From positions 1 to 64,000 of the forward strand of contig JAQUFE010000006.1 of NCBI GenBank assembly GCA_028684815.1: DNA of 64,000 bases, given 5' to 3'. Of this stretch, positions 1 to 64,000 are shown piece by piece (the stretch's first letter is position 1; each line of letters begins with the position of its first letter). The notes beneath the pieces are model-generated. The model saw nothing but the letters and a program-made list of their open reading frames with translations, had not been told where the DNA came from and made no database searches. This DNA comes from Sulfurimonas sp. (GTDB lineage: Bacteria > Campylobacterota > Campylobacteria > Campylobacterales > Sulfurimonadaceae). The position numbers were made by a program, and so were the translations under genes.

Positions 1-80
1 TCTGAACTATCACTACAAGCACTAAATGCTAACGCAAGCACTAAAGCAGATGCAAAAATTTTAATCCTAGATATCCTCAT
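1..80 (-). CDS. Start of a lipoprotein gene (partial), next in the nos cluster
   Basis: Only the first 26 or so codons are inside the window and the gene continues beyond base 1. The visible start reads MRISRIKIFASALVLALAFSACSD. This is a basic n-region, a hydrophobic core and a lipobox-like FSAC, so the product should be an exported lipoprotein. A GGAGAG ribosome-binding site lies just upstream, and the gene follows nosG by 9 bp, so it belongs to the same operon. In known epsilonproteobacterial nos clusters nosG is followed by genes for small c-type cytochromes (nosC). That identity is a context guess because no heme motif is visible here. Confidence 0.6.
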   Translation of the reverse strand, partial: MRISRIKIFASALVLALAFSACSDSS

Positions 81-89
81 AACTCTCTC

Positions 90-830
90 CTATTTTTTAC
101 TAGCGTAATACTCTTCATAAGTAACTCGCGGCTTAATCACAATAGATGGAATTGACGTAGGACAAACTTCTTGACAAGCCCCACAACCAATACAACCATC
201 ATAAATCTCAGGACGATTCCCACCACCTGCATCTGGTACCATAGCGATGGCACTTAGTGGGTGTGGGATTGGGCACATATCTGCACAAAGCGTACATTGT
301 TTGCCCTCAAACTGCGAAAACTTCTCTAAAAGCTCAACTTCAAGATCATGTAAATTTGTAACTGAACTATTAAACTTACTCATTCTATCAGCATACCCAG
401 CAGGAACTGGAATGTTTTTCATAGCTAGACAAGTGTCTGGATGCTCTAGTACTGCTATACCCATGTGTATATCTTCTGGTTTTTCACAGCTGTGGTCTAG
501 CGCCCCGGTTGGGCAGGCTAAAACACAAGGAACAGCGCTACAAGCCCAACAACCTCTCTCGTTTGCATCTATATAAGGTGTCCCAACTCCATGACCATGA
601 GCTATATCTGTTAGTTTTATGGAATGGTATGGACAGACTTGAAGACACTGCCCACACTTGATGCAAAGAGCTAAAAACTTCTTCTCATCTACAGCTCCGG
701 GAGGTCTTAGTCTATTTTCTGCTCTTAAAGTGTATGGACTAAATATCATCCCCCCACCAAGAGCAAGTCCTAATATTCCTAAAGTGGAATACTTCATAAA
801 CTCTCTTCTATCTGTTTGTACTTTTTGCAT
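90..830 (-). CDS. nosG: NosG, NapG-like ferredoxin of the nos cluster
   Basis: A 246-residue iron-sulfur protein with four cysteine clusters in order: CIKCGQCLQVCP, CWACSAVPCVLACP, CTLCADMCP and CIGCGACQEVCP. This is the layout of NapG/NosG proteins with four [4Fe-4S] clusters. The N-terminus has a RREFMK motif followed by a hydrophobic segment, a twin-arginine-type signal, so it probably works at the periplasmic face. NosG is thought to help pass electrons from the menaquinol pool towards nitrous oxide reductase. It sits 2 bp after nosD and directly before a lipoprotein gene on the same strand. NapG of the periplasmic nitrate reductase is the close alternative; the nosZ-B-D context favours NosG. 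Confidence 0.88.
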   Translation of the reverse strand: MQKVQTDRREFMKYSTLGILGLALGGGMIFSPYTLRAENRLRPPGAVDEKKFLALCIKCGQCLQVCPYHSIKLTDIAHGHGVGTPYIDANERGCWACSAVPCVLACPTGALDHSCEKPEDIHMGIAVLEHPDTCLAMKNIPVPAGYADRMSKFNSSVTNLHDLEVELLEKFSQFEGKQCTLCADMCPIPHPLSAIAMVPDAGGGNRPEIYDGCIGCGACQEVCPTSIPSIVIKPRVTYEEYYASKK

Positions 831-832
831 CT

Positions 833-2049
833 CTATCCTTTAATCCTAACTTTGGGTTTATCATCTTCAAATAAAAAGAGTGGTTTAGTAAATGGTGCTA
901 ATTTTGCTAAAAAGTTTAGCAAAGAGATAACTGGCGAACCATAAAAAAACTTGACATCTGGATTATAAATCCACATCTGATCTGCATATTGATAGACTTT
1001 ATGTGGAGTATCTCCAATGTTATCGCCATCTCTGTCAAATCCTACATAGTTATCCCAATAGTTTCCTACTATCTCATTTGCATATGTTTTACTTCCTCTG
1101 CTATCATTTACTACATCTTCTATATTTCCCATAATGACGTTATCTTTTATGACATTATCTTCACTAAGAGAGTGAAAATGTATAGCCTCGGAGTTATATA
1201 GAATTTTGTTTGCTGTAATCCAATTTTTAGTACCTGGCTCAAATGGAGATCTATCTATATAAAGCCCTTGTGCACAATATATGATGCTATTGTCCTCTAG
1301 TGTAAAGTTTGAAACATCTTTAACCCGATGCCCATACCAGTTGCTCCTAAAGAGCTTTGTACACTATTCCCTATAGCTATCGTATCTTTTGAATACATGA
1401 AAAATATACCAACACTGTTAAATTTATAATTATTGTCTTTTACTAAATTTTTACCAGCATACATAAAATGCAGAGAGTATCTACAATACTCACCATAATT
1501 TTCTACAATCTCATTTCCATGAGAGTACCAAATAACCATATCTCTTGATTTTATAAGAGAGTTCTTCTTAACGATGTTGTCATTTGAGTACCAAAGTCTG
1601 AGCCCATCTCCACGAACTCCTAGTTCTAAATCTTTTGAAGTGATGGTGTTGTTAGATATGATAGAGTTGTTTACCATCTGCAAATCTATACCAAATAGAC
1701 AGTCTTCTATAACACAGTTGCTAATTTCACAATGCTTTGATTCAACTACTGTAATAGCCGAATCTATATTGTCGTGTCTATCACCACTACCAACTATCTT
1801 TAGATTTTTAAGAGTTACATATGAACTTTTAATATTTATAACAGTCCCTAAACCCTCTCCATCAATAACTACTCCATCTTCTATTCCTGTAATAGTGATA
1901 GGTTTATTGATTACTATATTTCCTTTATAAACACCAGCACTAAGCTTTATTATCGAGCCATGTGGTGCAGCATCTATAGCTTTTTGAAGAGTATTTGCTC
2001 CAAAAAGCCCAGTGATAAAAAAAGAAATACTAAAGATTATTTTAAACAT
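833..2049 (-). pseudogene. nosD: NosD, copper-site maturation protein, interrupted by a -1 frameshift
   Basis: Two ORFs together make one NosD. The upstream ORF (1297-2049, 250 aa) has a signal peptide and right-handed beta-helix (parallel beta-helix/CASH) repeats. It ends abruptly as GIGLKMFQTLH. Shifting the frame near 1319-1321 gives GIGLKDVSNFTLEDNSI and stays open into the downstream ORF (833-1132), for a protein of about 405 aa. The break is at GGGTTAAAG, where one A appears to be missing. NosD is a periplasmic protein that works with the NosFY transporter in building the CuZ centre of NosZ. It is either a genuine pseudogene or a homopolymer sequencing error. Family assignment is firm; functional state is unknown. 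Confidence 0.85.
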
Positions 2050-2068
2050 GTTAAACCCTAAAATTTAT

Positions 2069-2851
2069 TTACGCTTGCATCTCTTTTAGTGCCTTTTGTT
2101 TTGCAAAAAAAGCTAAAAGACTAAACAAACCGATAAGAACTATCATATAAAAACCGATAGTCGGATATGAGTGAGTAGTAAACTGTGCTATTTTACCATC
2201 TCCGAACACTGTTGGCATAAAAGGTTTGATCTTAAAGGCTCCCCAGTCATGTAAGTTGTGTCCAAACCAGTATAACCAGTAAGAGTAGTCAGCTACAAAC
2301 AGTATCGGCAGAGATGCAGGAACTAGCATTACATAGTTTAAATACTTGTTGTTGTAAGCTATAAAGTAGATTATGAAAAGTGAAAGCAGGAGTAGTGCAT
2401 AGATGCCGATTTCTCTCTCAAATACACCACCAACCCACATAGGGTCCATTCCAACATAGTGGTTAATTGTGTTCATTTCATGAACTTCTCCGCTAAACCC
2501 ATCAAAATGAAAAAATACAGGAATTCCCTGAGGGAATGCTTCTTTTGGATAGTTTGGAGCTTCTAGTGAAACTGCCCAAATTGGAAGTGACGCTACTCCG
2601 ATTTCTGATGAAGCTGTTATCATTTTTTCTAAATCATTATGAGCTTCTTTAGGAGTTGAGATACTTTTGTATCTACCTTGATTATATAGATTCCATACTT
2701 TGGCACTAAAAGAAGATATCTCATCTCCCTTGTGGTTGTCAATCTGTGTTAAAACTCCATTAAAAGCTATCATCGGAAATGTAAACGAGACAGTTAAAAT
2801 AAGTAAAGCCAAAAGAGCAAAGATTCTTGCCTTTTTTAAACTTGTATGCAT
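2069..2851 (-). CDS. nosB: NosB, membrane protein of clade II nos clusters
   Basis: A 260-residue integral membrane protein. It has one hydrophobic segment near residues 10-30, a long extracytoplasmic region, and further helices around 150-170, 175-195 and 230-250. It lies between nosZ and nosD on the same strand, which is the position of nosB, the polytopic membrane protein typical of clade II (atypical) N2O reductase operons. Its biochemical role is not settled; a link to electron transfer or assembly is proposed from context in the family. Two FNR-like palindromes and a TATAAT box upstream indicate its own promoter, separate from nosZ. Confidence 0.85.
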   Translation of the reverse strand: MHTSLKKARIFALLALLILTVSFTFPMIAFNGVLTQIDNHKGDEISSFSAKVWNLYNQGRYKSISTPKEAHNDLEKMITASSEIGVASLPIWAVSLEAPNYPKEAFPQGIPVFFHFDGFSGEVHEMNTINHYVGMDPMWVGGVFEREIGIYALLLLSLFIIYFIAYNNKYLNYVMLVPASLPILFVADYSYWLYWFGHNLHDWGAFKIKPFMPTVFGDGKIAQFTTHSYPTIGFYMIVLIGLFSLLAFFAKQKALKEMQA

Positions 2852-2912
2852 GTGTTATCCTTAAGAGTGAAAATAATTCTAGACTTTGAAAATCTATAAT
2901 TATATGATTTTT

Positions 2913-2955
2913 ATTATAGCTAAAAATATTTTAACTTATCATAGACATAAGTCAA
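2913..2955 (-). promoter_or_regulatory. FNR-type promoter of nosB (proximal box and -10)
   Basis: The + strand shows TAGAC-ATAA-GTCAA at 2942-2955, a one-mismatch FNR/CRP-type dyad. On the minus strand a TATAAT box lies at 2918-2913. The centre-to-centre distance is 33 bp, which fits class II activation, with the regulator centred near -41.5. It faces nosB. Confidence 0.55.
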
Positions 2956-3036
2956 TAATATGAACAAATATAACAATTTATGAATTTTATTATACATATA
3001 AGCTATAACAAAAACAACAAAATTATAATCAATACT

Positions 3037-3050
3037 TTGATATAAGTCAA
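3037..3050 (-). promoter_or_regulatory. FNR-type box, distal, upstream of nosB
   Basis: TTGAT-ATAA-GTCAA, both half-sites fitting the FNR-type pattern. It lies 95 bp upstream of the proximal box in the nosZ-nosB spacer. It could be a second activator site. Confidence 0.5.
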
Positions 3051-3164
3051 GAAAATTTAAAGGAATTTATGATATGGGCATTTTTTCCTAAAAAGTGACA
3101 AATTTCATTTTTAAAGCAGAAACTCCAAGGCTTTGTTTTAAGTATTGCAATGATTTTTGTGGTG

Positions 3165-3200
3165 TTAAAATAGGAGATAGAGGAGATAACTCCTCTATCT
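3165..3200 (-). terminator. Hairpin terminator after nosZ
   Basis: A perfect 11-bp stem, AGATAGAGGAG/CTCCTCTATCT, with an ATAA loop (3175-3200). On the minus strand it is followed by CCTATTTTAACAC. It starts about 29 bp after the nosZ stop. The rest of the 377-bp nosZ-nosB spacer holds the FNR-like boxes and AT-rich sequence with no gene that I can see. Confidence 0.75.
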
Positions 3201-3228
3201 TATAGCGGGTATAACTTAATCCAAAGTC

Positions 3229-5829
3229 TTAGAATAAGTTAGCATTATCATCAACCCATTTTAGGTATTCTATAATGTCTTTTGTCTCTTCTTTGCTCAT
3301 GTTTTGGTTAGGCATTCTTAGTTTGAAATAATCAATCATGCTCTTAACATATGGCTCTTCATACATTTTTTCTGGATGTAGGATAAAATCACTTACCCAT
3401 TTCTCAGCATTTTCATGTCTTTGTAGTACACCAGTTAAGTCTGGACCTGATGATACTTTACCAATAACGTGACATCCGTTACAACCACCTTCAGCGAAAG
3501 CTTTTTCACCTCTAGTAGCAGACGGAGTTTGTTTAGTAGCGATTTCTCTTACTAGTGAATCTTTTGCACGAATCCCAACGTCAGCAGTTTTAACCATTAG
3601 TTGCCAAATCATATTTTCAAAAAGGATAGCTTTTTCATAATCACCTTTTTTGAAAGCCTCGTCAGCTTGTTTTTTCTGAGCAGGGATTTGGTTATATTGA
3701 TCAAATGCATCAGTTACAAGATCAGCTACCACTTTATGTTTGTCAAATTTGTTGTCTTTTAAGAACTTTACAACTGACTGAATAACAGCATCTGTAGCAT
3801 CATTTACTGCAACAGTTTTTTTGTACTCAGCAATGAGTTGATCACTTGACATTGTTTGCATTTTTAGTTTTTGAGCCGAAGTATATTTTTTATTCGGATC
3901 TTTAACCATCAAGTAACCCATCATCTCTAAGTGAAGAGCTGAACAAAATTCTGTACAATAGTATGGGAAAACTCCTTCTAAGTCAGCAGTAAACTTAACA
4001 CTTCCTGTTTTACCAGGCTCTAGTGAAACGTGAACATCATGTTGACTAACTGTAAACGCGTGAGTCTCATCTTGAGCTCTCTCAAGGTTTGTTAAGTACA
4101 TAGTTACTTCATCACCTTTATTAACTGTGATTCTCTCAGGGTTAATATGTGAACGAACAACCGTAGCGTATACAGTAACTTTGTTACCTTTTCTCTCGAT
4201 TCTTTCTTGACCTGCTAAAGTTTTACCTTCATGAATCTCGCCAGTTCTTACGTTTGTTCCCATTGGGTATCTAACGTGTGGGTGAAGCTTTGAAGCACGA
4301 ATAGCAACAGCTTGGTGAGGCTCACCTAATGGAATAGGCATGTCATATAAAAGATCCATTTTCTTACCACTAATGTCAATTAACTGGTGACTTTGTGGGT
4401 GTAATGGTCCAACAGGCTGATATCTATCAATTACTAGTTTGTTTAGTGAAATGATATATTTTCCTTGAGGATCAGCAGATTTACCTTCCATTCCACAAAG
4501 GTGACCAACGTTATAGTGAACGTTTACTTTGTCTAAAACTTTAAGAGTTTTATAGTTCCACTTAACAACTTGTGAATCAACATATAGTGAAGTATAAATC
4601 TCACCATCTACGTTTGAATACTGGTTATGTAATGGCCCAAGACCTAACTCAGCTTGACCGTGTAGAGACTCTTTCATATCTAAGATAGGAATACCATATG
4701 GATCTTTACCAATGTATTTTTTATCTTTGATAAGTTTTTTGATCTTGCTCCATTTATAAACAGAAGCGTGAGTATCTAGTTTACCACAAACAGTAATATA
4801 TTCACCATCAGGAGAGACGTCAACACCGTGTGGTGATTTTGGCTCTGGAATTAAGAACAGTGCATCATGCTTAACTGCAACATCCATAGGAATAACTCTA
4901 TGACCATTTACAACTTTTACGTTTTTCTTATCTTGTGCAACTTTTTGTAGCACTTCCCAGTTATAAACATGTAGGAAGTCAGTGTCATTTCTTGACATAC
5001 CAGCTTCGTTTGGTGGCATACCAATTTCGATTCCACCTGTGTACATCTCCGAGTTAAATGAGTTAGTAAAACCCCAACCATGAGAAACACCTTTACCAGC
5101 GTCACTTAAATCTTGCATATATGGAGGCATCTCTATAGTAAAAGAGTCTTTCTCTATAATACGACCGATTTTAGAATCAAATTTCCACATAGTCACACCA
5201 CCACGGTATGTCTCTTTGTACTCTTCGATTGGAGCGTAGTTGTTATCTAGTGGAGCAGCATATTGAGCAGCCTCTATGATGTACTCTGAATTTTGTGTAA
5301 AGAAAGCTCCACCGTGAGCAGATTTAAAAACAGGGTTTACAACTATTTGTTGAGTCTCAAAGTCAGCTAAAGAGATGATAGCTATACGAGGAGTAGCTTT
5401 ATCGTTGATTGCTAACCACTTACCATCATATTTACCATCTACTTCAGATAGAGCAGGGTGATGAGTATCTCCCCAGTTGATCTCTCTTCCACGGATATTA
5501 CCTTGTCTTAGGACCTTTTTAGATTCTTCGTCAAAGCCATAACCTTGCCAAGGTTCAGGTGTAAATACACCGATGTACTTCAAGATTTTCATTGAAGGAA
5601 CACCATAAACAATAATCTGTCCAGCTTGTCCAGCCGAGCTAAATACTACGAATTCATCTCTACCACCAGATGGTAGGTATGTCTTAGCAGCACGAATTAT
5701 ATCTTGTTCAGTTAAGCCTCTTTTCTTCATTACTTCTTGTAGTTCTCCACCTGTTGCTGCCGATGCGATCGATGCAACTAGTGTCGTACCTAAAAGAACT
5801 GAAGTAAGCTTGTTGAAATGCTTAGTCAT
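3229..5829 (-). CDS. nosZ: Nitrous oxide reductase with C-terminal cytochrome c domain
   Basis: NosZ reduces N2O to N2 in the periplasm with the CuZ and CuA copper centres. I chose the start MTKHFNK (866 aa) rather than the longer ORF because AAGGAGAAGAAAA precedes it. The N-terminus is a Sec-type signal, not Tat, as in clade II enzymes. Residues of about 60-540 form the beta-propeller with His motifs such as DTHHPALSE and SPHGVDVSPDG. A cupredoxin CuA domain ends in YYCTEFCSALHLEMM (about 623-637). A linker then leads to a c-type heme site, CNGCH, near residue 783. The fused heme is the form known from Wolinella and relatives. An FNR-type palindrome lies upstream. Confidence 0.96.
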   Translation of the reverse strand: MTKHFNKLTSVLLGTTLVASIASAATGGELQEVMKKRGLTEQDIIRAAKTYLPSGGRDEFVVFSSAGQAGQIIVYGVPSMKILKYIGVFTPEPWQGYGFDEESKKVLRQGNIRGREINWGDTHHPALSEVDGKYDGKWLAINDKATPRIAIISLADFETQQIVVNPVFKSAHGGAFFTQNSEYIIEAAQYAAPLDNNYAPIEEYKETYRGGVTMWKFDSKIGRIIEKDSFTIEMPPYMQDLSDAGKGVSHGWGFTNSFNSEMYTGGIEIGMPPNEAGMSRNDTDFLHVYNWEVLQKVAQDKKNVKVVNGHRVIPMDVAVKHDALFLIPEPKSPHGVDVSPDGEYITVCGKLDTHASVYKWSKIKKLIKDKKYIGKDPYGIPILDMKESLHGQAELGLGPLHNQYSNVDGEIYTSLYVDSQVVKWNYKTLKVLDKVNVHYNVGHLCGMEGKSADPQGKYIISLNKLVIDRYQPVGPLHPQSHQLIDISGKKMDLLYDMPIPLGEPHQAVAIRASKLHPHVRYPMGTNVRTGEIHEGKTLAGQERIERKGNKVTVYATVVRSHINPERITVNKGDEVTMYLTNLERAQDETHAFTVSQHDVHVSLEPGKTGSVKFTADLEGVFPYYCTEFCSALHLEMMGYLMVKDPNKKYTSAQKLKMQTMSSDQLIAEYKKTVAVNDATDAVIQSVVKFLKDNKFDKHKVVADLVTDAFDQYNQIPAQKKQADEAFKKGDYEKAILFENMIWQLMVKTADVGIRAKDSLVREIATKQTPSATRGEKAFAEGGCNGCHVIGKVSSGPDLTGVLQRHENAEKWVSDFILHPEKMYEEPYVKSMIDYFKLRMPNQNMSKEETKDIIEYLKWVDDNANLF

Positions 5830-5884
5830 TTTTCTTCTCCTTAAAATTCCTTTGAATATACAGAATATACCCAAATGATTTGCA

Positions 5885-5929
5885 ATACTATTATATTTTT
5901 AAGACACATAATTTGACTAAGGTCAAATT
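5885..5929 (-). promoter_or_regulatory. nosZ promoter with perfect FNR-type palindrome
   Basis: AATTTGAC-TAAG-GTCAAATT at 5910-5929 is a perfect 8+4+8 inverted repeat containing TTGAC-N4-GTCAA. On the minus strand it is followed by TATAAT (5895-5890) and an overlapping TAGTAT (5890-5885); the latter is centred 32 bp away, the class II spacing. It lies about 80 bp before the nosZ start. Confidence 0.7.
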
Positions 5930-5952
5930 ATACTAATAACTTTGAAAATTAA

Positions 5953-6924
5953 TTATTGTTTAAGAATAGAAGAAGAAATAAGAGAATCTAAGTCTGATTT
6001 TAGATTTTCTAGCTTTTTAGCGGAGGTTGTTAGCTCTTCGAGGGAGTCTATAAGGGCATCTTCTTTTTTAGTTAGCTCTTTATCTATTGGAAGGGATTCT
6101 TGCATGGTGTAGATAAGTTCTAAGAGGTCTTCTATATTACTCTCTACTTGATATAAAGAGCTAAAAGAATGCTCAATCGAGCGACTAGAGTTTTCTATAG
6201 AGATATTTATTTTTTCTACAAGAAAGTTGAAGTTGTTGCTAGCTAGTAGTATCTCTTTATTTTCATCTTTTATTTTTATAGGCTCTAGCTCTTTGATACT
6301 TGAATTGGTAATTATTTTTTTTGAAGTAGATAAAAATTTTTGCATAAAGAGGATTAGACCTTTTAACTGAGTAAAAAGATATAGAAGAAGCATTACAAGA
6401 AGTGTAAAAAGAGTGTACTGGAGAGTTTTAGAATTATGGAGATCTTTTTCATACTCAGCGTTATGCATTTTGATAAGAGCATCAAATTCCATAACAAGTT
6501 TTATATTGGTATGATATATATCATTTACTATTTTTTCTAGCAAAATATTTGTATAGGCTGAAGTTACTTTGGATCTATCTCTAAAATTTTGCACAAGCAA
6601 ATAAAATTTATTCCATAGTATAGAGATTTGTTTGTTTTTTTCAACGATGTTTGTGAAGCTGTTTTGTTCTATTAAAGCTTGTCTGTTTTTTATATTTTCT
6701 ACAAACTCTTTTATAGATTTGTCTAACTCTTTTGTTGAACTATTTCTATTTTTATAGAGAAAGAAAATATTTTTTGCGATATCTTGAGTAAAAGCCTTTT
6801 GAGAGTTTAAGATATCAAGTAAATTATTGTTAGAACTGTTTTGCTTTGATATATGGCTAGAGAGAAGCGCTAAGGTAATGGAGAGTGTAAAAATAAGTAT
6901 GCCAACTATTTTTATCTTAGTCAT
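5953..6924 (-). CDS. Two-helix membrane sensor-like protein without output domain
   Basis: A 323-residue protein with a transmembrane helix at about 5-24, a helical periplasmic region of about 145 residues, a second helix near 170-188, and a coiled-coil-rich cytoplasmic tail. The layout resembles the sensory half of NarX/PilJ-type receptors. No histidine kinase, HAMP consensus, GGDEF or chemotaxis signalling domain is visible. Its start overlaps the end of the upstream Crp/Fnr gene by 8 bp, and nosZ follows downstream. It may sense an N-oxide or redox signal for that regulator, but this is inference. I do not recognise the family with certainty. Confidence 0.6.
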   Translation of the reverse strand: MTKIKIVGILIFTLSITLALLSSHISKQNSSNNNLLDILNSQKAFTQDIAKNIFFLYKNRNSSTKELDKSIKEFVENIKNRQALIEQNSFTNIVEKNKQISILWNKFYLLVQNFRDRSKVTSAYTNILLEKIVNDIYHTNIKLVMEFDALIKMHNAEYEKDLHNSKTLQYTLFTLLVMLLLYLFTQLKGLILFMQKFLSTSKKIITNSSIKELEPIKIKDENKEILLASNNFNFLVEKINISIENSSRSIEHSFSSLYQVESNIEDLLELIYTMQESLPIDKELTKKEDALIDSLEELTTSAKKLENLKSDLDSLISSSILKQ

Positions 6925-7573
6925 TTGCTACTTCCTTTAGTGCATTTATATCTAGCACCTTGATTTGACCATGTATTATATCAATAATATTATTTCTCTT
7001 AAGTCTATTTAAGACACGTGATAGAGTTGCTGGTTGAATGTGAAGTATCAAAGATATATCATGTCTTTTTAGTTTGTTAAACATCTCCAAGTCGCCATAA
7101 AGCATCATAGAAACTTTTTGGACTGAGTCATAAATAAATTCACGGTTTATTAAAGATTGAAGTTTTTTAGATCTTGCATTAACCTCACAAGAGAGCTCTA
7201 GGCAGAGTTTATTTTTATCTAAAAAGTTTGATTTAAAGAGTTCGTAGTCGATGTTTAAGACTAATGATTCCTCTACTATGGAGATATTTGAGAAAAAATC
7301 AAGAGTTGGACTTTTAAAAGTCTCTATCTCTGAGAGTAGTGATCCCTTATATATATAGTAAAGAAAAATCTCATTTTTATGTTTATCTATCTTGTAAGAT
7401 TTTGCTAGACCATTTATAAGAAACTCTAAATTTTGACTATGCTCATTTTCATAATGAAGCAGATACTCATTTGCATAGGAGCTAAGAGAGCAAAAAGAAG
7501 ATAGAAGTTCAATCTCATGAATATCAAGAGAGCTAAAAAATTCTAAGGATTCCAAAATCTCTCTGATAGTCAA
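6917..7573 (-). CDS. Crp/Fnr-family transcription regulator next to nosZ
   Basis: A 218-residue protein with an N-terminal cyclic-nucleotide-binding-like beta-roll (about 10-120), a dimerisation helix, and a C-terminal winged helix-turn-helix. The recognition region reads ISLILHIQPATLSRVLNRLK. There is no N-terminal cysteine cluster of the classical Fnr type, so it is more like Dnr/NssR-type N-oxide regulators than an oxygen sensor; this is inference. It is co-transcribed with the exported protein upstream (10 bp gap) and the membrane sensor downstream (8 bp overlap). It is a good candidate to bind the TTGAC-N4-GTCAA sites near nosZ, nosB and the 47.6-kb cytochrome. Confidence 0.85.
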   Translation of the reverse strand: MTIREILESLEFFSSLDIHEIELLSSFCSLSSYANEYLLHYENEHSQNLEFLINGLAKSYKIDKHKNEIFLYYIYKGSLLSEIETFKSPTLDFFSNISIVEESLVLNIDYELFKSNFLDKNKLCLELSCEVNARSKKLQSLINREFIYDSVQKVSMMLYGDLEMFNKLKRHDISLILHIQPATLSRVLNRLKRNNIIDIIHGQIKVLDINALKEVAND

Positions 7574-7583
7574 CTCTTGAATC

Positions 7584-8018
7584 CTACTCTAAAATAACAG
7601 GGCAATCTTCTAGTGAGATATTAAACTCAAAAAGTTTAGCTTTTGATTTTTCACTTATGTAAACATATGAAGTATCAATACCAGCTTGTAAAAATTTATA
7701 AGTTGTTTTACAAACACCCATAGTTACAGCTTCTTTCATTCTAGTTCTATCTTCTTTTCTTACAGCCTCATCACTTTTTGAGCCAGTATTTATCTCAAAA
7801 GTATATATAAGTGTAGCACCTTGGTTTTTTACAGATGCAAGGGTTGTATATTTATCTACAACTTGAGGGAGTGATTTAGAAGTCTCTTTTACTACCATCT
7901 CTGCGATAATTACATTTTGAGCCTGCATCTCTTTTTCTGGGAGCACACCAGGTCTTGTTTGTATCTCAGATGAAAATAGTAATGTAGAAAAAATTACCAT
8001 AAAAATTATTTTGTGCAT
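7584..8018 (-). CDS. Exported protein of unknown function
   Basis: A 144-residue protein beginning MHKIIFMVIFSTLLFSSEI, a clear Sec signal peptide, with the mature part expected in the periplasm. The mature region is mixed alpha/beta with two cysteines, in GVCKTT and SLEDCPV. They could form a disulfide. I recognise no domain. It lies 50 bp after ftsZ and 10 bp before the Crp/Fnr gene, all on the minus strand. It may therefore belong to the regulator operon or trail the cell-division genes. Confidence 0.65.
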   Translation of the reverse strand: MHKIIFMVIFSTLLFSSEIQTRPGVLPEKEMQAQNVIIAEMVVKETSKSLPQVVDKYTTLASVKNQGATLIYTFEINTGSKSDEAVRKEDRTRMKEAVTMGVCKTTYKFLQAGIDTSYVYISEKSKAKLFEFNISLEDCPVILE

Positions 8019-8068
8019 TATTATCCTTTTAGTTGAAATTATAAAATTAAGTCAGACAACAAAGATTT

Positions 8069-9187
8069 TTAATCTTGTTGTTGTCTCATATATGATGGAA
8101 TATCTAAGTAATTTTCATCATACTCTCCACCAACTACTAGTTTTGGGCGGAGTTTTATTTTTGCTTGTGGAGCTTCACTTACAAAGTCTTCATTGTTAGA
8201 ACCTGATTTTAAATCTTTTTCAAAACCTGTTGCAATTATGGTTATTTTGATATAGTTTGGCTCAATACTTGCATCTGTAGATGTACCAAAGATAACCTCT
8301 GCATCTTCGTGTGCACTCTCATGTACAACATTCATAGCATCTGAAATTTCCATAAGTGGAAAGTCTGGATGCATCTTAAAGTGAACTAAAACACCCATAG
8401 CACCATTTATAGTCATGTTGTCAAGTAGAGGTGACTCAATCGCAGCTTTGATAGCCTCATAAGCAGCATTTTCGCCTTCATACTCACCAACACCCATAAG
8501 TGCCATACCTTTGTGACTCATTACAGTTCTTAAATCTGCAAAGTCTAGGTTTATGTCATTTTCTCCACTTGCAAGGATTACACCTGAAGTTCCACTTACA
8601 GCTTGAGCTAAAACGCTATCAACTATTTTAAAGCTCTCTTTTAGTCCAAGTCTTCTGTCTATTATGGAGAGCAGTTTGTCATTTGGGATAACTACTATAG
8701 AGTCACTCTCACGCTTGAGCTCTTCAAGTCCAGCTTCGGCTAGTTTAAGACGTTTTTTACCCTCAAAAGAGAAAGGTTTTGTAACTATAGAGATAGTTAA
8801 AGCGCCAACCTCTTTTGCTATTTGGGCAATAACAGGAGCAGCGCCAGTCCCAGTTCCACCACCAAGACCTGCAGAGATAAAGATAATGTCAGCACCATCA
8901 AGAGCTGCCCTAATCTCATCGTAACTCTCTAACGCTGAGTCTTTGCCTATATCTGGCTTCATACCAGCACCAAGGCCTTTAGTAAGCTTAGTCCCTATCT
9001 GGATTTTAGATGCACTCTCAGCTTCATATAACACTTGAGCATCAGTGTTTATCATAATCATTTCGATGCCACAGACACCCTCTTTGATCATATGGCCGAT
9101 CATGTTACCACCACCGCCACCTACGCCTACTGCTATTATTCTTGCCCCACTTAGGTTGTTTGCTTCTTCAATTACATACGGTTCCAT
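8069..9187 (-). CDS. ftsZ: Cell division GTPase FtsZ
   Basis: FtsZ polymerises at midcell into the Z ring that recruits the division machinery. I set the start at MEPYVIEEAN (372 aa), preceded by AAGGAG; the longer ORF would run back into ftsA. The tubulin-like GTPase core includes VGVGGGGGN near residue 20 and the signature GGGTGTGAAPV near 110. It ends with a short tail, YLDIPSYMRQQQD, containing the conserved peptide that binds FtsA. It lies 11 bp downstream of ftsA, the usual ftsA-ftsZ order. Confidence 0.97.
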   Translation of the reverse strand: MEPYVIEEANNLSGARIIAVGVGGGGGNMIGHMIKEGVCGIEMIMINTDAQVLYEAESASKIQIGTKLTKGLGAGMKPDIGKDSALESYDEIRAALDGADIIFISAGLGGGTGTGAAPVIAQIAKEVGALTISIVTKPFSFEGKKRLKLAEAGLEELKRESDSIVVIPNDKLLSIIDRRLGLKESFKIVDSVLAQAVSGTSGVILASGENDINLDFADLRTVMSHKGMALMGVGEYEGENAAYEAIKAAIESPLLDNMTINGAMGVLVHFKMHPDFPLMEISDAMNVVHESAHEDAEVIFGTSTDASIEPNYIKITIIATGFEKDLKSGSNNEDFVSEAPQAKIKLRPKLVVGGEYDENYLDIPSYMRQQQD

Positions 9188-9198
9188 AATCTTACTCC

Positions 9199-10557
9199 TT
9201 AAAATAGCTGGGTTGCCCAGTTCCAAAATTTGCTAAAAACTCCAGCTTCATCACTCTTCTTATCTTTTTTTGATCCTAAAGAGACCATTTTTTGTTCTTG
9301 CTCCTCTTCAGTTGAGGGCGCGATAGGAATCTCACTCTCAGAAGAGAAGTTTACTTTACTTTGTGAAACAGGTGTTTCGTTTGAGTGTCGAACTCTCTTG
9401 TTTACATCTATCTCATAAGGAGTATAGTATTTTGCACTATACATAACTAAACCAATAGCACTTGAAAACTCTGCACTTCTTAAGTTGTCAAAAAGTCCAT
9501 CCATCTCAATAGGACGAGCTAAACGAACAGGAACTGAACCAAATGTAGCCACTGCTAGCTCTCTGATGCCCTCCATTTTTGAAAAACCACCAGTTAAAAC
9601 TATGCCAGCTCCAAGTTGGTCTTTAAGACCACTGTTCTCAATAAACTGAGCTAATATCATAAGTGTCTCTTCCACTCTAGCAAAGATAACATTGTGAACT
9701 ACTTCAAGGGATACTTCGTGAGTAGTGTTTTCATCTCCTATGATAGGAAGCTCTATAAGTTCATGGGCTGGCTCTAGAAGCGAACCATAATTTAGTTTTA
9801 CACTATCAGCAATATTTAGTGGAGTATGGAGTGCCATAGACAAGTCGCTTGTAACATGGTTTGAACCAACTCCTAAAAAATCATTATATCTGATGGAGTT
9901 TCCAGAGTGAATAGTGATATTACTTGTGTTTCCACCCATATCAATAACTGCAACTCCAAGCTCTTTTTCATCAGGATTTAGTGTAGCTATGGAAGATGCA
10001 TAACCATTTAAGACTACATTTTCTACTTCTACACCAGCTCCACGAACAGCCTTTTTAAGGTTGTTTAGATTTGACTTTTGAGTAGTTATGATGTGAGCTT
10101 CAACTTCTAGTCTTGAAGCGTTCATACCAAGTGGATCTTCTATAAAATCTTGATCATCAACTTTAAAGTTAAAAGGAAGAGCGTGTAGTATCTCATACTC
10201 GTTTGGAATATTAGCGTTATAAACAGAGGTGTTCATAACTCTCTCAATCTCTTTAAAACTTACTTCTTTGTTTTGAATATTTACAATACCGTTTGAGTTT
10301 AGACTTTTAGTATATGCACCAGATATAGAGACTATAGCGGTTTTTACATCACTACCAGATACTCTTTTTGCATCATTAATTGCAGTTTTTATAGATTTAG
10401 AAGCTAACTCTATATTTGTTATGCTTCCTCTCTTTAAACCTTGTGCTTTTGATATGCCAGCACCCGTTATGGATACTGAATCATCATCGGCAATCTCAGC
10501 AATGATAGCACATATCTTAGTGGAACCAATATCTATGGCTAAAACAGTTCTGCTCAA
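9199..10557 (-). CDS. ftsA: Cell division protein FtsA
   Basis: An actin-like ATPase that tethers FtsZ to the membrane. Its 452 residues start MSRTVLAIDIGSTK, the phosphate-1 motif of the actin fold; VAVIDMGGNTSNIT and IVLTGGFSKMEGI are the other nucleotide-binding motifs. The C-terminus is an amphipathic FSKFWNWATQLF, the membrane-targeting helix. The start codon is TTG, with AAGGA placed inside the last codons of the upstream ppiD-like gene, so translation is probably coupled. A charged insert of about 50 residues before the C-terminal helix is a plausible flexible linker. Confidence 0.96.
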   Translation of the reverse strand: MSRTVLAIDIGSTKICAIIAEIADDDSVSITGAGISKAQGLKRGSITNIELASKSIKTAINDAKRVSGSDVKTAIVSISGAYTKSLNSNGIVNIQNKEVSFKEIERVMNTSVYNANIPNEYEILHALPFNFKVDDQDFIEDPLGMNASRLEVEAHIITTQKSNLNNLKKAVRGAGVEVENVVLNGYASSIATLNPDEKELGVAVIDMGGNTSNITIHSGNSIRYNDFLGVGSNHVTSDLSMALHTPLNIADSVKLNYGSLLEPAHELIELPIIGDENTTHEVSLEVVHNVIFARVEETLMILAQFIENSGLKDQLGAGIVLTGGFSKMEGIRELAVATFGSVPVRLARPIEMDGLFDNLRSAEFSSAIGLVMYSAKYYTPYEIDVNKRVRHSNETPVSQSKVNFSSESEIPIAPSTEEEQEQKMVSLGSKKDKKSDEAGVFSKFWNWATQLF

Positions 10558-10558
10558 C

Positions 10559-12025
10559 TTAGAGTCCTTGAATAAATATCTCTGATTTGTACTTGCTTTG
10601 GAGGGTTTTTACTAAACCTTCATTAAACAAGTTACCTTTAATTTTAACGATTGGATTGTTAAAATTGTTATTTGTATTGTCAAGCAGTTTTTGTTCCAAG
10701 ATGTTATAGAGAACAATTTTTCCACCATTTAAAGGTATAAAACCTCTTTTGTGCTGAGTTGCAAAAAGAGCATTTAAAAATTCATTAGCCTCTGCTTCTT
10801 CAAGATTTGCAATCTTGCTTGCATCTTGATTTGTTATAAAGTCTGTAGTGTCACCTTTAAATGTTTCAAGAGAATTTTTAGCTAATTCTAAAAGCTTACT
10901 ACTTTTTTGCGCTTGTACATACTCTGGTAAGATATCTTCTTTTGCATCTTCATAGCTCTTTACACTAGATGGAATAGTCTTTAGTAGCTCAAATGTAAAG
11001 TACTCATCTCCCACTAAGATAGGTTTTAGCAAAGGAGAAGTTGGAGACGTTTTTGAAATAGTCTCTAATACTTCCTCGTTGTAAGGATTATTTGAAGCTG
11101 AAATGATAGTAGTTGTTACCTCTACATCAGGAGCTAGATTTCCTTTTTTGTACTCTATGTAAGCTCTAAGAGCTGCATCTTTAGTAGCCTTTGCATCTAG
11201 CTTTGCTATAACCGAAGCTCCTGCACCCTCAAGTGGAAGTATCTTGCCATCAGAGTCTTTGAGTTGAAGTTTATTGTCGTTATAGTAATCTTCTATCTCT
11301 TTATCTTCATATTTTCCAGATATTCTTGCTTGTTGTATAAACTTAACTTCATACATAACTTCACTCATAAAATTTTGTTTGTTTTTCTCCCAATATGGCA
11401 TAAGAGCTTCATCAGAAGTATCTACTTGAATACTCTCATCACTTACGATTTTATACTCTATTCTATCCGCTATATTTAATATATCTTCTATAATATTAAG
11501 CTCATTTTGGCTTGCATCAACTGGTAATAAATTTAAAGTTTTTTGGATTAAAAGCTCTTTTTTTATATCTGCTTCATACTCTTTTGTGGTCATATTGTTT
11601 CTTGATAAAACTTGCTTATAGATCTCTTTGTCAAATACACCATCTCTAAAGAAAAACTCTTTAGTTTTAAGTCTCTCTAAAACTTCGTCATCACTTACAT
11701 CTAAATCATAATAGATTCCAAGATTTAGAACTAATGCTTGGTCCATGAGTTGTTTTAGTGCTTGTGATTGCAGTCCAAAACTTTTTGCTTTTTCTTCATC
11801 AAAGTTACCTTGAAACATCTCATTGTATTGAGCATATAGGTTTGAATAAGTTTTTTGAAGTTCGCCTATGGTTATTTCAACGTCTCCAACCTTTGCAGCA
11901 GCCCCAGCCTTGTCTCCATAAGAGTATTGTCCCCAGCCAACAAAACCTGCTCCAACAAAAGCTATAGTTGAAATCCAGATAGTTATTATGAGATATTTTT
12001 TATGTCTTTGCATCCATGTAATCAT
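10559..12025 (-). CDS. SurA/PpiD-like membrane-anchored peptidyl-prolyl isomerase
   Basis: A 488-residue protein with a short cytoplasmic head, a single transmembrane anchor (about 10-33), and a SurA_N-type helical region including GDVEITIGELQKTYSNLYAQ. Parvulin-like sequence and a long helical tail follow. It should act as a periplasmic folding chaperone or PPIase for newly exported envelope proteins. It lies directly upstream of ftsA, whose ribosome-binding site falls within its last codons. Parvulin catalytic residues cannot be confirmed by eye, so chaperone-only function is possible. Confidence 0.85.
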   Translation of the reverse strand: MITWMQRHKKYLIITIWISTIAFVGAGFVGWGQYSYGDKAGAAAKVGDVEITIGELQKTYSNLYAQYNEMFQGNFDEEKAKSFGLQSQALKQLMDQALVLNLGIYYDLDVSDDEVLERLKTKEFFFRDGVFDKEIYKQVLSRNNMTTKEYEADIKKELLIQKTLNLLPVDASQNELNIIEDILNIADRIEYKIVSDESIQVDTSDEALMPYWEKNKQNFMSEVMYEVKFIQQARISGKYEDKEIEDYYNDNKLQLKDSDGKILPLEGAGASVIAKLDAKATKDAALRAYIEYKKGNLAPDVEVTTTIISASNNPYNEEVLETISKTSPTSPLLKPILVGDEYFTFELLKTIPSSVKSYEDAKEDILPEYVQAQKSSKLLELAKNSLETFKGDTTDFITNQDASKIANLEEAEANEFLNALFATQHKRGFIPLNGGKIVLYNILEQKLLDNTNNNFNNPIVKIKGNLFNEGLVKTLQSKYKSEIFIQGL

Positions 12026-12193
12026 ATTATTTTTACCTTATCGTGCGATATTTTTGTAATTCTAGGTAAATTCGCATTAAACCTTGATAAAAGGATACTT
12101 TAACTTGTTTATCCCTAATATTTAAAAATGTTTTAAGAGTGTTTTTTTGATTATGTTATAGTGGGTTTTTTAAATGAAAAGGTTTGTAAATAG

Positions 12194-13504
12194 ATGAAAA
12201 ATGAAGAACTAAAAAAAAGAGACTTAAAAGTTTTGTGGCATCCTTGTACACAGATGAAAGATCATGAGAAACTACCACTTATTCCTATAAAAAGAGCCTA
12301 TGGAGTCTATCTTGAAGATTTTGAGGAAAATATTTTTATAGATGCTATTAGTAGTTGGTGGGTAAATATCTTTGGGCACACAAATGCCTATATAAATGAA
12401 AAGATAAAAGAGCAGTTAGCTAGCCTAGAACATGTTATCTTAGCTGGTTTTACACATGAGCAAGTAGTACGTCTCTCAGAAAGGCTTGTAAAACTTACGC
12501 CAGATGGGCTAAGTAAGTGTTTTTACTCAGATAATGGTTCAAGTGCTATAGAAGTGGCTCTAAAGATGAGTTATCATGCTCATAAAAATGATGGAAAAAT
12601 TGGCAAAGATATCTTTGTCTCACTCACAAACTCTTATCATGGAGAGACTATTGGAGCTTTGAGTGTTGGCGATGTGGAACTTTACAAACAGACTTATGAG
12701 CCGCTTTTACTAAAAACCTTGCAGACTCCAGTTCCTATAGATGCGAGCACCTTAGCTGCAAAAGAGGCTGCTCAAATATTTGAGCAGTTATGTAAAGAGA
12801 GGTCACACGAGATAAGTGCCATCATACTAGAACCACTTGTTCAGGGTGCTGGATATATGCATATGTATGATAAAGAGTTTTTAGTTTTAGTCCGTGAGAT
12901 TTGCTCAAAATATGATGTACACTTAATCGCAGATGAAGTTATGGTTGGTTTTGGGCGAACTGGAGAGCTTTTTGCATGTGAGAGTGCTGGGATTTGTCCT
13001 GATTTTATGGTTCTCTCAAAAGGGCTAACTGGTGGTTATCTTCCTCTCTCCGTAGTTCTAACAACAGATGAAATATATGCTAAATTTTACTGTGATTACA
13101 ATGAACACAAGGCATTTTTACACTCTCACTCATATACAGGAAATGCACTTGCATGTGCAGCTGCAAATGCTACTCTTGATATCTTTGAAAAAGATGATGT
13201 TATAGCGCAAAATAAAAAAACTGCTAAGTATATGGGCGAGAAACTCCAAAGATTTAGTGAGTTAGAAAATGTAGCATCTATTAGACAAACTGGAATGATA
13301 TGTGCCATCGACTTAAAAGGTTATAAGAGTGAAGATAGAGTAGGGTTGAGAGTTTATACTTACGCGTTAGAACATGGAGTCTTACTGCGACCACTCGGAC
13401 ATGTAGTCTATTTTATGCCACCATATATCATCACAAATGAAGAGATAGATAAGATGATGGATGTAGCTTATGATGCTATCTCTGCTCTAAAATATAGTGA
13501 ATGA
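12194..13504 (+). CDS. bioA: Adenosylmethionine-8-amino-7-oxononanoate aminotransferase
   Basis: BioA converts KAPA to DAPA in biotin synthesis, using S-adenosylmethionine as amino donor and PLP as cofactor. The 436-residue length is normal. Family landmarks are LWHPCTQMKDHE at the N-terminus, SSWWVNIFGH, the AD(E)VMVGFGRTG segment with the PLP-contacting Asp, and the Schiff-base lysine in LSKGLTGGYLPL. The ATG is preceded by AAAGG. It is transcribed divergently from the ppiD-ftsA-ftsZ group and converges with the RND efflux operon. No other biotin genes are in the window. Confidence 0.95.
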   Translation: MKNEELKKRDLKVLWHPCTQMKDHEKLPLIPIKRAYGVYLEDFEENIFIDAISSWWVNIFGHTNAYINEKIKEQLASLEHVILAGFTHEQVVRLSERLVKLTPDGLSKCFYSDNGSSAIEVALKMSYHAHKNDGKIGKDIFVSLTNSYHGETIGALSVGDVELYKQTYEPLLLKTLQTPVPIDASTLAAKEAAQIFEQLCKERSHEISAIILEPLVQGAGYMHMYDKEFLVLVREICSKYDVHLIADEVMVGFGRTGELFACESAGICPDFMVLSKGLTGGYLPLSVVLTTDEIYAKFYCDYNEHKAFLHSHSYTGNALACAAANATLDIFEKDDVIAQNKKTAKYMGEKLQRFSELENVASIRQTGMICAIDLKGYKSEDRVGLRVYTYALEHGVLLRPLGHVVYFMPPYIITNEEIDKMMDVAYDAISALKYSE

Positions 13505-13585
13505 TACTTAAGAGTTTATAGTAGCTAATAAAAAATACTAAGCATAATTTTAAGTGAGTATAAGAGAAGACTAACTAATCAAACC

Positions 13586-13604
13586 CTCAAGCTTTAAGCT
13601 TGAG
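13586..13604. terminator. Hairpin between bioA and the RND operon
   Basis: CTCAAGCTT-T-AAGCTTGAG, a near-perfect palindrome overlapping the stop codon of the RND C-terminal half gene. It separates two convergent transcripts. There is no long T-run on either side, so termination strength is uncertain. Confidence 0.4.
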
Positions 13605-15300
13605 AGTCTATGTGTTGTTTATCTAAGTTGAAGTGTCTCTCTAGGTCTGCGTTGTAGAGAAGAACTGGAACTACTATGAGTGAGGCTACAACTGCTGCTA
13701 TTGTTCCAAAGATAAGGGCAACTCCTAGCCCTCCAAAGACAGCATCTCCAGCTAAAAGAGTAGATGCTAGGATGATAGCAGCTGCTGTTAGAAAGATAGG
13801 CTTTGCACGAGTGGCTGCAGCGTGTGCTATAGCATCTGCTTTTGTCATCGCTTTTTCATTCATAAGAGACTTTGTAAAGTCTATAAGAAGTAGAGAGTTT
13901 CTTGAGCTTATACCGATGAGAGCGATAAAACCAATAAGTGAAGTCGCCGTTAGGAAAAAAGTATCTGTTGTAAAGATATCCATAATCCAGTGACCGACAA
14001 TGACTCCGATGATGGATAAAAACGAACCTAAGAGAATGATGCCACTTAGCGTATAACTTTTATAGTAGATGACCATAAGTAGAAATATCAAAATAAGTGC
14101 AGCTATAAAAGCAGCCCCAAGCTCTACAAAAGTATCAAGTGTTACTTCCATCTCTCCATCCCACATAAGTTTATAGACCTTTTTACTCTCTTTATCTGTT
14201 AACTCTAAGTTAAAAAGACCAATCTTCTCAATCAAATACTTATCACTAAAAGTATCAATAATAGTGTCTCTTGCTTGCATAAGAGGATAGACTTGTGAAA
14301 CCATGTCTGTCTCAGCTACAACATTTGTCATTTGATGCAAGTTTTTACTCATGATAAGCGGATTTGACTTTTTAGGATATATGCTAACTAACTCAGTGAT
14401 GGGAATCATCATGCCTTGAGCATTCATAAGTTTTAAAGATGCAAGCTTGGCTTTTACAGAGTTTAAATCTTTTGATGAAAATCTTTTTGATTCTCTGCTT
14501 AATGAGAGATAGATTGGAATCTGATCATTGTAAATATCAGAGTTTTTAACACTAATCTCCATCCCCTCAAAAGCTAAGTATATGATGTCATTTAGCTGTT
14601 TTACACTAACTCCTGAGCGAGCTACTTTTGTACTGTTTACCTGAATCTCAAACTTGTCATAAATATCATCTTGCATAACATCTACATCTACTAAGCCATC
14701 AGTCTTTTTAAAGACCTCACTAACTCTGTTTGAAAGCTCTCTTATTCCATCGGCATCACTACCATAGATTTCAGCAACAACAGCTGCTAAGACAGGAGGA
14801 CCAGCTGGAGGTTCTACAAAAGAGACAACAGTACCTTCATAGATAGATGCACAGTTTTTTATAATGAGAGGGCGGATGCGTTGTACCATCATATATGATG
14901 GCTCGCTTCTGTCGTGTTTTTTTGTAAGGTTTAAGACTATTTCAGCTTCGTGTTCGCTGTTTTTAAAGTGCGAACCTTTGATAAGTCCAGCAAAATCAAG
15001 AGGCGCTCCCATGCCTAAAAACACCTCTATATCAAGGACTTCATCCTCCCTTTGGAGTTGTTCAACTACACAATCAGTTACACGCTTAGTCTGCTCTACA
15101 GAGCTTCCATTTGCTAGGGTTGTGTAGATGTTGAAAGTGTCGTTATTTTTGCCTGGAAGCATCTTTGCTAAAACCATTTTTGAAGGCGCTATCATAAGGA
15201 TTGAGAGTATAAAAGCTATCAAAGTTGCTAAGAGTATAAGTCTTCTTTTAGCTGAACTCTCTATGCCTTTTCTTACTGCATTTTCAAACTTTTTAAACAT
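13594..15300 (-). CDS. RND efflux pump, C-terminal half protein
   Basis: A 568-residue protein corresponding to the second half of an RND inner-membrane pump. It has a first helix near residues 20-40, a large periplasmic porter/docking region, and then a bundle of five helices from about 395 to the end. The GISSRNSLLLIDF segment matches the TM10 region of RND pumps. It begins with its own ATG, overlapping the stop of the upstream half gene (TAATG) and preceded by AAGGGAG, so the two halves are probably made as separate, coupled chains. Together they would form the proton-driven pump of a TolC-type tripartite system. Substrate unknown. Confidence 0.85.
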   Translation of the reverse strand: MFKKFENAVRKGIESSAKRRLILLATLIAFILSILMIAPSKMVLAKMLPGKNNDTFNIYTTLANGSSVEQTKRVTDCVVEQLQREDEVLDIEVFLGMGAPLDFAGLIKGSHFKNSEHEAEIVLNLTKKHDRSEPSYMMVQRIRPLIIKNCASIYEGTVVSFVEPPAGPPVLAAVVAEIYGSDADGIRELSNRVSEVFKKTDGLVDVDVMQDDIYDKFEIQVNSTKVARSGVSVKQLNDIIYLAFEGMEISVKNSDIYNDQIPIYLSLSRESKRFSSKDLNSVKAKLASLKLMNAQGMMIPITELVSIYPKKSNPLIMSKNLHQMTNVVAETDMVSQVYPLMQARDTIIDTFSDKYLIEKIGLFNLELTDKESKKVYKLMWDGEMEVTLDTFVELGAAFIAALILIFLLMVIYYKSYTLSGIILLGSFLSIIGVIVGHWIMDIFTTDTFFLTATSLIGFIALIGISSRNSLLLIDFTKSLMNEKAMTKADAIAHAAATRAKPIFLTAAAIILASTLLAGDAVFGGLGVALIFGTIAAVVASLIVVPVLLYNADLERHFNLDKQHIDSQA

Positions 15301-16892
15301 TAATTACTCCCTTCTTTAGAAAAATCTGGTCGCTTTAGCATCCTAACAGCTAAGTAAGGTGTAAAGATGTACGCAACAAATAGAGATGCTATAAGTGCTA
15401 CTGGAACATTTGCAGGGATTGGCTTCATAAACTGACCCATCATCTGTCCAACAAAAGCCATAGGAACCATAGTCATAATGATGGCAAGAGTAGCAATATT
15501 TGTAGGTGGCCCTATCTCATCAGTTGCACGAACTATGAGGTTGTCTGCATCACAATGGGCTGATTCTTTGTCATAGTAGTGTCTATGAATATTTTCTATC
15601 ACGATAATTGCGGCATCTACTAAAAGACCAAGTGAGAGCAAAAATGCAAAGAGTGTAATTCTGTTTATGGTTTGACCTGTTAAGTAGGCTACAAAAAGGG
15701 TTATAGCTAAGATGGCAGGGACTGTAAAGGTAACTATAAGTGACTCTCTCCATCCAAGAACAAGCGCTAATAATATAGCAATAATAACGATAGATAAAAT
15801 TAGATGAAATACAAGCTCATTAACAGCCTCATTTGCTCTTTCTCCATCATTTCTTGTAATGACATAACTAATGCCATCTTCTTTAAGAGTTGACTTATAA
15901 GTCTCAAGCTCACTCTTTACTGCATCTGCAATAACGACCGCATTTGTACCTTGAAGTTTTGATACTGTTAGAGTTACTTGATCTCTAAGAGCTGTAAACT
16001 CACCATTCTCATCTCTAACGCTAATTTGAACAGATTTGAAGTTTTGAATGTCATAAGACTTCTCAACCCTAGCAACCTGACCTAGTTGGATAGTTGAACC
16101 CATATACTGAGCTACTATGATATTTTCTATATCTTTGGCACTTTCTATGGCATTTTTTACACCAACCATAATGATTTTGTTATCATCAGTACGGTTTTTA
16201 ACAGCTGGAACGCTGTATGAGAGAGATTGCACAGCTTGAACAATCTGCCCCATAGATAGGTTATAACCTGAGAGTTTATTAAGATCTACTTCTATATTAA
16301 ACTGAGTTTTATTTCCGCCCTTTAGCTCCGTGACGGCAACATTTTTAAGTCCGTTTATATGGTGTTGGATATTTTTTACTCTATCATAGAGTTCAGTCTT
16401 GCTCATCTCTTTGTTGTTTGAGTAAAAAGCAACTGAGACAACAGGAATATCAACATCTATATCAAGAGGCTTGATGATGGGATTCATCGCCCCTTTTGGG
16501 AAGATATCTGAGTTTTGCATTATCTTGTCATAGATCTTTAGGTTTGAGTCCTCTTTTGCCTCTCCTATGAAAAATGCAGCGTTTACGACACCAACATTAT
16601 CCATAGCAGTTCCCATGATATGCTCAACACCCTTTACCTCTTTTAGCTTTCGCTCTAGTGGTTGAACTATGACTTTTTGTATCTCAGCGGCACTCGCACC
16701 TGGGAGCGCTACTATAACCGTAGAACCACTCACAACCATTTGAGGATTTTCTTCTCGTGGCATTATCATAAGTGAGAGATAACCAATAGAGAGTAAAAAT
16801 ATTCCAAGTACAATAGTAAGAGGATTCCTTAAAAATCCGCATGCTAATTTTCCAGCCCAATCATTAGGCTTATAAGGTTTTAAATTGTTCAT
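15300..16892 (-). CDS. RND efflux pump, N-terminal half protein
   Basis: A 530-residue protein equal to the first half of an RND permease. TM1 is near 28-46, followed by porter subdomains (VALPGASAAEIQKVIVQPLE is typical) and TM2-TM6. TM4 carries GLLVDAAIIVIENIHR, with a single proton-relay Asp rather than the Asp pair of AcrB. It ends in the cytoplasmic linker after TM6 (RMLKRPDFSKEGSN), where single-chain pumps continue into TM7. It lies 8 bp after the adaptor gene. The clean ends and internal ribosome-binding site argue for gene fission, not a sequencing error. Confidence 0.87.
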   Translation of the reverse strand: MNNLKPYKPNDWAGKLACGFLRNPLTIVLGIFLLSIGYLSLMIMPREENPQMVVSGSTVIVALPGASAAEIQKVIVQPLERKLKEVKGVEHIMGTAMDNVGVVNAAFFIGEAKEDSNLKIYDKIMQNSDIFPKGAMNPIIKPLDIDVDIPVVSVAFYSNNKEMSKTELYDRVKNIQHHINGLKNVAVTELKGGNKTQFNIEVDLNKLSGYNLSMGQIVQAVQSLSYSVPAVKNRTDDNKIIMVGVKNAIESAKDIENIIVAQYMGSTIQLGQVARVEKSYDIQNFKSVQISVRDENGEFTALRDQVTLTVSKLQGTNAVVIADAVKSELETYKSTLKEDGISYVITRNDGERANEAVNELVFHLILSIVIIAILLALVLGWRESLIVTFTVPAILAITLFVAYLTGQTINRITLFAFLLSLGLLVDAAIIVIENIHRHYYDKESAHCDADNLIVRATDEIGPPTNIATLAIIMTMVPMAFVGQMMGQFMKPIPANVPVALIASLFVAYIFTPYLAVRMLKRPDFSKEGSN

Positions 16893-16900
16893 AATTGCAC

Positions 16901-17647
16901 CTAATCTATCTCTACTGTAGCGTACATACCAGGATAAACCGATTTGCTATTGCTCTTAAATGAGACTTTGATTTTAAAAGTGTGTGTCATTGGATTTGAA
17001 CTAGGTATGATGGCAGTCACTTCGCCGATGCTGTTGATGCCAATAGATGGAATCTTTACTATCACTTTTTTACCATGTTCAATGCGACCTAAATCTCCCT
17101 CAGCAATCTCAGCAGAGATTTTAAGACTACTCAAATCCGAGAGAATGATAGCTGGCATCCCAGGCATTGCCATCTCTCCAACTTTGATATTTTTAGCGAC
17201 TACAACACCTGCATTTGGTGCTTTTACATTTAGGTATCTATACTGATTTTGCACCTCTTGAAGTCTTGCTTTTGCGATTGATACCATATCTTGAAGATTA
17301 AGTGCAGCTAGTTCTAGGTTTTCAACCTCATATTTTGAGACCATATCTTGAGCTAATAATCTTTTATATCTATCTAGGTTTAGCACAATATTTGAGTATT
17401 GATTTTGATACATTTGAAGACTTAGTTCAGCTTGTCTTTTGGCTGAATCTATCTCTCTTGAGTCTATAGAGTAGAGGATTTGATCTTTAATTACTCTCTC
17501 TCCCTCACTTACATTTACTTGAGTTACAAAACCCATAAAACGGCTTGTAATCATCTTCTGGTTATCTGAAATAACGCTTCCTGAGAGTGTAAGTGTCTCA
17601 GCTATTAAGGATGCTGATATTGCCATTAGTATTAAAAATTTTTTCAT
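16901..17647 (-). CDS. Periplasmic adaptor (membrane fusion protein) of RND system
   Basis: A 248-residue HlyD/AcrA-type adaptor linking the inner-membrane RND pump to the outer-membrane channel. It has a signal peptide (MKKFLILMAISASLIAE) and a lipoyl-like half motif, VSEGERVIKDQILYSIDS. An alpha-hairpin coiled coil of about 60 residues is followed by the second lipoyl half (VKAPNAGVVVAKNIKVGEMA) and a beta-barrel region. It is short for the family, lacking most of a membrane-proximal domain. Its ATG overlaps the stop of the upstream TolC gene (TAATG), showing operon coupling. Confidence 0.9.
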   Translation of the reverse strand: MKKFLILMAISASLIAETLTLSGSVISDNQKMITSRFMGFVTQVNVSEGERVIKDQILYSIDSREIDSAKRQAELSLQMYQNQYSNIVLNLDRYKRLLAQDMVSKYEVENLELAALNLQDMVSIAKARLQEVQNQYRYLNVKAPNAGVVVAKNIKVGEMAMPGMPAIILSDLSSLKISAEIAEGDLGRIEHGKKVIVKIPSIGINSIGEVTAIIPSSNPMTHTFKIKVSFKSNSKSVYPGMYATVEID

Positions 17648-19035
17648 TATCTATTTTCTCCATTTGCTAATTTTTCTAATGCAAAAATACGTTCATTTCT
17701 TTTGTTTTTTGCCATTTGTAATTCTAAGATTTTTTGGATTTGCTCAGATTGCTTGATGATAACATCGCTCATAGAGACAAGTTTTTCTCTATATCTACCC
17801 TCGTAGTTTTTGTATATCTCATTTGCAAGCAACAGCTCTTTGTTTAGCGAACTTATCTCTAGGTTATAAGAAGCTATCTCTGTTCTTATTTTATCAACTT
17901 TTAGTGTGATACCTTTTTTTGCTAGTTCTACTTGTGTCTTAGTTTTGAGTTGGTCAATGCGAGATTTTTCTATCTTTGCTCCATCTATTCCACCGTTAAA
18001 AATATTCCAAGTAAGCCTAGCTCCAACAGTGTAAGCTTTATGGTCGTTTGCATCTCCTAAAAACGTATCATCAGCAGTTGAGACTTCCGCAAAAGCTCCA
18101 ATCATTGGATAGTAAGAAGATTTTGATACATTTAGCATACTTTTGTGAATTTCTAAGCCTGTTGTTGCTCTTTTAATATCTAGGTTGTTGTTTAAAATAT
18201 CGCTGTCGTTAAACTCTGGCATTGCTACATCTGAAATAGTTGTAGTAATATCTTTTACTTTTTCATTTAATAAAAAACTTATAAAGTGGCAGAGTAGCTC
18301 TTGATTTGACTTCATTTGAAGTAGGAGTCTCTCTACATTTCCTTTTTTAGCTTGAACTTCAAGGAGATCTACTTTTTTTGCATAACCTACAGCTATCATC
18401 TCCTCTGTCATATTTTCTAGTGTTTCTATATTTGAGAGGATTTTATTTAAGTTTTTAGATGAACTTCTTAGCAGTGCCATGTCATAAAAACTCTTTCTTA
18501 ACTGGTAAATTTGCTCGTTTATAACTTGCTCTTTTTCTAGGCTCTTCATCTTTGACATAGATTCCATAATCTCAACATAACTAGATATCTGAAATCCTGT
18601 AAAAAGAGGCACTTCATACTTTAGTTTACTTTGAAAAAAGTTCCTAGAATCTGGATAGTTTAAGTTGTCTGGTTGTGTAGCTAAGAGTGTGTTTGTATTA
18701 CCTGGTAAGCCACCCATTTGAGCTAAAAACTCATCAAATCCAAAGTCATTAAAATCTGCTTCTCTTGAAGTGAGTTTAAATCCAAACACACTTCCAGCAT
18801 CATTTGATCTTGCAAAGTCTTGCACAAAATCGAGTTTACCCCAATGATTGCCACTAGCTGTATCAATCCCAATTTTTGCAGAGTCCACATCAAGAGATGC
18901 ACTCTTTATCTCTAAGTTCTTTGATTTTAAGATCTCTATAGCTTCATCGAGTGTTAAAGCTTTTGAGATGCCAATATCAGAAGCATTTAAAGCTAGTGCT
19001 ATAAGTAGCACACCAAGCGTTTTTTTCATTAGCAT
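17647..19035 (-). CDS. TolC-family outer membrane efflux protein
   Basis: A 462-residue outer-membrane factor that would form the trimeric exit duct for the adaptor and split RND pump encoded downstream. It has a signal peptide (KKTLGVLLIALALNASD), the usual tandem pair of long coiled-coil regions (about 30-240 and 250-455), and repeated structural halves. Two in-frame ATGs are possible: MLMKK at 19035 or MKK at 19029. The latter has better spacing to AAAGGA. As first gene of the operon it follows a 216-bp AT-rich divergent spacer that probably holds the promoter. Confidence 0.9.
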   Translation of the reverse strand: MLMKKTLGVLLIALALNASDIGISKALTLDEAIEILKSKNLEIKSASLDVDSAKIGIDTASGNHWGKLDFVQDFARSNDAGSVFGFKLTSREADFNDFGFDEFLAQMGGLPGNTNTLLATQPDNLNYPDSRNFFQSKLKYEVPLFTGFQISSYVEIMESMSKMKSLEKEQVINEQIYQLRKSFYDMALLRSSSKNLNKILSNIETLENMTEEMIAVGYAKKVDLLEVQAKKGNVERLLLQMKSNQELLCHFISFLLNEKVKDITTTISDVAMPEFNDSDILNNNLDIKRATTGLEIHKSMLNVSKSSYYPMIGAFAEVSTADDTFLGDANDHKAYTVGARLTWNIFNGGIDGAKIEKSRIDQLKTKTQVELAKKGITLKVDKIRTEIASYNLEISSLNKELLLANEIYKNYEGRYREKLVSMSDVIIKQSEQIQKILELQMAKNKRNERIFALEKLANGENR

Positions 19036-19251
19036 ATTTCCTTTGTTTGTTGTTATAAATTGATTAAGTTTAGATTATAACATATATTCCTTTTTTGTAT
19101 ATTGACTTAGTTATAAGATTGAAAATGTTTAAGTTTGTAGTGACAATACGAAACTGTTATCAATAGTGATACCCCTTATCATTTTAGTAGTTGTAAAGCT
19201 TTTTAATCTAAATTTGGCTAAAATACCACTTAAAAAAGGCTAATCATAGAT

Positions 19252-19572
19252 ATGCAAACCTTAGTAGATGCCCTAAGATTAAAGGGTAAGATTTATAAAA
19301 AGATGCAAGAGGTCTCTCCAAAAGAGCTTGGCATCAGAAATAAGATAAAGATGTATAAAGCTACTGATATAAGAGGCTATTTTTGGGCTATTTTTGCAAT
19401 TTCTCAAAAGAGTAGGGTGCTGATGAAAGATGTTCATAAGTTTGAAGAGATTTATGAAAAACTTTCTATATATTTTGGGCATGATTTTAAGCATAAGGGA
19501 CTCTTTATAGATGCACCACTCTGTTCTAAAGCAAAAGAAGCACTGGGTTCTAAAGGCTGGAAGATTTACTAA
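19252..19572 (+). CDS. Conserved-looking small protein of unknown function
   Basis: A 106-residue basic, soluble protein rich in Lys and aromatic residues with no signal peptide or membrane segment. I do not recognise a domain. Its stop overlaps the coaX start (TAATG), so the two are translated together. A role linked to coenzyme A is only a context guess. Overlap with coaX and the lack of any competing ORF support it as a real gene. Confidence 0.65.
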   Translation: MQTLVDALRLKGKIYKKMQEVSPKELGIRNKIKMYKATDIRGYFWAIFAISQKSRVLMKDVHKFEEIYEKLSIYFGHDFKHKGLFIDAPLCSKAKEALGSKGWKIY

Positions 19573-20180
19573 TGCTTTTATGTGATATTGGCAACACTTC
19601 GTATCATTTCTTATCTCGATATGATAGTTTTAAAAAAGATGTAAAGAGTTTTGATGCGAGTGAAGTTAAGCACAAAGTTTACTACATCAGCGTCAATAAA
19701 GATGTAGATGCGAGTTTAAAAAACCTACCAAACTGGATAGATATAAAAACATATATAGATAAAACAAAGTACTATGAGACTATGGGTGTGGATAGGATGA
19801 TGGCTCTTGAGGCGGTAGAGAATGGCATCATTATAGATGCAGGAAGTGCTATAACAGTTGATGTTAAAAGAGATGGAGTCTTTTGTGGTGGGTTTATCTA
19901 CCCTGGACTAAAGGCTATGAACGAGAGTTATAAAAATATCTCTAGCGCACTAGCTTATGAGTTTAACTTTGATATCGACCTACAGATGCTACCAAAAAAC
20001 TCACAAGATGCCATAAGTTACGGCTACCTAAAAACGCTCTACTGTGAAGTGATGTCACATAAGATGGAGATAATCTTAACAGGTGGAGATGCAAACTTAT
20101 TTGCTAAAATCTTTAAAGATGCAAGAGTAGATGAAGACTTAGTTTTTAAGGGGATGAAAAAGTTTATCTATGACTTTTAG
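19572..20180 (+). CDS. coaX: Type III pantothenate kinase
   Basis: CoaX phosphorylates pantothenate in the first step of coenzyme A synthesis. The 202-residue protein has the ASKHA-fold motifs LLCDIGNTSYHF (phosphate 1), TMGVDRMMAL and IIDAGSAITVDV, and the GGFIYPGLKAM segment of the pantothenate site. It is somewhat shorter than the usual 210-260 aa, as in Helicobacter/Campylobacter forms. The last 17 bp overlap the convergent cytochrome gene. It is coupled to the 106-aa gene upstream. Confidence 0.93.
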   Translation: MLLCDIGNTSYHFLSRYDSFKKDVKSFDASEVKHKVYYISVNKDVDASLKNLPNWIDIKTYIDKTKYYETMGVDRMMALEAVENGIIIDAGSAITVDVKRDGVFCGGFIYPGLKAMNESYKNISSALAYEFNFDIDLQMLPKNSQDAISYGYLKTLYCEVMSHKMEIILTGGDANLFAKIFKDARVDEDLVFKGMKKFIYDF

Positions 20181-20871
20181 CAGTTTTTAAAATCCACTCA
20201 GAGAGTACTTCTAAATCCTTATCCTCTATTTTTTCAAAGGCAGGCATAACAGCACCCTTTGACCATTTTCCTTTACTTCCATTTTTAATACTTTGAATCA
20301 TCTCATCTTTATTTTTCGTAAATTTATTTGCTATACTTATAAAAGATGGTCCAACTTTTTTTATCTCAATACCGTGGCATCCTAAGCAACTGTTTTTAAT
20401 TGCTATCTTCTCACCAGGTGCAAGTGCATCAAAGGCTGCTTGTTTTTTCTCTATATTTGTTAGATTTTCTTGAGTATAGTGAGAAAACATATAAGAAGCT
20501 ACAGCTTTTGCTTCATCTTTTGTAAGTTTGTCTTTTTGAGATGGCATCAAACCATATCTCTCTAAACTATCTTTATCACAAAAAGATTTCTCAAAGGATG
20601 GGTTGAAAATATAGTCTGTTACAAACTCTATGGCTTTTAAAGTTCTCTGACTTTCATCTATGGGACTTACTAAACTATGCACATGAAATGATACTGCCAT
20701 AATCGGTGGAGCCAGTTCAGCATCTGAGATGATAGGAGGCATATTTATATCATGACAAGATGCACATTTTGACTCCAATAATTTTTTACCATCAAAATTT
20801 TGTTTTGTAGGATTCTCATCACATGCAGTTAAAATAAGTAATAAAATAAGTATAAAAATATTTTTTATCAT
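20164..20871 (-). CDS. Diheme c-type cytochrome lipoprotein
   Basis: A lipoprotein (IKNIFILILLLILTACDE, with a lipobox at TAC) carrying two heme sites: CASCH near residue 40 and CLGCH near 160. I use the ATG at 20871, since the longer track ORF needs a TTG. The first domain has the FVTDYIFNPSFEK and LMPSQKDKLTKDEAKAVA segments also found in the monoheme proteins at 47580 and 52972. The second is a short class I cytochrome domain ending MPAFEKIEDKDLEVLSEWIL. It is expected to transfer electrons at the periplasmic face. It overlaps coaX tail to tail. Confidence 0.88.
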   Translation of the reverse strand: MIKNIFILILLLILTACDENPTKQNFDGKKLLESKCASCHDINMPPIISDAELAPPIMAVSFHVHSLVSPIDESQRTLKAIEFVTDYIFNPSFEKSFCDKDSLERYGLMPSQKDKLTKDEAKAVASYMFSHYTQENLTNIEKKQAAFDALAPGEKIAIKNSCLGCHGIEIKKVGPSFISIANKFTKNKDEMIQSIKNGSKGKWSKGAVMPAFEKIEDKDLEVLSEWILKTAKSHR

Positions 20872-21087
20872 AACCAAACCTTTTAAAAATTATAACATAT
20901 TATAATTTACTAAGAATTAAAACAAAGTAAAAATATATAAATAATCTTACTAACAAAATAAAGTCTTAAAAAGGTAGTTAACCTTTATAGATGTTTTTAA
21001 GAAGATGTTTAGTAAAAAAGTGATTAAAGCCCTAAAGGGCGCAAAATTGGATAAAATTCCAAACTTATTACTTTTTAAGGGAGATGT

Positions 21088-22431
21088 ATGAAGCATTTTA
21101 AAACAAGAATCCGTGAACTTTTGCTCTATAAAAACTTCAAAAAGCTCAGACGATTACTCGCAGAGCATGATTCATTTAAACTTGCTAGCCTTATAGAGAG
21201 TAAAAAAGATGAGAACGATATAATCCTCTTTAGGCTTTTAAACAGAACGCAAACAAAAGAGGTTTTTTCTCTTCTTTCTTATGATAAACAGTATGATATT
21301 ATAAAAAAATTAGGTCAAAACACTCATAAACTATCCATATTACTCAATGATATGGATCCAGATGATAGAACTGCCTTTTTTGAAGAACTTCCAGAAGAGA
21401 TAACACAAAAACTCATACAAGCACTCTCTCCTAAAGAGCAATCGATTGCCATAAAACTACTTGAGTATCCAGAGGATAGTATTGGGCGACTTATGACGCC
21501 AGAGTATGTTGCTATAAGACCTGAACACACGGTTGAAGAGGCTTTTGCTCATATACGAAAGTATGGAAGAGATTCTGAGACTTTAAATGTGATATATGTT
21601 GTTGATAAAAAGCGAAAACTCTTAGATGATTTGCGTATTAAAGAGCTTATACTCGCTCTGCCTACGCAAAAAGTCTCAGAACTTCTTGATTACCGATTTA
21701 TCGCCCTTAATGCGATGGATGACCAAGAAAAGGCCATCGCAACCTTTCAAGATTATGATAGAGTTGCACTTCCAGTTTTGAGAAAAGATGGTGTTCTCTT
21801 AGGAATAGTCTCTATTGATGACATCATGGACGTCGTAGAAGAAGAGTCAACCGAAGACTTCCATAAGTTTGGTTCTTTTTCAGAAGCCATTAGTAATCCA
21901 CTCAAAGAGAGAGTGTTTAATCTCTATAAAAAACGAATAGTTTGGCTTGTGGCACTTGTTTTTATGAATATTTTTTCAGGTGCAGCACTTGCTAATTTTG
22001 AAACTCTTATAGAGTCGATGGTAGCTTTGGTTTTCTTTTTACCACTTCTTATAGATAGTGGAGGAAATGCAGGCTCACAATCAGCGACGCTTATGATTCG
22101 TTCTTTAGCCATTGGAGATGTCAAACTAACTGACTGGTACAAGCTTATAGCAAAAGAGATAGGTGTGGCACTTCTTCTTGGAGGTACAATGGCATTAGCT
22201 GTTGGACTAGTGGCAAGTTTTAGAGCCCCTGAAGTTGTGTTTGTAGTGTGTACAACTATGGTTATCGTGGTTTTAGTTGGAAGTCTTATAGGCTTACTTC
22301 TACCATTTGTGTTTACAAAACTAAAGTTAGACCCAGCAACAGCGAGTGCTCCGCTTATCACATCGATCGCAGATATTAGTGGTGTGATAATTTATTTCTC
22401 TATTGCATCTTGGTATTTCGGGATTAAATAG
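21088..22431 (+). CDS. mgtE: MgtE-type magnesium transporter
   Basis: MgtE is a dimeric Mg2+ channel gated by cytosolic magnesium. The 447-residue protein has the superhelical N-domain (about 30-130), a pair of CBS domains (PEYVAIRPEHTVEEAF onward and VLRKDGVLLGIVSIDDIMDVVEEE), a plug helix, and five transmembrane helices from about 280 on. The pore-helix signature LIDSGGNAGSQSATLMIRSLA is present. It has a GGGAG ribosome-binding site. The 210-bp upstream spacer is AT-rich with short hairpins; I cannot identify an M-box riboswitch. Confidence 0.95.
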   Translation: MKHFKTRIRELLLYKNFKKLRRLLAEHDSFKLASLIESKKDENDIILFRLLNRTQTKEVFSLLSYDKQYDIIKKLGQNTHKLSILLNDMDPDDRTAFFEELPEEITQKLIQALSPKEQSIAIKLLEYPEDSIGRLMTPEYVAIRPEHTVEEAFAHIRKYGRDSETLNVIYVVDKKRKLLDDLRIKELILALPTQKVSELLDYRFIALNAMDDQEKAIATFQDYDRVALPVLRKDGVLLGIVSIDDIMDVVEEESTEDFHKFGSFSEAISNPLKERVFNLYKKRIVWLVALVFMNIFSGAALANFETLIESMVALVFFLPLLIDSGGNAGSQSATLMIRSLAIGDVKLTDWYKLIAKEIGVALLLGGTMALAVGLVASFRAPEVVFVVCTTMVIVVLVGSLIGLLLPFVFTKLKLDPATASAPLITSIADISGVIIYFSIASWYFGIK

Positions 22432-22518
22432 TAGTCGTTTTCCTTGGTTTAATTCCCAAGCTCTGAGAGTGTGAAACAACCCGGAAGTTGAGGCTTCATC
22501 CTCGCCTTTTTGCGGGAC

Positions 22519-22570
22519 TTATCGTGGAGAACGCCATTAGTTGGCGTTCCTAAAAGTTCCACTTCCAGAA
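22519..22570 (+). repeat. Dispersed intergenic repeat, copy 1
   Basis: ATCGTGGAGAACGCCATTAG followed by TTGGCGTTCC, with an internal hairpin GAACGCCA/TGGCGTTC. Related copies occur at 28471-28520 (opposite strand) and 49760-49800. It lies after mgtE. Confidence 0.5.
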
Positions 22571-22582
22571 GAAAATTATAGT

Positions 22583-22823
22583 TGAACTCTCTGATTAATC
22601 TATAAATTAGATTCCGTGTCAAGCACGGAATGACGGGACATGTGTCAAGCACAAAATGACGGGACATGTGTCAAGCACAAAATGACGGGACATGTGTCAA
22701 GCACAAAATGACGGGATACGCGTCATCTTGAATAAGATTCCGTGTCAAGCACGGAATGACGGGACACTCGTCATCCTGAACTTGATTCAGGATCCAACTT
22801 AATAATTGTTCAGAGCAAACAGT
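22583..22823. repeat. Composite palindromic repeat cluster A
   Basis: Several hairpin units with TTCCGTG-CTTGA-CACGGAA or TCCTGAA-CTTGA-TTCAGGA stems, plus three tandem degenerate units (ACATGTGTCAAGCACAAAAT). The outer ends (TGAACTCTCTGATTAATC and, inverted, TGAACAATTATTAA) match the ends of clusters B and C. The 435-bp mgtE-metE spacer otherwise holds the dispersed repeat copy 1 and the metE hairpin, and no gene. Confidence 0.8.
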
Positions 22824-22829
22824 TATTTC

Positions 22830-22861
22830 ACACTTTCCTAGCTAAGGAGCTAGGAAAGTGT
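22830..22861 (-). terminator. Perfect 14-bp hairpin after metE
   Basis: ACACTTTCCTAGCT-AAGG-AGCTAGGAAAGTGT, a perfect 14-bp stem with a 4-nt loop, starting a few bases after the metE stop. There is no T-run directly after the stem on the minus strand, so it may act as a 3'-end stabiliser as well as a terminator. Confidence 0.6.
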
Positions 22862-22866
22862 TGTGC

Positions 22867-25146
22867 TTAGATATTAAGCTCATCTCTTACTAGATGAACG
22901 GCTTTTACCATGTTTATAAGACTTGGCTTTACCTCTTCGTATTTTCTAGTTTTTAGGCCGCAATCAGGATTTATCCATAATTGCTCTTTTGGTAGAACTT
23001 CAAGAAGCAGTTTTATCTGCTTTACAATCTCTTCTACACTAGGTATTCTTGGACTATGAATATCATAAACACCAGGACCAACTTCTTGCTTATAACCATA
23101 CTCTTTAAAAATCTTTAGCAGCTCATTCCCACTTCTTGCAGTCTCTATGGAGATAACATCTGCATCCATAGCTTCTATGGTTTTTATAATATCGTTAAAC
23201 TCACTATAACACATGTGAGTGTGGATTTGTGTCTCTTTTTTTGCTGAACTTACCGCTATTTTAAAGTCTCGCACTGCCCACTCTTCATAGATTTTTATCT
23301 TTTTCTCTCTTAGTGGATAACCCTCTTTAAAAGCTGCTTCATCAACTTGTATGATTTTTATGCCAGCTTTTTGCAAGTCATCTATCTTATCGCTAAGTGC
23401 AACTGCAATCTGCTTTGAGACTTCATCTCTTGGCTTATCATCTCTAACAAATGACCAGTTTAAGATTGTGACAGGACCAGTTAGCATCCCTTTCATTATC
23501 TTGTTTGTTTTACTTTGAGCATAAGTTATCCAATCAACAGTCATAGGTTTAGGCCTGCTAATATCGCCATAGATAAAAGGCGGTTTTACACACCTGCTAC
23601 CGTAACTTTGAACCCAGCCGTTTTGAGAAAAACCATAACCTTTTAATTGCTCACCAAAATACTCAACCATGTCGTTTCTCTCAGGCTCGCCATGAACTAA
23701 AACCTCGATGCCACACTCTTCTTGAAAAGTTATACACTCATCTATGTAGGCTTTCATAACGCTCTCATAAGTCTCTTTTGTGATGGCAGAATTTTTAAAC
23801 TTACCTCTTGCTTCTCTTAACTCTGTAGTTTGCGGAAATGAACCAATAGTAGTTATGGCTAAATCTTTATAACCTAAAAGCTCTTTTTGGAGTTTTATCC
23901 TCTCTTCATAAGCGCCATCTCTTTGAAGTTTTTCTATATTTGAGACTCTTTTAGTAACTGCTTTATCATGAATAATAGTTGAAGTTTTTCTATCTTCGTT
24001 GGCTTTTATGTTTGCATCTAAAAGAAGTAACTCTTGCTTATTTAAACCCTCTTTAGAGCTAAAAAACAGTTTAGATATAAGAGAGAGTTCATCTAGTTTC
24101 TCTTTTGCAAAACTCAGCCAATTTTTAATCTTTGCATCTAGTTTTTCTTCATACTCTAGTGTAAAAGGAGTGTGCAAAAGACTACAAGAAGTGCTTATGA
24201 TGATGTTTTGTTTTGATACCTCTTGTGCTATTTTTTGAAGCAAAGCATCTGTTTTAACAATGTCATTTTTCCAGATATTTCTACCATCAACAACTCCAGC
24301 TATAAGTTTTTTTGAACTATTCTCTATTAGCTTTAGTGACTCGAAGTTAGCATCTCCATATAAAAAGTCAAGACCAATCCCCCAAATGGGAGTATTTACA
24401 AGCACTCTAGTTGCCTCATTTGAGTGTTCAAAGTAAGTTGTAACTACTATGTTTATATTTTTGCTGACATTTGCTAGTGCGTCATAAGTTGGTTTTATAA
24501 GACTTAGAACTTTTACATCGTTATCTTTTGCAAAGATAGGCTCATCAATCTGCAGAGTGATGTTCTCATCAAGCTTTGAAATCACTTGCAAAAGCTCTTT
24601 ATATATAGGAAGGATTTTGCTTAAAAACTCGTAACTATCTTTAGCATCTACTCTTTTTGAAAGCCCTAAAAATGTGATAGGTCCTATGATATTTATCTTT
24701 GTTTTGATGCCAAGTTTTTTTGCTTGTTTATACTCATCTATAATTTTTGAAGCATCAAGTTTGTACTCATCATCGCTTGAGAGTTCAGGAACTATATAGT
24801 GGTAGTTTGTGTTAAACCACTTTGTCATCTCCATAGCCACACTACTCTTTGTGCCTCTAGCCATTGCAAAATAAAGTTCTTCGCCTTTTAATTCGCAAAA
24901 TCTCTTAGGGATAGCACCTAACATAAAAGCCGTATCTAACATGTTGTCATAGAGTGAAAAATCATTTGAGCTGATAAAGTCTATCTTTGCATCTCTTTGG
25001 TATTTCCAGTGTCTTTTCTTTAACTCAAATGCAACTTTAACTACATTTTCAAATGAGCAATTTTTTGCCCAAAAACTCTCTAAAACTCTTTTTAGCTCTC
25101 TTTGTTCTCCAATCCTTGGAAAACCTACTATGTAATTTTTTTGCAT
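22867..25146 (-). CDS. metE: Cobalamin-independent methionine synthase
   Basis: MetE transfers the methyl group of 5-methyltetrahydropteroyltri-L-glutamate to homocysteine, the last step of methionine synthesis. The 759-residue length is standard for the two-barrel enzyme. The N-terminal barrel begins GFPRIGEQRELKRVLESFW. The C-terminal barrel has TTIGSFPQTTELR, VHGEPERNDMVEYFGEQL and IQVDEAAFKEG, and the zinc ligands in HTHMCYSEF and NPDCGLKTR. The gene has a perfect hairpin at its 3' end and a 319-bp upstream spacer. No cobalamin or SAM riboswitch could be recognised there. Confidence 0.96.
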   Translation of the reverse strand: MQKNYIVGFPRIGEQRELKRVLESFWAKNCSFENVVKVAFELKKRHWKYQRDAKIDFISSNDFSLYDNMLDTAFMLGAIPKRFCELKGEELYFAMARGTKSSVAMEMTKWFNTNYHYIVPELSSDDEYKLDASKIIDEYKQAKKLGIKTKINIIGPITFLGLSKRVDAKDSYEFLSKILPIYKELLQVISKLDENITLQIDEPIFAKDNDVKVLSLIKPTYDALANVSKNINIVVTTYFEHSNEATRVLVNTPIWGIGLDFLYGDANFESLKLIENSSKKLIAGVVDGRNIWKNDIVKTDALLQKIAQEVSKQNIIISTSCSLLHTPFTLEYEEKLDAKIKNWLSFAKEKLDELSLISKLFFSSKEGLNKQELLLLDANIKANEDRKTSTIIHDKAVTKRVSNIEKLQRDGAYEERIKLQKELLGYKDLAITTIGSFPQTTELREARGKFKNSAITKETYESVMKAYIDECITFQEECGIEVLVHGEPERNDMVEYFGEQLKGYGFSQNGWVQSYGSRCVKPPFIYGDISRPKPMTVDWITYAQSKTNKIMKGMLTGPVTILNWSFVRDDKPRDEVSKQIAVALSDKIDDLQKAGIKIIQVDEAAFKEGYPLREKKIKIYEEWAVRDFKIAVSSAKKETQIHTHMCYSEFNDIIKTIEAMDADVISIETARSGNELLKIFKEYGYKQEVGPGVYDIHSPRIPSVEEIVKQIKLLLEVLPKEQLWINPDCGLKTRKYEEVKPSLINMVKAVHLVRDELNI

Positions 25147-25465
25147 TACAATATCCTTTGATATATTTATAATTTTTATATTTGTTGTGAAGTATTAAAG
25201 GATATTAAAGAGGAGGGTGTATGCCAGATCTGCGAAACGCAAAACATGGTGTGTAGTATTTGCATCTAGGGATAAAAACATTAAACAAAAGTATCAATCT
25301 AGTTTTTATCTTGAAGAAACAGTTGCAATGACAAGGTTTAGAGTTTATAAGAGTCTTCACACTTCTTCCTAGTTTGAAATTTGGATAATTATAGCACAGC
25401 TTATAAAACTTTGAGCTACATTTAGATAAAATGCGAAAAATTAACTATATATATAAAGGCAGATA
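25147..25465. other. metE-hisG divergent spacer
   Basis: This AT-rich 319-bp spacer should contain the promoters of metE (minus) and hisG (plus). On the plus strand it has a strong AGAGGAGGG sequence 4 nt before an 11-codon ORF (MPDLRNAKHGV) at 25220-25255. I see no known riboswitch core. Nothing else is identifiable. Confidence 0.4.
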
Positions 25466-26086
25466 ATGCTTAAAGTCGCACTTCCAAAGGGTCGTATCGC
25501 TAAAGAGACTTTAGAGATATTTGAGACTATTTTTGGTGAGAGTTTCAAGTTTGATGATAGAAAACTCATCCTAGATACTCCAAACTTTCGTTTTTTACTC
25601 GTTAGAAATCAAGATGTAGCTACCTATGTTTACCATCAAGCAGCAGATATTGGTGTTGTAGGTCTTGACACGCTTGAAGAGCAAGGACTTGATGTTATTC
25701 GTCTGCTTGACTTAAAACGAGGTATCTGTAAAGTATCTATCGGCATGAAAAAGGGCGAAAAACTTGACCTTGACAAGCCAGATATCAAAGTGGCATCTAA
25801 GATGGTAAACATCACAAAACGCTACTTTGAAGAGCGTGCAGTCTCAGTTGATATCATAAAACTTTATGGCTCTATAGAACTAGCTCCAATCATCGGACTT
25901 GCTGATATGATAGTTGATGTGGTGGAGACTGGTGCTACGATGAAGCAAAATGGCTTAGAAGTAGTAGAAGATATCATGACATCTTCAACTTATCTCATAG
26001 CAAATAAAAACTCATATATCTCCAAAAAAGATGAAGTGCTAGGCATCTACGAAAAGATTAACAAAATCATAAAAGCAGAAAACTAA
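25466..26086 (+). CDS. hisG: ATP phosphoribosyltransferase, short form
   Basis: HisG joins ATP and PRPP in the first committed step of histidine synthesis. The 206-residue length marks the short form, which lacks the C-terminal regulatory domain and works in complex with HisZ. Motifs include LKVALPKGRIAKETL at the N-terminus, DIGVVGLDTLEEQ, and the PRPP loop IVDVVETGATMKQNGLEV. It is followed after 1 bp by a methyltransferase gene on the same strand. hisZ is not in the window. Confidence 0.95.
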   Translation: MLKVALPKGRIAKETLEIFETIFGESFKFDDRKLILDTPNFRFLLVRNQDVATYVYHQAADIGVVGLDTLEEQGLDVIRLLDLKRGICKVSIGMKKGEKLDLDKPDIKVASKMVNITKRYFEERAVSVDIIKLYGSIELAPIIGLADMIVDVVETGATMKQNGLEVVEDIMTSSTYLIANKNSYISKKDEVLGIYEKINKIIKAEN

Positions 26087-26087
26087 T

Positions 26088-26783
26088 ATGACAAACTTAG
26101 ACCTCTACGCAAAAGCAGAGCATCTTCTAGGCATAGAAGAAGCTACAGAAGCACTTTATGACCTCTACCGCTCAGAACTTGACTCCTACAAAATCAAAAC
26201 ACTTTTAGATATTGGCTGTGGTCGTGGCGGTTTTATGAAGAGAATGATAAGTGATGGAGTTAAGTGTAAGGGCATAGACCTTAGTTCTGTGATGGTTGAA
26301 GAGTGCAAGTCTAGTTCTTTAGATGCACAGCACATAGACATTAGCCAAGCAGAGGGAAGTTACGATGCAGCAGTGGCTATCTTTGATGTTTTAAACTTTT
26401 TAAACCATGATGAACTTATAGAGTTTTTAGAAGCAGTCTCACTTAGACTCAACGATGATGGCATCTTTATAGCTGATATAAACACACTTTACGGCTTTAG
26501 CGATGTGGCTGAGGGAACTATGAGTGCAGAGAACGAAAAAGAGTTTTTAGTAGTAGATGCAGAGTTTGCGAATGATGAACTACACACAAAATTTACTCTT
26601 TTTCTCAAAGAGAATGAAGAAAAATCTGGTGATAAATATATAAAACACCAAGACACAATAGTTCAGTATTTTCACAAGATAAAAACATTTCAAAATTTAA
26701 ATGGCTTAAAGCTTATAGACAAACAAACATTTTCACTCTATGACACAAAAGACAAAACTCTACTTATCTTTAAAAAGAGATAG
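26088..26783 (+). CDS. Class I SAM-dependent methyltransferase
   Basis: A 231-residue soluble protein with a Rossmann-fold methyltransferase core. Motif I is LLDIGCGRGGFMKRM (about 40-54), motif II the acidic GIDLS, and AVAIFDVLNFLNHDEL the motif IV region. The substrate cannot be told from sequence. It starts 1 bp after hisG and ends at repeat cluster B, so it is probably co-transcribed with hisG, though a role in histidine synthesis is not implied. Confidence 0.8.
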   Translation: MTNLDLYAKAEHLLGIEEATEALYDLYRSELDSYKIKTLLDIGCGRGGFMKRMISDGVKCKGIDLSSVMVEECKSSSLDAQHIDISQAEGSYDAAVAIFDVLNFLNHDELIEFLEAVSLRLNDDGIFIADINTLYGFSDVAEGTMSAENEKEFLVVDAEFANDELHTKFTLFLKENEEKSGDKYIKHQDTIVQYFHKIKTFQNLNGLKLIDKQTFSLYDTKDKTLLIFKKR

Positions 26784-26784
26784 C

Positions 26785-26973
26785 TGAATGTTCTGAGCAA
26801 TTATTAAGTTGGATCCTGAATCAAGTTCAGGATGACAGCTTGCTTTTTTGGAATGACATCTTGTTTGTTCAGGATGACGCGTATCCTGTCATTTTGTGCT
26901 TGACACATGTCTCGTCATTCCGTGCTTGACACGGAATCTAGTTTAAAGATTAATCAGAGTGTTCAGTTATTAT
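26785..26973. repeat. Composite palindromic repeat B
   Basis: The left unit is TCCTGAA-TCAAG-TTCAGGA and the right unit TTCCGTG-CTTGA-CACGGAA in inverted orientation, with degenerate units between. Ends GAATGTTCTGAGCAATTATTAA and AGATTAATCAGAGTGTTCA match clusters A and C. It fills most of the 203-bp spacer. Confidence 0.8.
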
Positions 26974-26986
26974 AAAGGAGCCAGTT

Positions 26987-27316
26987 ATGGAAGGAAACAT
27001 AGTTGTAACGTATAGAATTTTATGCGAATCAGATCTAAACACAAGCATCAAACTTCAAGAACTACTTTTAAATGAAAAAATATCTAAAGCGATTAAGAGC
27101 GAATTTGCCAAAGGTTTGAGAAATATTGAATTAGTAACAGAAGACAAAGATGCAACTCTTGTGGTTGAGACTGCAAAAGAACTTTATAGTTTTGAAGTTT
27201 TAAAAGATGATTTTGCTGATATTTTAGTTTTAGCAGAAGAAAATGCTATCTCAAGAAAGTTATTTAAAAAAGATTGTTCTCGTGTGGAGTTGGTCGATAT
27301 TGAAACAATCATATAG
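26987..27316 (+). CDS. Small soluble protein of unknown function
   Basis: A 109-residue protein, MEGNIVVTYRIL..., predicted alpha/beta with no signal peptide or membrane segment and no family I can name. A good ribosome-binding site (AAAGGAG) precedes the ATG. Its last 17 bp overlap the start of the next gene, so the two are likely co-translated. It follows repeat B, which may separate it from the hisG transcript. Confidence 0.65.
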   Translation: MEGNIVVTYRILCESDLNTSIKLQELLLNEKISKAIKSEFAKGLRNIELVTEDKDATLVVETAKELYSFEVLKDDFADILVLAEENAISRKLFKKDCSRVELVDIETII

Positions 27317-27719
27317 TTTTTTTCTTCTTTTACTCCTCTTTTTTCAAGGCTGTAGTGATAGTGCAATGGTAAATGTCTTTGATGAAAAAATCGCAAAAGA
27401 GGAGATAAGTTGTTTAAAACTTGTTGTCTTTGACAAAGATGTTAAAGAAACACTCCAAGAATTATATAGTTTTGATGAGAGTTGTGATGTTTTACTTGAA
27501 GTATCACTAAAATCCTCAATCACATGTAACTCAAACCAAAATGTAGATAAAAAAATCCTCTCAAACTTTCCATCAAGCTATCTTCGGATGCAGCTCTACA
27601 AAGGTAAAACACTCTTCTTTAGTTACTATATAGACTTAAAAGAGAGTGTAAGTAAAAAAGATGTAAAAAATGCCTTTTTAAGAGTGCAAAAAGAACTAAA
27701 CTTTAAAGAAAAACAGTAA
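27300..27719 (+). CDS. Small lipoprotein of unknown function
   Basis: I place the start at a TTG (27300) with GGAG 10 nt upstream. This gives a 139-residue protein beginning MKQSYSFFLLLLLFFQGCSD, a signal peptide with lipobox FQGC. The longer ORF in the track puts an unlikely extension before the signal. The mature part is about 120 residues, with a cysteine pair (SSITCNSN and ESCDVLL) but no recognised domain. The stop overlaps the next ATG (TAATG). It lies between the 109-aa gene and a methyltransferase in one operon. Confidence 0.65.
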   Translation: MKQSYSFFLLLLLFFQGCSDSAMVNVFDEKIAKEEISCLKLVVFDKDVKETLQELYSFDESCDVLLEVSLKSSITCNSNQNVDKKILSNFPSSYLRMQLYKGKTLFFSYYIDLKESVSKKDVKNAFLRVQKELNFKEKQ

Positions 27720-28387
27720 TGAAACTATGCAAAATCTGTAGCGCATCTACAGCACTTATAGAAAATCAAAAAACAGATAAACTCTACCATAGATGCACAG
27801 AATGTGACTATATCTTTATGGATGAACGATTTTTTGTAGATGAGACTCGTGAGAGACTTCACTATGATAAGCACCACAACAACTTTGCTTGCCATGGATA
27901 TGTTGAGATGTTTGAGGCTCTTATAGATGAGTTTGTACCTTTAGGTGAGATAGAAGATGCACTTGATTTTGGCTGTGGTGAGGGCGAAGTTTTACCTATA
28001 TTAATAGAGAGAAATGGTGTTAGATGCGATAGATATGACCTCTTTTACTTTCCACAAAAAGTCTATAAAGATAAGAGTTATGATTTGATAGTCTCTACTG
28101 AAGTTATAGAGCATCTTGAGAGTCCACTAGAAGTTTTACAAGAGCTTAGCTCGCATCTAAAAGAGGGCGCTTATCTACTTCTTATGACGCGATTTCACCC
28201 GCAAAATGATGAGAAATTTTTAGAGTGGTTTTACATAAGAGATGTAACCCATATAGGCTTTTTCTCACTTAAAACATTTGAGCATCTAGCATCTAAGCTC
28301 TCTTTGGAGATAGTAAAACACAACTCTAAAAATACTATACTTTTTAAAAAAGTATCTCGGACCTCCGAACTTGTTAAGAGCACTTAG
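27719..28387 (+). CDS. Methyltransferase with N-terminal zinc-ribbon
   Basis: A 222-residue protein with four cysteines near the N-terminus (CKICSAS and CTECDYIF), a likely zinc ribbon. A class I SAM-methyltransferase domain follows, with ALDFGCGEGEVLPIL as motif I and DLIVSTEVIEHLESPLEVL typical of Methyltransf_11/23 families. Substrate unknown. Its last codons (TSELVKST) lie in a stretch that is part of an imperfect inverted repeat with the downstream spacer, so the C-terminus may be repeat-derived. Confidence 0.8.
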   Translation: MKLCKICSASTALIENQKTDKLYHRCTECDYIFMDERFFVDETRERLHYDKHHNNFACHGYVEMFEALIDEFVPLGEIEDALDFGCGEGEVLPILIERNGVRCDRYDLFYFPQKVYKDKSYDLIVSTEVIEHLESPLEVLQELSSHLKEGAYLLLMTRFHPQNDEKFLEWFYIRDVTHIGFFSLKTFEHLASKLSLEIVKHNSKNTILFKKVSRTSELVKST

Positions 28388-28470
28388 ACTTTAATGTTGC
28401 ACTAGCCTCGAACAAGTCTGAGGTTCCAAAAGTCTTGTTAAGTTTAAAAGTTACATTAAGAAATCTTAAC

Positions 28471-28520
28471 GGAACCGCGAACTCTAGGAATGCTAACCAA
28501 TGGCAATCTCCACGATGTTT
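28471..28520 (-). repeat. Dispersed intergenic repeat, copy 2
   Basis: GGAATGCTAACCAATGGCAA followed by TCTCCACGAT, the reverse-complement relative of the copy at 22519-22570, with similarity spreading over about 70 bp. It lies between convergent genes, beside an imperfect inverted repeat (GGACCTCCGAACTTGTT with AACAAGTCTGAGGTTCC). Confidence 0.5.
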
Positions 28521-28571
28521 CGGGGAGATTAGGCTTTTAAGTTGAGCTAACTTTGAGTGAGTTTGAAGTTT

Positions 28572-29693
28572 TTAGGTAGTAGGGATGAGAGTTATCTCAG
28601 TAATCTCACTACTAGCACCCAGACGCATAGGTGGTCCCCAAAATCCTGTGCCTTTGTTTACATAGATTTGTAACTCATCGTTGTGTTGATGGAGTCCACT
28701 TATATAAGGCTGTTGTAGTTTTACTAAAAACATAAAAGGGAAAAGCTGTCCTCCATGCGTGTGACCACTTAGCATCAAATCTACACTATGGGTTACTTCA
28801 TCTATATATCGTGGTTGATGTGCTAAAAGAACTGTAGGTGACTCTTTTAGAGCACTTAGCGCTTTGTTGATATCTGGCAAATAGGTATTGGTTCTATATC
28901 CAAAAACATCATAAACTCCAGCTAAGTTAAAGCCCTCATCTTCATCGCCAATATATACATTTTCATTCTCTAAAACTCTGATGTTAAGCTCTTTTAGGGT
29001 TTCTATAATTTTGGAGATATCGTGAAAATACTCATGATTTCCAGCCACAAAAAAAGTCCCATAAGTAGATTTTAGATGCCCAAGCTCTGCTAAAATATCT
29101 CTAGCTCTACTAATCTCAATATCTACCAAATCCCCAGTAATAACTACTAAATCAACTCTTAGTGCATTTACTCTTTGCACCATATCTCTTATAAAAGCTC
29201 TGTCAATAAGTCCGCCTATGTGGATGTCGCTGAGTTGAGCTATTTTGTAAGACTTTTTGAGTTTTTTTATCTCTACATCTACTTTTTCAAGCTTAATATC
29301 ACTTGCATTGTAGATGGACTTTGCACTTAGAGTAGATGCAAGAGCTAGTGAAGAGATATCGAGTGAGCGCTTGAAAAAATCTCTTCTTTTTTTTGAGACT
29401 TTAGTTTTTTTAAGAATAATCCTTGATATATCATAAATAATAGCAGTACAAAAGAGCAAAAAAAGCACACCAATAGGAAGTGAGAACAAAAAGTAAAGCC
29501 AATTTGGAAAATCTACATAGTAGCGACCTGACATGTAGCCAATAATGCCAAAAAAGTTTACAAACAAAAAGATTCTAAAGTAAAACTTTTGCGTCGGTTT
29601 TATATCAAGAAAAGCTATAAATCTTCTAGAAATATAGATGTGCAGAAGTATAAAAACACCTAAAAAGGCAACAAAAAATAGTAATGGATTCAT
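28572..29693 (-). CDS. Membrane-anchored calcineurin-like metallophosphoesterase
   Basis: A 373-residue protein with three or four N-terminal transmembrane helices (about 2-22, 37-57, 65-90). A basic stretch with a twin-arginine-like RRDFFKR leads to a phosphoesterase domain. The metal-binding motifs are all present: LSDIHIGG, VVITGDLVD, FFVAGNHEYFHD, and the C-terminal LMLSGHTHGGQLFPF. It resembles the YkuE/YaeI group, which includes UDP-2,3-diacylglucosamine and other phosphoesterases, but the substrate cannot be assigned. It is convergent with the methyltransferase gene. Confidence 0.87.
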   Translation of the reverse strand: MNPLLFFVAFLGVFILLHIYISRRFIAFLDIKPTQKFYFRIFLFVNFFGIIGYMSGRYYVDFPNWLYFLFSLPIGVLFLLFCTAIIYDISRIILKKTKVSKKRRDFFKRSLDISSLALASTLSAKSIYNASDIKLEKVDVEIKKLKKSYKIAQLSDIHIGGLIDRAFIRDMVQRVNALRVDLVVITGDLVDIEISRARDILAELGHLKSTYGTFFVAGNHEYFHDISKIIETLKELNIRVLENENVYIGDEDEGFNLAGVYDVFGYRTNTYLPDINKALSALKESPTVLLAHQPRYIDEVTHSVDLMLSGHTHGGQLFPFMFLVKLQQPYISGLHQHNDELQIYVNKGTGFWGPPMRLGASSEITEITLIPTT

Positions 29694-29787
29694 GTTTGAA
29701 GTATAGCAAAGAAAACTAAACTACGAAGTTTAATAGGAATTTATAATTCACAGATATAATTCTACAAACACATCAAGGAGAATCAAT

Positions 29788-30414
29788 ATGATTAAGTTGT
29801 TTTTATCGTTAGTTTTGGCATTTAGTGTCTCTCTTGCTGCAGGTGAGATGGGAAAAACAAAAGGCTCTTGCATCTTAAGTCAAGAAGGAAATGTAGTTGT
29901 TAACTGGGAATCTTACAAGACTCCAAAAAAAGTAGGAGTAGGTGGTTCTTTTGATAAAGTTACTTACACAGCAGCCGCTGCTGAGGGAAATAACTTCCGC
30001 GAAATCTTAGTAGGTTCTAGCGTAGTTATAGAGACACCAAGTGTTAACTCTAAGCATGAGAGTAGAGATGAGACTCTAGTTAAGTTTTTCTTCAATCAAA
30101 TGAAAGACACTGTGATAAAAGCTAAAATAGTTGATATCAAGTCAGACAAAAGAATGAAAGGCAAGCCAAAAACTGGAGAGATGAGTGTCGAGATAACTAT
30201 GAACGGAGTTACTAAAGTAGTTCCGATGAAGTATGTTTTTGACAAAGGAGACTTAAGTGCAAAAGGTAGCATAGATTTACTAGACTTTAGCGCAAGTAAA
30301 GCCCTTAGCTCTATCAACGAAGCTTGTTACGACCTTCACGAAGGTAAAACATGGAGCGATGTTGGTATCAGTTTTTCTACAAAAATCAAGTTTGATCTTT
30401 GTAATACTAAGTAG
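29788..30414 (+). CDS. YceI-family periplasmic protein
   Basis: A 208-residue protein with a signal peptide (MIKLFLSLVLAFSVSLAAG) and a lipocalin-like beta-barrel of the YceI family. The family binds isoprenoid or amide lipids in known structures. Visible features are KVGVGGSFDKVTYT near the start of the mature protein and the closing EACYDLHEG and KFDLCNTK strands with two cysteines. An AAGGAG site precedes the ATG. A bidirectional hairpin separates it from the convergent hsdM gene. Confidence 0.85.
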   Translation: MIKLFLSLVLAFSVSLAAGEMGKTKGSCILSQEGNVVVNWESYKTPKKVGVGGSFDKVTYTAAAAEGNNFREILVGSSVVIETPSVNSKHESRDETLVKFFFNQMKDTVIKAKIVDIKSDKRMKGKPKTGEMSVEITMNGVTKVVPMKYVFDKGDLSAKGSIDLLDFSASKALSSINEACYDLHEGKTWSDVGISFSTKIKFDLCNTK

Positions 30415-30429
30415 AGAAAATAGTTAAAC

Positions 30430-30471
30430 TTTTGTATGATGAGAAGTAAAAAAGCTTCAAGTCATACAAAA
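30430..30471. terminator. Bidirectional hairpin between yceI-like gene and hsdM
   Basis: A perfect outer stem, TTTTGTATGA/TCATACAAAA, with a smaller inner GAAG/CTTC stem. It is placed just after two convergent stop codons. Confidence 0.65.
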
Positions 30472-30475
30472 TATT

Positions 30476-32128
30476 TTAATAGATAGGTAATATCGATAAT
30501 CCAAGCTCTTTTAAAAATTTATTGTGTTCTTTTGTATATTTGACAATGTCTTTTTCTAAATCTACAAGCTTTTTATTCTTTTCTTTTAAATCTATTTTCT
30601 TTTCTTCCTTGGCTGTACTTATGTATCTTGATATATTGAGGTTGTAGCCCTCTTCTTCGATTCGTTCTATAGAAATTTTCTTAGAATATCTATCTTCCTC
30701 TGTTCTGTTTTTATAGGTGTTAACTATCTTCTCAATGTCATTTGGCTCACCATCCTCTCCTGTACGCAAGCGGTTTTGACGCTTACCCTTTGCAAAATGT
30801 TCACTTGCATTTATAAACAGAACATCATCGGACATTTTACATCTTTTAAGTACTAAGATGCATACGGGGATACCTGTAGAGAAAAATAGATTTGAAGGCA
30901 GACCAATAACTGTATCGATATAGCCTTTTTCTAATAACTTTCGTCTAATTCTCTCCTCTGCGCCTCCACGAAAAAGTACGCCATGAGGTAGGATAATAGC
31001 CATAGTTCCAGCATCATCTAAAAAGTTAAATCCATGAAGCAAAAAGGCAAAATCTGCAGCTGATTTTGGAGCAACTCCAAAAGCGGCAAAACGGATATCT
31101 TTAGCCATCTCTTCACTTGAATCCCATCTATAACTAAAAGGTGGATTAGCAACAATAGCATCAAATTTCATCTGTTTATTTGGATTTTTCTCTTTTAAAA
31201 TATCCCAATCATTTGTTAAAGAATCACCGTGAAATATCTCAAACTCATTATCTTTTACACCATGAAGAAGCATATTCATTCGTGCAAGGTTATAAGTAGT
31301 TATGTTTTTTTCTTGACCATAGATTTTTCCTATAGTTCCCTCATGACCTAGATGTTTTTTTACATTTAAAAGAAGTGAGCCTGAACCGCAAGCAAAATCA
31401 AAAACTTTATCAAGCCTTTTCTTTTTACCTGTGCGAGGGTCTTGAGAGTCAAGGGTAACTATCTGAGAAAGGATCGTGGAAATCGCCTGAGGAGTATAAA
31501 ACTCCCCTGCTTTTTTACCACTCCCTGCAGCAAACTGCCCTATAAGGTACTCATAAGCATCCCCTAACTTATCACTATCGGTTGAAAACTCTTTAATTCC
31601 ACTAGCGATTTTACTGATAATTTCACAAAGTTTTTTATTACGATCTTTGGGAGTTTTACCTAATTTTTCAGAACTTAGATTTATTTCTGAAAATAGTCCT
31701 GCAAAACTACTCTCAAAAGACTCATCTTCAATATGCTTAAACCCTTTCTCTAAAGTTATAAAGAGTTCAGAATCATGTGTCCGTGCCATCTCGGCTATAC
31801 TATCCCATGTAAACTCTGGAGGTATAACATAATGCACTTTTTTTCGCATCATCTTTTCAAACATTTTTATATCATCAGGATTTTTGTTGTACCAAATTTG
31901 AAGTGGAGTCGATACTTTAAGTTGCTGCATAACATCTTGAGGTGTATCATCTGGATAATCAGACCCAAGCTCTTTTTTTACAGCTTTTTCATAGTTGCTT
32001 GATAGATAGCGTAAAAACAGAAATGAAAGCATATAATCACGAAAATCATCCGCATTCATAGCACCTCGTAAATCATTAGCAATCTCCCAAAGTATCTTAC
32101 CTAGTCTGTTTTTTTCTTCTTCGCTCAT
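30476..32128 (-). CDS. hsdM: Type I restriction-modification methyltransferase subunit HsdM
   Basis: HsdM forms the M2S modification enzyme with HsdS and methylates adenine. The 550-residue protein has an N-terminal helical HsdM_N domain (LGKILWEIANDLRGAMNAD), the SAM motif VFDFACGSGSLLLNV, and the catalytic NPPF motif in AIVANPPFSYRW. A C-terminal helical region contacts the S subunit. It is the last gene of the operon and its start overlaps the ATPase stop (ATGA). The hsdR-hsdS-x-x-x-x-hsdM order, with extra genes between S and M, is unusual compared with plain hsdRMS. Confidence 0.95.
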   Translation of the reverse strand: MSEEEKNRLGKILWEIANDLRGAMNADDFRDYMLSFLFLRYLSSNYEKAVKKELGSDYPDDTPQDVMQQLKVSTPLQIWYNKNPDDIKMFEKMMRKKVHYVIPPEFTWDSIAEMARTHDSELFITLEKGFKHIEDESFESSFAGLFSEINLSSEKLGKTPKDRNKKLCEIISKIASGIKEFSTDSDKLGDAYEYLIGQFAAGSGKKAGEFYTPQAISTILSQIVTLDSQDPRTGKKKRLDKVFDFACGSGSLLLNVKKHLGHEGTIGKIYGQEKNITTYNLARMNMLLHGVKDNEFEIFHGDSLTNDWDILKEKNPNKQMKFDAIVANPPFSYRWDSSEEMAKDIRFAAFGVAPKSAADFAFLLHGFNFLDDAGTMAIILPHGVLFRGGAEERIRRKLLEKGYIDTVIGLPSNLFFSTGIPVCILVLKRCKMSDDVLFINASEHFAKGKRQNRLRTGEDGEPNDIEKIVNTYKNRTEEDRYSKKISIERIEEEGYNLNISRYISTAKEEKKIDLKEKNKKLVDLEKDIVKYTKEHNKFLKELGLSILPIY

Positions 32129-33297
32129 TGTTGACTCTCTTGTGTAATTTCTTCAGGGAAAAGTTCAGGATTAAAATTATATTTTTCTACAAAACTCTTA
32201 AAAATTTTACGAAAATGTTCTTTATTTTCATCTACCATTTCTTTTGGTTCAAATAAAGAATAATTTCCATGGCTTAATATATTTATCATTCGTGAGTAAA
32301 TTTTTTCTTCCTCTTCTGAAGTTGATTGTATACAATCAGAAAATTTCTTTAATCCTAAAAAAGTAGAAGTTTTTTCCATAATATTTCGTAAAATATTAAA
32401 ATGAAATGCATAAAGTTTACCACTTTCTACTGCTTGATGTAATTCTTTTATAGTGGCTACATGATGAAAAAAAGGTGTTTCTTTTGTATATTGCAATGTA
32501 TATTCATCAGTTTCTTTATTTTTATTTAGAAAATATGGTTTTAACTTTTTTGTTTCATTGAGCTCGTTCCACATAACATTGTAAAAGAGTGAATGGTGAG
32601 AAGATATAATGACTTTTAATTTGTTGTCTTTTTCTTTTAAAAGTTGAGCTAAATGACTTGCTACATATATTGCATTATTATCATCAAGTGATGAGATAGG
32701 GTCATCAATATATAAGTATTTTACCCATTTATACTCTTCATGTTCATCTATTGCTAGCTGTGCAATAGCAAGAAAAAAACACCATATAAATATGCTTTCT
32801 TCTCCTCGTGAAATTTTAATACTATCAATAGTTGTCATAGTTCCATCAATTAAAACTTCACGGCTAAAATTTACAGCCCGATATTTAATTTCTTTTTCTG
32901 TAACAATATCAATTCCATCTTGAATTTTTATTGAAAATTTAAAATCTACATAACGATGTAAAAAATTTCTTATTTTATCTTCTATTTCTAAACTTTCTAA
33001 ATCAGGAAAAAATTTAGAATGGGCATTCATAGTCAAAACTCTTTCACTATCACCTTCTAAATCATTATCCCAATGAAAAAGATCCTCTGTAAAAGCATTA
33101 AAATAAAGTGTGTCAGGTTTTGTATTGCTTTTCCCAATATCTTTGAAAGCTGTTGATAAACGGGTTTTGCCTATTCCATTATATGCAAATAGTAAAATAT
33201 AATTATTCTCTTTTGAATTTTGATTCTTTTTTAAATCCTTACGCAAGTAAGTTACTAATTCTTCAATTATTGGAAATTTATGTATCGTTTGGCTCAT
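32125..33297 (-). CDS. PrrC/RloC-like ABC-type ATPase, candidate anticodon nuclease
   Basis: A 390-residue protein. The ATPase part has Walker A YNGIGKTRLS (Lys44), the signature SRGEES (about 163), Walker B with YIDDPISSLDDNN (about 196-208), and the H-loop ISSHH. DDP-SSLD is typical of the PrrC/RloC ATPase group. The C-terminal domain carries Arg304-x3-Glu308 and His343, plus an Arg336-x6-His343 HEPN-like motif. This closely parallels the Arg320-Glu324-His356 triad of the E. coli PrrC anticodon nuclease (396 aa). Like prrC it is embedded in a type I RM operon, with ATGA overlaps on both sides. It probably cleaves tRNA when the RM complex is disturbed by phage; this is inference. Confidence 0.75.
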   Translation of the reverse strand: MSQTIHKFPIIEELVTYLRKDLKKNQNSKENNYILLFAYNGIGKTRLSTAFKDIGKSNTKPDTLYFNAFTEDLFHWDNDLEGDSERVLTMNAHSKFFPDLESLEIEDKIRNFLHRYVDFKFSIKIQDGIDIVTEKEIKYRAVNFSREVLIDGTMTTIDSIKISRGEESIFIWCFFLAIAQLAIDEHEEYKWVKYLYIDDPISSLDDNNAIYVASHLAQLLKEKDNKLKVIISSHHSLFYNVMWNELNETKKLKPYFLNKNKETDEYTLQYTKETPFFHHVATIKELHQAVESGKLYAFHFNILRNIMEKTSTFLGLKKFSDCIQSTSEEEEKIYSRMINILSHGNYSLFEPKEMVDENKEHFRKIFKSFVEKYNFNPELFPEEITQESQQ

Positions 33298-33695
33298 ATC
33301 TTCTTCACTTTTACTTCAAGCTGCTGTAACTCTTCAAGGTCTTGCATGTCCGCTTCAATTGCCTCTTGTTTTTTTCGCTTTGCATCAAAAGTTAGATAAA
33401 CAGCTTCAACCATTTTTTTCATCTGCTCGTGGCTGATGCTTCCATATCCTTTTAAAAGTTCCTTATCGTTAAACTCTATAATGCGGTCTATGTTTTCTCT
33501 CCAAAATTCCATTGTTATATCTTGGTGATTTTTTGCTCTAAGTTCTGCTGTTTCTAAAAATACAACTACAAAACGGTTCAAGCTGTCAAGTTTATCTGCA
33601 CGGCTTGTAACTATCTCTGTGATAGTTGTTAAGTAATCCTTAACAACTGAATTTCTATCCACTTCCCTTTCTTCAAACATGTTTAATATATGCAT
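33294..33695 (-). CDS. Small helical protein preceding the PrrC-like gene
   Basis: A 133-residue, mostly alpha-helical, soluble protein with a charged coiled-coil-like C-terminus (EAIEADMQDLEELQQLEVKVKK). I recognise no family. Its stop overlaps the start of the PrrC-like ATPase gene by 4 bp (ATGA), so the two products are probably made in fixed ratio. A partner or antitoxin-like role towards the ATPase is a context guess only. Confidence 0.65.
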   Translation of the reverse strand: MHILNMFEEREVDRNSVVKDYLTTITEIVTSRADKLDSLNRFVVVFLETAELRAKNHQDITMEFWRENIDRIIEFNDKELLKGYGSISHEQMKKMVEAVYLTFDAKRKKQEAIEADMQDLEELQQLEVKVKKI

Positions 33696-33733
33696 GCGGT
33701 GTTGTAGATAATAATATTGTTTTCTTCTTGCAT

Positions 33734-34726
33734 CTACTCTCCTAAAATATTTACTATAAGATTTATCACGGTTTCTTTTTGTGCTGGATCGCTTTTAGCA
33801 GTCATGAGTGACAGTGCTACAAGAGCGTTATCATTGATTTTTATCTCACCATTAGTTTTGTAAAGCATATTGTTTTTTGACAAAAAAAGTATAAACATAA
33901 AAGCTCCGATGCGTTTATTGCCATCATTAAACGGATGTCCCTTAATGATGTAATAAAGCAGATTTGCCGCTTTTTCTTCGACACTAGGAAGCAGATCAAC
34001 ACCTCCAAATGTTTGATAGATGTTTCGCACCATTCCATTAAACTCTCCAGCTTTTTCTCTTCCAAAAAGCTCTGTAGCCTCACCTTTTCTTATTAGCTCA
34101 TTTTTTAGTTGTGCGATAGCCTCTTTTGCCTCATCAAAATCCAAAATAAACTTTGCCTCTTTTGGTTCGATGTTTAGATGTAAAGAGTCCTCATCATAGC
34201 CTTGCAGTAGTGACCAAGTACGAGAATAATTAAATATCATATCCAACAAACCTTTAGCTTCATGAAGTCCAAGTTCACTTTGTGAAATAGTATTTTGTAG
34301 TAATGATATAGTCTTGTTTAATTCTTGAAGCCCTTTTTGCTCTAATCTTTTTTGGTTGAGTGCATAGCCGTTTATAAGATATTCTTTAAGAACTTTGGTT
34401 GCCCAGACTCTAAAGCTTGTGGCTTTTTTAGAATTTACTCTATAGCCTAAAGAGATAATCACATCGAGGTTATAAAACTCTACTTCTCGTTTGACTTCTC
34501 TACCACCCTCATTTTGAACTGTTGCATTTTTTGCAACAGTTGAACTTCTCTCTAGCTCACCCTCTTTAAAAATATTTTTTATATGTTTTGAGATAACAGA
34601 CTTATCTCTATCAAAAAGCATTTCCATCTGCTTTTGATTCAGCCATATAGTGTCGTTTTTGAGCGATACATCAAGCTTTATCTCTCCGTTAGTATCTTTG
34701 TAGATAATAATGTTGTTTTTATTCAT
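33734..34726 (-). CDS. RhuM-like and Fic/Doc fusion protein
   Basis: A 330-residue protein in two parts. The N-terminal third is a RhuM-type domain (IWLNQKQMEMLFDRDKSVIS, FYNLDVIISLGYRVNSKK), which includes a predicted DNA-binding segment. The C-terminal third is a Fic/Doc domain with a complete motif, HPFNDGNKR (about 264-272). Fic proteins usually transfer AMP or phosphate onto protein targets. RhuM genes are known as extra ORFs within Campylobacter type I RM loci. It lies 3 bp after the 4-TM gene and 38 bp before the 133-aa gene. Role in this operon unknown; toxin-like or regulatory action is possible. Confidence 0.82.
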   Translation of the reverse strand: MNKNNIIIYKDTNGEIKLDVSLKNDTIWLNQKQMEMLFDRDKSVISKHIKNIFKEGELERSSTVAKNATVQNEGGREVKREVEFYNLDVIISLGYRVNSKKATSFRVWATKVLKEYLINGYALNQKRLEQKGLQELNKTISLLQNTISQSELGLHEAKGLLDMIFNYSRTWSLLQGYDEDSLHLNIEPKEAKFILDFDEAKEAIAQLKNELIRKGEATELFGREKAGEFNGMVRNIYQTFGGVDLLPSVEEKAANLLYYIIKGHPFNDGNKRIGAFMFILFLSKNNMLYKTNGEIKINDNALVALSLMTAKSDPAQKETVINLIVNILGE

Positions 34727-34729
34727 TTA

Positions 34730-35434
34730 TCAAGCCCCTTTTTTTTGGGTGTTGTTGAGTGAGTTAGTCATTTCTTTACTAATATAAAATTTCTCAATTA
34801 TAGGAGCAGTCACTTTATACCAATGAATAAAAAGTTTCAAATCATTTATTTTCGACTCTTCAGTTCTTAAAACTGAAACTAAACCGTAAGAAAAATATGT
34901 AATAATCAGAAGAGCAAAGAAAAATATCCACAAAATAGATAGTTCAGTCTTATCAAAAATACTATTTATCAACATTCCCCAAACTGTTAATAATCCAATA
35001 AAAATCGGTGTTTTTAGTATCTCGAACTTTTTCAAGCTTAATTCTTTTTCAATAATTTTAAGAACCATATTCTCGTCTAATTGAAGCTTTTCTTCTTGTA
35101 TGCTTTCAAAAAATATTAATGCACGAATACCTCGCCAATGTATTTCATTTTGTTTTATAAAAGCTTTACTACTTTCCCCAAAGTAGCTTATTGCCTTGTT
35201 GTTGATATATTTAAAATAAAAGAAGATACTAAACATCACAATCAAGCCAAATAAAATAATAATCCAACTGCTATTCTCTTCACTATAATAAATACTACCG
35301 ATAGACAGAATTAAAAATACTGCAAAAATAGTTTTGGAAATGTACCTATTGCCAAATTTTGTTTCAATCACTGATAAATTTGAGTTATTAAACGCTTCTA
35401 AAACTTTTAAATAATTTGTTTCTTCACTAATCAT
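34730..35434 (-). CDS. Four-helix membrane protein embedded in RM operon
   Basis: A 234-residue protein with four hydrophobic helices in two pairs (about 30-47, 54-75, 143-160, 168-188), separated by a charged middle segment of about 70 residues. I recognise no family. It is 2 bp after hsdS and 3 bp before the RhuM-Fic gene, so it is part of the operon. Membrane proteins coupled to defence loci often act as effectors, but there is no direct evidence here. Confidence 0.65.
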   Translation of the reverse strand: MISEETNYLKVLEAFNNSNLSVIETKFGNRYISKTIFAVFLILSIGSIYYSEENSSWIIILFGLIVMFSIFFYFKYINNKAISYFGESSKAFIKQNEIHWRGIRALIFFESIQEEKLQLDENMVLKIIEKELSLKKFEILKTPIFIGLLTVWGMLINSIFDKTELSILWIFFFALLIITYFSYGLVSVLRTEESKINDLKLFIHWYKVTAPIIEKFYISKEMTNSLNNTQKKGA

Positions 35435-35436
35435 TT

Positions 35437-36648
35437 TTATTTTACCTCTTTTGATGGAAAAAGTTGTTGCATTAGCCCTTTTTTATGCTCATTTAGTGTT
35501 TCTACTTTTTTGGTTTGAGAAGTGATGAGTTCATCGATGGAGCTTAGGCAATTGGCTATTTTTTGTTGCTCTTCTTTTTTTGGTGCAAATATTGGGAGTA
35601 ATTTTATAATTTCAGCATTTAAATTTAGAACAGCTGCACCCGCTGCATTATTTGAAAAATATGTTTGACTTGCATCTGATGAGATAAAATAATATAAAAA
35701 ATCCCTATCAAATTTTTGGTCAATTTTTGTGATAGCAATCCAACCATCATGAATACATGCTTTTATTTTTAATATATAAGGACGACCAAAGCTCATAGAA
35801 TTAGAAAGAATCAAATCGCCAGGATTAACTTCTCTTGTTTTACTTAATGCGGTTGGCAAAACTTTTTCTTGCGTTTGAAGAACATATTTTGAATCTTTAT
35901 TTATGTCTCCAATTTTAAGCCAATTTAGTCCATCTTCGTTGGCTGTAAGATAACTTTCTATAGGTCGAGGAGAACCACCTCGCAAAATTTGAGAAATACC
36001 GCCAAGTTGTTTTTCTTCCCACTTAGGGGCATTTTTAAACTCAGGAAATCGCAATTTTGGTACTTCTTCCTCATCTTGTGGGAAAAGTTGTTGCATTAGC
36101 CCTTTTTTATGTTCTTTTAGTGCTTCTACTTTTTCAGATTGAGCAGTGATAAGGTTATCAATAGAAGAGAGGCAATTAGCGATTTTTTGTTGTTCATCTG
36201 TTGATGAAGAAATTGGAATAGGGATAATATCAAGCATAGCTTTATTTAATTTTGGTTGAGCCATCCCCGTTAAAAAATCGTCTAATTTTATTGAGTTTAG
36301 ATAGTTTTCAACAATAATTTGCGTGTATTTATTTTTAAATTTTAAAACATGAGCATGATTATTTACCCATGTTTTTCCAGAAATTGAAAAAGCAATTGGA
36401 TAAGTTCTTACAACTAAATTTGCACCATCTTCTGAAATACAAAGTAATTCTTCATCAAAAATATAATCATTCACAAAATCAACAATTCCTGATGCTCCAT
36501 AGTAAGGAATATTCCCCTTCGAACGGATATTTGATGTAATTGGAACTCTTTTATTATCAAGGTTTTCGGCTAATTTTTTTAATGGCTTTATTTCCCATTC
36601 AGGCTCATTCAAAAAATCAGGAAACCGTAACTCAGGCAAGTTTTTCAT
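35437..36648 (-). CDS. hsdS: Type I restriction-modification specificity subunit HsdS
   Basis: HsdS gives DNA target specificity through two target-recognition domains, each followed by a conserved helical spacer. I start at MKNLPELRFPDF, the typical HsdS beginning, with AAGAG upstream; an earlier in-frame ATG at 36663 would overlap hsdR. Each half ends with a near-identical spacer, QQKIANCLSSIDNLITAQSE and QQKIANCLSSIDELITSQTK, then HKKGLMQQLFP. Residues 1-145 and about 200-340 are the two variable TRDs. The repeated DNA could allow TRD exchange. Target sequence cannot be predicted. Confidence 0.93.
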   Translation of the reverse strand: MKNLPELRFPDFLNEPEWEIKPLKKLAENLDNKRVPITSNIRSKGNIPYYGASGIVDFVNDYIFDEELLCISEDGANLVVRTYPIAFSISGKTWVNNHAHVLKFKNKYTQIIVENYLNSIKLDDFLTGMAQPKLNKAMLDIIPIPISSSTDEQQKIANCLSSIDNLITAQSEKVEALKEHKKGLMQQLFPQDEEEVPKLRFPEFKNAPKWEEKQLGGISQILRGGSPRPIESYLTANEDGLNWLKIGDINKDSKYVLQTQEKVLPTALSKTREVNPGDLILSNSMSFGRPYILKIKACIHDGWIAITKIDQKFDRDFLYYFISSDASQTYFSNNAAGAAVLNLNAEIIKLLPIFAPKKEEQQKIANCLSSIDELITSQTKKVETLNEHKKGLMQQLFPSKEVK

Positions 36649-36652
36649 CTCT

Positions 36653-39640
36653 TTACTCTTCATAAGCACTTAACCCAGATATATCATGCTCACCTGCTTG
36701 TTTTTTAAGAAGTGGTATAAGTTCACTCATCATTTCTGCCTCTTTTTTAGCTCGCTCTTTCCAACCAAGTCCTAGTGGAGCTAGTAAATCGCTTAAGAGT
36801 TGGGCATCAAATATCATCCTTGTTAAGGTTATATCTACAAACTCTTTTAGTGCCTTTTTCTCTAAAGCATAACTCGCTGCTATCTCATCAAGCTTATTGG
36901 ATGATTTTCTTGCTTTAAAGAGTTCGTATCCTATTTTGATCTCATCTTCATTTAAAACTTCTCCTATTTTAAGAGTTTCTATATAGGCTTTTATATCCTC
37001 TCTCTCATCTATAAACTTAGCATCTGACTCTATGAGTCCTATAAGTTGCTCTTTATTCATCTTTTGTTTATCGGTTGATGTGCCTGTATATTTAGAGATT
37101 AGGCTCATAATATAGTCATAGTCAATCACTGCCGAAGCAAAAAGAACAAACTCAAAATCAAGCTCTTCTACTAAACTTGAGATATCATCACTGTTTTTTC
37201 CCTGCTTAACTTTTAGTTTTGCTGCTGTTTCAAGATATACACCCTTAAATGCTCTGAGAGTATCTTTTGGTATAACTTGCTCTATAGTCTCTTTGTTTTC
37301 TTCACTAAGGTCTGTATATTGGTCAAGTTGTGTTTTTAGGCGTTGCACCTCTTTAAAGAGGTTGATAAATCTTCCTTTATCATCATCTCCTTGTAGATTA
37401 TTTACATCTTGTGGAGTGTTTTTTAGACCTTTTGAAGTCATAAAACTCTCTATTGCACTTACTGCGTTGTCAAGTTTTTCTATCACAATAGGTGCAGCAT
37501 CAACAAGCCATATCTTTTTAGCTTCTTCTTTAAGATTTTTGCCTGAAAATCTTACCATCGCTTTATCTACTTCATCCTCTTGAGCTCTAAAATCTAAGAT
37601 ATTTCCATAAGGTTTTGTATCGTTTAATATTCTGTTTGTTCTTGAAAATGCTTGGATAAGTCCGTGATACTTTAAGTTTTTATCTACATAGATGGTATTG
37701 AGATATTTAGAATCAAAGCCTGTTAGGAGCATATCTACAACTATGGTTATATCTATCTTGTTTTTATGAGGATAGTCTCTGTTTGAATATTGTTGGTCTT
37801 TGATGCGTTGTTGAACATCTTGGTAATATGTATCAAAGTTGTTTATATCGTGGTTGCTGCCATATTGTCTGTTATAGTCGTTAATAATCTCTATTAAAGC
37901 CTTTTTCTTCTCATTTGGTTTAACTGAGTTATCTGCTTTTTCTTGTGGTAAATCTTCTTCGAGTTGTTCAATATCTTTTTTGTTTAGTGCATTTGAGTCA
38001 AGCACTTGTACTGGTGGAGAAAAGACACAAGCGATATTTAGTGATATAAACTCATCGTTTTGCTTTAACTTTTGTTCTTGCATCTCTTTAAAAAGTCTAT
38101 AGTATTCTATGGCATGGTTGATAGAGGATGAGGCAAGGATGGCATTAAACTTCCGCTCTTGCGTTGCTGTATCATGTTTTGCTAAGATAGCTTCTACAAC
38201 TGCTTTTTGACTGATAATATTATTGGGTTTAGTTTTGTTCTCTGCTTCATAATAATCAACATGAAAACGCAAAACATTGTTATCTTCTATGGCGTTGGTA
38301 ATGGTATAAGTATGAAGTTCATTTTCAAACAGATCTTTAGTTGTTTTTATGGTTTTTTCTTCGCCGCTAATCTCTGTATAGGTAGAGTTTTCTATAAAAA
38401 TAGGAGTACCTGTAAAACCAAAAAGTTGAGAATTTGGAAAAAACTCTTTTATTGCTTTGTGGTTATCTCCAAACTGGCTTCTATGACACTCATCAAAGAT
38501 AAAGACAACACGCTTCTTACTTAAAGATTCTAATCTTTTTTTGTAATTGTTTTTATTTGTACCATCTAGTGCAATTCCAAGTTTTTGTATGGTTGTGACG
38601 ATTACCTTGTCGCTATAATCATTTGAAAGCAATCTTTTGACAAGTGTATCGGTGTTGGTGTTTTCTTCAACACAGCCATCTTGAAACTTGTTAAACTCTT
38701 CTCTTGTTTGTCTATCTAAATCTTTTCTATCCACAACAAATAGACATTTTTCGATATCAGGATTGTCTTTTAGAAGGGTTGAAGCTTTAAACGATGTGAG
38801 AGTCTTACCACTTCCCGTTGTATGCCAAATATAACCATTTCCACAATTTCTTTCTATACATGAAACGATGGCTTTAACCGCATAGATTTGGTATGGTCGC
38901 ATCATCATAAGTTTTTGCTCACTCTCAACCAGCACCATGTACCTGCTTATCATCTCACCTAAAACACACTTGGATAAAAAAGTATTAGTAAAGTCATGAA
39001 GATGTGTTATTTTCTTATTTTTTTCATCTGCGTATTGGTAAAGAGGTAAAAAGCGCTCATCTGCATTGAAATTAAAATGTTTAGTGTGATTGTTTGCAAA
39101 GTAGTAGGTGTTGTACTGATTGCTAACTATAAAAAGTTGAATAAAAGAGAGCAGTGTTTTTGTATAACCATTGCCTACATCATTTTTATACTCAACAATT
39201 TGTTGCATTGCTCTACGAGGCGATATTTCTAAAGTCTTAAGTTCTACTTGTACAACAGGAATACCATTGATAAGTAGAATCACATCATAGCGATGATAAC
39301 TGCTGTCTGTGTTCATACGGAGTTGATTGATAACTTCAAAGCTATTTTTACACCAATCTTTTATATCTACAAGTGTATAGTGCAGTGGTGTACCATCATC
39401 TCTCTCAAAAGTGCTATATTCTCTTAAGCGTTTTGAAGCTGTAAAAACATCAGGAGTAATCATTTGCTCTAATAGTCTTGAAAACTCTGCATCGCTTAAG
39501 TTGACATAGTTGAGTTCTTGGAATTTTTGGCGAAAATTTTGGTTTAATGCATCACGAGTACGAATATCAGGACGGTAAGTATATTTTTGATCGACTAATT
39601 TATTTATAAAGTTTAGTTCTATATCATTTTCTTTTATCAT
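36653..39640 (-). CDS. hsdR: Type I restriction endonuclease subunit HsdR
   Basis: HsdR is the DNA translocase and nuclease of the R2M2S complex. The 995-residue protein has the N-terminal PD-(D/E)xK nuclease with YHRYDVILLING and VQVELKT. The SF2 motor motifs follow: WHTTGSGKTLTSF (Walker A), VVFIFDECHRSQFG (DEAD-type), GFTGTPIF, LLTGFDSKYLNTIYVD and IQAFSRTNRI, then a helical C-terminal domain. Size and layout fit the type IC (EcoR124-like) group. It is the first gene of the seven-gene operon and is followed after 4 bp by hsdS. No frameshift is seen, so restriction should be functional. Confidence 0.95.
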   Translation of the reverse strand: MIKENDIELNFINKLVDQKYTYRPDIRTRDALNQNFRQKFQELNYVNLSDAEFSRLLEQMITPDVFTASKRLREYSTFERDDGTPLHYTLVDIKDWCKNSFEVINQLRMNTDSSYHRYDVILLINGIPVVQVELKTLEISPRRAMQQIVEYKNDVGNGYTKTLLSFIQLFIVSNQYNTYYFANNHTKHFNFNADERFLPLYQYADEKNKKITHLHDFTNTFLSKCVLGEMISRYMVLVESEQKLMMMRPYQIYAVKAIVSCIERNCGNGYIWHTTGSGKTLTSFKASTLLKDNPDIEKCLFVVDRKDLDRQTREEFNKFQDGCVEENTNTDTLVKRLLSNDYSDKVIVTTIQKLGIALDGTNKNNYKKRLESLSKKRVVFIFDECHRSQFGDNHKAIKEFFPNSQLFGFTGTPIFIENSTYTEISGEEKTIKTTKDLFENELHTYTITNAIEDNNVLRFHVDYYEAENKTKPNNIISQKAVVEAILAKHDTATQERKFNAILASSSINHAIEYYRLFKEMQEQKLKQNDEFISLNIACVFSPPVQVLDSNALNKKDIEQLEEDLPQEKADNSVKPNEKKKALIEIINDYNRQYGSNHDINNFDTYYQDVQQRIKDQQYSNRDYPHKNKIDITIVVDMLLTGFDSKYLNTIYVDKNLKYHGLIQAFSRTNRILNDTKPYGNILDFRAQEDEVDKAMVRFSGKNLKEEAKKIWLVDAAPIVIEKLDNAVSAIESFMTSKGLKNTPQDVNNLQGDDDKGRFINLFKEVQRLKTQLDQYTDLSEENKETIEQVIPKDTLRAFKGVYLETAAKLKVKQGKNSDDISSLVEELDFEFVLFASAVIDYDYIMSLISKYTGTSTDKQKMNKEQLIGLIESDAKFIDEREDIKAYIETLKIGEVLNEDEIKIGYELFKARKSSNKLDEIAASYALEKKALKEFVDITLTRMIFDAQLLSDLLAPLGLGWKERAKKEAEMMSELIPLLKKQAGEHDISGLSAYEE

Positions 39641-39770
39641 ACTTCTTTCCGTTTGCTATTTTTAATTGTTCAATATATTTATAGATTCAAGATATTTTTA
39701 AAGGTGCAAAGAGTAGCATATAGATACTTGTAAAGGTATAAAGGGGTTCAATAAAGAAGTAGAGGGTTTA

Positions 39771-39804
39771 ATATAGCAACTATAAAGTTGCTATATCTTT
39801 TTTT
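39771..39804. terminator. Hairpin with T-tract between cytochrome c peroxidase and hsdR
   Basis: ATATAGCAAC-TATAAA-GTTGCTATAT, a perfect 10-bp stem, followed on the plus strand by seven T. It begins right after the peroxidase stop on the minus strand and could also block antisense transcription into the hsdR promoter region. Confidence 0.65.
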
Positions 39805-40819
39805 AGTTCATATCTGGTTTAGGAGTTTTTTGGGTTGAAGCTGGGAGCATTGGGTATATGACTTCTGCTTTTCTTCCTTCTAGTGCGTTTAAGAAGACTT
39901 CAATAGATGCAACATCTTTGTCAGATAAATCAGCTCCGAGTTGGATTTTTCCCATCTCTTTTATAGCCTCTTTTAAGCTCCAAATCTTACCATTGTGAAA
40001 GTATGGTGCAGTTTGAGTGATATTTCTTAGAGTTGGAACTCTAACCATACCATTTGCATCTCCCTTAAATCCACCAATATCCATGTGTTTATAAGTGCCT
40101 GTAATATTAAGTACATTCATAGCACCGCCTAGTCCATAGCTTGTGTGACAAGTTACACATCCAGCATCTATGAAAGTTTTTAGTCCCTCTTTTTCTTTAG
40201 CGTTTAGTGCGTTTTTGTCGCCATTTAGGAAGTCATCATAAGCTGATGGAGTAACTAATACTCTTTCAAAAAGTCCGATAGTATCTGCAATTAATGTAAA
40301 AGTAATTTTGACATCTTTACCATAAGCGCCTTTAAACTCAGCTACATATCCAGGCATAGATTTTACTACTGCTTCAACATGTTCGCTTGTTGCAGCCATT
40401 TCAGGGTGAGCTAACATAGGTCCTTGAGCTTGTTCTTCTAAATCTTTTGCACGGCCATCCCAAAACTGGATATCATTAAAAACTGCATTGTAAACAGTTG
40501 GTGAGTTTACATGATCTGGGTTTGCAGTCCATTTGTGACCAATTGCAGCCTCAACTCCATCATCTCCACCTTCACCTAGGTTATGACAAAAGTTACAGCT
40601 AATGAGTCCACTCTTTGAGAGTCTTGGGTCAAAGTATAGTTTCTTACCTAGCTCAACCTTAGCATCTGTTATAGGGTTTTTAGGATTGTCTATAAGCTTC
40701 ATAAGCTCAGCTTTGTTATTTGGAATTGGCAACAAACCTGCGTTTTTAGCATCGTCTTGAAGAGATGCTGACATAAGAAGAGTCGTAGTAGCAAGAGTTG
40801 CGATAACTATGTTTTTCAT
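39803..40819 (-). CDS. Diheme cytochrome c peroxidase
   Basis: A 338-residue periplasmic enzyme of the CcpA/MauG family that reduces hydrogen peroxide with electrons from small cytochromes c. It has a signal peptide (MKNIVIATLATTTLLMSAS), the peroxidatic heme site CNFCH near 78, and the electron-transfer heme site CVTCH near 223. The family segments PHNGKIWSLKEAIKEMG and RVPTLRNITQTAPYFHNG are conserved. It stands alone between pdxA and the RM operon, with its own 106-bp upstream spacer. It would protect a microaerobic/denitrifying cell from peroxide. Confidence 0.94.
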   Translation of the reverse strand: MKNIVIATLATTTLLMSASLQDDAKNAGLLPIPNNKAELMKLIDNPKNPITDAKVELGKKLYFDPRLSKSGLISCNFCHNLGEGGDDGVEAAIGHKWTANPDHVNSPTVYNAVFNDIQFWDGRAKDLEEQAQGPMLAHPEMAATSEHVEAVVKSMPGYVAEFKGAYGKDVKITFTLIADTIGLFERVLVTPSAYDDFLNGDKNALNAKEKEGLKTFIDAGCVTCHTSYGLGGAMNVLNITGTYKHMDIGGFKGDANGMVRVPTLRNITQTAPYFHNGKIWSLKEAIKEMGKIQLGADLSDKDVASIEVFLNALEGRKAEVIYPMLPASTQKTPKPDMN

Positions 40820-40925
40820 GTGAGTTCCTTGATAGATTTTATTAAAAGATAAATTTTATCTTTTTGTTAGTAAAATATTATCACTTATTATCTTAAAGTA
40901 TAATTATTATCTCTTTAAACTATCT

Positions 40926-41840
40926 TTATTTTGTAAAATCAATAGCACTTTTTATAGCATTTATGTAGCTTAATGTTTTTGCTTGACCTTTATAAGCTAT
41001 GTCAAAAGCAGTTCCATGATCTACTGAAGTTCTTATGATGGGGAGGTTTAGTGAGATATTTATACTCTCGTCAAAGTGTAAGGCTTTTAGAGGTGCTAAA
41101 CCTTGGTCATGATACATCGCTACAAAATAACTGTACTGACTTCTAGTGTGAGGGGTAAAAGCCACATCAGGAACAAGTGGGCCAACAAACTGCTCAAAGC
41201 CTACTTTTTTGTTGGCACTCTTTATCGCTTTTGTGATTTTTAGCTCTTCATCTCCTAAAACGCCATTGTCTCCAGCGTGTGGATTTAGTGCTAAAACAGC
41301 TACTTTTTCTTTTGGTATGGAGCTGTGTAAGTTTAGGAAAAACTCTTTTAACTTCTTATACTTGATGGAAGATGCTACCTCTTTTAGAGGGATATGCTCA
41401 GTAAATAGAGCTACAAACATCTCTTTGCAACCTAACATCATGATGGCATCTTGCTTGAAATAGTGTCTAAGTAGATCAGTGTGACCTTTAAACTCCAAAC
41501 CTGCTATCATCCACGCTTCTTTGTGGATGGGCATTGTAACTACTGCATCTGCTTTTTTTTCAACGCATAGTTTTATAGCACTCATAAAAGAGTCATACGA
41601 ATATCTACCAGAGCTTGCATCTACTTTGCCAGGCTTGATTTTAAAATCGCCATCTACGCTATGAAGTTGTATATCTTTTGGAGCTTCAGTATTTAAGAGT
41701 TTAAGAGCACTAAAGAGCAACTCTTCGTTTATACAGTATATGGGATTGCAAAGTTTAGAGACCTCTTCGTGCGACTTTAATGCTATCTCAATTCCTACAC
41801 CGTTTAAGTCACCAACACTAATAGCTATGGTTTTTTTCAT
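40926..41840 (-). CDS. pdxA: 4-hydroxythreonine-4-phosphate dehydrogenase
   Basis: PdxA oxidises 4-phosphohydroxy-L-threonine in the DXP-dependent pyridoxal phosphate pathway, working with PdxJ. The 304-residue protein has the start motif ISVGDLNGVGIEI, GHTDLLRHYF with a metal-ligand His, LNPHAGDNGVLGDEE, and VAMYHDQGLAPLKAL with the third metal site. RTSVDHGTAFDIAYKG follows near the C-terminus. pdxJ is not in the window. It is divergent from ribF. Confidence 0.95.
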   Translation of the reverse strand: MKKTIAISVGDLNGVGIEIALKSHEEVSKLCNPIYCINEELLFSALKLLNTEAPKDIQLHSVDGDFKIKPGKVDASSGRYSYDSFMSAIKLCVEKKADAVVTMPIHKEAWMIAGLEFKGHTDLLRHYFKQDAIMMLGCKEMFVALFTEHIPLKEVASSIKYKKLKEFFLNLHSSIPKEKVAVLALNPHAGDNGVLGDEELKITKAIKSANKKVGFEQFVGPLVPDVAFTPHTRSQYSYFVAMYHDQGLAPLKALHFDESINISLNLPIIRTSVDHGTAFDIAYKGQAKTLSYINAIKSAIDFTK

Positions 41841-41958
41841 AAAAATATCTCTTTTTTTGTGAAAATTATATCATAAAGTAAAATCCAAACTCATTGACTA
41901 ACTCAGAGTATTGTAATAATATGTCAGAAGTAAAAACTAGCAAAAGAGGAGATTAGTT

Positions 41959-42780
41959 TTGATAGATAGTACAGCTATAGCAATAGGTGGTTTTGATGGG
42001 ATGCATATAGGGCATCAGCATCTCTTTAGAGAGTTAGGAGAGAGAGGGACTATCGTAGTTATAGAGACAGGCTACGCAAATCTTACACCAAAAAAAGAGA
42101 GAGAAAACTTCACACACTATCCTATACTATATATCGAGCTTGAAGAGATTCGTCACTTAGAAGCAGATGAGTTTATATCTTTTTTAAAGACAAAGTTTAC
42201 AAAACTTCAAAAAATAGTTGTTGGTTATGATTTTCATTTTGGAAAAGATAGAAAGTACTCTTTTGATGACTTAAGAGAGCTCTTTGATGGAGAGGTAAAA
42301 GTGGTCGATGAAGTCTCACATGAAGGCGATTCTATACACTCTCATAAGATTCGCACAAAGATAAAGATAGGCGATATCAAAGGTGCAAATGATTTTTTAG
42401 GGCATAACTACACTATAAATGGGTCACTCGTTGCAGGTCAAGGCATCGGAAAAAAAGAGTTTGTAGCTACTATAAACATAGATGCAAGAGGATTTTTAAC
42501 TCCAAAAGAGGGCGTTTATGCAACACTTACTCGCATAGATGATGATGAGCACTACCATCCATCTGTATCTTTTGTGGGACATCGCAAAACAACTGATGGC
42601 TCATTTGCTGTAGAGTCTCATATCTTAGATGGCGAGGTTATTTGCAGAGATAGAGCTAGGATAAGTTTTGTCTCACATTTAAGAGATAATAAAAAATTTG
42701 ACACAAAAAAAGAGTTAAAAGAAGCCATAGAACGTGATATAAAAGAAGCATATAAAAGATTAAAACTACTACAGTTGTAG
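41959..42780 (+). CDS. ribF: Riboflavin kinase/FAD synthetase
   Basis: A bifunctional enzyme making FMN and then FAD. Its 273 residues are near the short end of the family, as usual in epsilonproteobacteria. The nucleotidyltransferase motif IAIGGFDGMHIGHQHLF is near the N-terminus and VVGYDFHFGKDRKYS follows. The flavokinase domain starts around 160, with GSLVAGQGIGKKEF and TLTRID. The start codon is TTG, preceded by AAGAGGAG. It is followed after 21 bp by truD on the same strand. Confidence 0.92.
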   Translation: MIDSTAIAIGGFDGMHIGHQHLFRELGERGTIVVIETGYANLTPKKERENFTHYPILYIELEEIRHLEADEFISFLKTKFTKLQKIVVGYDFHFGKDRKYSFDDLRELFDGEVKVVDEVSHEGDSIHSHKIRTKIKIGDIKGANDFLGHNYTINGSLVAGQGIGKKEFVATINIDARGFLTPKEGVYATLTRIDDDEHYHPSVSFVGHRKTTDGSFAVESHILDGEVICRDRARISFVSHLRDNKKFDTKKELKEAIERDIKEAYKRLKLLQL

Positions 42781-42801
42781 AGTTTATAAAAAGGACAATA
42801 T

Positions 42802-43851
42802 TTGAGAAAAAGAGAGTATATAGATAGTGTAGATAGTGAGATAAACTTTAAGTTTTTCCAAACCCCCACTGATTTTGTGGTTGATGAGATAGCATCGAGA
42901 AGTTTTAGCGGAAAGGGAAATTACCTCATACTTCATGTCCAAAAGCAAGAGTTAACTACTTGGGATATGATAGCTATTTTTAGCGAGTATCTGGCAGTTC
43001 CAGCCCAGAAGATAGGCTACGCTGGACTAAAAGATAAGCACGCAACAACAACGCAATATATCTCAGTAGATGCAAGTTATGAGAAGATGCTAAAGAAATT
43101 TTATCACAAGCAGATAAAGATACTCAGCACTATAAGAGATCCTAAAAGTATTCGTATGGGAGACTTGATTGCAAATAGATTTAGTATTAACTTATACTTT
43201 GTAGATAATATAGATGCCGGTCGCATCGAGAAAGTTGCAAGAAAGATTGCAAAAAATGGGCTTCCTAACTACTTTGGATATCAGAGATTTGGACGAGATT
43301 CAGATAGTATAAATCAAGCTAAAGAGATGATACATGGCGAACTTTTTATAGAAGATGCAAAGCTTAAGAGCTTTTTAGTATCCATCTACCAAAGCACACT
43401 TTTCAATGAGTGGCTAAGAGAGAGGGTAAATCTTACTCTAGATGCAAATGAGAGCGTTTTTAAAATCATAGAGGGCGATGTCTTTGTAGATGAAAAAGGC
43501 AAACTCTCAACTCCCAAAATACTGCCTGTAAGAGAGTATGGGGCTAAGAAACTAATCCCAACAGGTTTGTTATCAGGAAGAGATGTTTTTCGTGCTCGCG
43601 ACGCAGCAAGAGAGATAGAAAAAGAGTTTGATGATGAGTTTTTGCAAGATAAAGGATACAGAAGAGATGCTATTGTCTTTCCAAAAGATATAGTTTGTAA
43701 CTATGTTAGAAAAGAGACTCTTTTACATATCTCTTTTACAATCACTAAAGGTTCATACGCTACAGTTTTCCTAGAATCAATTGCAGGAAAAAATTATAGT
43801 GCAAAAGATGTGAAACCTAAGGCTAAAAATTCACATCTAGCAAAGAAATAG
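42802..43851 (+). CDS. truD: tRNA pseudouridine synthase D
   Basis: TruD makes pseudouridine at position 13 of tRNA(Glu). The 349-residue protein has the N-terminal FQTPTDFVVDEI, the catalytic motif GYAGLKDKHATTTQYIS with the nucleophilic Asp, and GLPNYFGYQRFGRDSDS. The inserted TRUD domain includes GLLSGRDVFRARDAAREIE. The start is TTG with AAGGA at good spacing. The protein is Lys-rich at the C-terminus. It lies between ribF and atpB. Confidence 0.94.
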   Translation: MRKREYIDSVDSEINFKFFQTPTDFVVDEIASRSFSGKGNYLILHVQKQELTTWDMIAIFSEYLAVPAQKIGYAGLKDKHATTTQYISVDASYEKMLKKFYHKQIKILSTIRDPKSIRMGDLIANRFSINLYFVDNIDAGRIEKVARKIAKNGLPNYFGYQRFGRDSDSINQAKEMIHGELFIEDAKLKSFLVSIYQSTLFNEWLRERVNLTLDANESVFKIIEGDVFVDEKGKLSTPKILPVREYGAKKLIPTGLLSGRDVFRARDAAREIEKEFDDEFLQDKGYRRDAIVFPKDIVCNYVRKETLLHISFTITKGSYATVFLESIAGKNYSAKDVKPKAKNSHLAKK

Positions 43852-43932
43852 CTAGAAAATGGCTGGTATTATAATAATTTAATGCTAGTTAGATTATAAT
43901 CATGCAATTTTTACGAGACAGGGAGTGCACCT

Positions 43933-44607
43933 ATGGGTGAATTATTCACATTTTTCGGTTTAATATCTCACGATAAGACCTTTATATATCTAACACACAT
44001 GCTACTTGCAGCAGGTTTAGCAATAGTAATAGCAAGAGCAGCTATGTCAAATCTTCAACTAGTTCCTAAGGGGACTCAAAACCTAATGGAAGCGTATATT
44101 TCTGGCGTTTTACAAATGGGTAAAGATGTAATGGGGGCTGAGAATGCTCGTCGTTATGTGCCACTTATTGCTACTATTGGTCTTTTTGTAGTTATAGCAA
44201 ACTTGATAGGTATAGTTCCAGGTTTTGAAGCTCCTACAGCTTTTTTAGAGTTGCCTTTAACACTTGCACTTGTTGTTTTTGTTTACTACAACTATGAAGG
44301 TATTCGTCGTCAAGGTGTTGTAAAGTACTTTAAACACTTTATGGGTCCAGTTTGGTGGTTATACTGGTTGATGTTTCCAATAGAGATAGTTTCACACTTT
44401 TCTCGTCTTATCTCACTAAGCTTCCGTCTTTTTGGAAATGTAAAAGGTGACGATATGTTCTTGATGGTAATACTTATGCTAGCTCCATGGTTGCTTCCGA
44501 TGATTCCATTTGCGCTTCTTACTTTTATGGCATTCTTACAAGCATTTATCTTTATGATGCTAACAACAGTTTACATCGGTTCTGCTATAGCAGTTGAAGA
44601 TCACTAG
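43933..44607 (+). CDS. atpB: F0F1 ATP synthase subunit a
   Basis: The proton-channel subunit of the ATP synthase membrane sector. The 224-residue protein has five or six transmembrane helices. The essential stator arginine is in ISLSFRLFGNVKGDD, and the last helix contains AFIFMMLTTVYIGSAIA. In epsilonproteobacteria atpB is separated from the other atp genes, and no other subunit gene is seen here. A TAGATTATAAT promoter-like sequence and GGGAG ribosome-binding site lie upstream. It is followed by two small membrane proteins. Confidence 0.95.
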   Translation: MGELFTFFGLISHDKTFIYLTHMLLAAGLAIVIARAAMSNLQLVPKGTQNLMEAYISGVLQMGKDVMGAENARRYVPLIATIGLFVVIANLIGIVPGFEAPTAFLELPLTLALVVFVYYNYEGIRRQGVVKYFKHFMGPVWWLYWLMFPIEIVSHFSRLISLSFRLFGNVKGDDMFLMVILMLAPWLLPMIPFALLTFMAFLQAFIFMMLTTVYIGSAIAVEDH

Positions 44608-44627
44608 GTCTTTAGCACTTTAAGCAG

Positions 44628-44897
44628 ATGCAAAAAGATAAATTCGATAGAATCATTGGCTTTTTGCTTGGAGCATCTTGGGCGATAGTCCTCTTTGGTG
44701 CTCTGATAACTTTCAATCTCTTTCTTTTTTTAGGCTTTTCACTAGCTCTTTTTATCACAGTCCTTTTTGTTGTTATCTTGCTTTTTATGATTTTAGCTCT
44801 TGATGCTTTTGTTATCAATAGACAAAAACTAGAGGAAAGTAAAGAACAGACAGAGTTACTAAAGAAAATATGCTCTACATTTAGTGAGTCAAAATGA
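44628..44897 (+). CDS. Small two-helix membrane protein
   Basis: An 89-residue protein with two long hydrophobic segments (about 10-32 and 34-64) and a charged cytoplasmic tail, INRQKLEESKEQTELLKK. I recognise no family. It follows atpB by 20 bp and overlaps the next gene by 4 bp (ATGA). Proximity to atpB might hint at an assembly role like AtpI, but the sequence does not show this. Confidence 0.6.
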   Translation: MQKDKFDRIIGFLLGASWAIVLFGALITFNLFLFLGFSLALFITVLFVVILLFMILALDAFVINRQKLEESKEQTELLKKICSTFSESK

Positions 44898-45196
44898 AAA
44901 TATTTATATTAATCTTTTTTATACTATTCTCATCTCTTTATGCTAACGATGTTAGTCAAGAAAAACTAAATAGTATATATATGGAAGCAGTTTTATTTGT
45001 CTTAGTCTTTGGAGTTATGGGAATTATCTCATATATCTACTCTAGTAAACATGCAAAAGCGTATATGCCTAAAAAAGAAGAAGTTATAAAAGATAGACTA
45101 AAAGCAGATAGAATAGAAGAACTAAGAGACCTACTTCAAAAAGAGTTGATAACTAAAGTAGAATTTGACCTTTTAAAAGAGTATTATCTTCTGTGA
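44894..45196 (+). CDS. Small membrane protein with SHOCT-like C-terminus
   Basis: A 100-residue protein with a cleavable signal (MKIFILIFFILFSSLYAND), a transmembrane helix at about 34-52, and a cytoplasmic tail ending in RIEELRDLLQKELITKVEFD. The tail matches the pattern of SHOCT (short C-terminal) oligomerisation motifs. Function unknown. It is translationally coupled to the preceding 89-aa membrane protein and ends 62 bp before gatB. Confidence 0.65.
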   Translation: MKIFILIFFILFSSLYANDVSQEKLNSIYMEAVLFVLVFGVMGIISYIYSSKHAKAYMPKKEEVIKDRLKADRIEELRDLLQKELITKVEFDLLKEYYLL

Positions 45197-45258
45197 TTTA
45201 TGAGAAGTAAAAGCTAAGTTTTGCTAAAATAGAGATAATTATCTATTTAAGGAAACCT

Positions 45259-46683
45259 ATGTTTGAAGTAGTTATAGGGCTTGAAGTCCATGTACAACTA
45301 AATACAAAAACAAAACTTTTTTGCTCGTGTCCTACGAGTTTTAACCACAAACAAAACACAAATACTTGTCCAACTTGTTTAGCACTTCCGGGTGCCCTGC
45401 CAGTTCTTAATAAAGAGGTCCTACATAAGTCCATCATGCTTGGTACTGCCATAGATGCAACGATAAACAAGACATCTTTTTTTGATAGAAAGTCATACTT
45501 CTATCCAGACTCTCCTAGTGCTTACCAAATCACACAACTATACACGCCAATAGTAGAGCGTGGAGCTCTTAAAATAGACTTTGAAGATGGTTCTCACAAG
45601 ATTATTCGCATAAATCGTGCACATATTGAAGCAGATGCTGGTAAAAATATACATGAGGGTGATATCTCAAAAGTTGACTTAAATCGTGCTGGGACTCCAC
45701 TTTTAGAGATTGTATCAGAACCAGATATGAGGAGTGCTGAGGAAGTTATTTTATACTTAAAAAAACTTCACGCTATTATCCGTTATCTTGATATTGGTGA
45801 TGCAAATATGCAAGAGGGTAGTTTTAGAGTTGATGTTAACGTCTCTATCAGACCTAAAGGCGATGAAAAACTATACACTCGTGTTGAGATTAAAAATATA
45901 AACAGCTTTAGATTTATCCAAAGAGCTATAGAACTTGAAGTTGCTCGTCAGACTGAAGCGTGGGAAGATGGCGTTTACGCAGAAGAGATATGCCAAGAGA
46001 CAAGACTCTTTGACCAAGTAAAACAAGAGACTCGTTCTATGCGTGGTAAAGAAGAAGCTGCGGATTATCGTTACTTCCCTGAACCAGATTTATTGAAAAC
46101 TATAGTAACAGATGAGATGATGGAGATTTACTCTAAAATCCCAGAGCTTCCAGATGAAAAAATGGCAAGATTTGTAAAAGATTACGGCATGAGTGATTAC
46201 AACGCAAGTGTTGTAACATCAAGCTTGGAGATGGCTCACTTTTTTGAGACGATGATGGAAGAGGGCATTAGTGCAAAAAATGCTCTAACGTGGCTTACAG
46301 TCGAGCTTCAAGGTCGCCTAAAAGGAGATGTAAATATCACAAACTCTCCAGTAGATGCGAAGAAACTAGGACATCTTGTAAAAAGAATAGAAGACAACAC
46401 TATAAGTGGAAAAGCTGCTAAAGAGGTTCTTGATAAACTGATGGAAGAAAATCTTGATGTAGATGGTGTCATAGACGCACTTGGATTAAAGCAAGTTAGT
46501 GATACTGGAGCCCTAGAAGTTATGTGTGATGAGATTATCGCTGCTAATCAGGACAAGGTTGAGCAATATAGAGGCGGAAAGGATAAACTCTTTGGCTTTT
46601 TTGTAGGTCAAGTTATGAAAGTATCAAAGGGTAGTGCAAATCCTCAAGCGGTAAATGAGATACTAAAAGCTAAGCTTGGATAA
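45259..46683 (+). CDS. gatB: Aspartyl/glutamyl-tRNA(Asn/Gln) amidotransferase subunit B
   Basis: GatB is the tRNA-binding kinase subunit of GatCAB, which converts misacylated Glu-tRNA(Gln) or Asp-tRNA(Asn) to the correct amide. The 474-residue protein opens with [21 protein letters not shown]. It contains the zinc-site and active-site motifs [15 protein letters not shown] and [25 protein letters not shown], and the YRYFPEPDL signature. The helical YqeY-like tail is present. It is followed after 2 bp by gpsA. gatA and gatC are not in the window. Confidence 0.97.
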
Positions 46684-46685
46684 GC

Positions 46686-47579
46686 ATGAGTAAGATAGGA
46701 GTTATCGGAGCTGGAAAGTGGGGAAGTGCTCTAGCCTTCGCTCTTAGTGAGAAAAATGAGGTATATATCACTTCAAGAACTCCGCGAGATATAAAAAACT
46801 TTGTCTCACTAGAGGAAATTTTAGAGTTAAAATATCTCGTTATTGCTATTCCTGCTCAAGAGATATCTTTGTGGCTTAAAGAGCACTTTGTAAACAGAGG
46901 TCAAAAAATCTTAGTAGCAGCAAAAGGTATAGAAGCCTCAAGCGGACTTTTTTTAAATGATATCTATAAAGATTATGTAAAAGATGAAGATATTGCATAT
47001 CTATCAGGTCCATCTTTTGCAACTGAAGTTCAAAAATCTCTGCCAACAGCATTAGTAATTAACTCAAAAAACGAAGATTTAAGTGAAAAATTTGCAAGTT
47101 TTTTTCCATCTTTTATAAAAACATATACCTCCACTGATGTAGTAGGTGCTGAAGTTGCAGGTGCTTACAAAAATGTTATAGCCATAGCTGCTGGAGTTTG
47201 TGAGGGCTTAGAACTTGGCAAAAATGCGGCAGCATCTCTTATCTCTCGTGGTCTAGTTGAGATGCAAAGATTTGGTTATTTTTATGGTGCAAAAGAGGAG
47301 AGTTTTATAGGGCTTAGTGGAGCAGGTGATCTGTTTTTAACGGCATCTTCAACGATGAGTAGAAACTTTCGTGTTGGGCTAGGTTTAGCAGAGGGCAAGA
47401 CTCAAAAAGAGATACTTCAAGAGCTAGGAGAAGTAGCAGAGGGGATCGGAACTGCTTATGCTCTTCATAAAATTGAAAAAGATAGAGATGACCTCTATCT
47501 TCCAATAGCAAGAGAAGTCTATGAGATGCTAGAGGGAAAAGATCCAAGAAGCTCTCTTAAAAAATTTCTCTCAAGCTAA
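46686..47579 (+). CDS. gpsA: Glycerol-3-phosphate dehydrogenase [NAD(P)+]
   Basis: GpsA reduces dihydroxyacetone phosphate to sn-glycerol 3-phosphate for phospholipid synthesis. The 297-residue protein has the Rossmann motif IGVIGAGKWGSALAFAL and AKGIEASSGLFLND, and the signature SGPSFATEV. The catalytic lysine is in GAYKNVIAIAAGVCEGLELG, and GLSGAGDLFLTASSTMSRN follows. It forms a two-gene unit with gatB and ends exactly against the stop of the convergent cytochrome gene. Confidence 0.96.
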   Translation: MSKIGVIGAGKWGSALAFALSEKNEVYITSRTPRDIKNFVSLEEILELKYLVIAIPAQEISLWLKEHFVNRGQKILVAAKGIEASSGLFLNDIYKDYVKDEDIAYLSGPSFATEVQKSLPTALVINSKNEDLSEKFASFFPSFIKTYTSTDVVGAEVAGAYKNVIAIAAGVCEGLELGKNAAASLISRGLVEMQRFGYFYGAKEESFIGLSGAGDLFLTASSTMSRNFRVGLGLAEGKTQKEILQELGEVAEGIGTAYALHKIEKDRDDLYLPIAREVYEMLEGKDPRSSLKKFLSS

Positions 47580-47942
47580 TTAGTTGTCGATGATATACTG
47601 TGCTACAGCTCTTAGTTCATCTTCGCTTATCACATCTTTTTGTGATGGCATCATTCCAAAACGCTCTTTTGTTTTGTGTGAAAAGAGCATCTTATCTTCT
47701 GATGGACTCATTGTATATTCAACTATAAATTCTATAGCATCTCTTCTATCTGGATAAGCAGTTTTAACCTTTTTTGACAGTGCCCACGATGGTGGTGCTG
47801 ACATATTATTTAGCTTATCTTTTGTGATAGCACCGATGAGATGACAACTTCCACACTTCTCTACAGCCAAGGCTTCAACCTCTGAAGTTTGGGCAAATAG
47901 AGATGAAGTAACTAAGAGAGTAGTTAACAATAATTTTTTCAT
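47580..47942 (-). CDS. Small monoheme cytochrome c under FNR-type control
   Basis: A 120-residue periplasmic cytochrome with a signal peptide (MKKLLLTTLLVTSSLFAQ) and one heme site, CGSCH, near residue 31. The body shares APPSWALSKKVK, EFIVEYTMSPSEDK and MMPSQKDVISEDELRAVAQY with the proteins at 20164 and 52972, so these are paralogues. It is a likely soluble electron carrier, possibly to NosZ, a nitrite reductase or the peroxidase; the partner is unknown. An FNR-type box with correctly spaced -10 lies upstream. Confidence 0.88.
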   Translation of the reverse strand: MKKLLLTTLLVTSSLFAQTSEVEALAVEKCGSCHLIGAITKDKLNNMSAPPSWALSKKVKTAYPDRRDAIEFIVEYTMSPSEDKMLFSHKTKERFGMMPSQKDVISEDELRAVAQYIIDN

Positions 47943-47973
47943 AAAAAACCTTTTATTAAACTTATTTATGAGT

Positions 47974-48015
47974 ATTATAAATAAATACTATTATAATAGC
48001 TTTGACCTTAATCAA
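47974..48015 (-). promoter_or_regulatory. FNR-type promoter of the cytochrome c gene
   Basis: On the plus strand TTGAC-CTTA-ATCAA (48002-48015); on the minus strand a TATAAT box at 47979-47974. Centre-to-centre distance is 32 bp, the class II FNR spacing. It is about 60 bp upstream of the start. Confidence 0.6.
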
Positions 48016-48051
48016 AAAATAAATAAATTTATGTATAATCAATTATTAGTA

Positions 48052-48222
48052 GAATGCGCTGAACAATTATTAAGTCGGATCCTGAATCAAGTTCAGGATG
48101 ACGCGTGTTTTGTCATTTGGTTATTAAGTTCTATACTGAATCAAGTTCAGGATGACGCGTGTTTTGTCATTCCGTGCTTGACACGGAATCTAGTTTACAG
48201 ATTAATAGTAGTTCAATTATAT
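48052..48222. repeat. Composite palindromic repeat C
   Basis: Two TCCTGAA-TCAAG-TTCAGGA-type units (the second with a CTGAA stem variant) then one TTCCGTG-CTTGA-CACGGAA unit in inverted orientation. Outer ends GAATGCGCTGAACAATTATTAAG and AGATTAATAGTAGTTCAATTAT match clusters A and B. The 371-bp spacer 47943-48313 otherwise holds the FNR promoter and AT-rich DNA without a gene. Confidence 0.8.
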
Positions 48223-48313
48223 AAACGTGGGGTTGTTAAAGTGTTTACAGATAGAAAAGAAAATTTAATCCTAGCTAATAGAGTATTTAAATGCTAGAAA
48301 AAGGGCTTTTTAG

Positions 48314-49699
48314 ATGAATTGGAGAGAAGAGGAGCAAGAAGTACTGGACGGTCAAAAAGAACAATTTAAAAAAATAGCCATAGGAGTTGCAGTAGGGTTT
48401 TTTGTCTTTGTGCTTTCTCTGACTCTTTTTAACACAACTCAAGCGTCACTTTTAGGGATAATTGCTTTTTTGGTCGTACTGTGGACAAATGAGGGTTTAC
48501 CACTAGCTGTTGTCTCACTACTTCCTATCATTCTTTTTCCAGCTTTTTCTATCATAGATACAAAAACAACTGCACTAAACTATTCAAACCCAATAATCTA
48601 TCTCTTTTTAGGTGGATTTTTAATCGCAATAGCAGTTGAGAAGACAAACTTGCATACTTTTATAGCAGGTAAGATGCTAGATATTTTTCCTAATACTCCT
48701 AGCGGAATGATATTTTCTCTAGCCATAACCTCTGGGATTTTAAGCTCCATCCTCTCAAACACAACGACATCTCTGCTTTTGATGTCTATAGCTCTTTTTA
48801 TTACACAAGATGTAAAATTAAAACTAAGATTTGCCCTCGCCATTGCCTATGGCGCTAGTGTTGGTGGAATTATCACGCCTATTGGAACTCCGCCAAATCT
48901 TATACTTCTTGGCATCATGAATGAAAAAGCTATGGAGATGATTCCATTTTTTCAGTGGGTCTGGATGGTAGCGCCTTTGGCTTTTTTAATGCTTATAGTA
49001 GTTAGCTCTTTACTTAGTCTTGGTTTGAAAAACTATCCAATCAAAAGAGAATCAAAAGAAGCGCATCTTACAAAGCCACAAAAAAAGGTGCTCTATATTA
49101 TAGGTTCTTTGATAGTCTTACTACTTTTAAATGCACCGATAAATCCATTTTGGGCAGGTTTAGGACTTAGTGAGGCTGGTCTTCTTCTAGCGGCTGGGCT
49201 TGTTTTATTTATGCCACCTTTTAGCATACTAGACTGGATGGATGATAAGGCTAAAGTTCCTTACAGGATAATGTTTTTGTTTGGTGCTGGGTTTTCTATA
49301 GCAAAGGCTTTTGGTGATACAGGACTTGCATCTGAGGTTGCATCTTATCTTGTAGCGATGACAGAACTAAGCCCTATAGTTTTACTATTTGCAATTGCTA
49401 TGCTTATAACTTTTACAACAGAGATAACTTCAAATACAGCTCTTATCTCCATTATGTTACCTGTCATCTACTCTGTAGCTGAGCAAACTGGCATAAATAC
49501 TACGCTCTTTATGATGGTAGCTACAATATGTGCAAGTTATGCTTTTATGCTCCCAATCGCCACCCCGCCAAATGCCATAGCCATGAGTAGCGGTGCGGTT
49601 GATGTAAAGAGTATGATGAAATACGGCTTGATTTTAAATCTTGTAGGTGTGTTTTTGATAGTGCTAATAGCTGAGTTTTTCTGGAAAGGGATACTATAA
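48314..49699 (+). CDS. DASS/SLC13-family sodium-coupled anion transporter
   Basis: A 461-residue polytopic membrane protein with about 11-12 helices after a charged N-terminus of roughly 30 residues. The two family signatures are present: ILSNTTTSLLLMSIALFI with the first SNT motif, then GASVGGIITPIGTPPNLILLG, and in the second half TSNTALISIMLPV followed by LPIATPPNAIAMSSG. These loops bind Na+ and the anion in DASS carriers. Substrates in the family are dicarboxylates, citrate, sulfate or phosphate; which one is used here is not clear. Confidence 0.9.
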   Translation: MNWREEEQEVLDGQKEQFKKIAIGVAVGFFVFVLSLTLFNTTQASLLGIIAFLVVLWTNEGLPLAVVSLLPIILFPAFSIIDTKTTALNYSNPIIYLFLGGFLIAIAVEKTNLHTFIAGKMLDIFPNTPSGMIFSLAITSGILSSILSNTTTSLLLMSIALFITQDVKLKLRFALAIAYGASVGGIITPIGTPPNLILLGIMNEKAMEMIPFFQWVWMVAPLAFLMLIVVSSLLSLGLKNYPIKRESKEAHLTKPQKKVLYIIGSLIVLLLLNAPINPFWAGLGLSEAGLLLAAGLVLFMPPFSILDWMDDKAKVPYRIMFLFGAGFSIAKAFGDTGLASEVASYLVAMTELSPIVLLFAIAMLITFTTEITSNTALISIMLPVIYSVAEQTGINTTLFMMVATICASYAFMLPIATPPNAIAMSSGAVDVKSMMKYGLILNLVGVFLIVLIAEFFWKGIL

Positions 49700-49759
49700 T
49701 ATTACATTAAAATGAACTAGTCCATTTAATGGCATGGATATATCTCCATTGTAACTCCA

Positions 49760-49800
49760 CTATTATGGAGTGCGTTATTGGTTAGCATACTTAAAAGCTA
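49760..49800 (+). repeat. Dispersed intergenic repeat, copy 3 (diverged)
   Basis: TTATGGAGTGCGTTATTGG followed by TTAGCATACTTAAAAG, alignable with the copies at 22519-22570 and 28471-28520. It lies in the 120-bp spacer after the DASS gene. This copy has lost the GAACGCC hairpin. Confidence 0.4.
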
Positions 49801-49819
49801 CGAAAAATATTTTTGAGAA

Positions 49820-50047
49820 TTATTTGGGTTTGTTTCTTGTTTTGCATCTATTGATTTGTCTATTTTTTATCATAATGTAGATATCTTTTATAACAAGAGC
49901 TAAACAGATGAGCCAGAGTGCATCTAGCAGGTAGTTTTGATTTAGTCCATTAAAGTATAGAAATGCAAATCCTACAAGATATGGCCACTTAAGAAAATAA
50001 AAAAACAGTATAGCACTTCCGTACAAATCTTTTAAGGCTTTTTTCAT
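49820..50047 (-). CDS. Small membrane protein
   Basis: A 75-residue protein with two hydrophobic segments (about 12-30 and 38-58) and a basic C-terminal tail, KNRQINRCKTRNKPK, predicted cytoplasmic. No family recognised. It is divergently transcribed from the Dabb gene across a 39-bp spacer, and a TATGCTAGAAT promoter-like sequence serves the plus strand. Confidence 0.55.
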   Translation of the reverse strand: MKKALKDLYGSAILFFYFLKWPYLVGFAFLYFNGLNQNYLLDALWLICLALVIKDIYIMIKNRQINRCKTRNKPK

Positions 50048-50086
50048 TCTGCAATTATGCTAGAATTTCACTAAAAAAGGCCTAAG

Positions 50087-50377
50087 ATGATAGTTCATAT
50101 AGTAATGTTTAAGTTTAAAGAGCAAAACAGAGAAGCAAATACATTAGAGATGAAAAAAAAACTAGAAGCGCTTGTTGGAGTTGTTCCAACTCTAAAATCT
50201 ATGGAAGTTGGCATAGACTTTAGCAAATCCCCTAGAGCATATGATCTTTCACTATACTCAACATTTGATGATAAAGATGCTCTTCAAGCTTATGCTATAC
50301 ATGAAGAGCATCTAAAGGTAGTAGAATTTGTCAAAGAGATGACGATAGAATCTAAAGTGGTTGACTACATCAAATAA
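50087..50377 (+). CDS. Dabb-domain (stress-responsive A/B barrel) protein
   Basis: A 96-residue protein matching the Dabb dimeric alpha/beta-barrel family. It begins IVHIVMFKFKEQNRE and has LKSMEVGIDFSKSPRAYDLSLYSTFDD, AYAIHEEHLKVVEFVKEM and the closing strand SKVVDYI. Family members are small cytosolic dimers of mixed function, some stress-induced. No specific reaction can be assigned. Confidence 0.85.
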   Translation: MIVHIVMFKFKEQNREANTLEMKKKLEALVGVVPTLKSMEVGIDFSKSPRAYDLSLYSTFDDKDALQAYAIHEEHLKVVEFVKEMTIESKVVDYIK

Positions 50378-50414
50378 TAGAGATCATGAAAAGCAAGTAG
50401 GAGATTTAAACTTT

Positions 50415-51509
50415 TCAGTTGTCCTTTATGGCATCAGCAATAAAATCTTGATTTGGCTCTGTTAAGTAAGGGCACATTGGCAGAGAGATTATCTGCGTCG
50501 ATACTTCTTCGCTTATGGGAAAATCTCCCTCTTTATGCCCAAGATATAAAAAAGCCTCTTGCAGATGAATAGGTAAAGGATAGAAGATTTTTGTTGGAAT
50601 CTCTTTTGATTTAAGTTTTTCTACCATCGCATCTCTATCTTTTACTCTTATGGAGTAGTGAGTATAAACACTTGTACAATTTTGCGCAATCTTAGGGATA
50701 ATAACCTCTGCATCTTCTAGCAAATCGCTATATCTACTCCCTATATCATCGCGAAGATTTACTTCATCTGTAAAGTGCTTTAGTTTAACATTTAAAACCG
50801 CAGCTTGAAGAGCATCTAGGCGACCATTAATTCCTATATATTTGTATCTATATTTATCATTTTGTCCATGATTTAGTACTATTCTTATCTTTGTGGCTAT
50901 ATCATCATCATCTGTAAATATAGCTCCGCCATCACCATAAGCGCCAAGAGGGTTAGCTGGAAAAAAACTTGTACAGCCGATAGTTGAGATGCCACATGAT
51001 TTTTTGTCATTATAAGTAGCTCCAAAACTTTGAGAAGCATCTTCTATGACTGCAATGTTGTGTTTTTTTGCTATCTCATTTATAGCATCCATATCTGCAC
51101 ACTGACCAAATAGCGAAACTGGTATGATAGCTTTCGTTCTCTCACTAATTACAGCTTCAATCTTAGTTGCATCGATGTTGTAACTATCTTTGTCAATATC
51201 TACAAAGATAGGTTTAGCCCCCAAAAAAGCAATAGCCTCAGTAGAAGATATAAAGGCAAAAGGAGTAGTTATAACTTCATCCCCATAGCCAATATTTAGA
51301 GCCATTAGAGATGCAAGTAGAGCGTCAGTTACGCTACCACATCCAATAGCGTGCCTAACTCCAACAAAAGATGCTAAGTTCTTCTCCAACTCATCAAGTT
51401 TTTCTCCGCCTATAAACTGTGCCGTGTTTAAAACCTCTGATATTTCACTATCTATCTCTTCTTTGTATTTTAAATACTGAGTCTGTAAATCTATAAAATC
51501 TATCTTCAT
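50415..51509 (-). CDS. DegT/DnrJ/EryC1/StrS-family sugar aminotransferase-like protein
   Basis: A 364-residue protein of the PLP-dependent sugar aminotransferase fold. Typical features are IDFIDLQTQYLKYKEEI at the start, GCGSVTDALLASLMAL, VSLFGQCADMDAI, EDASQSFGATY with the PLP-stacking region, and GINGRLDALQAAVLNVKL. The segment that normally holds the Schiff-base lysine reads TSFFPANPLGAYGDGGAIF, with Asn where Lys is usual. Overlap with lpxB (4 bp) points to lipid A or surface-sugar metabolism, for example GnnB-like amination of UDP-GlcNAc. The missing lysine makes normal transamination doubtful. Confidence 0.85.
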   Translation of the reverse strand: MKIDFIDLQTQYLKYKEEIDSEISEVLNTAQFIGGEKLDELEKNLASFVGVRHAIGCGSVTDALLASLMALNIGYGDEVITTPFAFISSTEAIAFLGAKPIFVDIDKDSYNIDATKIEAVISERTKAIIPVSLFGQCADMDAINEIAKKHNIAVIEDASQSFGATYNDKKSCGISTIGCTSFFPANPLGAYGDGGAIFTDDDDIATKIRIVLNHGQNDKYRYKYIGINGRLDALQAAVLNVKLKHFTDEVNLRDDIGSRYSDLLEDAEVIIPKIAQNCTSVYTHYSIRVKDRDAMVEKLKSKEIPTKIFYPLPIHLQEAFLYLGHKEGDFPISEEVSTQIISLPMCPYLTEPNQDFIADAIKDN

Positions 51510-52567
51510 TGTTGTCCTAAGGTATTGTTTTGTAAAATTTGAGCTACATTTTTTGAGCTACCATGTTTTAGATAAGCTCTGAGTAGTTTAGAGTCGTCAA
51601 AAAATTGTTTTCTATCATAGTTTAAAAATGCTTTTATAAGATTGTCTGCCCTTACATCTTCTTGGATAAATTCAGGATGCAAACTTCTGTCATTAAACTG
51701 GGTAAACATGATGTTACCTAGTCCTAAGTAGTTAAGTTTTACAAGCCTACTTGCAATGAAATAATCTAGCGGTTTTGCAATATAGCTAAGAACAAAAGGT
51801 GTTCCAATGAGTGAAGCTTCAAGTGTGGCAGTTCCACTGCAAATAAACGCAAAATCGACCTCGCGAAGAGTCTTATGTGCATCGTGAACGATTTTAAAAC
51901 TAGATAAGTCACCATAAAGCTCTTCTATCTCTTCTTTAGTAAAATATTCTGGGATTATGATGTAAGAAGCAAGTCCCAATTTTAAGCTTACTTCTTTAAA
52001 AATCGGCATAAGTTTTTTTATCTCGCCCTTACGACTTCCAGGCATAAAAGCTATGGTTTTTACTTCGCTACTTATTTCTTCTTTATACTCTTTGATGATA
52101 TCAAGCAGGGGATGTCCTACGTAAGTGATGGGTGCATCTTTAGAGTAGTAATCTTTTTCAAAAGGTAAGATAGATGCTAGATGGTCTATGGTTCTCTCTA
52201 AAACTGGTATGCGCTTTTTTTTCCATGCCCACGCTTGAGGTAAGATGTAGTAGATGATTTCTTTGTCTGGATATCTCTTTTTAATCCTTTTAGCAAGAGG
52301 AAGATTGAAACCTGATGAGTCGATGAGCAGGACTTTATCAGCGTCAGCTGCAAGCTCTACCATCTGAGCATTTAGTTTAAAAAAGTAACGGAGTTTTTTT
52401 ATGGCATCTACAAAACCCATGATAGCAAGACTTCTTAAGTCAACGATGGGATTGCCAAGTTCGCTATCAAATATCCCAATAAACTCAACATCGCTACTTA
52501 ACTCTTTTTTTAAAGACTTAAGATGCATATTTGCAGAGTGCTCTAGGGCACTAACTAAGATTTTCAT
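51506..52567 (-). CDS. lpxB: Lipid-A-disaccharide synthase
   Basis: LpxB condenses UDP-2,3-diacylglucosamine and lipid X to the lipid A disaccharide, a glycosyltransferase family GT19 reaction at the inner membrane. The 353-residue protein has ALEHSANMHLKSLKKEL (the SGE-like N-terminal segment), DSSGFNLPLAKRIKKRYPD, YYILPQAWAWKKKR, PITYVGHPLLD, IAFMPGSRKGEIKKLMP and FICSGTATLEASLIGTPFVL. It overlaps both neighbours by 4 bp (ATGA), so cytochrome, lpxB and the sugar enzyme are co-translated. Confidence 0.94.
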   Translation of the reverse strand: MKILVSALEHSANMHLKSLKKELSSDVEFIGIFDSELGNPIVDLRSLAIMGFVDAIKKLRYFFKLNAQMVELAADADKVLLIDSSGFNLPLAKRIKKRYPDKEIIYYILPQAWAWKKKRIPVLERTIDHLASILPFEKDYYSKDAPITYVGHPLLDIIKEYKEEISSEVKTIAFMPGSRKGEIKKLMPIFKEVSLKLGLASYIIIPEYFTKEEIEELYGDLSSFKIVHDAHKTLREVDFAFICSGTATLEASLIGTPFVLSYIAKPLDYFIASRLVKLNYLGLGNIMFTQFNDRSLHPEFIQEDVRADNLIKAFLNYDRKQFFDDSKLLRAYLKHGSSKNVAQILQNNTLGQQ

Positions 52568-52920
52568 GAACCGCCATCTCCCTCAACTGCAAAGGAGGTG
52601 TCATATCTCTCTTTGTTTACATCTTCAACGAACTCATGCATATATATAGTTAAATCATCTATATCTTTATCACTTAAGTTTTGTGCAAAAGGTATCATCA
52701 TCTCTTGTTGTTGGTTATCTGAGACTTTAGAGCGAAACCTCTTTAGTTTATAAGCTAAAAAACCCTTAGCACGGTTAGCAAGAGCAGGGTACATATGCAT
52801 CCCCTCTAACCTTGCGCCGTGACAATTTCCACAATTTTTTTCTATGTAGAGTCTTTTGCCATCATCATAAGAAGCGAAAGAGAGAGTAAAAAGAGTAAAG
52901 AAAAGTAGTAAAAGACGCAA
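52564..52920 (-). CDS. Monoheme class I cytochrome c
   Basis: A 118-residue periplasmic cytochrome with a signal peptide (MRLLLLFFTLFTLSFAS), a heme site CGNCHGARLEG near 31, and a probable distal Met in EMMIPFAQNLSDKDIDDLTIYM. The latter is the typical C-terminal helix of cytochrome c553/c-type carriers. It is a small electron carrier of unknown partner. Its stop overlaps the lpxB start (ATGA), an odd pairing that probably reflects operon packing rather than shared function. Confidence 0.88.
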   Translation of the reverse strand: MRLLLLFFTLFTLSFASYDDGKRLYIEKNCGNCHGARLEGMHMYPALANRAKGFLAYKLKRFRSKVSDNQQQEMMIPFAQNLSDKDIDDLTIYMHEFVEDVNKERYDTSFAVEGDGGS

Positions 52921-52971
52921 AAAAAATCCTCTAAATTTTAAATGCTGTTATTATAGCTAAATACTCTTTTT

Positions 52972-53379
52972 CTACTCAAAATCTACATCTTCATATCTAT
53001 CATAAACCCAATAAGCTACCGCTCTTCTCTCTTCTTCGCTTAAACCATCTACACTTTTCATAATTCCAAATGTCTCAACTGCTTGTGGGTGGCACATAAT
53101 GTAATCAATATTTGGATTTACTATGTAGTCTTTTACAAACAACATAAAAAGGTGACGATGAACATCTTCGTCTTCATTTTTTATGATGATGTTTTCTTTT
53201 AATCTCAATGCAACTTGAATCATTGGGGGCGCTTTTAAAGTGCTGAATTTCTTCATCATTTCACTTTTTTTCATTATCTCGATATGGCAAGATGCACAGT
53301 TTTTTTTGTAAACTTCATAACCATCTACTCCTAAAAGTAGAGAACTTAAGATGCCTAGCAGACTTATCGTTTTTAACAT
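52972..53379 (-). CDS. Monoheme cytochrome c-like protein
   Basis: A 135-residue protein with a signal peptide (MLKTISLLGILSSLLLGVDG) and one heme site, CASCH, near 31. It shares the family segments APPMIQVALRLKE, FVKDYIVNPNIDYIMC and FGIMKSVDGLSEEERRAVAYWVYD with the cytochromes at 20164 and 47580. The MPSQKD element is changed to MKSVDG. Function is presumably electron transfer in the periplasm. It precedes the 118-aa cytochrome by 51 bp on the same strand. Confidence 0.82.
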   Translation of the reverse strand: MLKTISLLGILSSLLLGVDGYEVYKKNCASCHIEIMKKSEMMKKFSTLKAPPMIQVALRLKENIIIKNEDEDVHRHLFMLFVKDYIVNPNIDYIMCHPQAVETFGIMKSVDGLSEEERRAVAYWVYDRYEDVDFE

Positions 53380-53534
53380 GACTAGCTCCTTGTTATATTT
53401 GTAAAGATTATAACATACTTATTTTTTTGAATCTAGTTAGAGAAAAATCTTAAGTTTTTTTCTTAATTTTTAGTAGAGTTGTTTTTACAGACATAACAAG
53501 CTATTATTATAAAAATAAAATTAAAGGATATGTT

Positions 53535-53723
53535 GTGAGTGAGCCAAGATTAGAAGATATTGAAGATTATAATGGACTAAAAGGTCAAAAGAAAAAAGTT
53601 GTTTGGGCTGTTGTTATTACTGGGCTTGTTATTAGTATTATCTATGGAATAGTTGTGAATTTAACAGACAGTGAAGAGCCTTCATCTGTTGATAAAACAT
53701 ATAAAACAGTACCGATGAGATAA
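53535..53723 (+). CDS. Small single-helix membrane protein
   Basis: A 62-residue protein starting at GTG with AAAGGA upstream. It has a charged N-terminus (SEPRLEDIEDYNGLKGQKKK), one transmembrane helix (about 25-44, VVWAVVITGLVISIIYGIVV) and a short polar tail. No family recognised. It could be a small subunit or regulator of a membrane complex. It lies 37 bp upstream of the M48 protease. Confidence 0.55.
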   Translation: MSEPRLEDIEDYNGLKGQKKKVVWAVVITGLVISIIYGIVVNLTDSEEPSSVDKTYKTVPMR

Positions 53724-53760
53724 TAGTTTTGATACAATTTCAAAAAAATAGGGTCAGCAA

Positions 53761-55017
53761 ATGTTAATGACAGTTATTTCAATATATACACTTTTTGTTT
53801 TAGTCTCCATCTACACGAGCGTTATGCAGATAGGATTTGTAAACACCGCAAAGAGAAAAAAAGCCATCTTACTCAGTGATAGCGACTTCATTAAAGCGGC
53901 AAACTACTCCGTAGCAAAAGAGAAACTAAGCATAGTAAGCTCATTTGTGGACTATATAATGTTTATAATTTGGATGGGTTTTGGTATAGCTTATCTCTCA
54001 GATGCCGTGATTTTAAAAGATGAAGCAATGCTAAGCATCGTGATAGTTATGGGCTTTGTAATCATTAACTCTTTGATCTCTCTGCCTTTTACATATTATG
54101 AGAAGTTTGTGCTAGATGCTAAGTTTGGATTTAACAAATCCACTACAAAACAGTGGGTTAAAGATACACTTATCTCATACGCATTAACGCTAATCCTTGG
54201 CTCTCTTGTAGTGTGGGGCATCTATGCAATTATTACAAGCTTTACTCTCTGGTGGATGTGGAGTTTTGTCTTTATCTTTGGTGTGATTGTGCTTATAAAT
54301 ATGCTCTATCCAGCTTTTCGTGCAATGTTTTTTGATAAACTAACCCCATTAAAAGATGAAGGTTTAGATGAGCAGATAAAAGAGCTTATGGATAAAACTG
54401 GTTTTGTAAGCTCAGGAGTCTTTATAAGTGATGCATCAAAAAGAGATGCAAGGCTTAACGCTTATTTTGGCGGATTTGGTAAGGCTAAAAGAGTTGTGCT
54501 TTTTGACACACTTATAGAGAAACTTACCACAAAAGAGCTTTTAGCAGTTTTAGGACACGAACTAGGTCACTTCGCTCATGGCGATATCTATAAAAATATA
54601 GCGCTTGTTGGAGCTATGCTTCTACTTATGTTTGGTATCTTTGGAAATCTTCCAGACTCTCTATTCTTAGAGATGGGGGTATCTAGTGAGCCTTATGTTT
54701 TGATGATACTTCTACTTCTTTTTATGCCAGTTTTAGGTTTTATTATGATGCCAATCATGGGAATAGTTAGCCGTCATAATGAGTATGCAGCAGATAGAAT
54801 GGGTAGTGAGCTTGGAGGTGCAGGTGGAGAGCTTGAACTTGCAAATGCACTTACAAAACTTGTAAATGAGAACAAGAGTTTTCCACTCTCTCATCCACTA
54901 TATATATTTTTTCACTACACACATCCTCCAGTTTTAGAGAGACTAAAAGTTTTAGGTGTTGATGTTGGTGAGATGGATAAAAGCTTACTAGAGGGCAAAT
55001 GCGAAGCGAATATTTAG
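53761..55017 (+). CDS. M48-family (Ste24-like) membrane metalloprotease
   Basis: A 418-residue zinc protease with about six transmembrane helices. The catalytic site is HELGH at residues 266-270 (VLGHELGHFAHGD), and the third ligand glutamate is in NEYAADRMGSEL. The N-terminal region, including SLPFTYYEKFVLDAKFGFNKST, is typical of Ste24/CAAX-type M48 enzymes. It probably takes part in membrane protein quality control. Its last codons overlap the prmC start by 19 bp. Confidence 0.92.
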   Translation: MLMTVISIYTLFVLVSIYTSVMQIGFVNTAKRKKAILLSDSDFIKAANYSVAKEKLSIVSSFVDYIMFIIWMGFGIAYLSDAVILKDEAMLSIVIVMGFVIINSLISLPFTYYEKFVLDAKFGFNKSTTKQWVKDTLISYALTLILGSLVVWGIYAIITSFTLWWMWSFVFIFGVIVLINMLYPAFRAMFFDKLTPLKDEGLDEQIKELMDKTGFVSSGVFISDASKRDARLNAYFGGFGKAKRVVLFDTLIEKLTTKELLAVLGHELGHFAHGDIYKNIALVGAMLLLMFGIFGNLPDSLFLEMGVSSEPYVLMILLLLFMPVLGFIMMPIMGIVSRHNEYAADRMGSELGGAGGELELANALTKLVNENKSFPLSHPLYIFFHYTHPPVLERLKVLGVDVGEMDKSLLEGKCEANI

Positions 55018-55829
55018 TTAGAGAGACTCTAAGAGATATTTCAGAAATTTTAAATCCACACATACCAAGAGCATCAAGAGAAGCGCAGCTTCTTCTTATG
55101 CATCATTTGCAAAAAGATGAACTCTGGCTTATCTCAAACCAGCAAACAGAGGTCTCAAACCTAGATGCACTATATGAGATGGTTCATAGACGAGTAAAAA
55201 ATGAACCGCTTGAGTACATCACAAATAGTGTAAGTTTTTACTCAGAAGAGTTTTTTATAGACAGAGGCGCACTTATCCCTCGTCCTGAGACAGAGCTACT
55301 GGTAGATGAGGTTATAAAACACTACCCTGATTTGGATGCAGATATAAGATTTGTGGAAGTTGGCGTTGGAAGTGGCATCATCTCTATAATTTTGGCTCAG
55401 CACTTTAAAAACGCTAAGTTTATAGCTGTGGATATTTCACAAGATGCCTTAAATATAGCAAGAGAAAATTTAAAGAGATTCTCTCTTGAAGATAGGGTAG
55501 AGTTAAGGCTTGGCTCTTTGCTTAACGAAGTGAGTGAAGATATAGACTATCTCATCTCAAATCCTCCATATATTGCAGAGGATGCAAAGTTAGAGTCAAA
55601 CCTCTCTTATGAGCCACAAAATGCTCTTTTTGGTGGAGAAGTTGGTGATGAAATCATAAAAAAACTTCTTGATGAAGCCTTAAAGAGGGAGATTAACTTC
55701 TTTACTTGTGAGATAGGTTATGACCAAAAAGATAAAATACGTAACTATTTGAAAAACACTAGCTTTAAGGGTTTAGAGTTTTACAAAGACTACAGTAAAT
55801 TTGATCGTGGATTTACTTTAAAGATATAA
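54999..55829 (+). CDS. prmC: Release factor glutamine methyltransferase
   Basis: PrmC (HemK) methylates the GGQ glutamine of peptide release factors. The 276-residue protein has the N-terminal helical domain (REAQLLLMHHLQKDELWLI), FYSEEFFIDRGALIPRPETELLVDEV, the SAM motif FVEVGVGSGIISIIL, and the diagnostic NPPY in YLISNPPYIAED. The start lies inside the upstream protease gene. It is followed after 13 bp by a small membrane protein gene. Confidence 0.95.
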   Translation: MRSEYLVRETLRDISEILNPHIPRASREAQLLLMHHLQKDELWLISNQQTEVSNLDALYEMVHRRVKNEPLEYITNSVSFYSEEFFIDRGALIPRPETELLVDEVIKHYPDLDADIRFVEVGVGSGIISIILAQHFKNAKFIAVDISQDALNIARENLKRFSLEDRVELRLGSLLNEVSEDIDYLISNPPYIAEDAKLESNLSYEPQNALFGGEVGDEIIKKLLDEALKREINFFTCEIGYDQKDKIRNYLKNTSFKGLEFYKDYSKFDRGFTLKI

Positions 55830-55842
55830 AAGGGCTTAAGCT

Positions 55843-56322
55843 TTGAGAAAAAGAATATATTTAGATTTTAGTTACCTCGTTATACTTGCTGCTACTTTTG
55901 GTGCCGTTATAGTTTTAGGTGCAATTGCAGCACCAGTTATTTTTAATCCAAATAAAATACTTGTTGATATTTCGCTTGACCACTTCAACTCTGGCATCAT
56001 TATGGGAGAGATATTTCATAGATTTAGTTACTGGATATATTTTGTAGCTACTGTAGTTATAGTCTATGAAGCTGCGATGTACAAACTAGGGCAAAGAGAT
56101 GCTATTGCCTTTGGAAGTGCTATCACTGTAATTTTTTCCTCTTTGATGTTTAGTGCAGTTTACTCACCTAAAATCCTCTCAATGCAGGCAATCGGAGTTG
56201 AAGCTACTCAGAGTGACACTTTTAGAAATGTTCATCTAGCTAGTGAGCTTGACTTCAAAATCCTAGCAGTAGGACTCATTGTTCTTTTTATTAGAAGATT
56301 ACTCCTTTTGAGATTAGCATAA
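55843..56322 (+). CDS. DUF4149-type four-helix membrane protein
   Basis: A 159-residue protein with four transmembrane helices (about 9-31, 60-75, 83-103, 135-153). The pattern resembles DUF4149/TMEM205-like proteins: helix 1 with GAIAAPVIF, MGEIFHRFSYW in the loop, and HLASELDFKILAVGLIVLF. Start codon TTG. No function is known for the family. It belongs to the prmC transcription unit. Confidence 0.7.
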   Translation: MRKRIYLDFSYLVILAATFGAVIVLGAIAAPVIFNPNKILVDISLDHFNSGIIMGEIFHRFSYWIYFVATVVIVYEAAMYKLGQRDAIAFGSAITVIFSSLMFSAVYSPKILSMQAIGVEATQSDTFRNVHLASELDFKILAVGLIVLFIRRLLLLRLA

Positions 56323-56350
56323 ATTAACACTTATTTAACTATTATTTTGT

Positions 56351-56367
56351 ATGATTATACAAATCAT
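56351..56367. promoter_or_regulatory. Palindromic operator-like site before the NosL-like gene
   Basis: ATGATT-ATACA-AATCAT, a perfect 6+5+6 inverted repeat located 19 bp before the start at 56386. It could bind a metal-responsive or other dimeric repressor. No regulator is implied by sequence alone. Confidence 0.3.
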
Positions 56368-56385
56368 AAGAACAGGAGATAGAAA

Positions 56386-57081
56386 ATGAGTAAAATTATC
56401 GCGAGTATATTAGTGCTTGGCGCTATATTGTTTGGTGCCCAGGGCGAAGCTCAAAAGAACAAAGAGATGCAGATGTTTCAAACGGTGCCTATGAATAAGG
56501 CTACAATCCTTCAAGATGGTGATACTAAGATGTATTGCCCAACATGTGGAATGACACTTCCTATGTTTTACAAAACAAATCACGCAGCGACTCATAACGA
56601 CCACACAGAGCAATACTGCTCACTTCACTGTTTAGCTGAGACAAATCTCAAAAACAACAACTCTCTAAAAGATATCAAAGTAGTAGATGCTAAGAGTCTA
56701 AAGTTCATAGATGCACAGAGTGCTCACTATGTAGTTGGAAGCTCTAAAAAAGGCACTATGAGTATGACAAGTAAGTATGCATTTGCTAATGCTGATGATG
56801 CTAAAGCATTTCACAAAGAGTTTGGTGGAGAGCTTATGAATTTTGAACAAACTTATGAGTTAGCTTCAAAAGCACTTGAAGCTGAGATGAAAATGGTAGC
56901 TAAAAACCAAGCTGATATGGCTAAAAAAGGCGAGATGATTTACAACAAAATGTGTAAAAAGACAGACAAAAAATTCAGCTCAACAGCTGAGGCTAAAGCT
57001 TATGTTATGTCGAGTAATCTTTGTGGAGAACTAGATGGTAAGAAACTCCAAGCAGTTGGGATTTACTTAGGTAAAAGATAG
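56386..57081 (+). CDS. NosL-family periplasmic protein, single domain
   Basis: A 231-residue protein with a Sec signal peptide (MSKIIASILVLGAILFGAQG) and no lipobox. A NosL-like domain follows, with CPTCGM near 52, EQYCSLHC, VVDAKSLKFIDAQSAHYVVGS, KKGTMSMTSKYAF and FGGELMNFEQ. NosL proteins bind Cu(I) and supply copper to N2O reductase or related enzymes. The C-terminal 80 residues carry GEMIYNKMC and NLCGELDGKKLQAVGIYLG, a cytochrome-like helical layout without CxxCH. It heads the NosL/ABC locus, separated from the next gene by repeat D. Confidence 0.82.
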   Translation: MSKIIASILVLGAILFGAQGEAQKNKEMQMFQTVPMNKATILQDGDTKMYCPTCGMTLPMFYKTNHAATHNDHTEQYCSLHCLAETNLKNNNSLKDIKVVDAKSLKFIDAQSAHYVVGSSKKGTMSMTSKYAFANADDAKAFHKEFGGELMNFEQTYELASKALEAEMKMVAKNQADMAKKGEMIYNKMCKKTDKKFSSTAEAKAYVMSSNLCGELDGKKLQAVGIYLGKR

Positions 57082-57112
57082 ATAAAGATTTACTATATTT
57101 TTAAATCATCAT

Positions 57113-57460
57113 AATTGAATCCTTTGATTGATTTATAAACTAGATTCCGTGTCAAGCACGGAATGACGATGTTGAATCTTTTGATTGATTTATAAACTAG
57201 ATTCCGTGTCAAGCACGGAATGACGATGTTGAATCTTTTGATTGATTTATAAACTAGATTCCGTGTCAAGCACGGAATGACGATGGAGTGGGATATCATC
57301 GTGAAGAAGAAACTGCCATCGTGAAGAATAAATCATCATCGTGAAGAAGAAACTGCCATCGTGAAGAAGAAATCATCATCGTGGAGAAGAAACTGCCGTG
57401 GTGAAATAACATCGTCATCCTGAACTTGATTCAGGATCCAGTTTGATAAACGAATTTTTC
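57113..57460. repeat. Repeat cluster D: three 57-bp units, 20-bp tandem array and inverted hairpin unit
   Basis: Three tandem copies of a 57-bp unit (57115-57171, 57172-57228, 57229-57285) each contain ATTCCGTG-TCAAG-CACGGAAT. They are followed by five 20-bp tandem units (CATCGTGAAGAAGAAACTGC type) from 57297 to 57396. An inverted TCCTGAA-CTTGA-TTCAGGA unit closes the cluster. Because 57 bp is 19 codons, the array gives a false repetitive ORF. It occupies the 448-bp spacer; nothing else is seen there. Confidence 0.85.
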
Positions 57461-57529
57461 AGATTTACTATGCTTTTAAGTTATAATAATTATATTTAGA
57501 TAGAATTATTTTTTGATTTAAGGATTACA

Positions 57530-58609
57530 ATGAAAGCAATAATTATTTTACTAACACTCTTTTTAAGCCTTAGTGCACACAACTTTTCTAAAGTCTCTTC
57601 AAGTGAGCCACACTTAGTGCAAAAAGGTGCAGAAAAGGAGTGGTGTCCTGTTTGTGGGATGAATATAAAGATGTTTTACAAAACTTCCCACGCTGCAGAA
57701 CTTAAAAACAAAACTCCACGACAATACTGCTCTATGAGATGTTTAGTGCAAGATAAAGAGGAGTATGGGATTGATGATTCTAGCATTAGGGTTGTAGATG
57801 CTAAGAGTGAAAAACTCATAGATGCAAGAAGTGCTTTTTATGTCTTAGACTCAGATGTTAAAGGCACTATGAGTAGAGTCTCTAAACTAGCTTTTGCAAA
57901 AAAGAGTGATGCAGAAGAACATGTGAAAAAGTATAAAGGCAAGATTGTTAGTTTTGACGTGGCAATGAAAGCTGCAAAAGAGTCTTTAAAGAGTGATAAT
58001 ACTCTTACTCAAAGCAAAAAAGAGAAAAAAGTCTATGCTATGGGTAAAAAAATATATGAAAAAATGTGTAGTAAAGATATAGATGAGACTAACTACATAG
58101 AGATAAATGAGTTAAAAGCTGATATAAAAAACTCTAAACTTTGTAAGCCAATGGATGAAGATAAACTCCAAGCTTTAGCACTCTATCTATGGGAAGTTAA
58201 ACGCCTTGGAGATTTAAAGAGCATAGAAGGCAAGATAGAAGTTACTGAAGATGAGAAGTGCCCAATCTGTGGAATGTTTGTATATAAGTATCCAAAGTGG
58301 GCAGCTCAGATTTTTTATGCAGATAAACACTACTCTTTTGATGGAGTAAAAGATCTTATGAAGTACTATTTTTTATACAAAGACGGCATCTCTAAGATTT
58401 TAGTTACAGATTACTATTCACAAAAAGCCATAGAAGCAAGAGAGTCCTTTTTTGTTGTTGGAAGTGATGTTTATGGCCCTATGGGAGATGAGTTGATACC
58501 ATTTGCAAAGCTTGAAGATGCAAAGACTTTTAGTCTTGACCATAAAGGTAAAAAGATTTTGAGGTTTGATGAGATAGATGAGATAATCATCAAAAAACTA
58601 GATGAGTAA
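57530..58609 (+). CDS. Double NosL-domain periplasmic protein
   Basis: A 359-residue protein with a signal peptide (MKAIIILLTLFLSLSAH) and two NosL-like units. The first has WCPVCGMNIKMFYK, RQYCSMRCLV and DARSAFYVLDSDVKGTMS. A middle helical region with MCSK and KLCKPMDEDKLQALALYLWE parallels the C-terminus of the single-domain neighbour. The second has KCPICGMFVYKYP, HYSFDGVKDLMKYY and ARESFFVVGSDVYGPMGDEL. Both carry the CPxCGM copper-type motif. This looks like a fused copper chaperone pair. It overlaps the next gene by 8 bp. Confidence 0.82.
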   Translation: MKAIIILLTLFLSLSAHNFSKVSSSEPHLVQKGAEKEWCPVCGMNIKMFYKTSHAAELKNKTPRQYCSMRCLVQDKEEYGIDDSSIRVVDAKSEKLIDARSAFYVLDSDVKGTMSRVSKLAFAKKSDAEEHVKKYKGKIVSFDVAMKAAKESLKSDNTLTQSKKEKKVYAMGKKIYEKMCSKDIDETNYIEINELKADIKNSKLCKPMDEDKLQALALYLWEVKRLGDLKSIEGKIEVTEDEKCPICGMFVYKYPKWAAQIFYADKHYSFDGVKDLMKYYFLYKDGISKILVTDYYSQKAIEARESFFVVGSDVYGPMGDELIPFAKLEDAKTFSLDHKGKKILRFDEIDEIIIKKLDE

Positions 58610-58919
58610 AAATCTTTACACTACAAAGACTCCAAAAGTTTTACTCTCTTTGTTTGCTCTTTTGGTTTTTTTCGCTTTTGAGACTCTCTATATCTTCTCT
58701 ACAAAGAGCTTAGATAGCGAGAGCTTAGAAAAAAGAAAAGAGTTTGTTAGCATCGTAGCTCTGCCAGACTTGGCAATATCTACAGAGGCTACATTTATAA
58801 GGCATAGAAGTATGAGTGACCTCTTTAGCATCTATAAAGATGATGGCTCTCTACGAGAGTATTTTGTCTCAACTTACACATATTCACACTCACATAAGGC
58901 AGATAAAAGTGCGAAATAA
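58602..58919 (+). CDS. Small single-helix membrane protein of the NosL/ABC locus
   Basis: A 105-residue protein with one N-terminal transmembrane helix (about 11-33) and a periplasmic tail. The tail includes FIRHRSMSDLFSIYKDDG and ends with a His/Ser-rich YTYSHSHKADKSAK that might bind metal. No family recognised. It overlaps both the double NosL gene (8 bp) and the permease gene (11 bp), so it is firmly in the operon. Confidence 0.65.
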   Translation: MSKNLYTTKTPKVLLSLFALLVFFAFETLYIFSTKSLDSESLEKRKEFVSIVALPDLAISTEATFIRHRSMSDLFSIYKDDGSLREYFVSTYTYSHSHKADKSAK

Positions 58920-60093
58920 GATAAATTTTTACCTCATAGAATACGCAATAAATGCGATACTTAGACAAAGATATAAAAATATTTTTATAGCAACAACTCT
59001 TACATTTTTAATCTTTTTACTTACAAGTATATTCTTTATAACAAACTCCATAAAATACGAACTAAACGCTACTGTTGACGCTCTTCCTGAGATAGTAGTT
59101 CAAAAGATAAAAGCTGGAAGACACTACGATATAGAGACACATGCCACAGAAGAGATACTTGCCATTACAGGAGTTGTAGATGCAGTTGCTCGTGTTTGGG
59201 GTTACTACTACTTTGAAAATGCTGGGGTGAACTTCTCCATCGTTGGAGTAGATGAGTTTGAAGCGCAGTATAAAGAGTCACTAAAAAGAGTTGTCGAGAC
59301 AAGCAATCTTATGAATACGAAAGAGAGTTCTATGGTAGTTGGAAGCGGAGTTAAAGAGACTATGCAAAACAATTATTATAAGGATTATTTTAACTTTATA
59401 AAGCCTGATGGAACTCTAAAAAGAGTTGATGTTGTTGGTGTTTTTGATGGAGATACTCAGCTTGAATCAAACGATATGATTGTTATGTCAAAAGCTGATG
59501 TTAGAGAGATTTTTGATATGAGAGAATCAAAAGCTACAGATATAGTAGTAAAGGTTTCAAACCCTGATGAAGTAGCGACTATCGCCTCAAAGATAAAGCT
59601 TATCTTTCCAGATAGTAGAATTATCACTAAAAATGACCTCAAAATCTCTTATCAAAATATTTTTGATTATAAGAGTGGCATATTTTTAGCTCTTTTTGTT
59701 GTCTCACTCTTTACATTTTTTATCATCATCTATGATAAGGCAAGTGGACTTAGTAGCGAAGAAAAAAGAGAGATAGGGATACTAAAAGCAATAGGTTGGA
59801 GAGTTGATGATGTTTTAAAAGAGAAGTTTTATGAGGGATTTATCATCTCTTTTTTCTCTTATATGATAGGTGTAATTGCAGCAGCAGGTTTTGTATATAT
59901 TTTTCAAGCTCCACTTTTACAAAATATATTTACAGGATATTCACAGCTAAAGGCATCATTTGAGCTTCCATTTATCTTCGATGTGCAAACCCTCTTTTTA
60001 GTATTTTTCCTAAGTGTTCCTATCTATATAGCAGCGACAATCATTCCATCATGGAAGATTGCTACACTAGATGCAGACGAGGTTATTAGATGA
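58909..60093 (+). CDS. FtsX/MacB-type ABC transporter permease
   Basis: I start this at GTG 58909 (VRNKINFYLIEYAI) with AAGG 10 nt upstream; the longer track ORF would run through the 105-aa gene. The 394-residue protein has TM1 near 24-44, a large extracytoplasmic MacB-PCD-like domain (about 50-245), and three C-terminal helices. The cytoplasmic KREIGILKAIGWRVDDVLKE motif of FtsX-like permeases is present. Such permeases with LolD/MacB-type ATPases move lipoproteins or work mechanically on periplasmic partners. It differs from NosY. Pairs with the ATPase at 60258. Confidence 0.85.
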   Translation: MRNKINFYLIEYAINAILRQRYKNIFIATTLTFLIFLLTSIFFITNSIKYELNATVDALPEIVVQKIKAGRHYDIETHATEEILAITGVVDAVARVWGYYYFENAGVNFSIVGVDEFEAQYKESLKRVVETSNLMNTKESSMVVGSGVKETMQNNYYKDYFNFIKPDGTLKRVDVVGVFDGDTQLESNDMIVMSKADVREIFDMRESKATDIVVKVSNPDEVATIASKIKLIFPDSRIITKNDLKISYQNIFDYKSGIFLALFVVSLFTFFIIIYDKASGLSSEEKREIGILKAIGWRVDDVLKEKFYEGFIISFFSYMIGVIAAAGFVYIFQAPLLQNIFTGYSQLKASFELPFIFDVQTLFLVFFLSVPIYIAATIIPSWKIATLDADEVIR

Positions 60094-60123
60094 TATATAA
60101 GCTAAATATACGAGGGGTGAAAA

Positions 60124-60261
60124 ATGAGTAAATCAAAGAATATAATCACCACAAATGAATATAAAAAGTTTTATGAATTTTACTCTATAAATTTAGTCCA
60201 ACTCTATATTGGACTAAATCAAATTGATGCAATAATATTTAAAAATGAGCAGTTAAAATGA
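60124..60261 (+). CDS. 45-codon ORF between permease and ATPase
   Basis: Too short for the ORF track. The reading frame MSKSKNIITTNEYKKFYEFY... runs 45 codons, starts with ATG after a strong GAGGGG, and its TGA overlaps the ATPase start (ATGA), so it looks translated and coupled. The peptide is hydrophilic with no signal. It contains an 11-bp perfect inverted repeat (60191-60219). It could be a real small protein or a leader that tunes ATPase translation. Confidence 0.5.
   Translation: MSKSKNIITTNEYKKFYEFYSINLVQLYIGLNQIDAIIFKNEQLK
60191..60219 (+). promoter_or_regulatory. Perfect hairpin inside the 45-codon ORF
   Basis: ATTTAGTCCAA-CTCTATA-TTGGACTAAAT, an 11-bp perfect stem with a 7-nt loop, 39 bp before the ATPase start. 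It has no T-run, so it is not an ordinary terminator. It may control ATPase expression or mRNA stability. Confidence 0.45.
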
Positions 60262-60926
60262 TAGAACTTAAAAATGTAACAAAAAGCTATGAGATAAACA
60301 AAAACAACCTAGTTGTGGCACTAAATGATGTGAGTATGAAGATAGAAGAGGGCGAGCTTGTAGTGATTAAAGGTGCTAGTGGGAGTGGAAAGAGTAGTGT
60401 TTTATCACTTATCGCAGCTCTTAGTAAACCTACAACTGGAGAGATTATAGTAGATGCTAAGCAGATATCAAAGCTTCCAGACCGCTTTGCATCTGAATAT
60501 AGACGGGACAATATTGGGTTTGTATTTCAAAAGTACAATCTTATAACTACACTTAGTGTAAAAGAGAACATCTTACTTCCTTTAGTCCCACTAAATCCAG
60601 ATGCACAAGATGCAGATGCAAAACTCAATAGAGCTATGGAGATGTTTAAGATATCTCATAAAAAAGATGCCATCATTAAAAACCTCTCAGGTGGAGAGCA
60701 ACAACGTGTTGCTATTGCAAGAGCAAATGTCAATAACCCTAAAATCATCATAGCAGATGAGCCAACTGCAAACTTAGATGAGAAGCTCTCTCTTCACTTT
60801 ATAGAGATGCTTCGCGAGCTAAAAAAACTAAACAAAACTATAGTTATAGCTACTCATGACCCACTGTTTTTTGGTTTGGATATTGTAGATATAGAGATTG
60901 AGATGCATAATGGAGTTGTCATTTGA
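60258..60926 (+). CDS. LolD/MacB-type ABC transporter ATPase
   Basis: A 222-residue ATPase with all motifs: Walker A GASGSGKSSVLSLIA (about 38), Q-loop FVFQKYNLI, signature NLSGGEQQRVAIARA, Walker B KIIIADEPTANLD, and H-loop VIATHDP. The sequence groups with the LolD/MacB/FtsE class that pairs with FtsX-type permeases, rather than clearly with NosF. It is coupled by ATGA to the 45-codon ORF upstream and overlaps the membrane protein downstream by 4 bp. Confidence 0.92.
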   Translation: MIELKNVTKSYEINKNNLVVALNDVSMKIEEGELVVIKGASGSGKSSVLSLIAALSKPTTGEIIVDAKQISKLPDRFASEYRRDNIGFVFQKYNLITTLSVKENILLPLVPLNPDAQDADAKLNRAMEMFKISHKKDAIIKNLSGGEQQRVAIARANVNNPKIIIADEPTANLDEKLSLHFIEMLRELKKLNKTIVIATHDPLFFGLDIVDIEIEMHNGVVI

Positions 60927-61882
60927 TACTAACTCCTGAAGTTTTAGCTATCTTTATACTAAACACTATCTTTGGACTTTTTGGCATCATAGCTTTTTAT
61001 CTGAGTGTGAAAATCTACTTAAACTGGGATTTAAGTTCTACAAGCAAAACCCAGTACCGCCTTGAAAAACAGAGCTACTTAGCAGCTACCATCATAAAGT
61101 TTATCTTTATCATAAAGGTTCCTCTATTTCTCTTTTTTGTCTTTACTCTTGATAAGATTTCAAACGTTTTAACAGGGGCAATGTGTGGGGCTGGAGTTGT
61201 AGATGCAACAGATACAGGGACTTTTCTTTTTGTTTTAAAAATTATAAATCTATATATCTTTGCTTACTGGATAGCTCTTCATAATGAAGATGCTTCTCGT
61301 GAAGATCAGCCCTTCGTAAAACAGAAGTTTGCCTTTTTTATAGTCGCCTTTTTTCTCTTTATGGCTGAACTTATCATCGAAGGAGTTATGTTTGGCTCCA
61401 TTGAGATAGATAAGATGGTAAGTTGCTGTGGCACGCTCTATTCAAGCACTTCAACTTCGGCAATATCTAGTATATTTGCACTTGATACTTCGCTTCTTTT
61501 ATATATATTTTATGGGATATTTTTTCTTATTGTTTTGTTTTATTTTTTGAAAAATAGATACCTTTTTGCTATAAGTAATGCTCTATTTGTACCTATATCT
61601 CTAATCACGCTTATAGTCTTTTTTGGAACTTACATTTATGAGCTTCCATCACATCACTGCCCATTTTGTTTTTTACAAAGTGACTACTATTTTGTAGGTT
61701 ATTTTATCTATGCATTTTTGTTTTTAGGAACATTTTATGGGCTTGTTGTTGGTTTTGTTGAATCCAAAGAGGAGGACAAACTAAAAAGCTATAGAATGTC
61801 TCTGATATTTAACTCTCTTTATGTTATATTGCTTACATCATTTGTCGTGATATATTTTATAAAAAATGGAGTTTGGCTTTGA
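60923..61882 (+). CDS. Polytopic membrane protein with Cys motifs, nosL neighbour
   Basis: A 319-residue protein with about eight transmembrane helices. Conserved-looking cysteine/histidine motifs lie near membrane borders: GAMCGAGVVDATDTG, KMVSCCGTLYSS, and SHHCPFCFLQSDYYFVGY. A CCG and an HHCPFC (CxxC) pair suggest metal binding or thiol redox chemistry. I cannot name the family. Placement between the ABC ATPase and nosL suggests a role in copper handling or in delivering copper to periplasmic enzymes; this is inference. Confidence 0.7.
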   Translation: MILTPEVLAIFILNTIFGLFGIIAFYLSVKIYLNWDLSSTSKTQYRLEKQSYLAATIIKFIFIIKVPLFLFFVFTLDKISNVLTGAMCGAGVVDATDTGTFLFVLKIINLYIFAYWIALHNEDASREDQPFVKQKFAFFIVAFFLFMAELIIEGVMFGSIEIDKMVSCCGTLYSSTSTSAISSIFALDTSLLLYIFYGIFFLIVLFYFLKNRYLFAISNALFVPISLITLIVFFGTYIYELPSHHCPFCFLQSDYYFVGYFIYAFLFLGTFYGLVVGFVESKEEDKLKSYRMSLIFNSLYVILLTSFVVIYFIKNGVWL

Positions 61883-62328
61883 TGATGAAATATCTAAAGG
61901 TTGCACTACTGTTCGCTATAAGTCTCTCTTTTATAGCTTGTGAGCAAGAGACACAAAAGGGTGTCTCTACTGTTCATTGGGACAGAGATATGTGTAGTAG
62001 ATGTGTTATGGTGGTTAGTGATAGAAAAAACACTGTACAGATGAGGAATCCAGATACTCAAAAAACATATATGTTTGATGATATAGGGTGTTTGGCTCTT
62101 TGGTTTGAAGAAGAAAAACCGAGCTGGGAAGATAGAGCAATCGTCTGGATAACAGATGTTGATAGTGGTGAGTTTATAGATGCAAAAGTAGCATTTTATG
62201 ACACAAACAATGTCACACCTATGGCTTATGGATTTTCAGCGCACAAGACTAAAGAAGCGATAAAAGAGGGCGAAGAGATAGTCTCTTATGACGAAGTTAT
62301 AAAAAGAGTAAAGAAGATAGGGCAATGA
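61882..62328 (+). CDS. nosL: NosL copper-binding lipoprotein
   Basis: Starting at the ATG overlapping the upstream stop (TGATG), with GGAG 10 nt before, the protein is 148 residues. It has a lipoprotein signal (LLFAISLSFIACEQ, lipobox IAC), the NosL motif MCSRCVMVV near 44, and TYMFDDIGCLALWFEE. FIDAKVAFYDTNNVTPMAYGFSAH follows. NosL is a Cu(I) chaperone for NosZ metallation. It is closer to classic NosL than the two proteins at 56386 and 57530. The next gene, a Crp/Fnr regulator, overlaps by 4 bp. Confidence 0.88.
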   Translation: MMKYLKVALLFAISLSFIACEQETQKGVSTVHWDRDMCSRCVMVVSDRKNTVQMRNPDTQKTYMFDDIGCLALWFEEEKPSWEDRAIVWITDVDSGEFIDAKVAFYDTNNVTPMAYGFSAHKTKEAIKEGEEIVSYDEVIKRVKKIGQ

Positions 62329-62957
62329 AGCAAACACTACAAAATATAGATATGTTTAAAGAGCTTGATGAAGAGACACTATCTAAGATTGAAAAACTAA
62401 CAACTCATCACACTATAGCTAAAGACAATATTGTTTTTTATGAGGGAGATGATTCTAAATATCTCTATCTTTTAGCTAAGGGCATTATAAAACTATATAA
62501 GACTTCATCGAGTCATAAAGAGATAGTTTTAAAGTACTTTCATGAAAATGAACTCATAGGTGAAGTTGCTAACTTTGAGAAGATGCCATATCCTGCAACT
62601 GCTAAAGCTTATAGTGATGTAGAGGTTTTAAAGATAGACTTTAAAGGTTTAAAAGAGATTATCTACTCAAACCCAGAACTCTCCTATATCATCCAAACAT
62701 CTCTGATAAAAAAGATTAAAAATCTTGAAGTTATTATCTCTACAAACTTAGTGCTTGACTCAAAAGAGAGGGTTGCAAAGTATATGTATAACCATTCTGA
62801 CAGTTTTTTTGCTACTAAAAACATCCTAATTGCAGAGATACTAAGTGTCTCGCCTGAGACGCTCTCAAGGATATTAAAATCATTTAAAGACAATGGTATC
62901 ATTGATATGAAAGCTAAAAAGATGGATAGAGAAGCACTTTTAGAATACTTTGAATAA
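62325..62957 (+). CDS. Crp/Fnr-family transcription regulator of the NosL locus
   Basis: A 210-residue protein with a cyclic-nucleotide-binding-like domain (about 10-120; FYEGDDSKYLYLLAKGIIKLYK, ELIGEVANFEKMPYPATAKA) and a C-terminal winged helix-turn-helix (ILIAEILSVSPETLSRILKSFK). No Fe-S cysteine cluster is visible, so it is Dnr/NssR-like rather than classical Fnr. It is coupled to nosL by ATGA overlap. It is the second candidate reader of the TTGAY-N4-RTCAA boxes in this window. Confidence 0.87.
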   Translation: MKQTLQNIDMFKELDEETLSKIEKLTTHHTIAKDNIVFYEGDDSKYLYLLAKGIIKLYKTSSSHKEIVLKYFHENELIGEVANFEKMPYPATAKAYSDVEVLKIDFKGLKEIIYSNPELSYIIQTSLIKKIKNLEVIISTNLVLDSKERVAKYMYNHSDSFFATKNILIAEILSVSPETLSRILKSFKDNGIIDMKAKKMDREALLEYFE

Positions 62958-62969
62958 GGATAGATTTGC

Positions 62970-64000
62970 ATGGTAATATCAAATGCTATTGTTTGTGACG
63001 CTCATAGAGAGTACAAGGCTGATATTCGTATAGAAGATGGCATCATAACTGAGATAGCCGATAGCTTAAGTGGTGAAGATGTAAGAGATGCCAAAGGTGC
63101 ATACTTTCTACCCCTTTTAGTAGATACAAACATAAGACTCCAAGACTCGATTCTTAACTCAAGAAATATCAAAAAAATATCAAAAGAGGCACATCGTGGC
63201 GGAGTTGGAGTCGTTGTGCTAAATGCAGATAGCACTCCAGCCATTGATAATGAGATAGTTTTGGAGTTTGCTCAAAATGGACTTCACAACCTAGAGGGCG
63301 CAAAAATTGAGCTTATGTTAAACTCTCTAAAAGAGGATAGTACGCTAAGTAACATCGCCATACTTTTAAAAAGTGGAGCGATAACTCCATATATGAGTAC
63401 CATTGCAAAAAACGATGTAGCTATAAAAATAGCTGAGTATGCTCAGATGTACAAAAAAACTATTTTTTGTAAAGCTGAGGATAATTCTCTTATAAGAAGT
63501 GGGGTTATGCTCGATGGCGATGTTAGCTCAAAGTTAGGTCTTGCTGGTATCCCAGATTTGAGTGAAGTTTTGCATGTCTCAAGAATGATAGAAATCGCAA
63601 GACACTTCAAGATAAAAATCCTCTTTAAATCCATAGCATCTCCTCGCTCTATTTTTCTTATAACAAAAGCGAAAAAAGATGGAGTAGATGTGAAATGTGA
63701 GGTTTCCATAAACCATTTAACTCACTCAGATGAAGCTTGTGAGGACTTTAACACTACTGCAAAACTAGATCCGCCATTATCATCAAAAGGTGATGTAGAA
63801 CTACTCATAGAAGCACTTAAAAACAAAGAGATAGATGTTTTAACAACTCTGCATCAGCCAAGTTCACCCATCAACAAAGAGGTTGCCTTCTTCGATGCAG
63901 CTTATGGCTGTGAAGCACTAAGTGATGCGATGAGTATCTACTACACAAAACTCGTAAAAAGCGGACTCATCACAATGTCTGAGCTTATACAGCTAGCTTG
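62970..64000 (+). CDS. Dihydroorotase-like protein (PyrC2 type), partial
   Basis: Missing from the ORF track because it runs off the window end. The frame opens at ATG 62970 with AAGGA 9 nt upstream: MVISNAIVCDAHREYKADIR, a typical amidohydrolase start. Later segments SGVMLDGDVSSKLGLAGIP and LTHSDEACEDFNTTAKLDPPL match the dihydroorotase family. The position of the HxH zinc motif reads LPLLVDTNIRLQDS, with Thr-Asn-Ile-Arg instead of H-x-H-x-R. So it is probably a non-catalytic dihydroorotase homologue that assembles with aspartate carbamoyltransferase, as known for PyrC' proteins. Confidence 0.82.
   Translation, partial: MVISNAIVCDAHREYKADIRIEDGIITEIADSLSGEDVRDAKGAYFLPLLVDTNIRLQDSILNSRNIKKISKEAHRGGVGVVVLNADSTPAIDNEIVLEFAQNGLHNLEGAKIELMLNSLKEDSTLSNIAILLKSGAITPYMSTIAKNDVAIKIAEYAQMYKKTIFCKAEDNSLIRSGVMLDGDVSSKLGLAGIPDLSEVLHVSRMIEIARHFKIKILFKSIASPRSIFLITKAKKDGVDVKCEVSINHLTHSDEACEDFNTTAKLDPPLSSKGDVELLIEALKNKEIDVLTTLHQPSSPINKEVAFFDAAYGCEALSDAMSIYYTKLVKSGLITMSELIQLA

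Follow-up and report, generated by a model that had tools for sequence, protein, structure and literature searches.

Gene content of the locus

The analysed window comprises the first 64 kb of the 72.8-kb contig C76 of a Sulfurimonas sp. Between positions 56386 and 62957, it contains genes for three NosL-type proteins (N1, N2N2 and N3), a small protein (SMP), a permease (PERM), an ABC ATPase (ATP), a Cys-motif membrane protein (CYSMP) and a Crp/Fnr-family regulator (CRP). Every gene is real and all are located on the + strand (Table 1). Comparable sets of five to eight neighbouring genes, referred to here as the cassette, occur in sulfur- and nitrogen-respiring Campylobacterota and share a core of PERM, ATP and CYSMP. 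A preliminary description of this DNA had listed the same components: the FtsX-type permease, the LolD/MacB-type ATPase, the Cys-motif membrane protein and the Crp/Fnr regulator are all confirmed, and the three NosL-family assignments, one of them a double-domain protein, were verified by Pfam for N1 and N2N2 and by profile comparison for N3.

Table 1. Coordinates of the locus and of the nosZ gene in the same window
Feature	Position	Strand	Remarks
Clade II nosZ	3229..5874	-	same window; nosB, nosD and nosG to its left, also on the - strand
N1, NosL-type protein 1	56386..57081	+	231 aa, Sec signal, CPTCGM and YCSLHC; Pfam NosL 7.6e-18
Triple ~57-base repeat with inverted repeat (attccgtgtcaagcacggaat)	57115..57285	.	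between N1 and N2N2
N2N2, double-domain NosL	57530..58609	+	359 aa; Pfam NosL, two stretches, 3.5e-54
SMP, small protein	58602..58919	+	105 aa, one predicted helix
PERM, FtsX/LolC/MacB-type permease	58909..60093	+	394 aa; Pfam FtsX 2.7e-12
45-aa open frame, doubtful gene	60124..60261	+	between PERM and ATP
ATP, LolD/FtsE-like ABC ATPase	60258..60926	+	ABC motifs intact
CYSMP, 8-TM membrane protein with invariant Cys/His	60923..61882	+	core marker of the cassette
N3, NosL-type lipoprotein	61873..62328	+	lipobox Cys, then CSRCVM (CxxCxM)
CRP, Crp/Fnr-family regulator	62325..62957	+	assigned to the Crp/Fnr family, defined by cNMP-binding and HTH_Crp domains

The single strand and the many overlaps noted before hold from N2N2 onward, with overlaps of 8 bases for N2N2/SMP, 11 for SMP/PERM, 4 for ATP/CYSMP, 10 for CYSMP/N3 and 4 for N3/CRP, and a spacing of about 165 bases between PERM and ATP as the exception. 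N1 shares the strand but is separated from N2N2 by 448 bases that include the triplicated repeat, and is therefore placed outside the tight operon. Alignment with relatives locates the PERM start at about 58909 (GTG) and not at 58816. The 45-aa frame in front of ATP has no match in any other locus fetched and is confined to this genome. FNR-type boxes were not found upstream of the cassette; the whole window contains three matches, fewer than expected by chance, two of which are located at nosZ and nosB.

The two domains of N2N2 contain the motifs CPVCGM and YCSMRC (domain 1) and CPICGM (domain 2), and domain 2 matches the copper lipoprotein NosL (PDB 7osf, 8.9e-8). N3 is only weakly recognised by Pfam NosL (E=0.01), while hhalign aligns the N3 family profile with the NosL profile at 97.9% probability (E=3.5e-13). 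A CxxCxM motif is present in 48 of 51 N3-type proteins, and N1 and N2N2 carry it in the CxxCGM form; none of the 37 proteins encoded where the classical nosL lies has it. Thus, N1, N2N2 and N3 each combine the sequence features of NosL chaperones, i.e. a NosL domain (by Pfam or, for N3, by hhalign), CxxCxM, and secretion or a lipid anchor, the signal peptides and the lipobox having been read by eye. Clade II NosL proteins carry a CXXCXM motif, of which the CXM part is the likely Cu(I) site (PMC6530538). As judged from their sequences, copper competence among the NosL proteins of this group probably resides with the NosL-like lipoproteins and the cassette-encoded members, but the NosL-type domains could also bind a metal other than copper.

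SMP had been described as a small His-tailed membrane protein. The protein is real and has one helix, but its relatives vary in length (61-110 aa), and the His-rich tail is confined to the proteins of the window (SHSH) and of the nearest relative (THSH). CRP contains no cysteine and is therefore not an Fe-S FNR; it is 28% identical to a second Crp/Fnr protein (6917-7573) encoded near nosZ. In Wolinella, Nss regulators respond to nitrate, NO and N2O (PMC6682613).

The permease–ATPase pair and the Cys-motif membrane protein

The view that the locus is not the classical nosDFYL set is borne out by the position of the remaining nos genes. Contig C54 carries nosC1, C2, H, F, a NosL-like gene, Y and L, and, as judged by gene order, its end looks contiguous with the left end of the window, which is where the preliminary description had proposed to look for nosF and nosY; a second nosZ is located on contig C20. 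Because NosF and NosY exist separately on C54, they are distinct from the cassette pair, and membership of PERM in NosDFY was rejected, since PERM is of the FtsX type while the NosY of this genome is an ABC-2 permease. Both systems combine an ABC transporter with NosL chaperones and a periplasmic client. However, NosY lacks a large periplasmic domain, NosD is a separate protein, and both gene sets coexist in this genome.

The AlphaFold2 model of PERM (pLDDT 82.2) contains four TM helices and one large extracytoplasmic domain, in agreement with the preliminary description. The best PDB matches in Foldseek are LolE (3.0e-15), LolC and MacB (8.3e-13), and comparison of the PERM profile with LolC gives 2.9e-7. 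In ATP, Walker A, the Q-loop, LSGGEQQR, Walker B and the H-loop are intact. With an FtsX-domain permease of this architecture and a LolD/MacB-type ATPase, the pair belongs to the type VII (LolC/MacB/FtsX) ABC transporters. The cassette shares the permease fold and the ATPase type with LolCDE, MacB and FtsEX, but has a single permease gene and, in addition, the Cys protein and the NosL proteins.

This similarity raises the possibility of a LolCDE-like lipoprotein sorter, dedicated to moving N3 from the inner to the outer membrane. The closest solved folds of PERM, the LolD-like ATPase and the lipobox of N3 are all consistent with such a function. PERM, however, reaches only about 52-53 bits at the LolC/E equivalog family, far below the cut-off of 362.45, whereas a separate LolC/E candidate elsewhere in the genome reaches 243 bits. 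Together with the single permease gene, this led to the rejection of PERM as a member of the LolCDE lipoprotein exporters. Furthermore, the N3 gene is missing from many Sulfurimonas cassettes, and we know of no Lol system with a Cys-rich 8-TM partner. The lipoprotein-handling function considered in the preliminary description is thus the weaker option, and a dedicated sorter appears improbable.

CYSMP is the only component that does not belong to a known kind of protein, the others being a type VII ABC transporter, NosL proteins and a Crp/Fnr regulator. In 24 diverse sequences, 27 columns are invariant, including C88, C168, C169, H244, C246 and C249. The AlphaFold2 model (pLDDT 85.6, pTM 0.82) shows eight TM helices, with the five invariant Cys and the His all located in even loops. 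These loops contain 0.04 K+R per residue, compared to 0.20 in odd loops, and by the positive-inside rule the modelled Cys/His site would thus face the periplasm. Foldseek detected no PDB fold below E=1 (best E=1.0), and neither a PDB profile nor a Pfam or NCBIfam family matched at the cut-off. CYSMP therefore appears to represent a previously undescribed membrane protein family. Assignment as a DsbB/VKOR thiol oxidoreductase was rejected, as the protein has eight TM helices and neither a fold or profile match nor a Pfam match.

By eye, the HxCPxC motif of CYSMP nevertheless resembles that of DsbB/VKOR, and the cassette could accordingly function in the periplasmic redox or haem-related maturation of c-type cytochrome domains, with CYSMP as a thiol relay and the transporter acting like HrtBA. 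This haem exporter is among the structural matches of the PERM model (1.5e-9), haem c is present in both NosZ and MccA of Campylobacterota, and a DsbD_2-type cytochrome c biogenesis gene adjoins some cassettes. On the other hand, the motif of CYSMP is not accompanied by a DsbB/VKOR or any other fold or profile match, the mcc operon has its own haem lyase, CcsA1, and the CxxCxM motifs of the NosL proteins point to Cu(I). We consider this function unlikely, if marginally less so than lipoprotein sorting.

Genomic settings and distribution of the cassette

The cassette is found in four genomic settings. In the first, it is inserted into the nos operon, either in the nosF-nosY interval or behind nosL or a PAS gene (L076, L077, L078, L080, L082); the order nosZ-B-D-G-C1-C2-H-F-NosL-like-SMP-PERM-ATP-CYSMP-NosL-like-nosY-nosL occurs in several families, along with variants. 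In the second, found in Sulfurimonas, the cassette adjoins a convergent nos operon, and the genes run PrmC-DUF4149-N2N2-SMP-PERM-ATP-CYSMP-N3-(Crp)-nos operon reversed (L120, L124, L129 and L146, among others; one gene is absent from some of them). In the third, it is part of the mcc operon, in the order MccA-B-C-D-CcsA1-TPR-N2N2-small-PERM-ATP-CYSMP-N3-like (L086+L092, L091+L094, L095, L096, L097, L107); the L095 protein was identified as MccA, the haem-copper sulfite reductase, by a full-length match to PDB 4rkm with 1453 bits. The fourth is the stand-alone setting of the present window. Plasmid-borne copies were not found. A possible association of the N3-Crp end with nosZ in Sulfurimonas was rejected, as the nosZ-bearing genomes G009, G015, G027, G037 and G129 have cassettes that lack N3 and Crp. 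Among the best 80 of 388 GTDB genome loci, a selection beyond which relatives outside the Campylobacterota may exist, nosL is present within the fetched flanks (≤9 kb) in 24.

Parts of these arrangements have been encountered before. A five-gene insertion in the nos clusters of Sulfurospirillum cavolei was reported in 2016 without a function; its hypothetical protein, ABC permease, ABC ATPase and two further hypotheticals correspond to the order SMP-PERM-ATP-CYSMP-NosL-like, but the insertion was not tied to mcc or to stand-alone copies (PMC4794192). Genome G167 contains nosZ in two pieces and the arrangement mccA..D-ccsA1-..-N2N2-small-PERM-ATP-CYSMP-NosL-like, and we take it to be W. succinogenes DSM 1740. 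The mcc gene cluster of Wolinella succinogenes was reportedly described by Kern in 2011; the cassette is probably part of it, and its genes are presumably named there. The connection of this cluster to nos and the family of its Cys protein are described in no paper found, and in a literature search that covered a minority of the subscription papers, no report linking a single cassette to nos as well as mcc emerged. Locus L214 of genome G235, presumably S. multivorans, encodes a 390-aa double NosL with a CRP a few genes away. In S. multivorans, the NosL protein SMUL_3232 is 31-fold up in pyruvate-adapted cells, and a CRP-like regulator, SMUL_3226, is mentioned (PMC6242987). Considering the arrangement of L214, SMUL_3232 is probably the N2N2 orthologue.

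Counts of PERM, nosZ and MccA were taken from one set of 250 sampled Campylobacteria genomes. The cassette, detected by PERM, is present in 87 of them, nosZ in 76 and a close MccA (>1000 bits) in 41. Its recurrence in 87 of 250 genomes indicates that the core is more than a chance grouping. All 41 genomes with a close MccA contain the cassette; in 40 of them it shares the strand of mccA and lies 6.9-10 kb further downstream, and mccA of the 41st lies at a contig end. The linkage counts include many near-identical genomes, and many of the mcc cases belong to one genus, so that the genomes do not represent independent cases. The association does not extend to a second octahaem protein with more remote similarity to MccA, as 31 of the 35 genomes encoding it lack the cassette.

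When the mcc copies are set aside, 61 copies in 58 genomes remain, and 32 of these genomes contain nosZ. The presence of non-mcc cassettes is associated with nosZ (Fisher P=7e-6, near-identical genomes included), but 28 of the 87 cassette genomes lack nosZ. In the nosZ genomes, 12 of the 35 non-mcc copies, i.e. those of 12 of the 32 genomes, are located less than 20 kb from nosZ; they belong to five families and are often inserted into the nos operon itself (binomial P=2e-12 at p=0.02 for this proximity, assuming random placement). In a tree of PERM and CYSMP, the mcc copies form nearly one lineage, with the nos-inserted L082 copy as sister, and the nos label changes at least 17 times by well-supported branches. 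This finding indicates that linkage to nos was gained or lost repeatedly and is not one inherited accident. Conversely, 17 genomes contain nosZ but no cassette, including those of a genus (f3/g15, which we take to be probably Campylobacter) whose nos operon is complete, and the cassette is thus not required for NosZ.

The preliminary description had named wide occurrence without nosZ and other copper enzymes as evidence against a role in copper handling. Both nosZ and a close MccA are absent from 20 of the 87 cassette genomes. A cbb3 oxidase is present in all but one of these 20, but was rejected as a discriminating client, because its occurrence in 238 of the 250 genomes makes it uninformative. 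The suggestion that the locus serves NosZ or other copper enzymes is supported by its gene neighbourhoods, but the cassette is not specific to NosZ, and its tightest link is to MccA.

Proposed role in periplasmic copper supply

MccA-type sulfite reductases are counted among the cuproenzymes (PMC7558416). As the cassette sits within nitrous oxide reductase or sulfite reductase operons in many relatives, it is probably a copper-supply machine. We consider it rather likely that it constitutes an ATP-driven, NosDFY-independent module that delivers copper to periplasmic copper respiratory enzymes, for which we infer both the substrate and the direction of transfer. Protection of the periplasm by copper efflux or detoxification would also agree with the MacB-type fold of PERM and with the predicted metal-binding chaperones. 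However, neither a MacA/TolC partner nor a copper-sensing regulator was recognised in the cassettes read, and the neighbours are respiratory enzymes and a Crp/Fnr regulator; efflux has therefore a similarly small probability as the sorting of lipoproteins.

For the copper-delivery module, the locus of the window would be the stand-alone Sulfurimonas form of a Campylobacterota cassette that moves between genomic settings. Two copies of the one permease and the LolD-like ATPase would form a type VII transporter, in which ATP hydrolysis in the cytoplasm may drive movements of the large periplasmic PERM domain. This domain would act together with the periplasmic and lipid-anchored NosL-type proteins as Cu(I) chaperones, while CYSMP, with its thiol/His site on the periplasmic side, may hold or reduce the metal or the thiols of the chaperones. 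Cu(I) would finally be inserted into periplasmic copper respiratory enzymes, with NosZ and MccA as the best-supported clients and others possible, and CRP may tie expression to the supply of electron acceptors. More tentatively, and with chances slightly short of even, the cassette could represent a new class of copper-delivery machines, in which a type VII mechanotransmission ABC transporter and an undescribed eight-helix, five-Cys protein load NosL-type chaperones without NosDFY, and which was repeatedly recruited to different periplasmic copper respiratory enzymes.

N2O reduction depends on the copper supply of NosZ, for which NosDFY-NosL is the known route. If the proposed role is true, Campylobacterota would possess a separable second system, providing a common copper-supply module for the unrelated enzymes NosZ and MccA. 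The genes, hitherto annotated as hypothetical, would also gain a function, and CYSMP would constitute a new, testable membrane protein family.

MccA-like enzymes and the cassette

A second group of octahaem MccA-like proteins, at 47-53% identity (~600-660 bits), occurs in 35 genomes (G192, G114, G137 and 32 others), mainly Campylobacteraceae, and the proposed copper-delivery cassette is missing from 31 of them. This group may represent a different, possibly copper-free enzyme. In genome G056, an insertion-sequence-like transposase pair occupies the expected place of mccA, upstream of mccC-D-ccsA1 and the cassette. The mcc operon of G056 is thus broken, but the cassette is nonetheless kept.

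Small elements and nosZ copies

Within the window cassette, the 45-residue frame is preceded by a good ribosome-binding site, and no counterpart was found in any relative fetched. The second nosZ of this genome is accompanied by its own nosB, while the remaining nos genes are not nearby. The siting of FNR/Nss-like boxes at nosZ and nosB is suggestive, although their number across the window is within chance.

Location of features in the window's genome (G000) and in G056
Feature	Location	Strand	Context
Gene at classical nosL position	C54, L074:2923-3393	-	end of nos operon
Tandem repeat, three copies of ~57 bases, containing an inverted repeat	window 57115-57285		intergenic, N1 to N2N2 (NosL-type genes)
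45-aa frame	window 60124-60261		between permease and ATPase
Second nosZ	G000:C20:52909-54702 (L072)		
TTGAC-N4-GTCAA box	window 5913-5926		just upstream of nosZ
TTGAT-N4-GTCAA box	window 3037-3050		just upstream of nosB
Transposase pair	G056:C1:862000-863000 (L090, L093)		

The copper motif in nos operons

The CXXCXM copper motif is absent from all 37 genes at the classical nosL position (L074 and 36 related loci), at the ends of Campylobacterota nos operons. Instead, it is carried by a lipoprotein encoded between nosF and nosY, which Pfam does not recognize. Because of this distribution of the motif, the protein serving as the copper chaperone in these nos operons may not be the one annotated as nosL.
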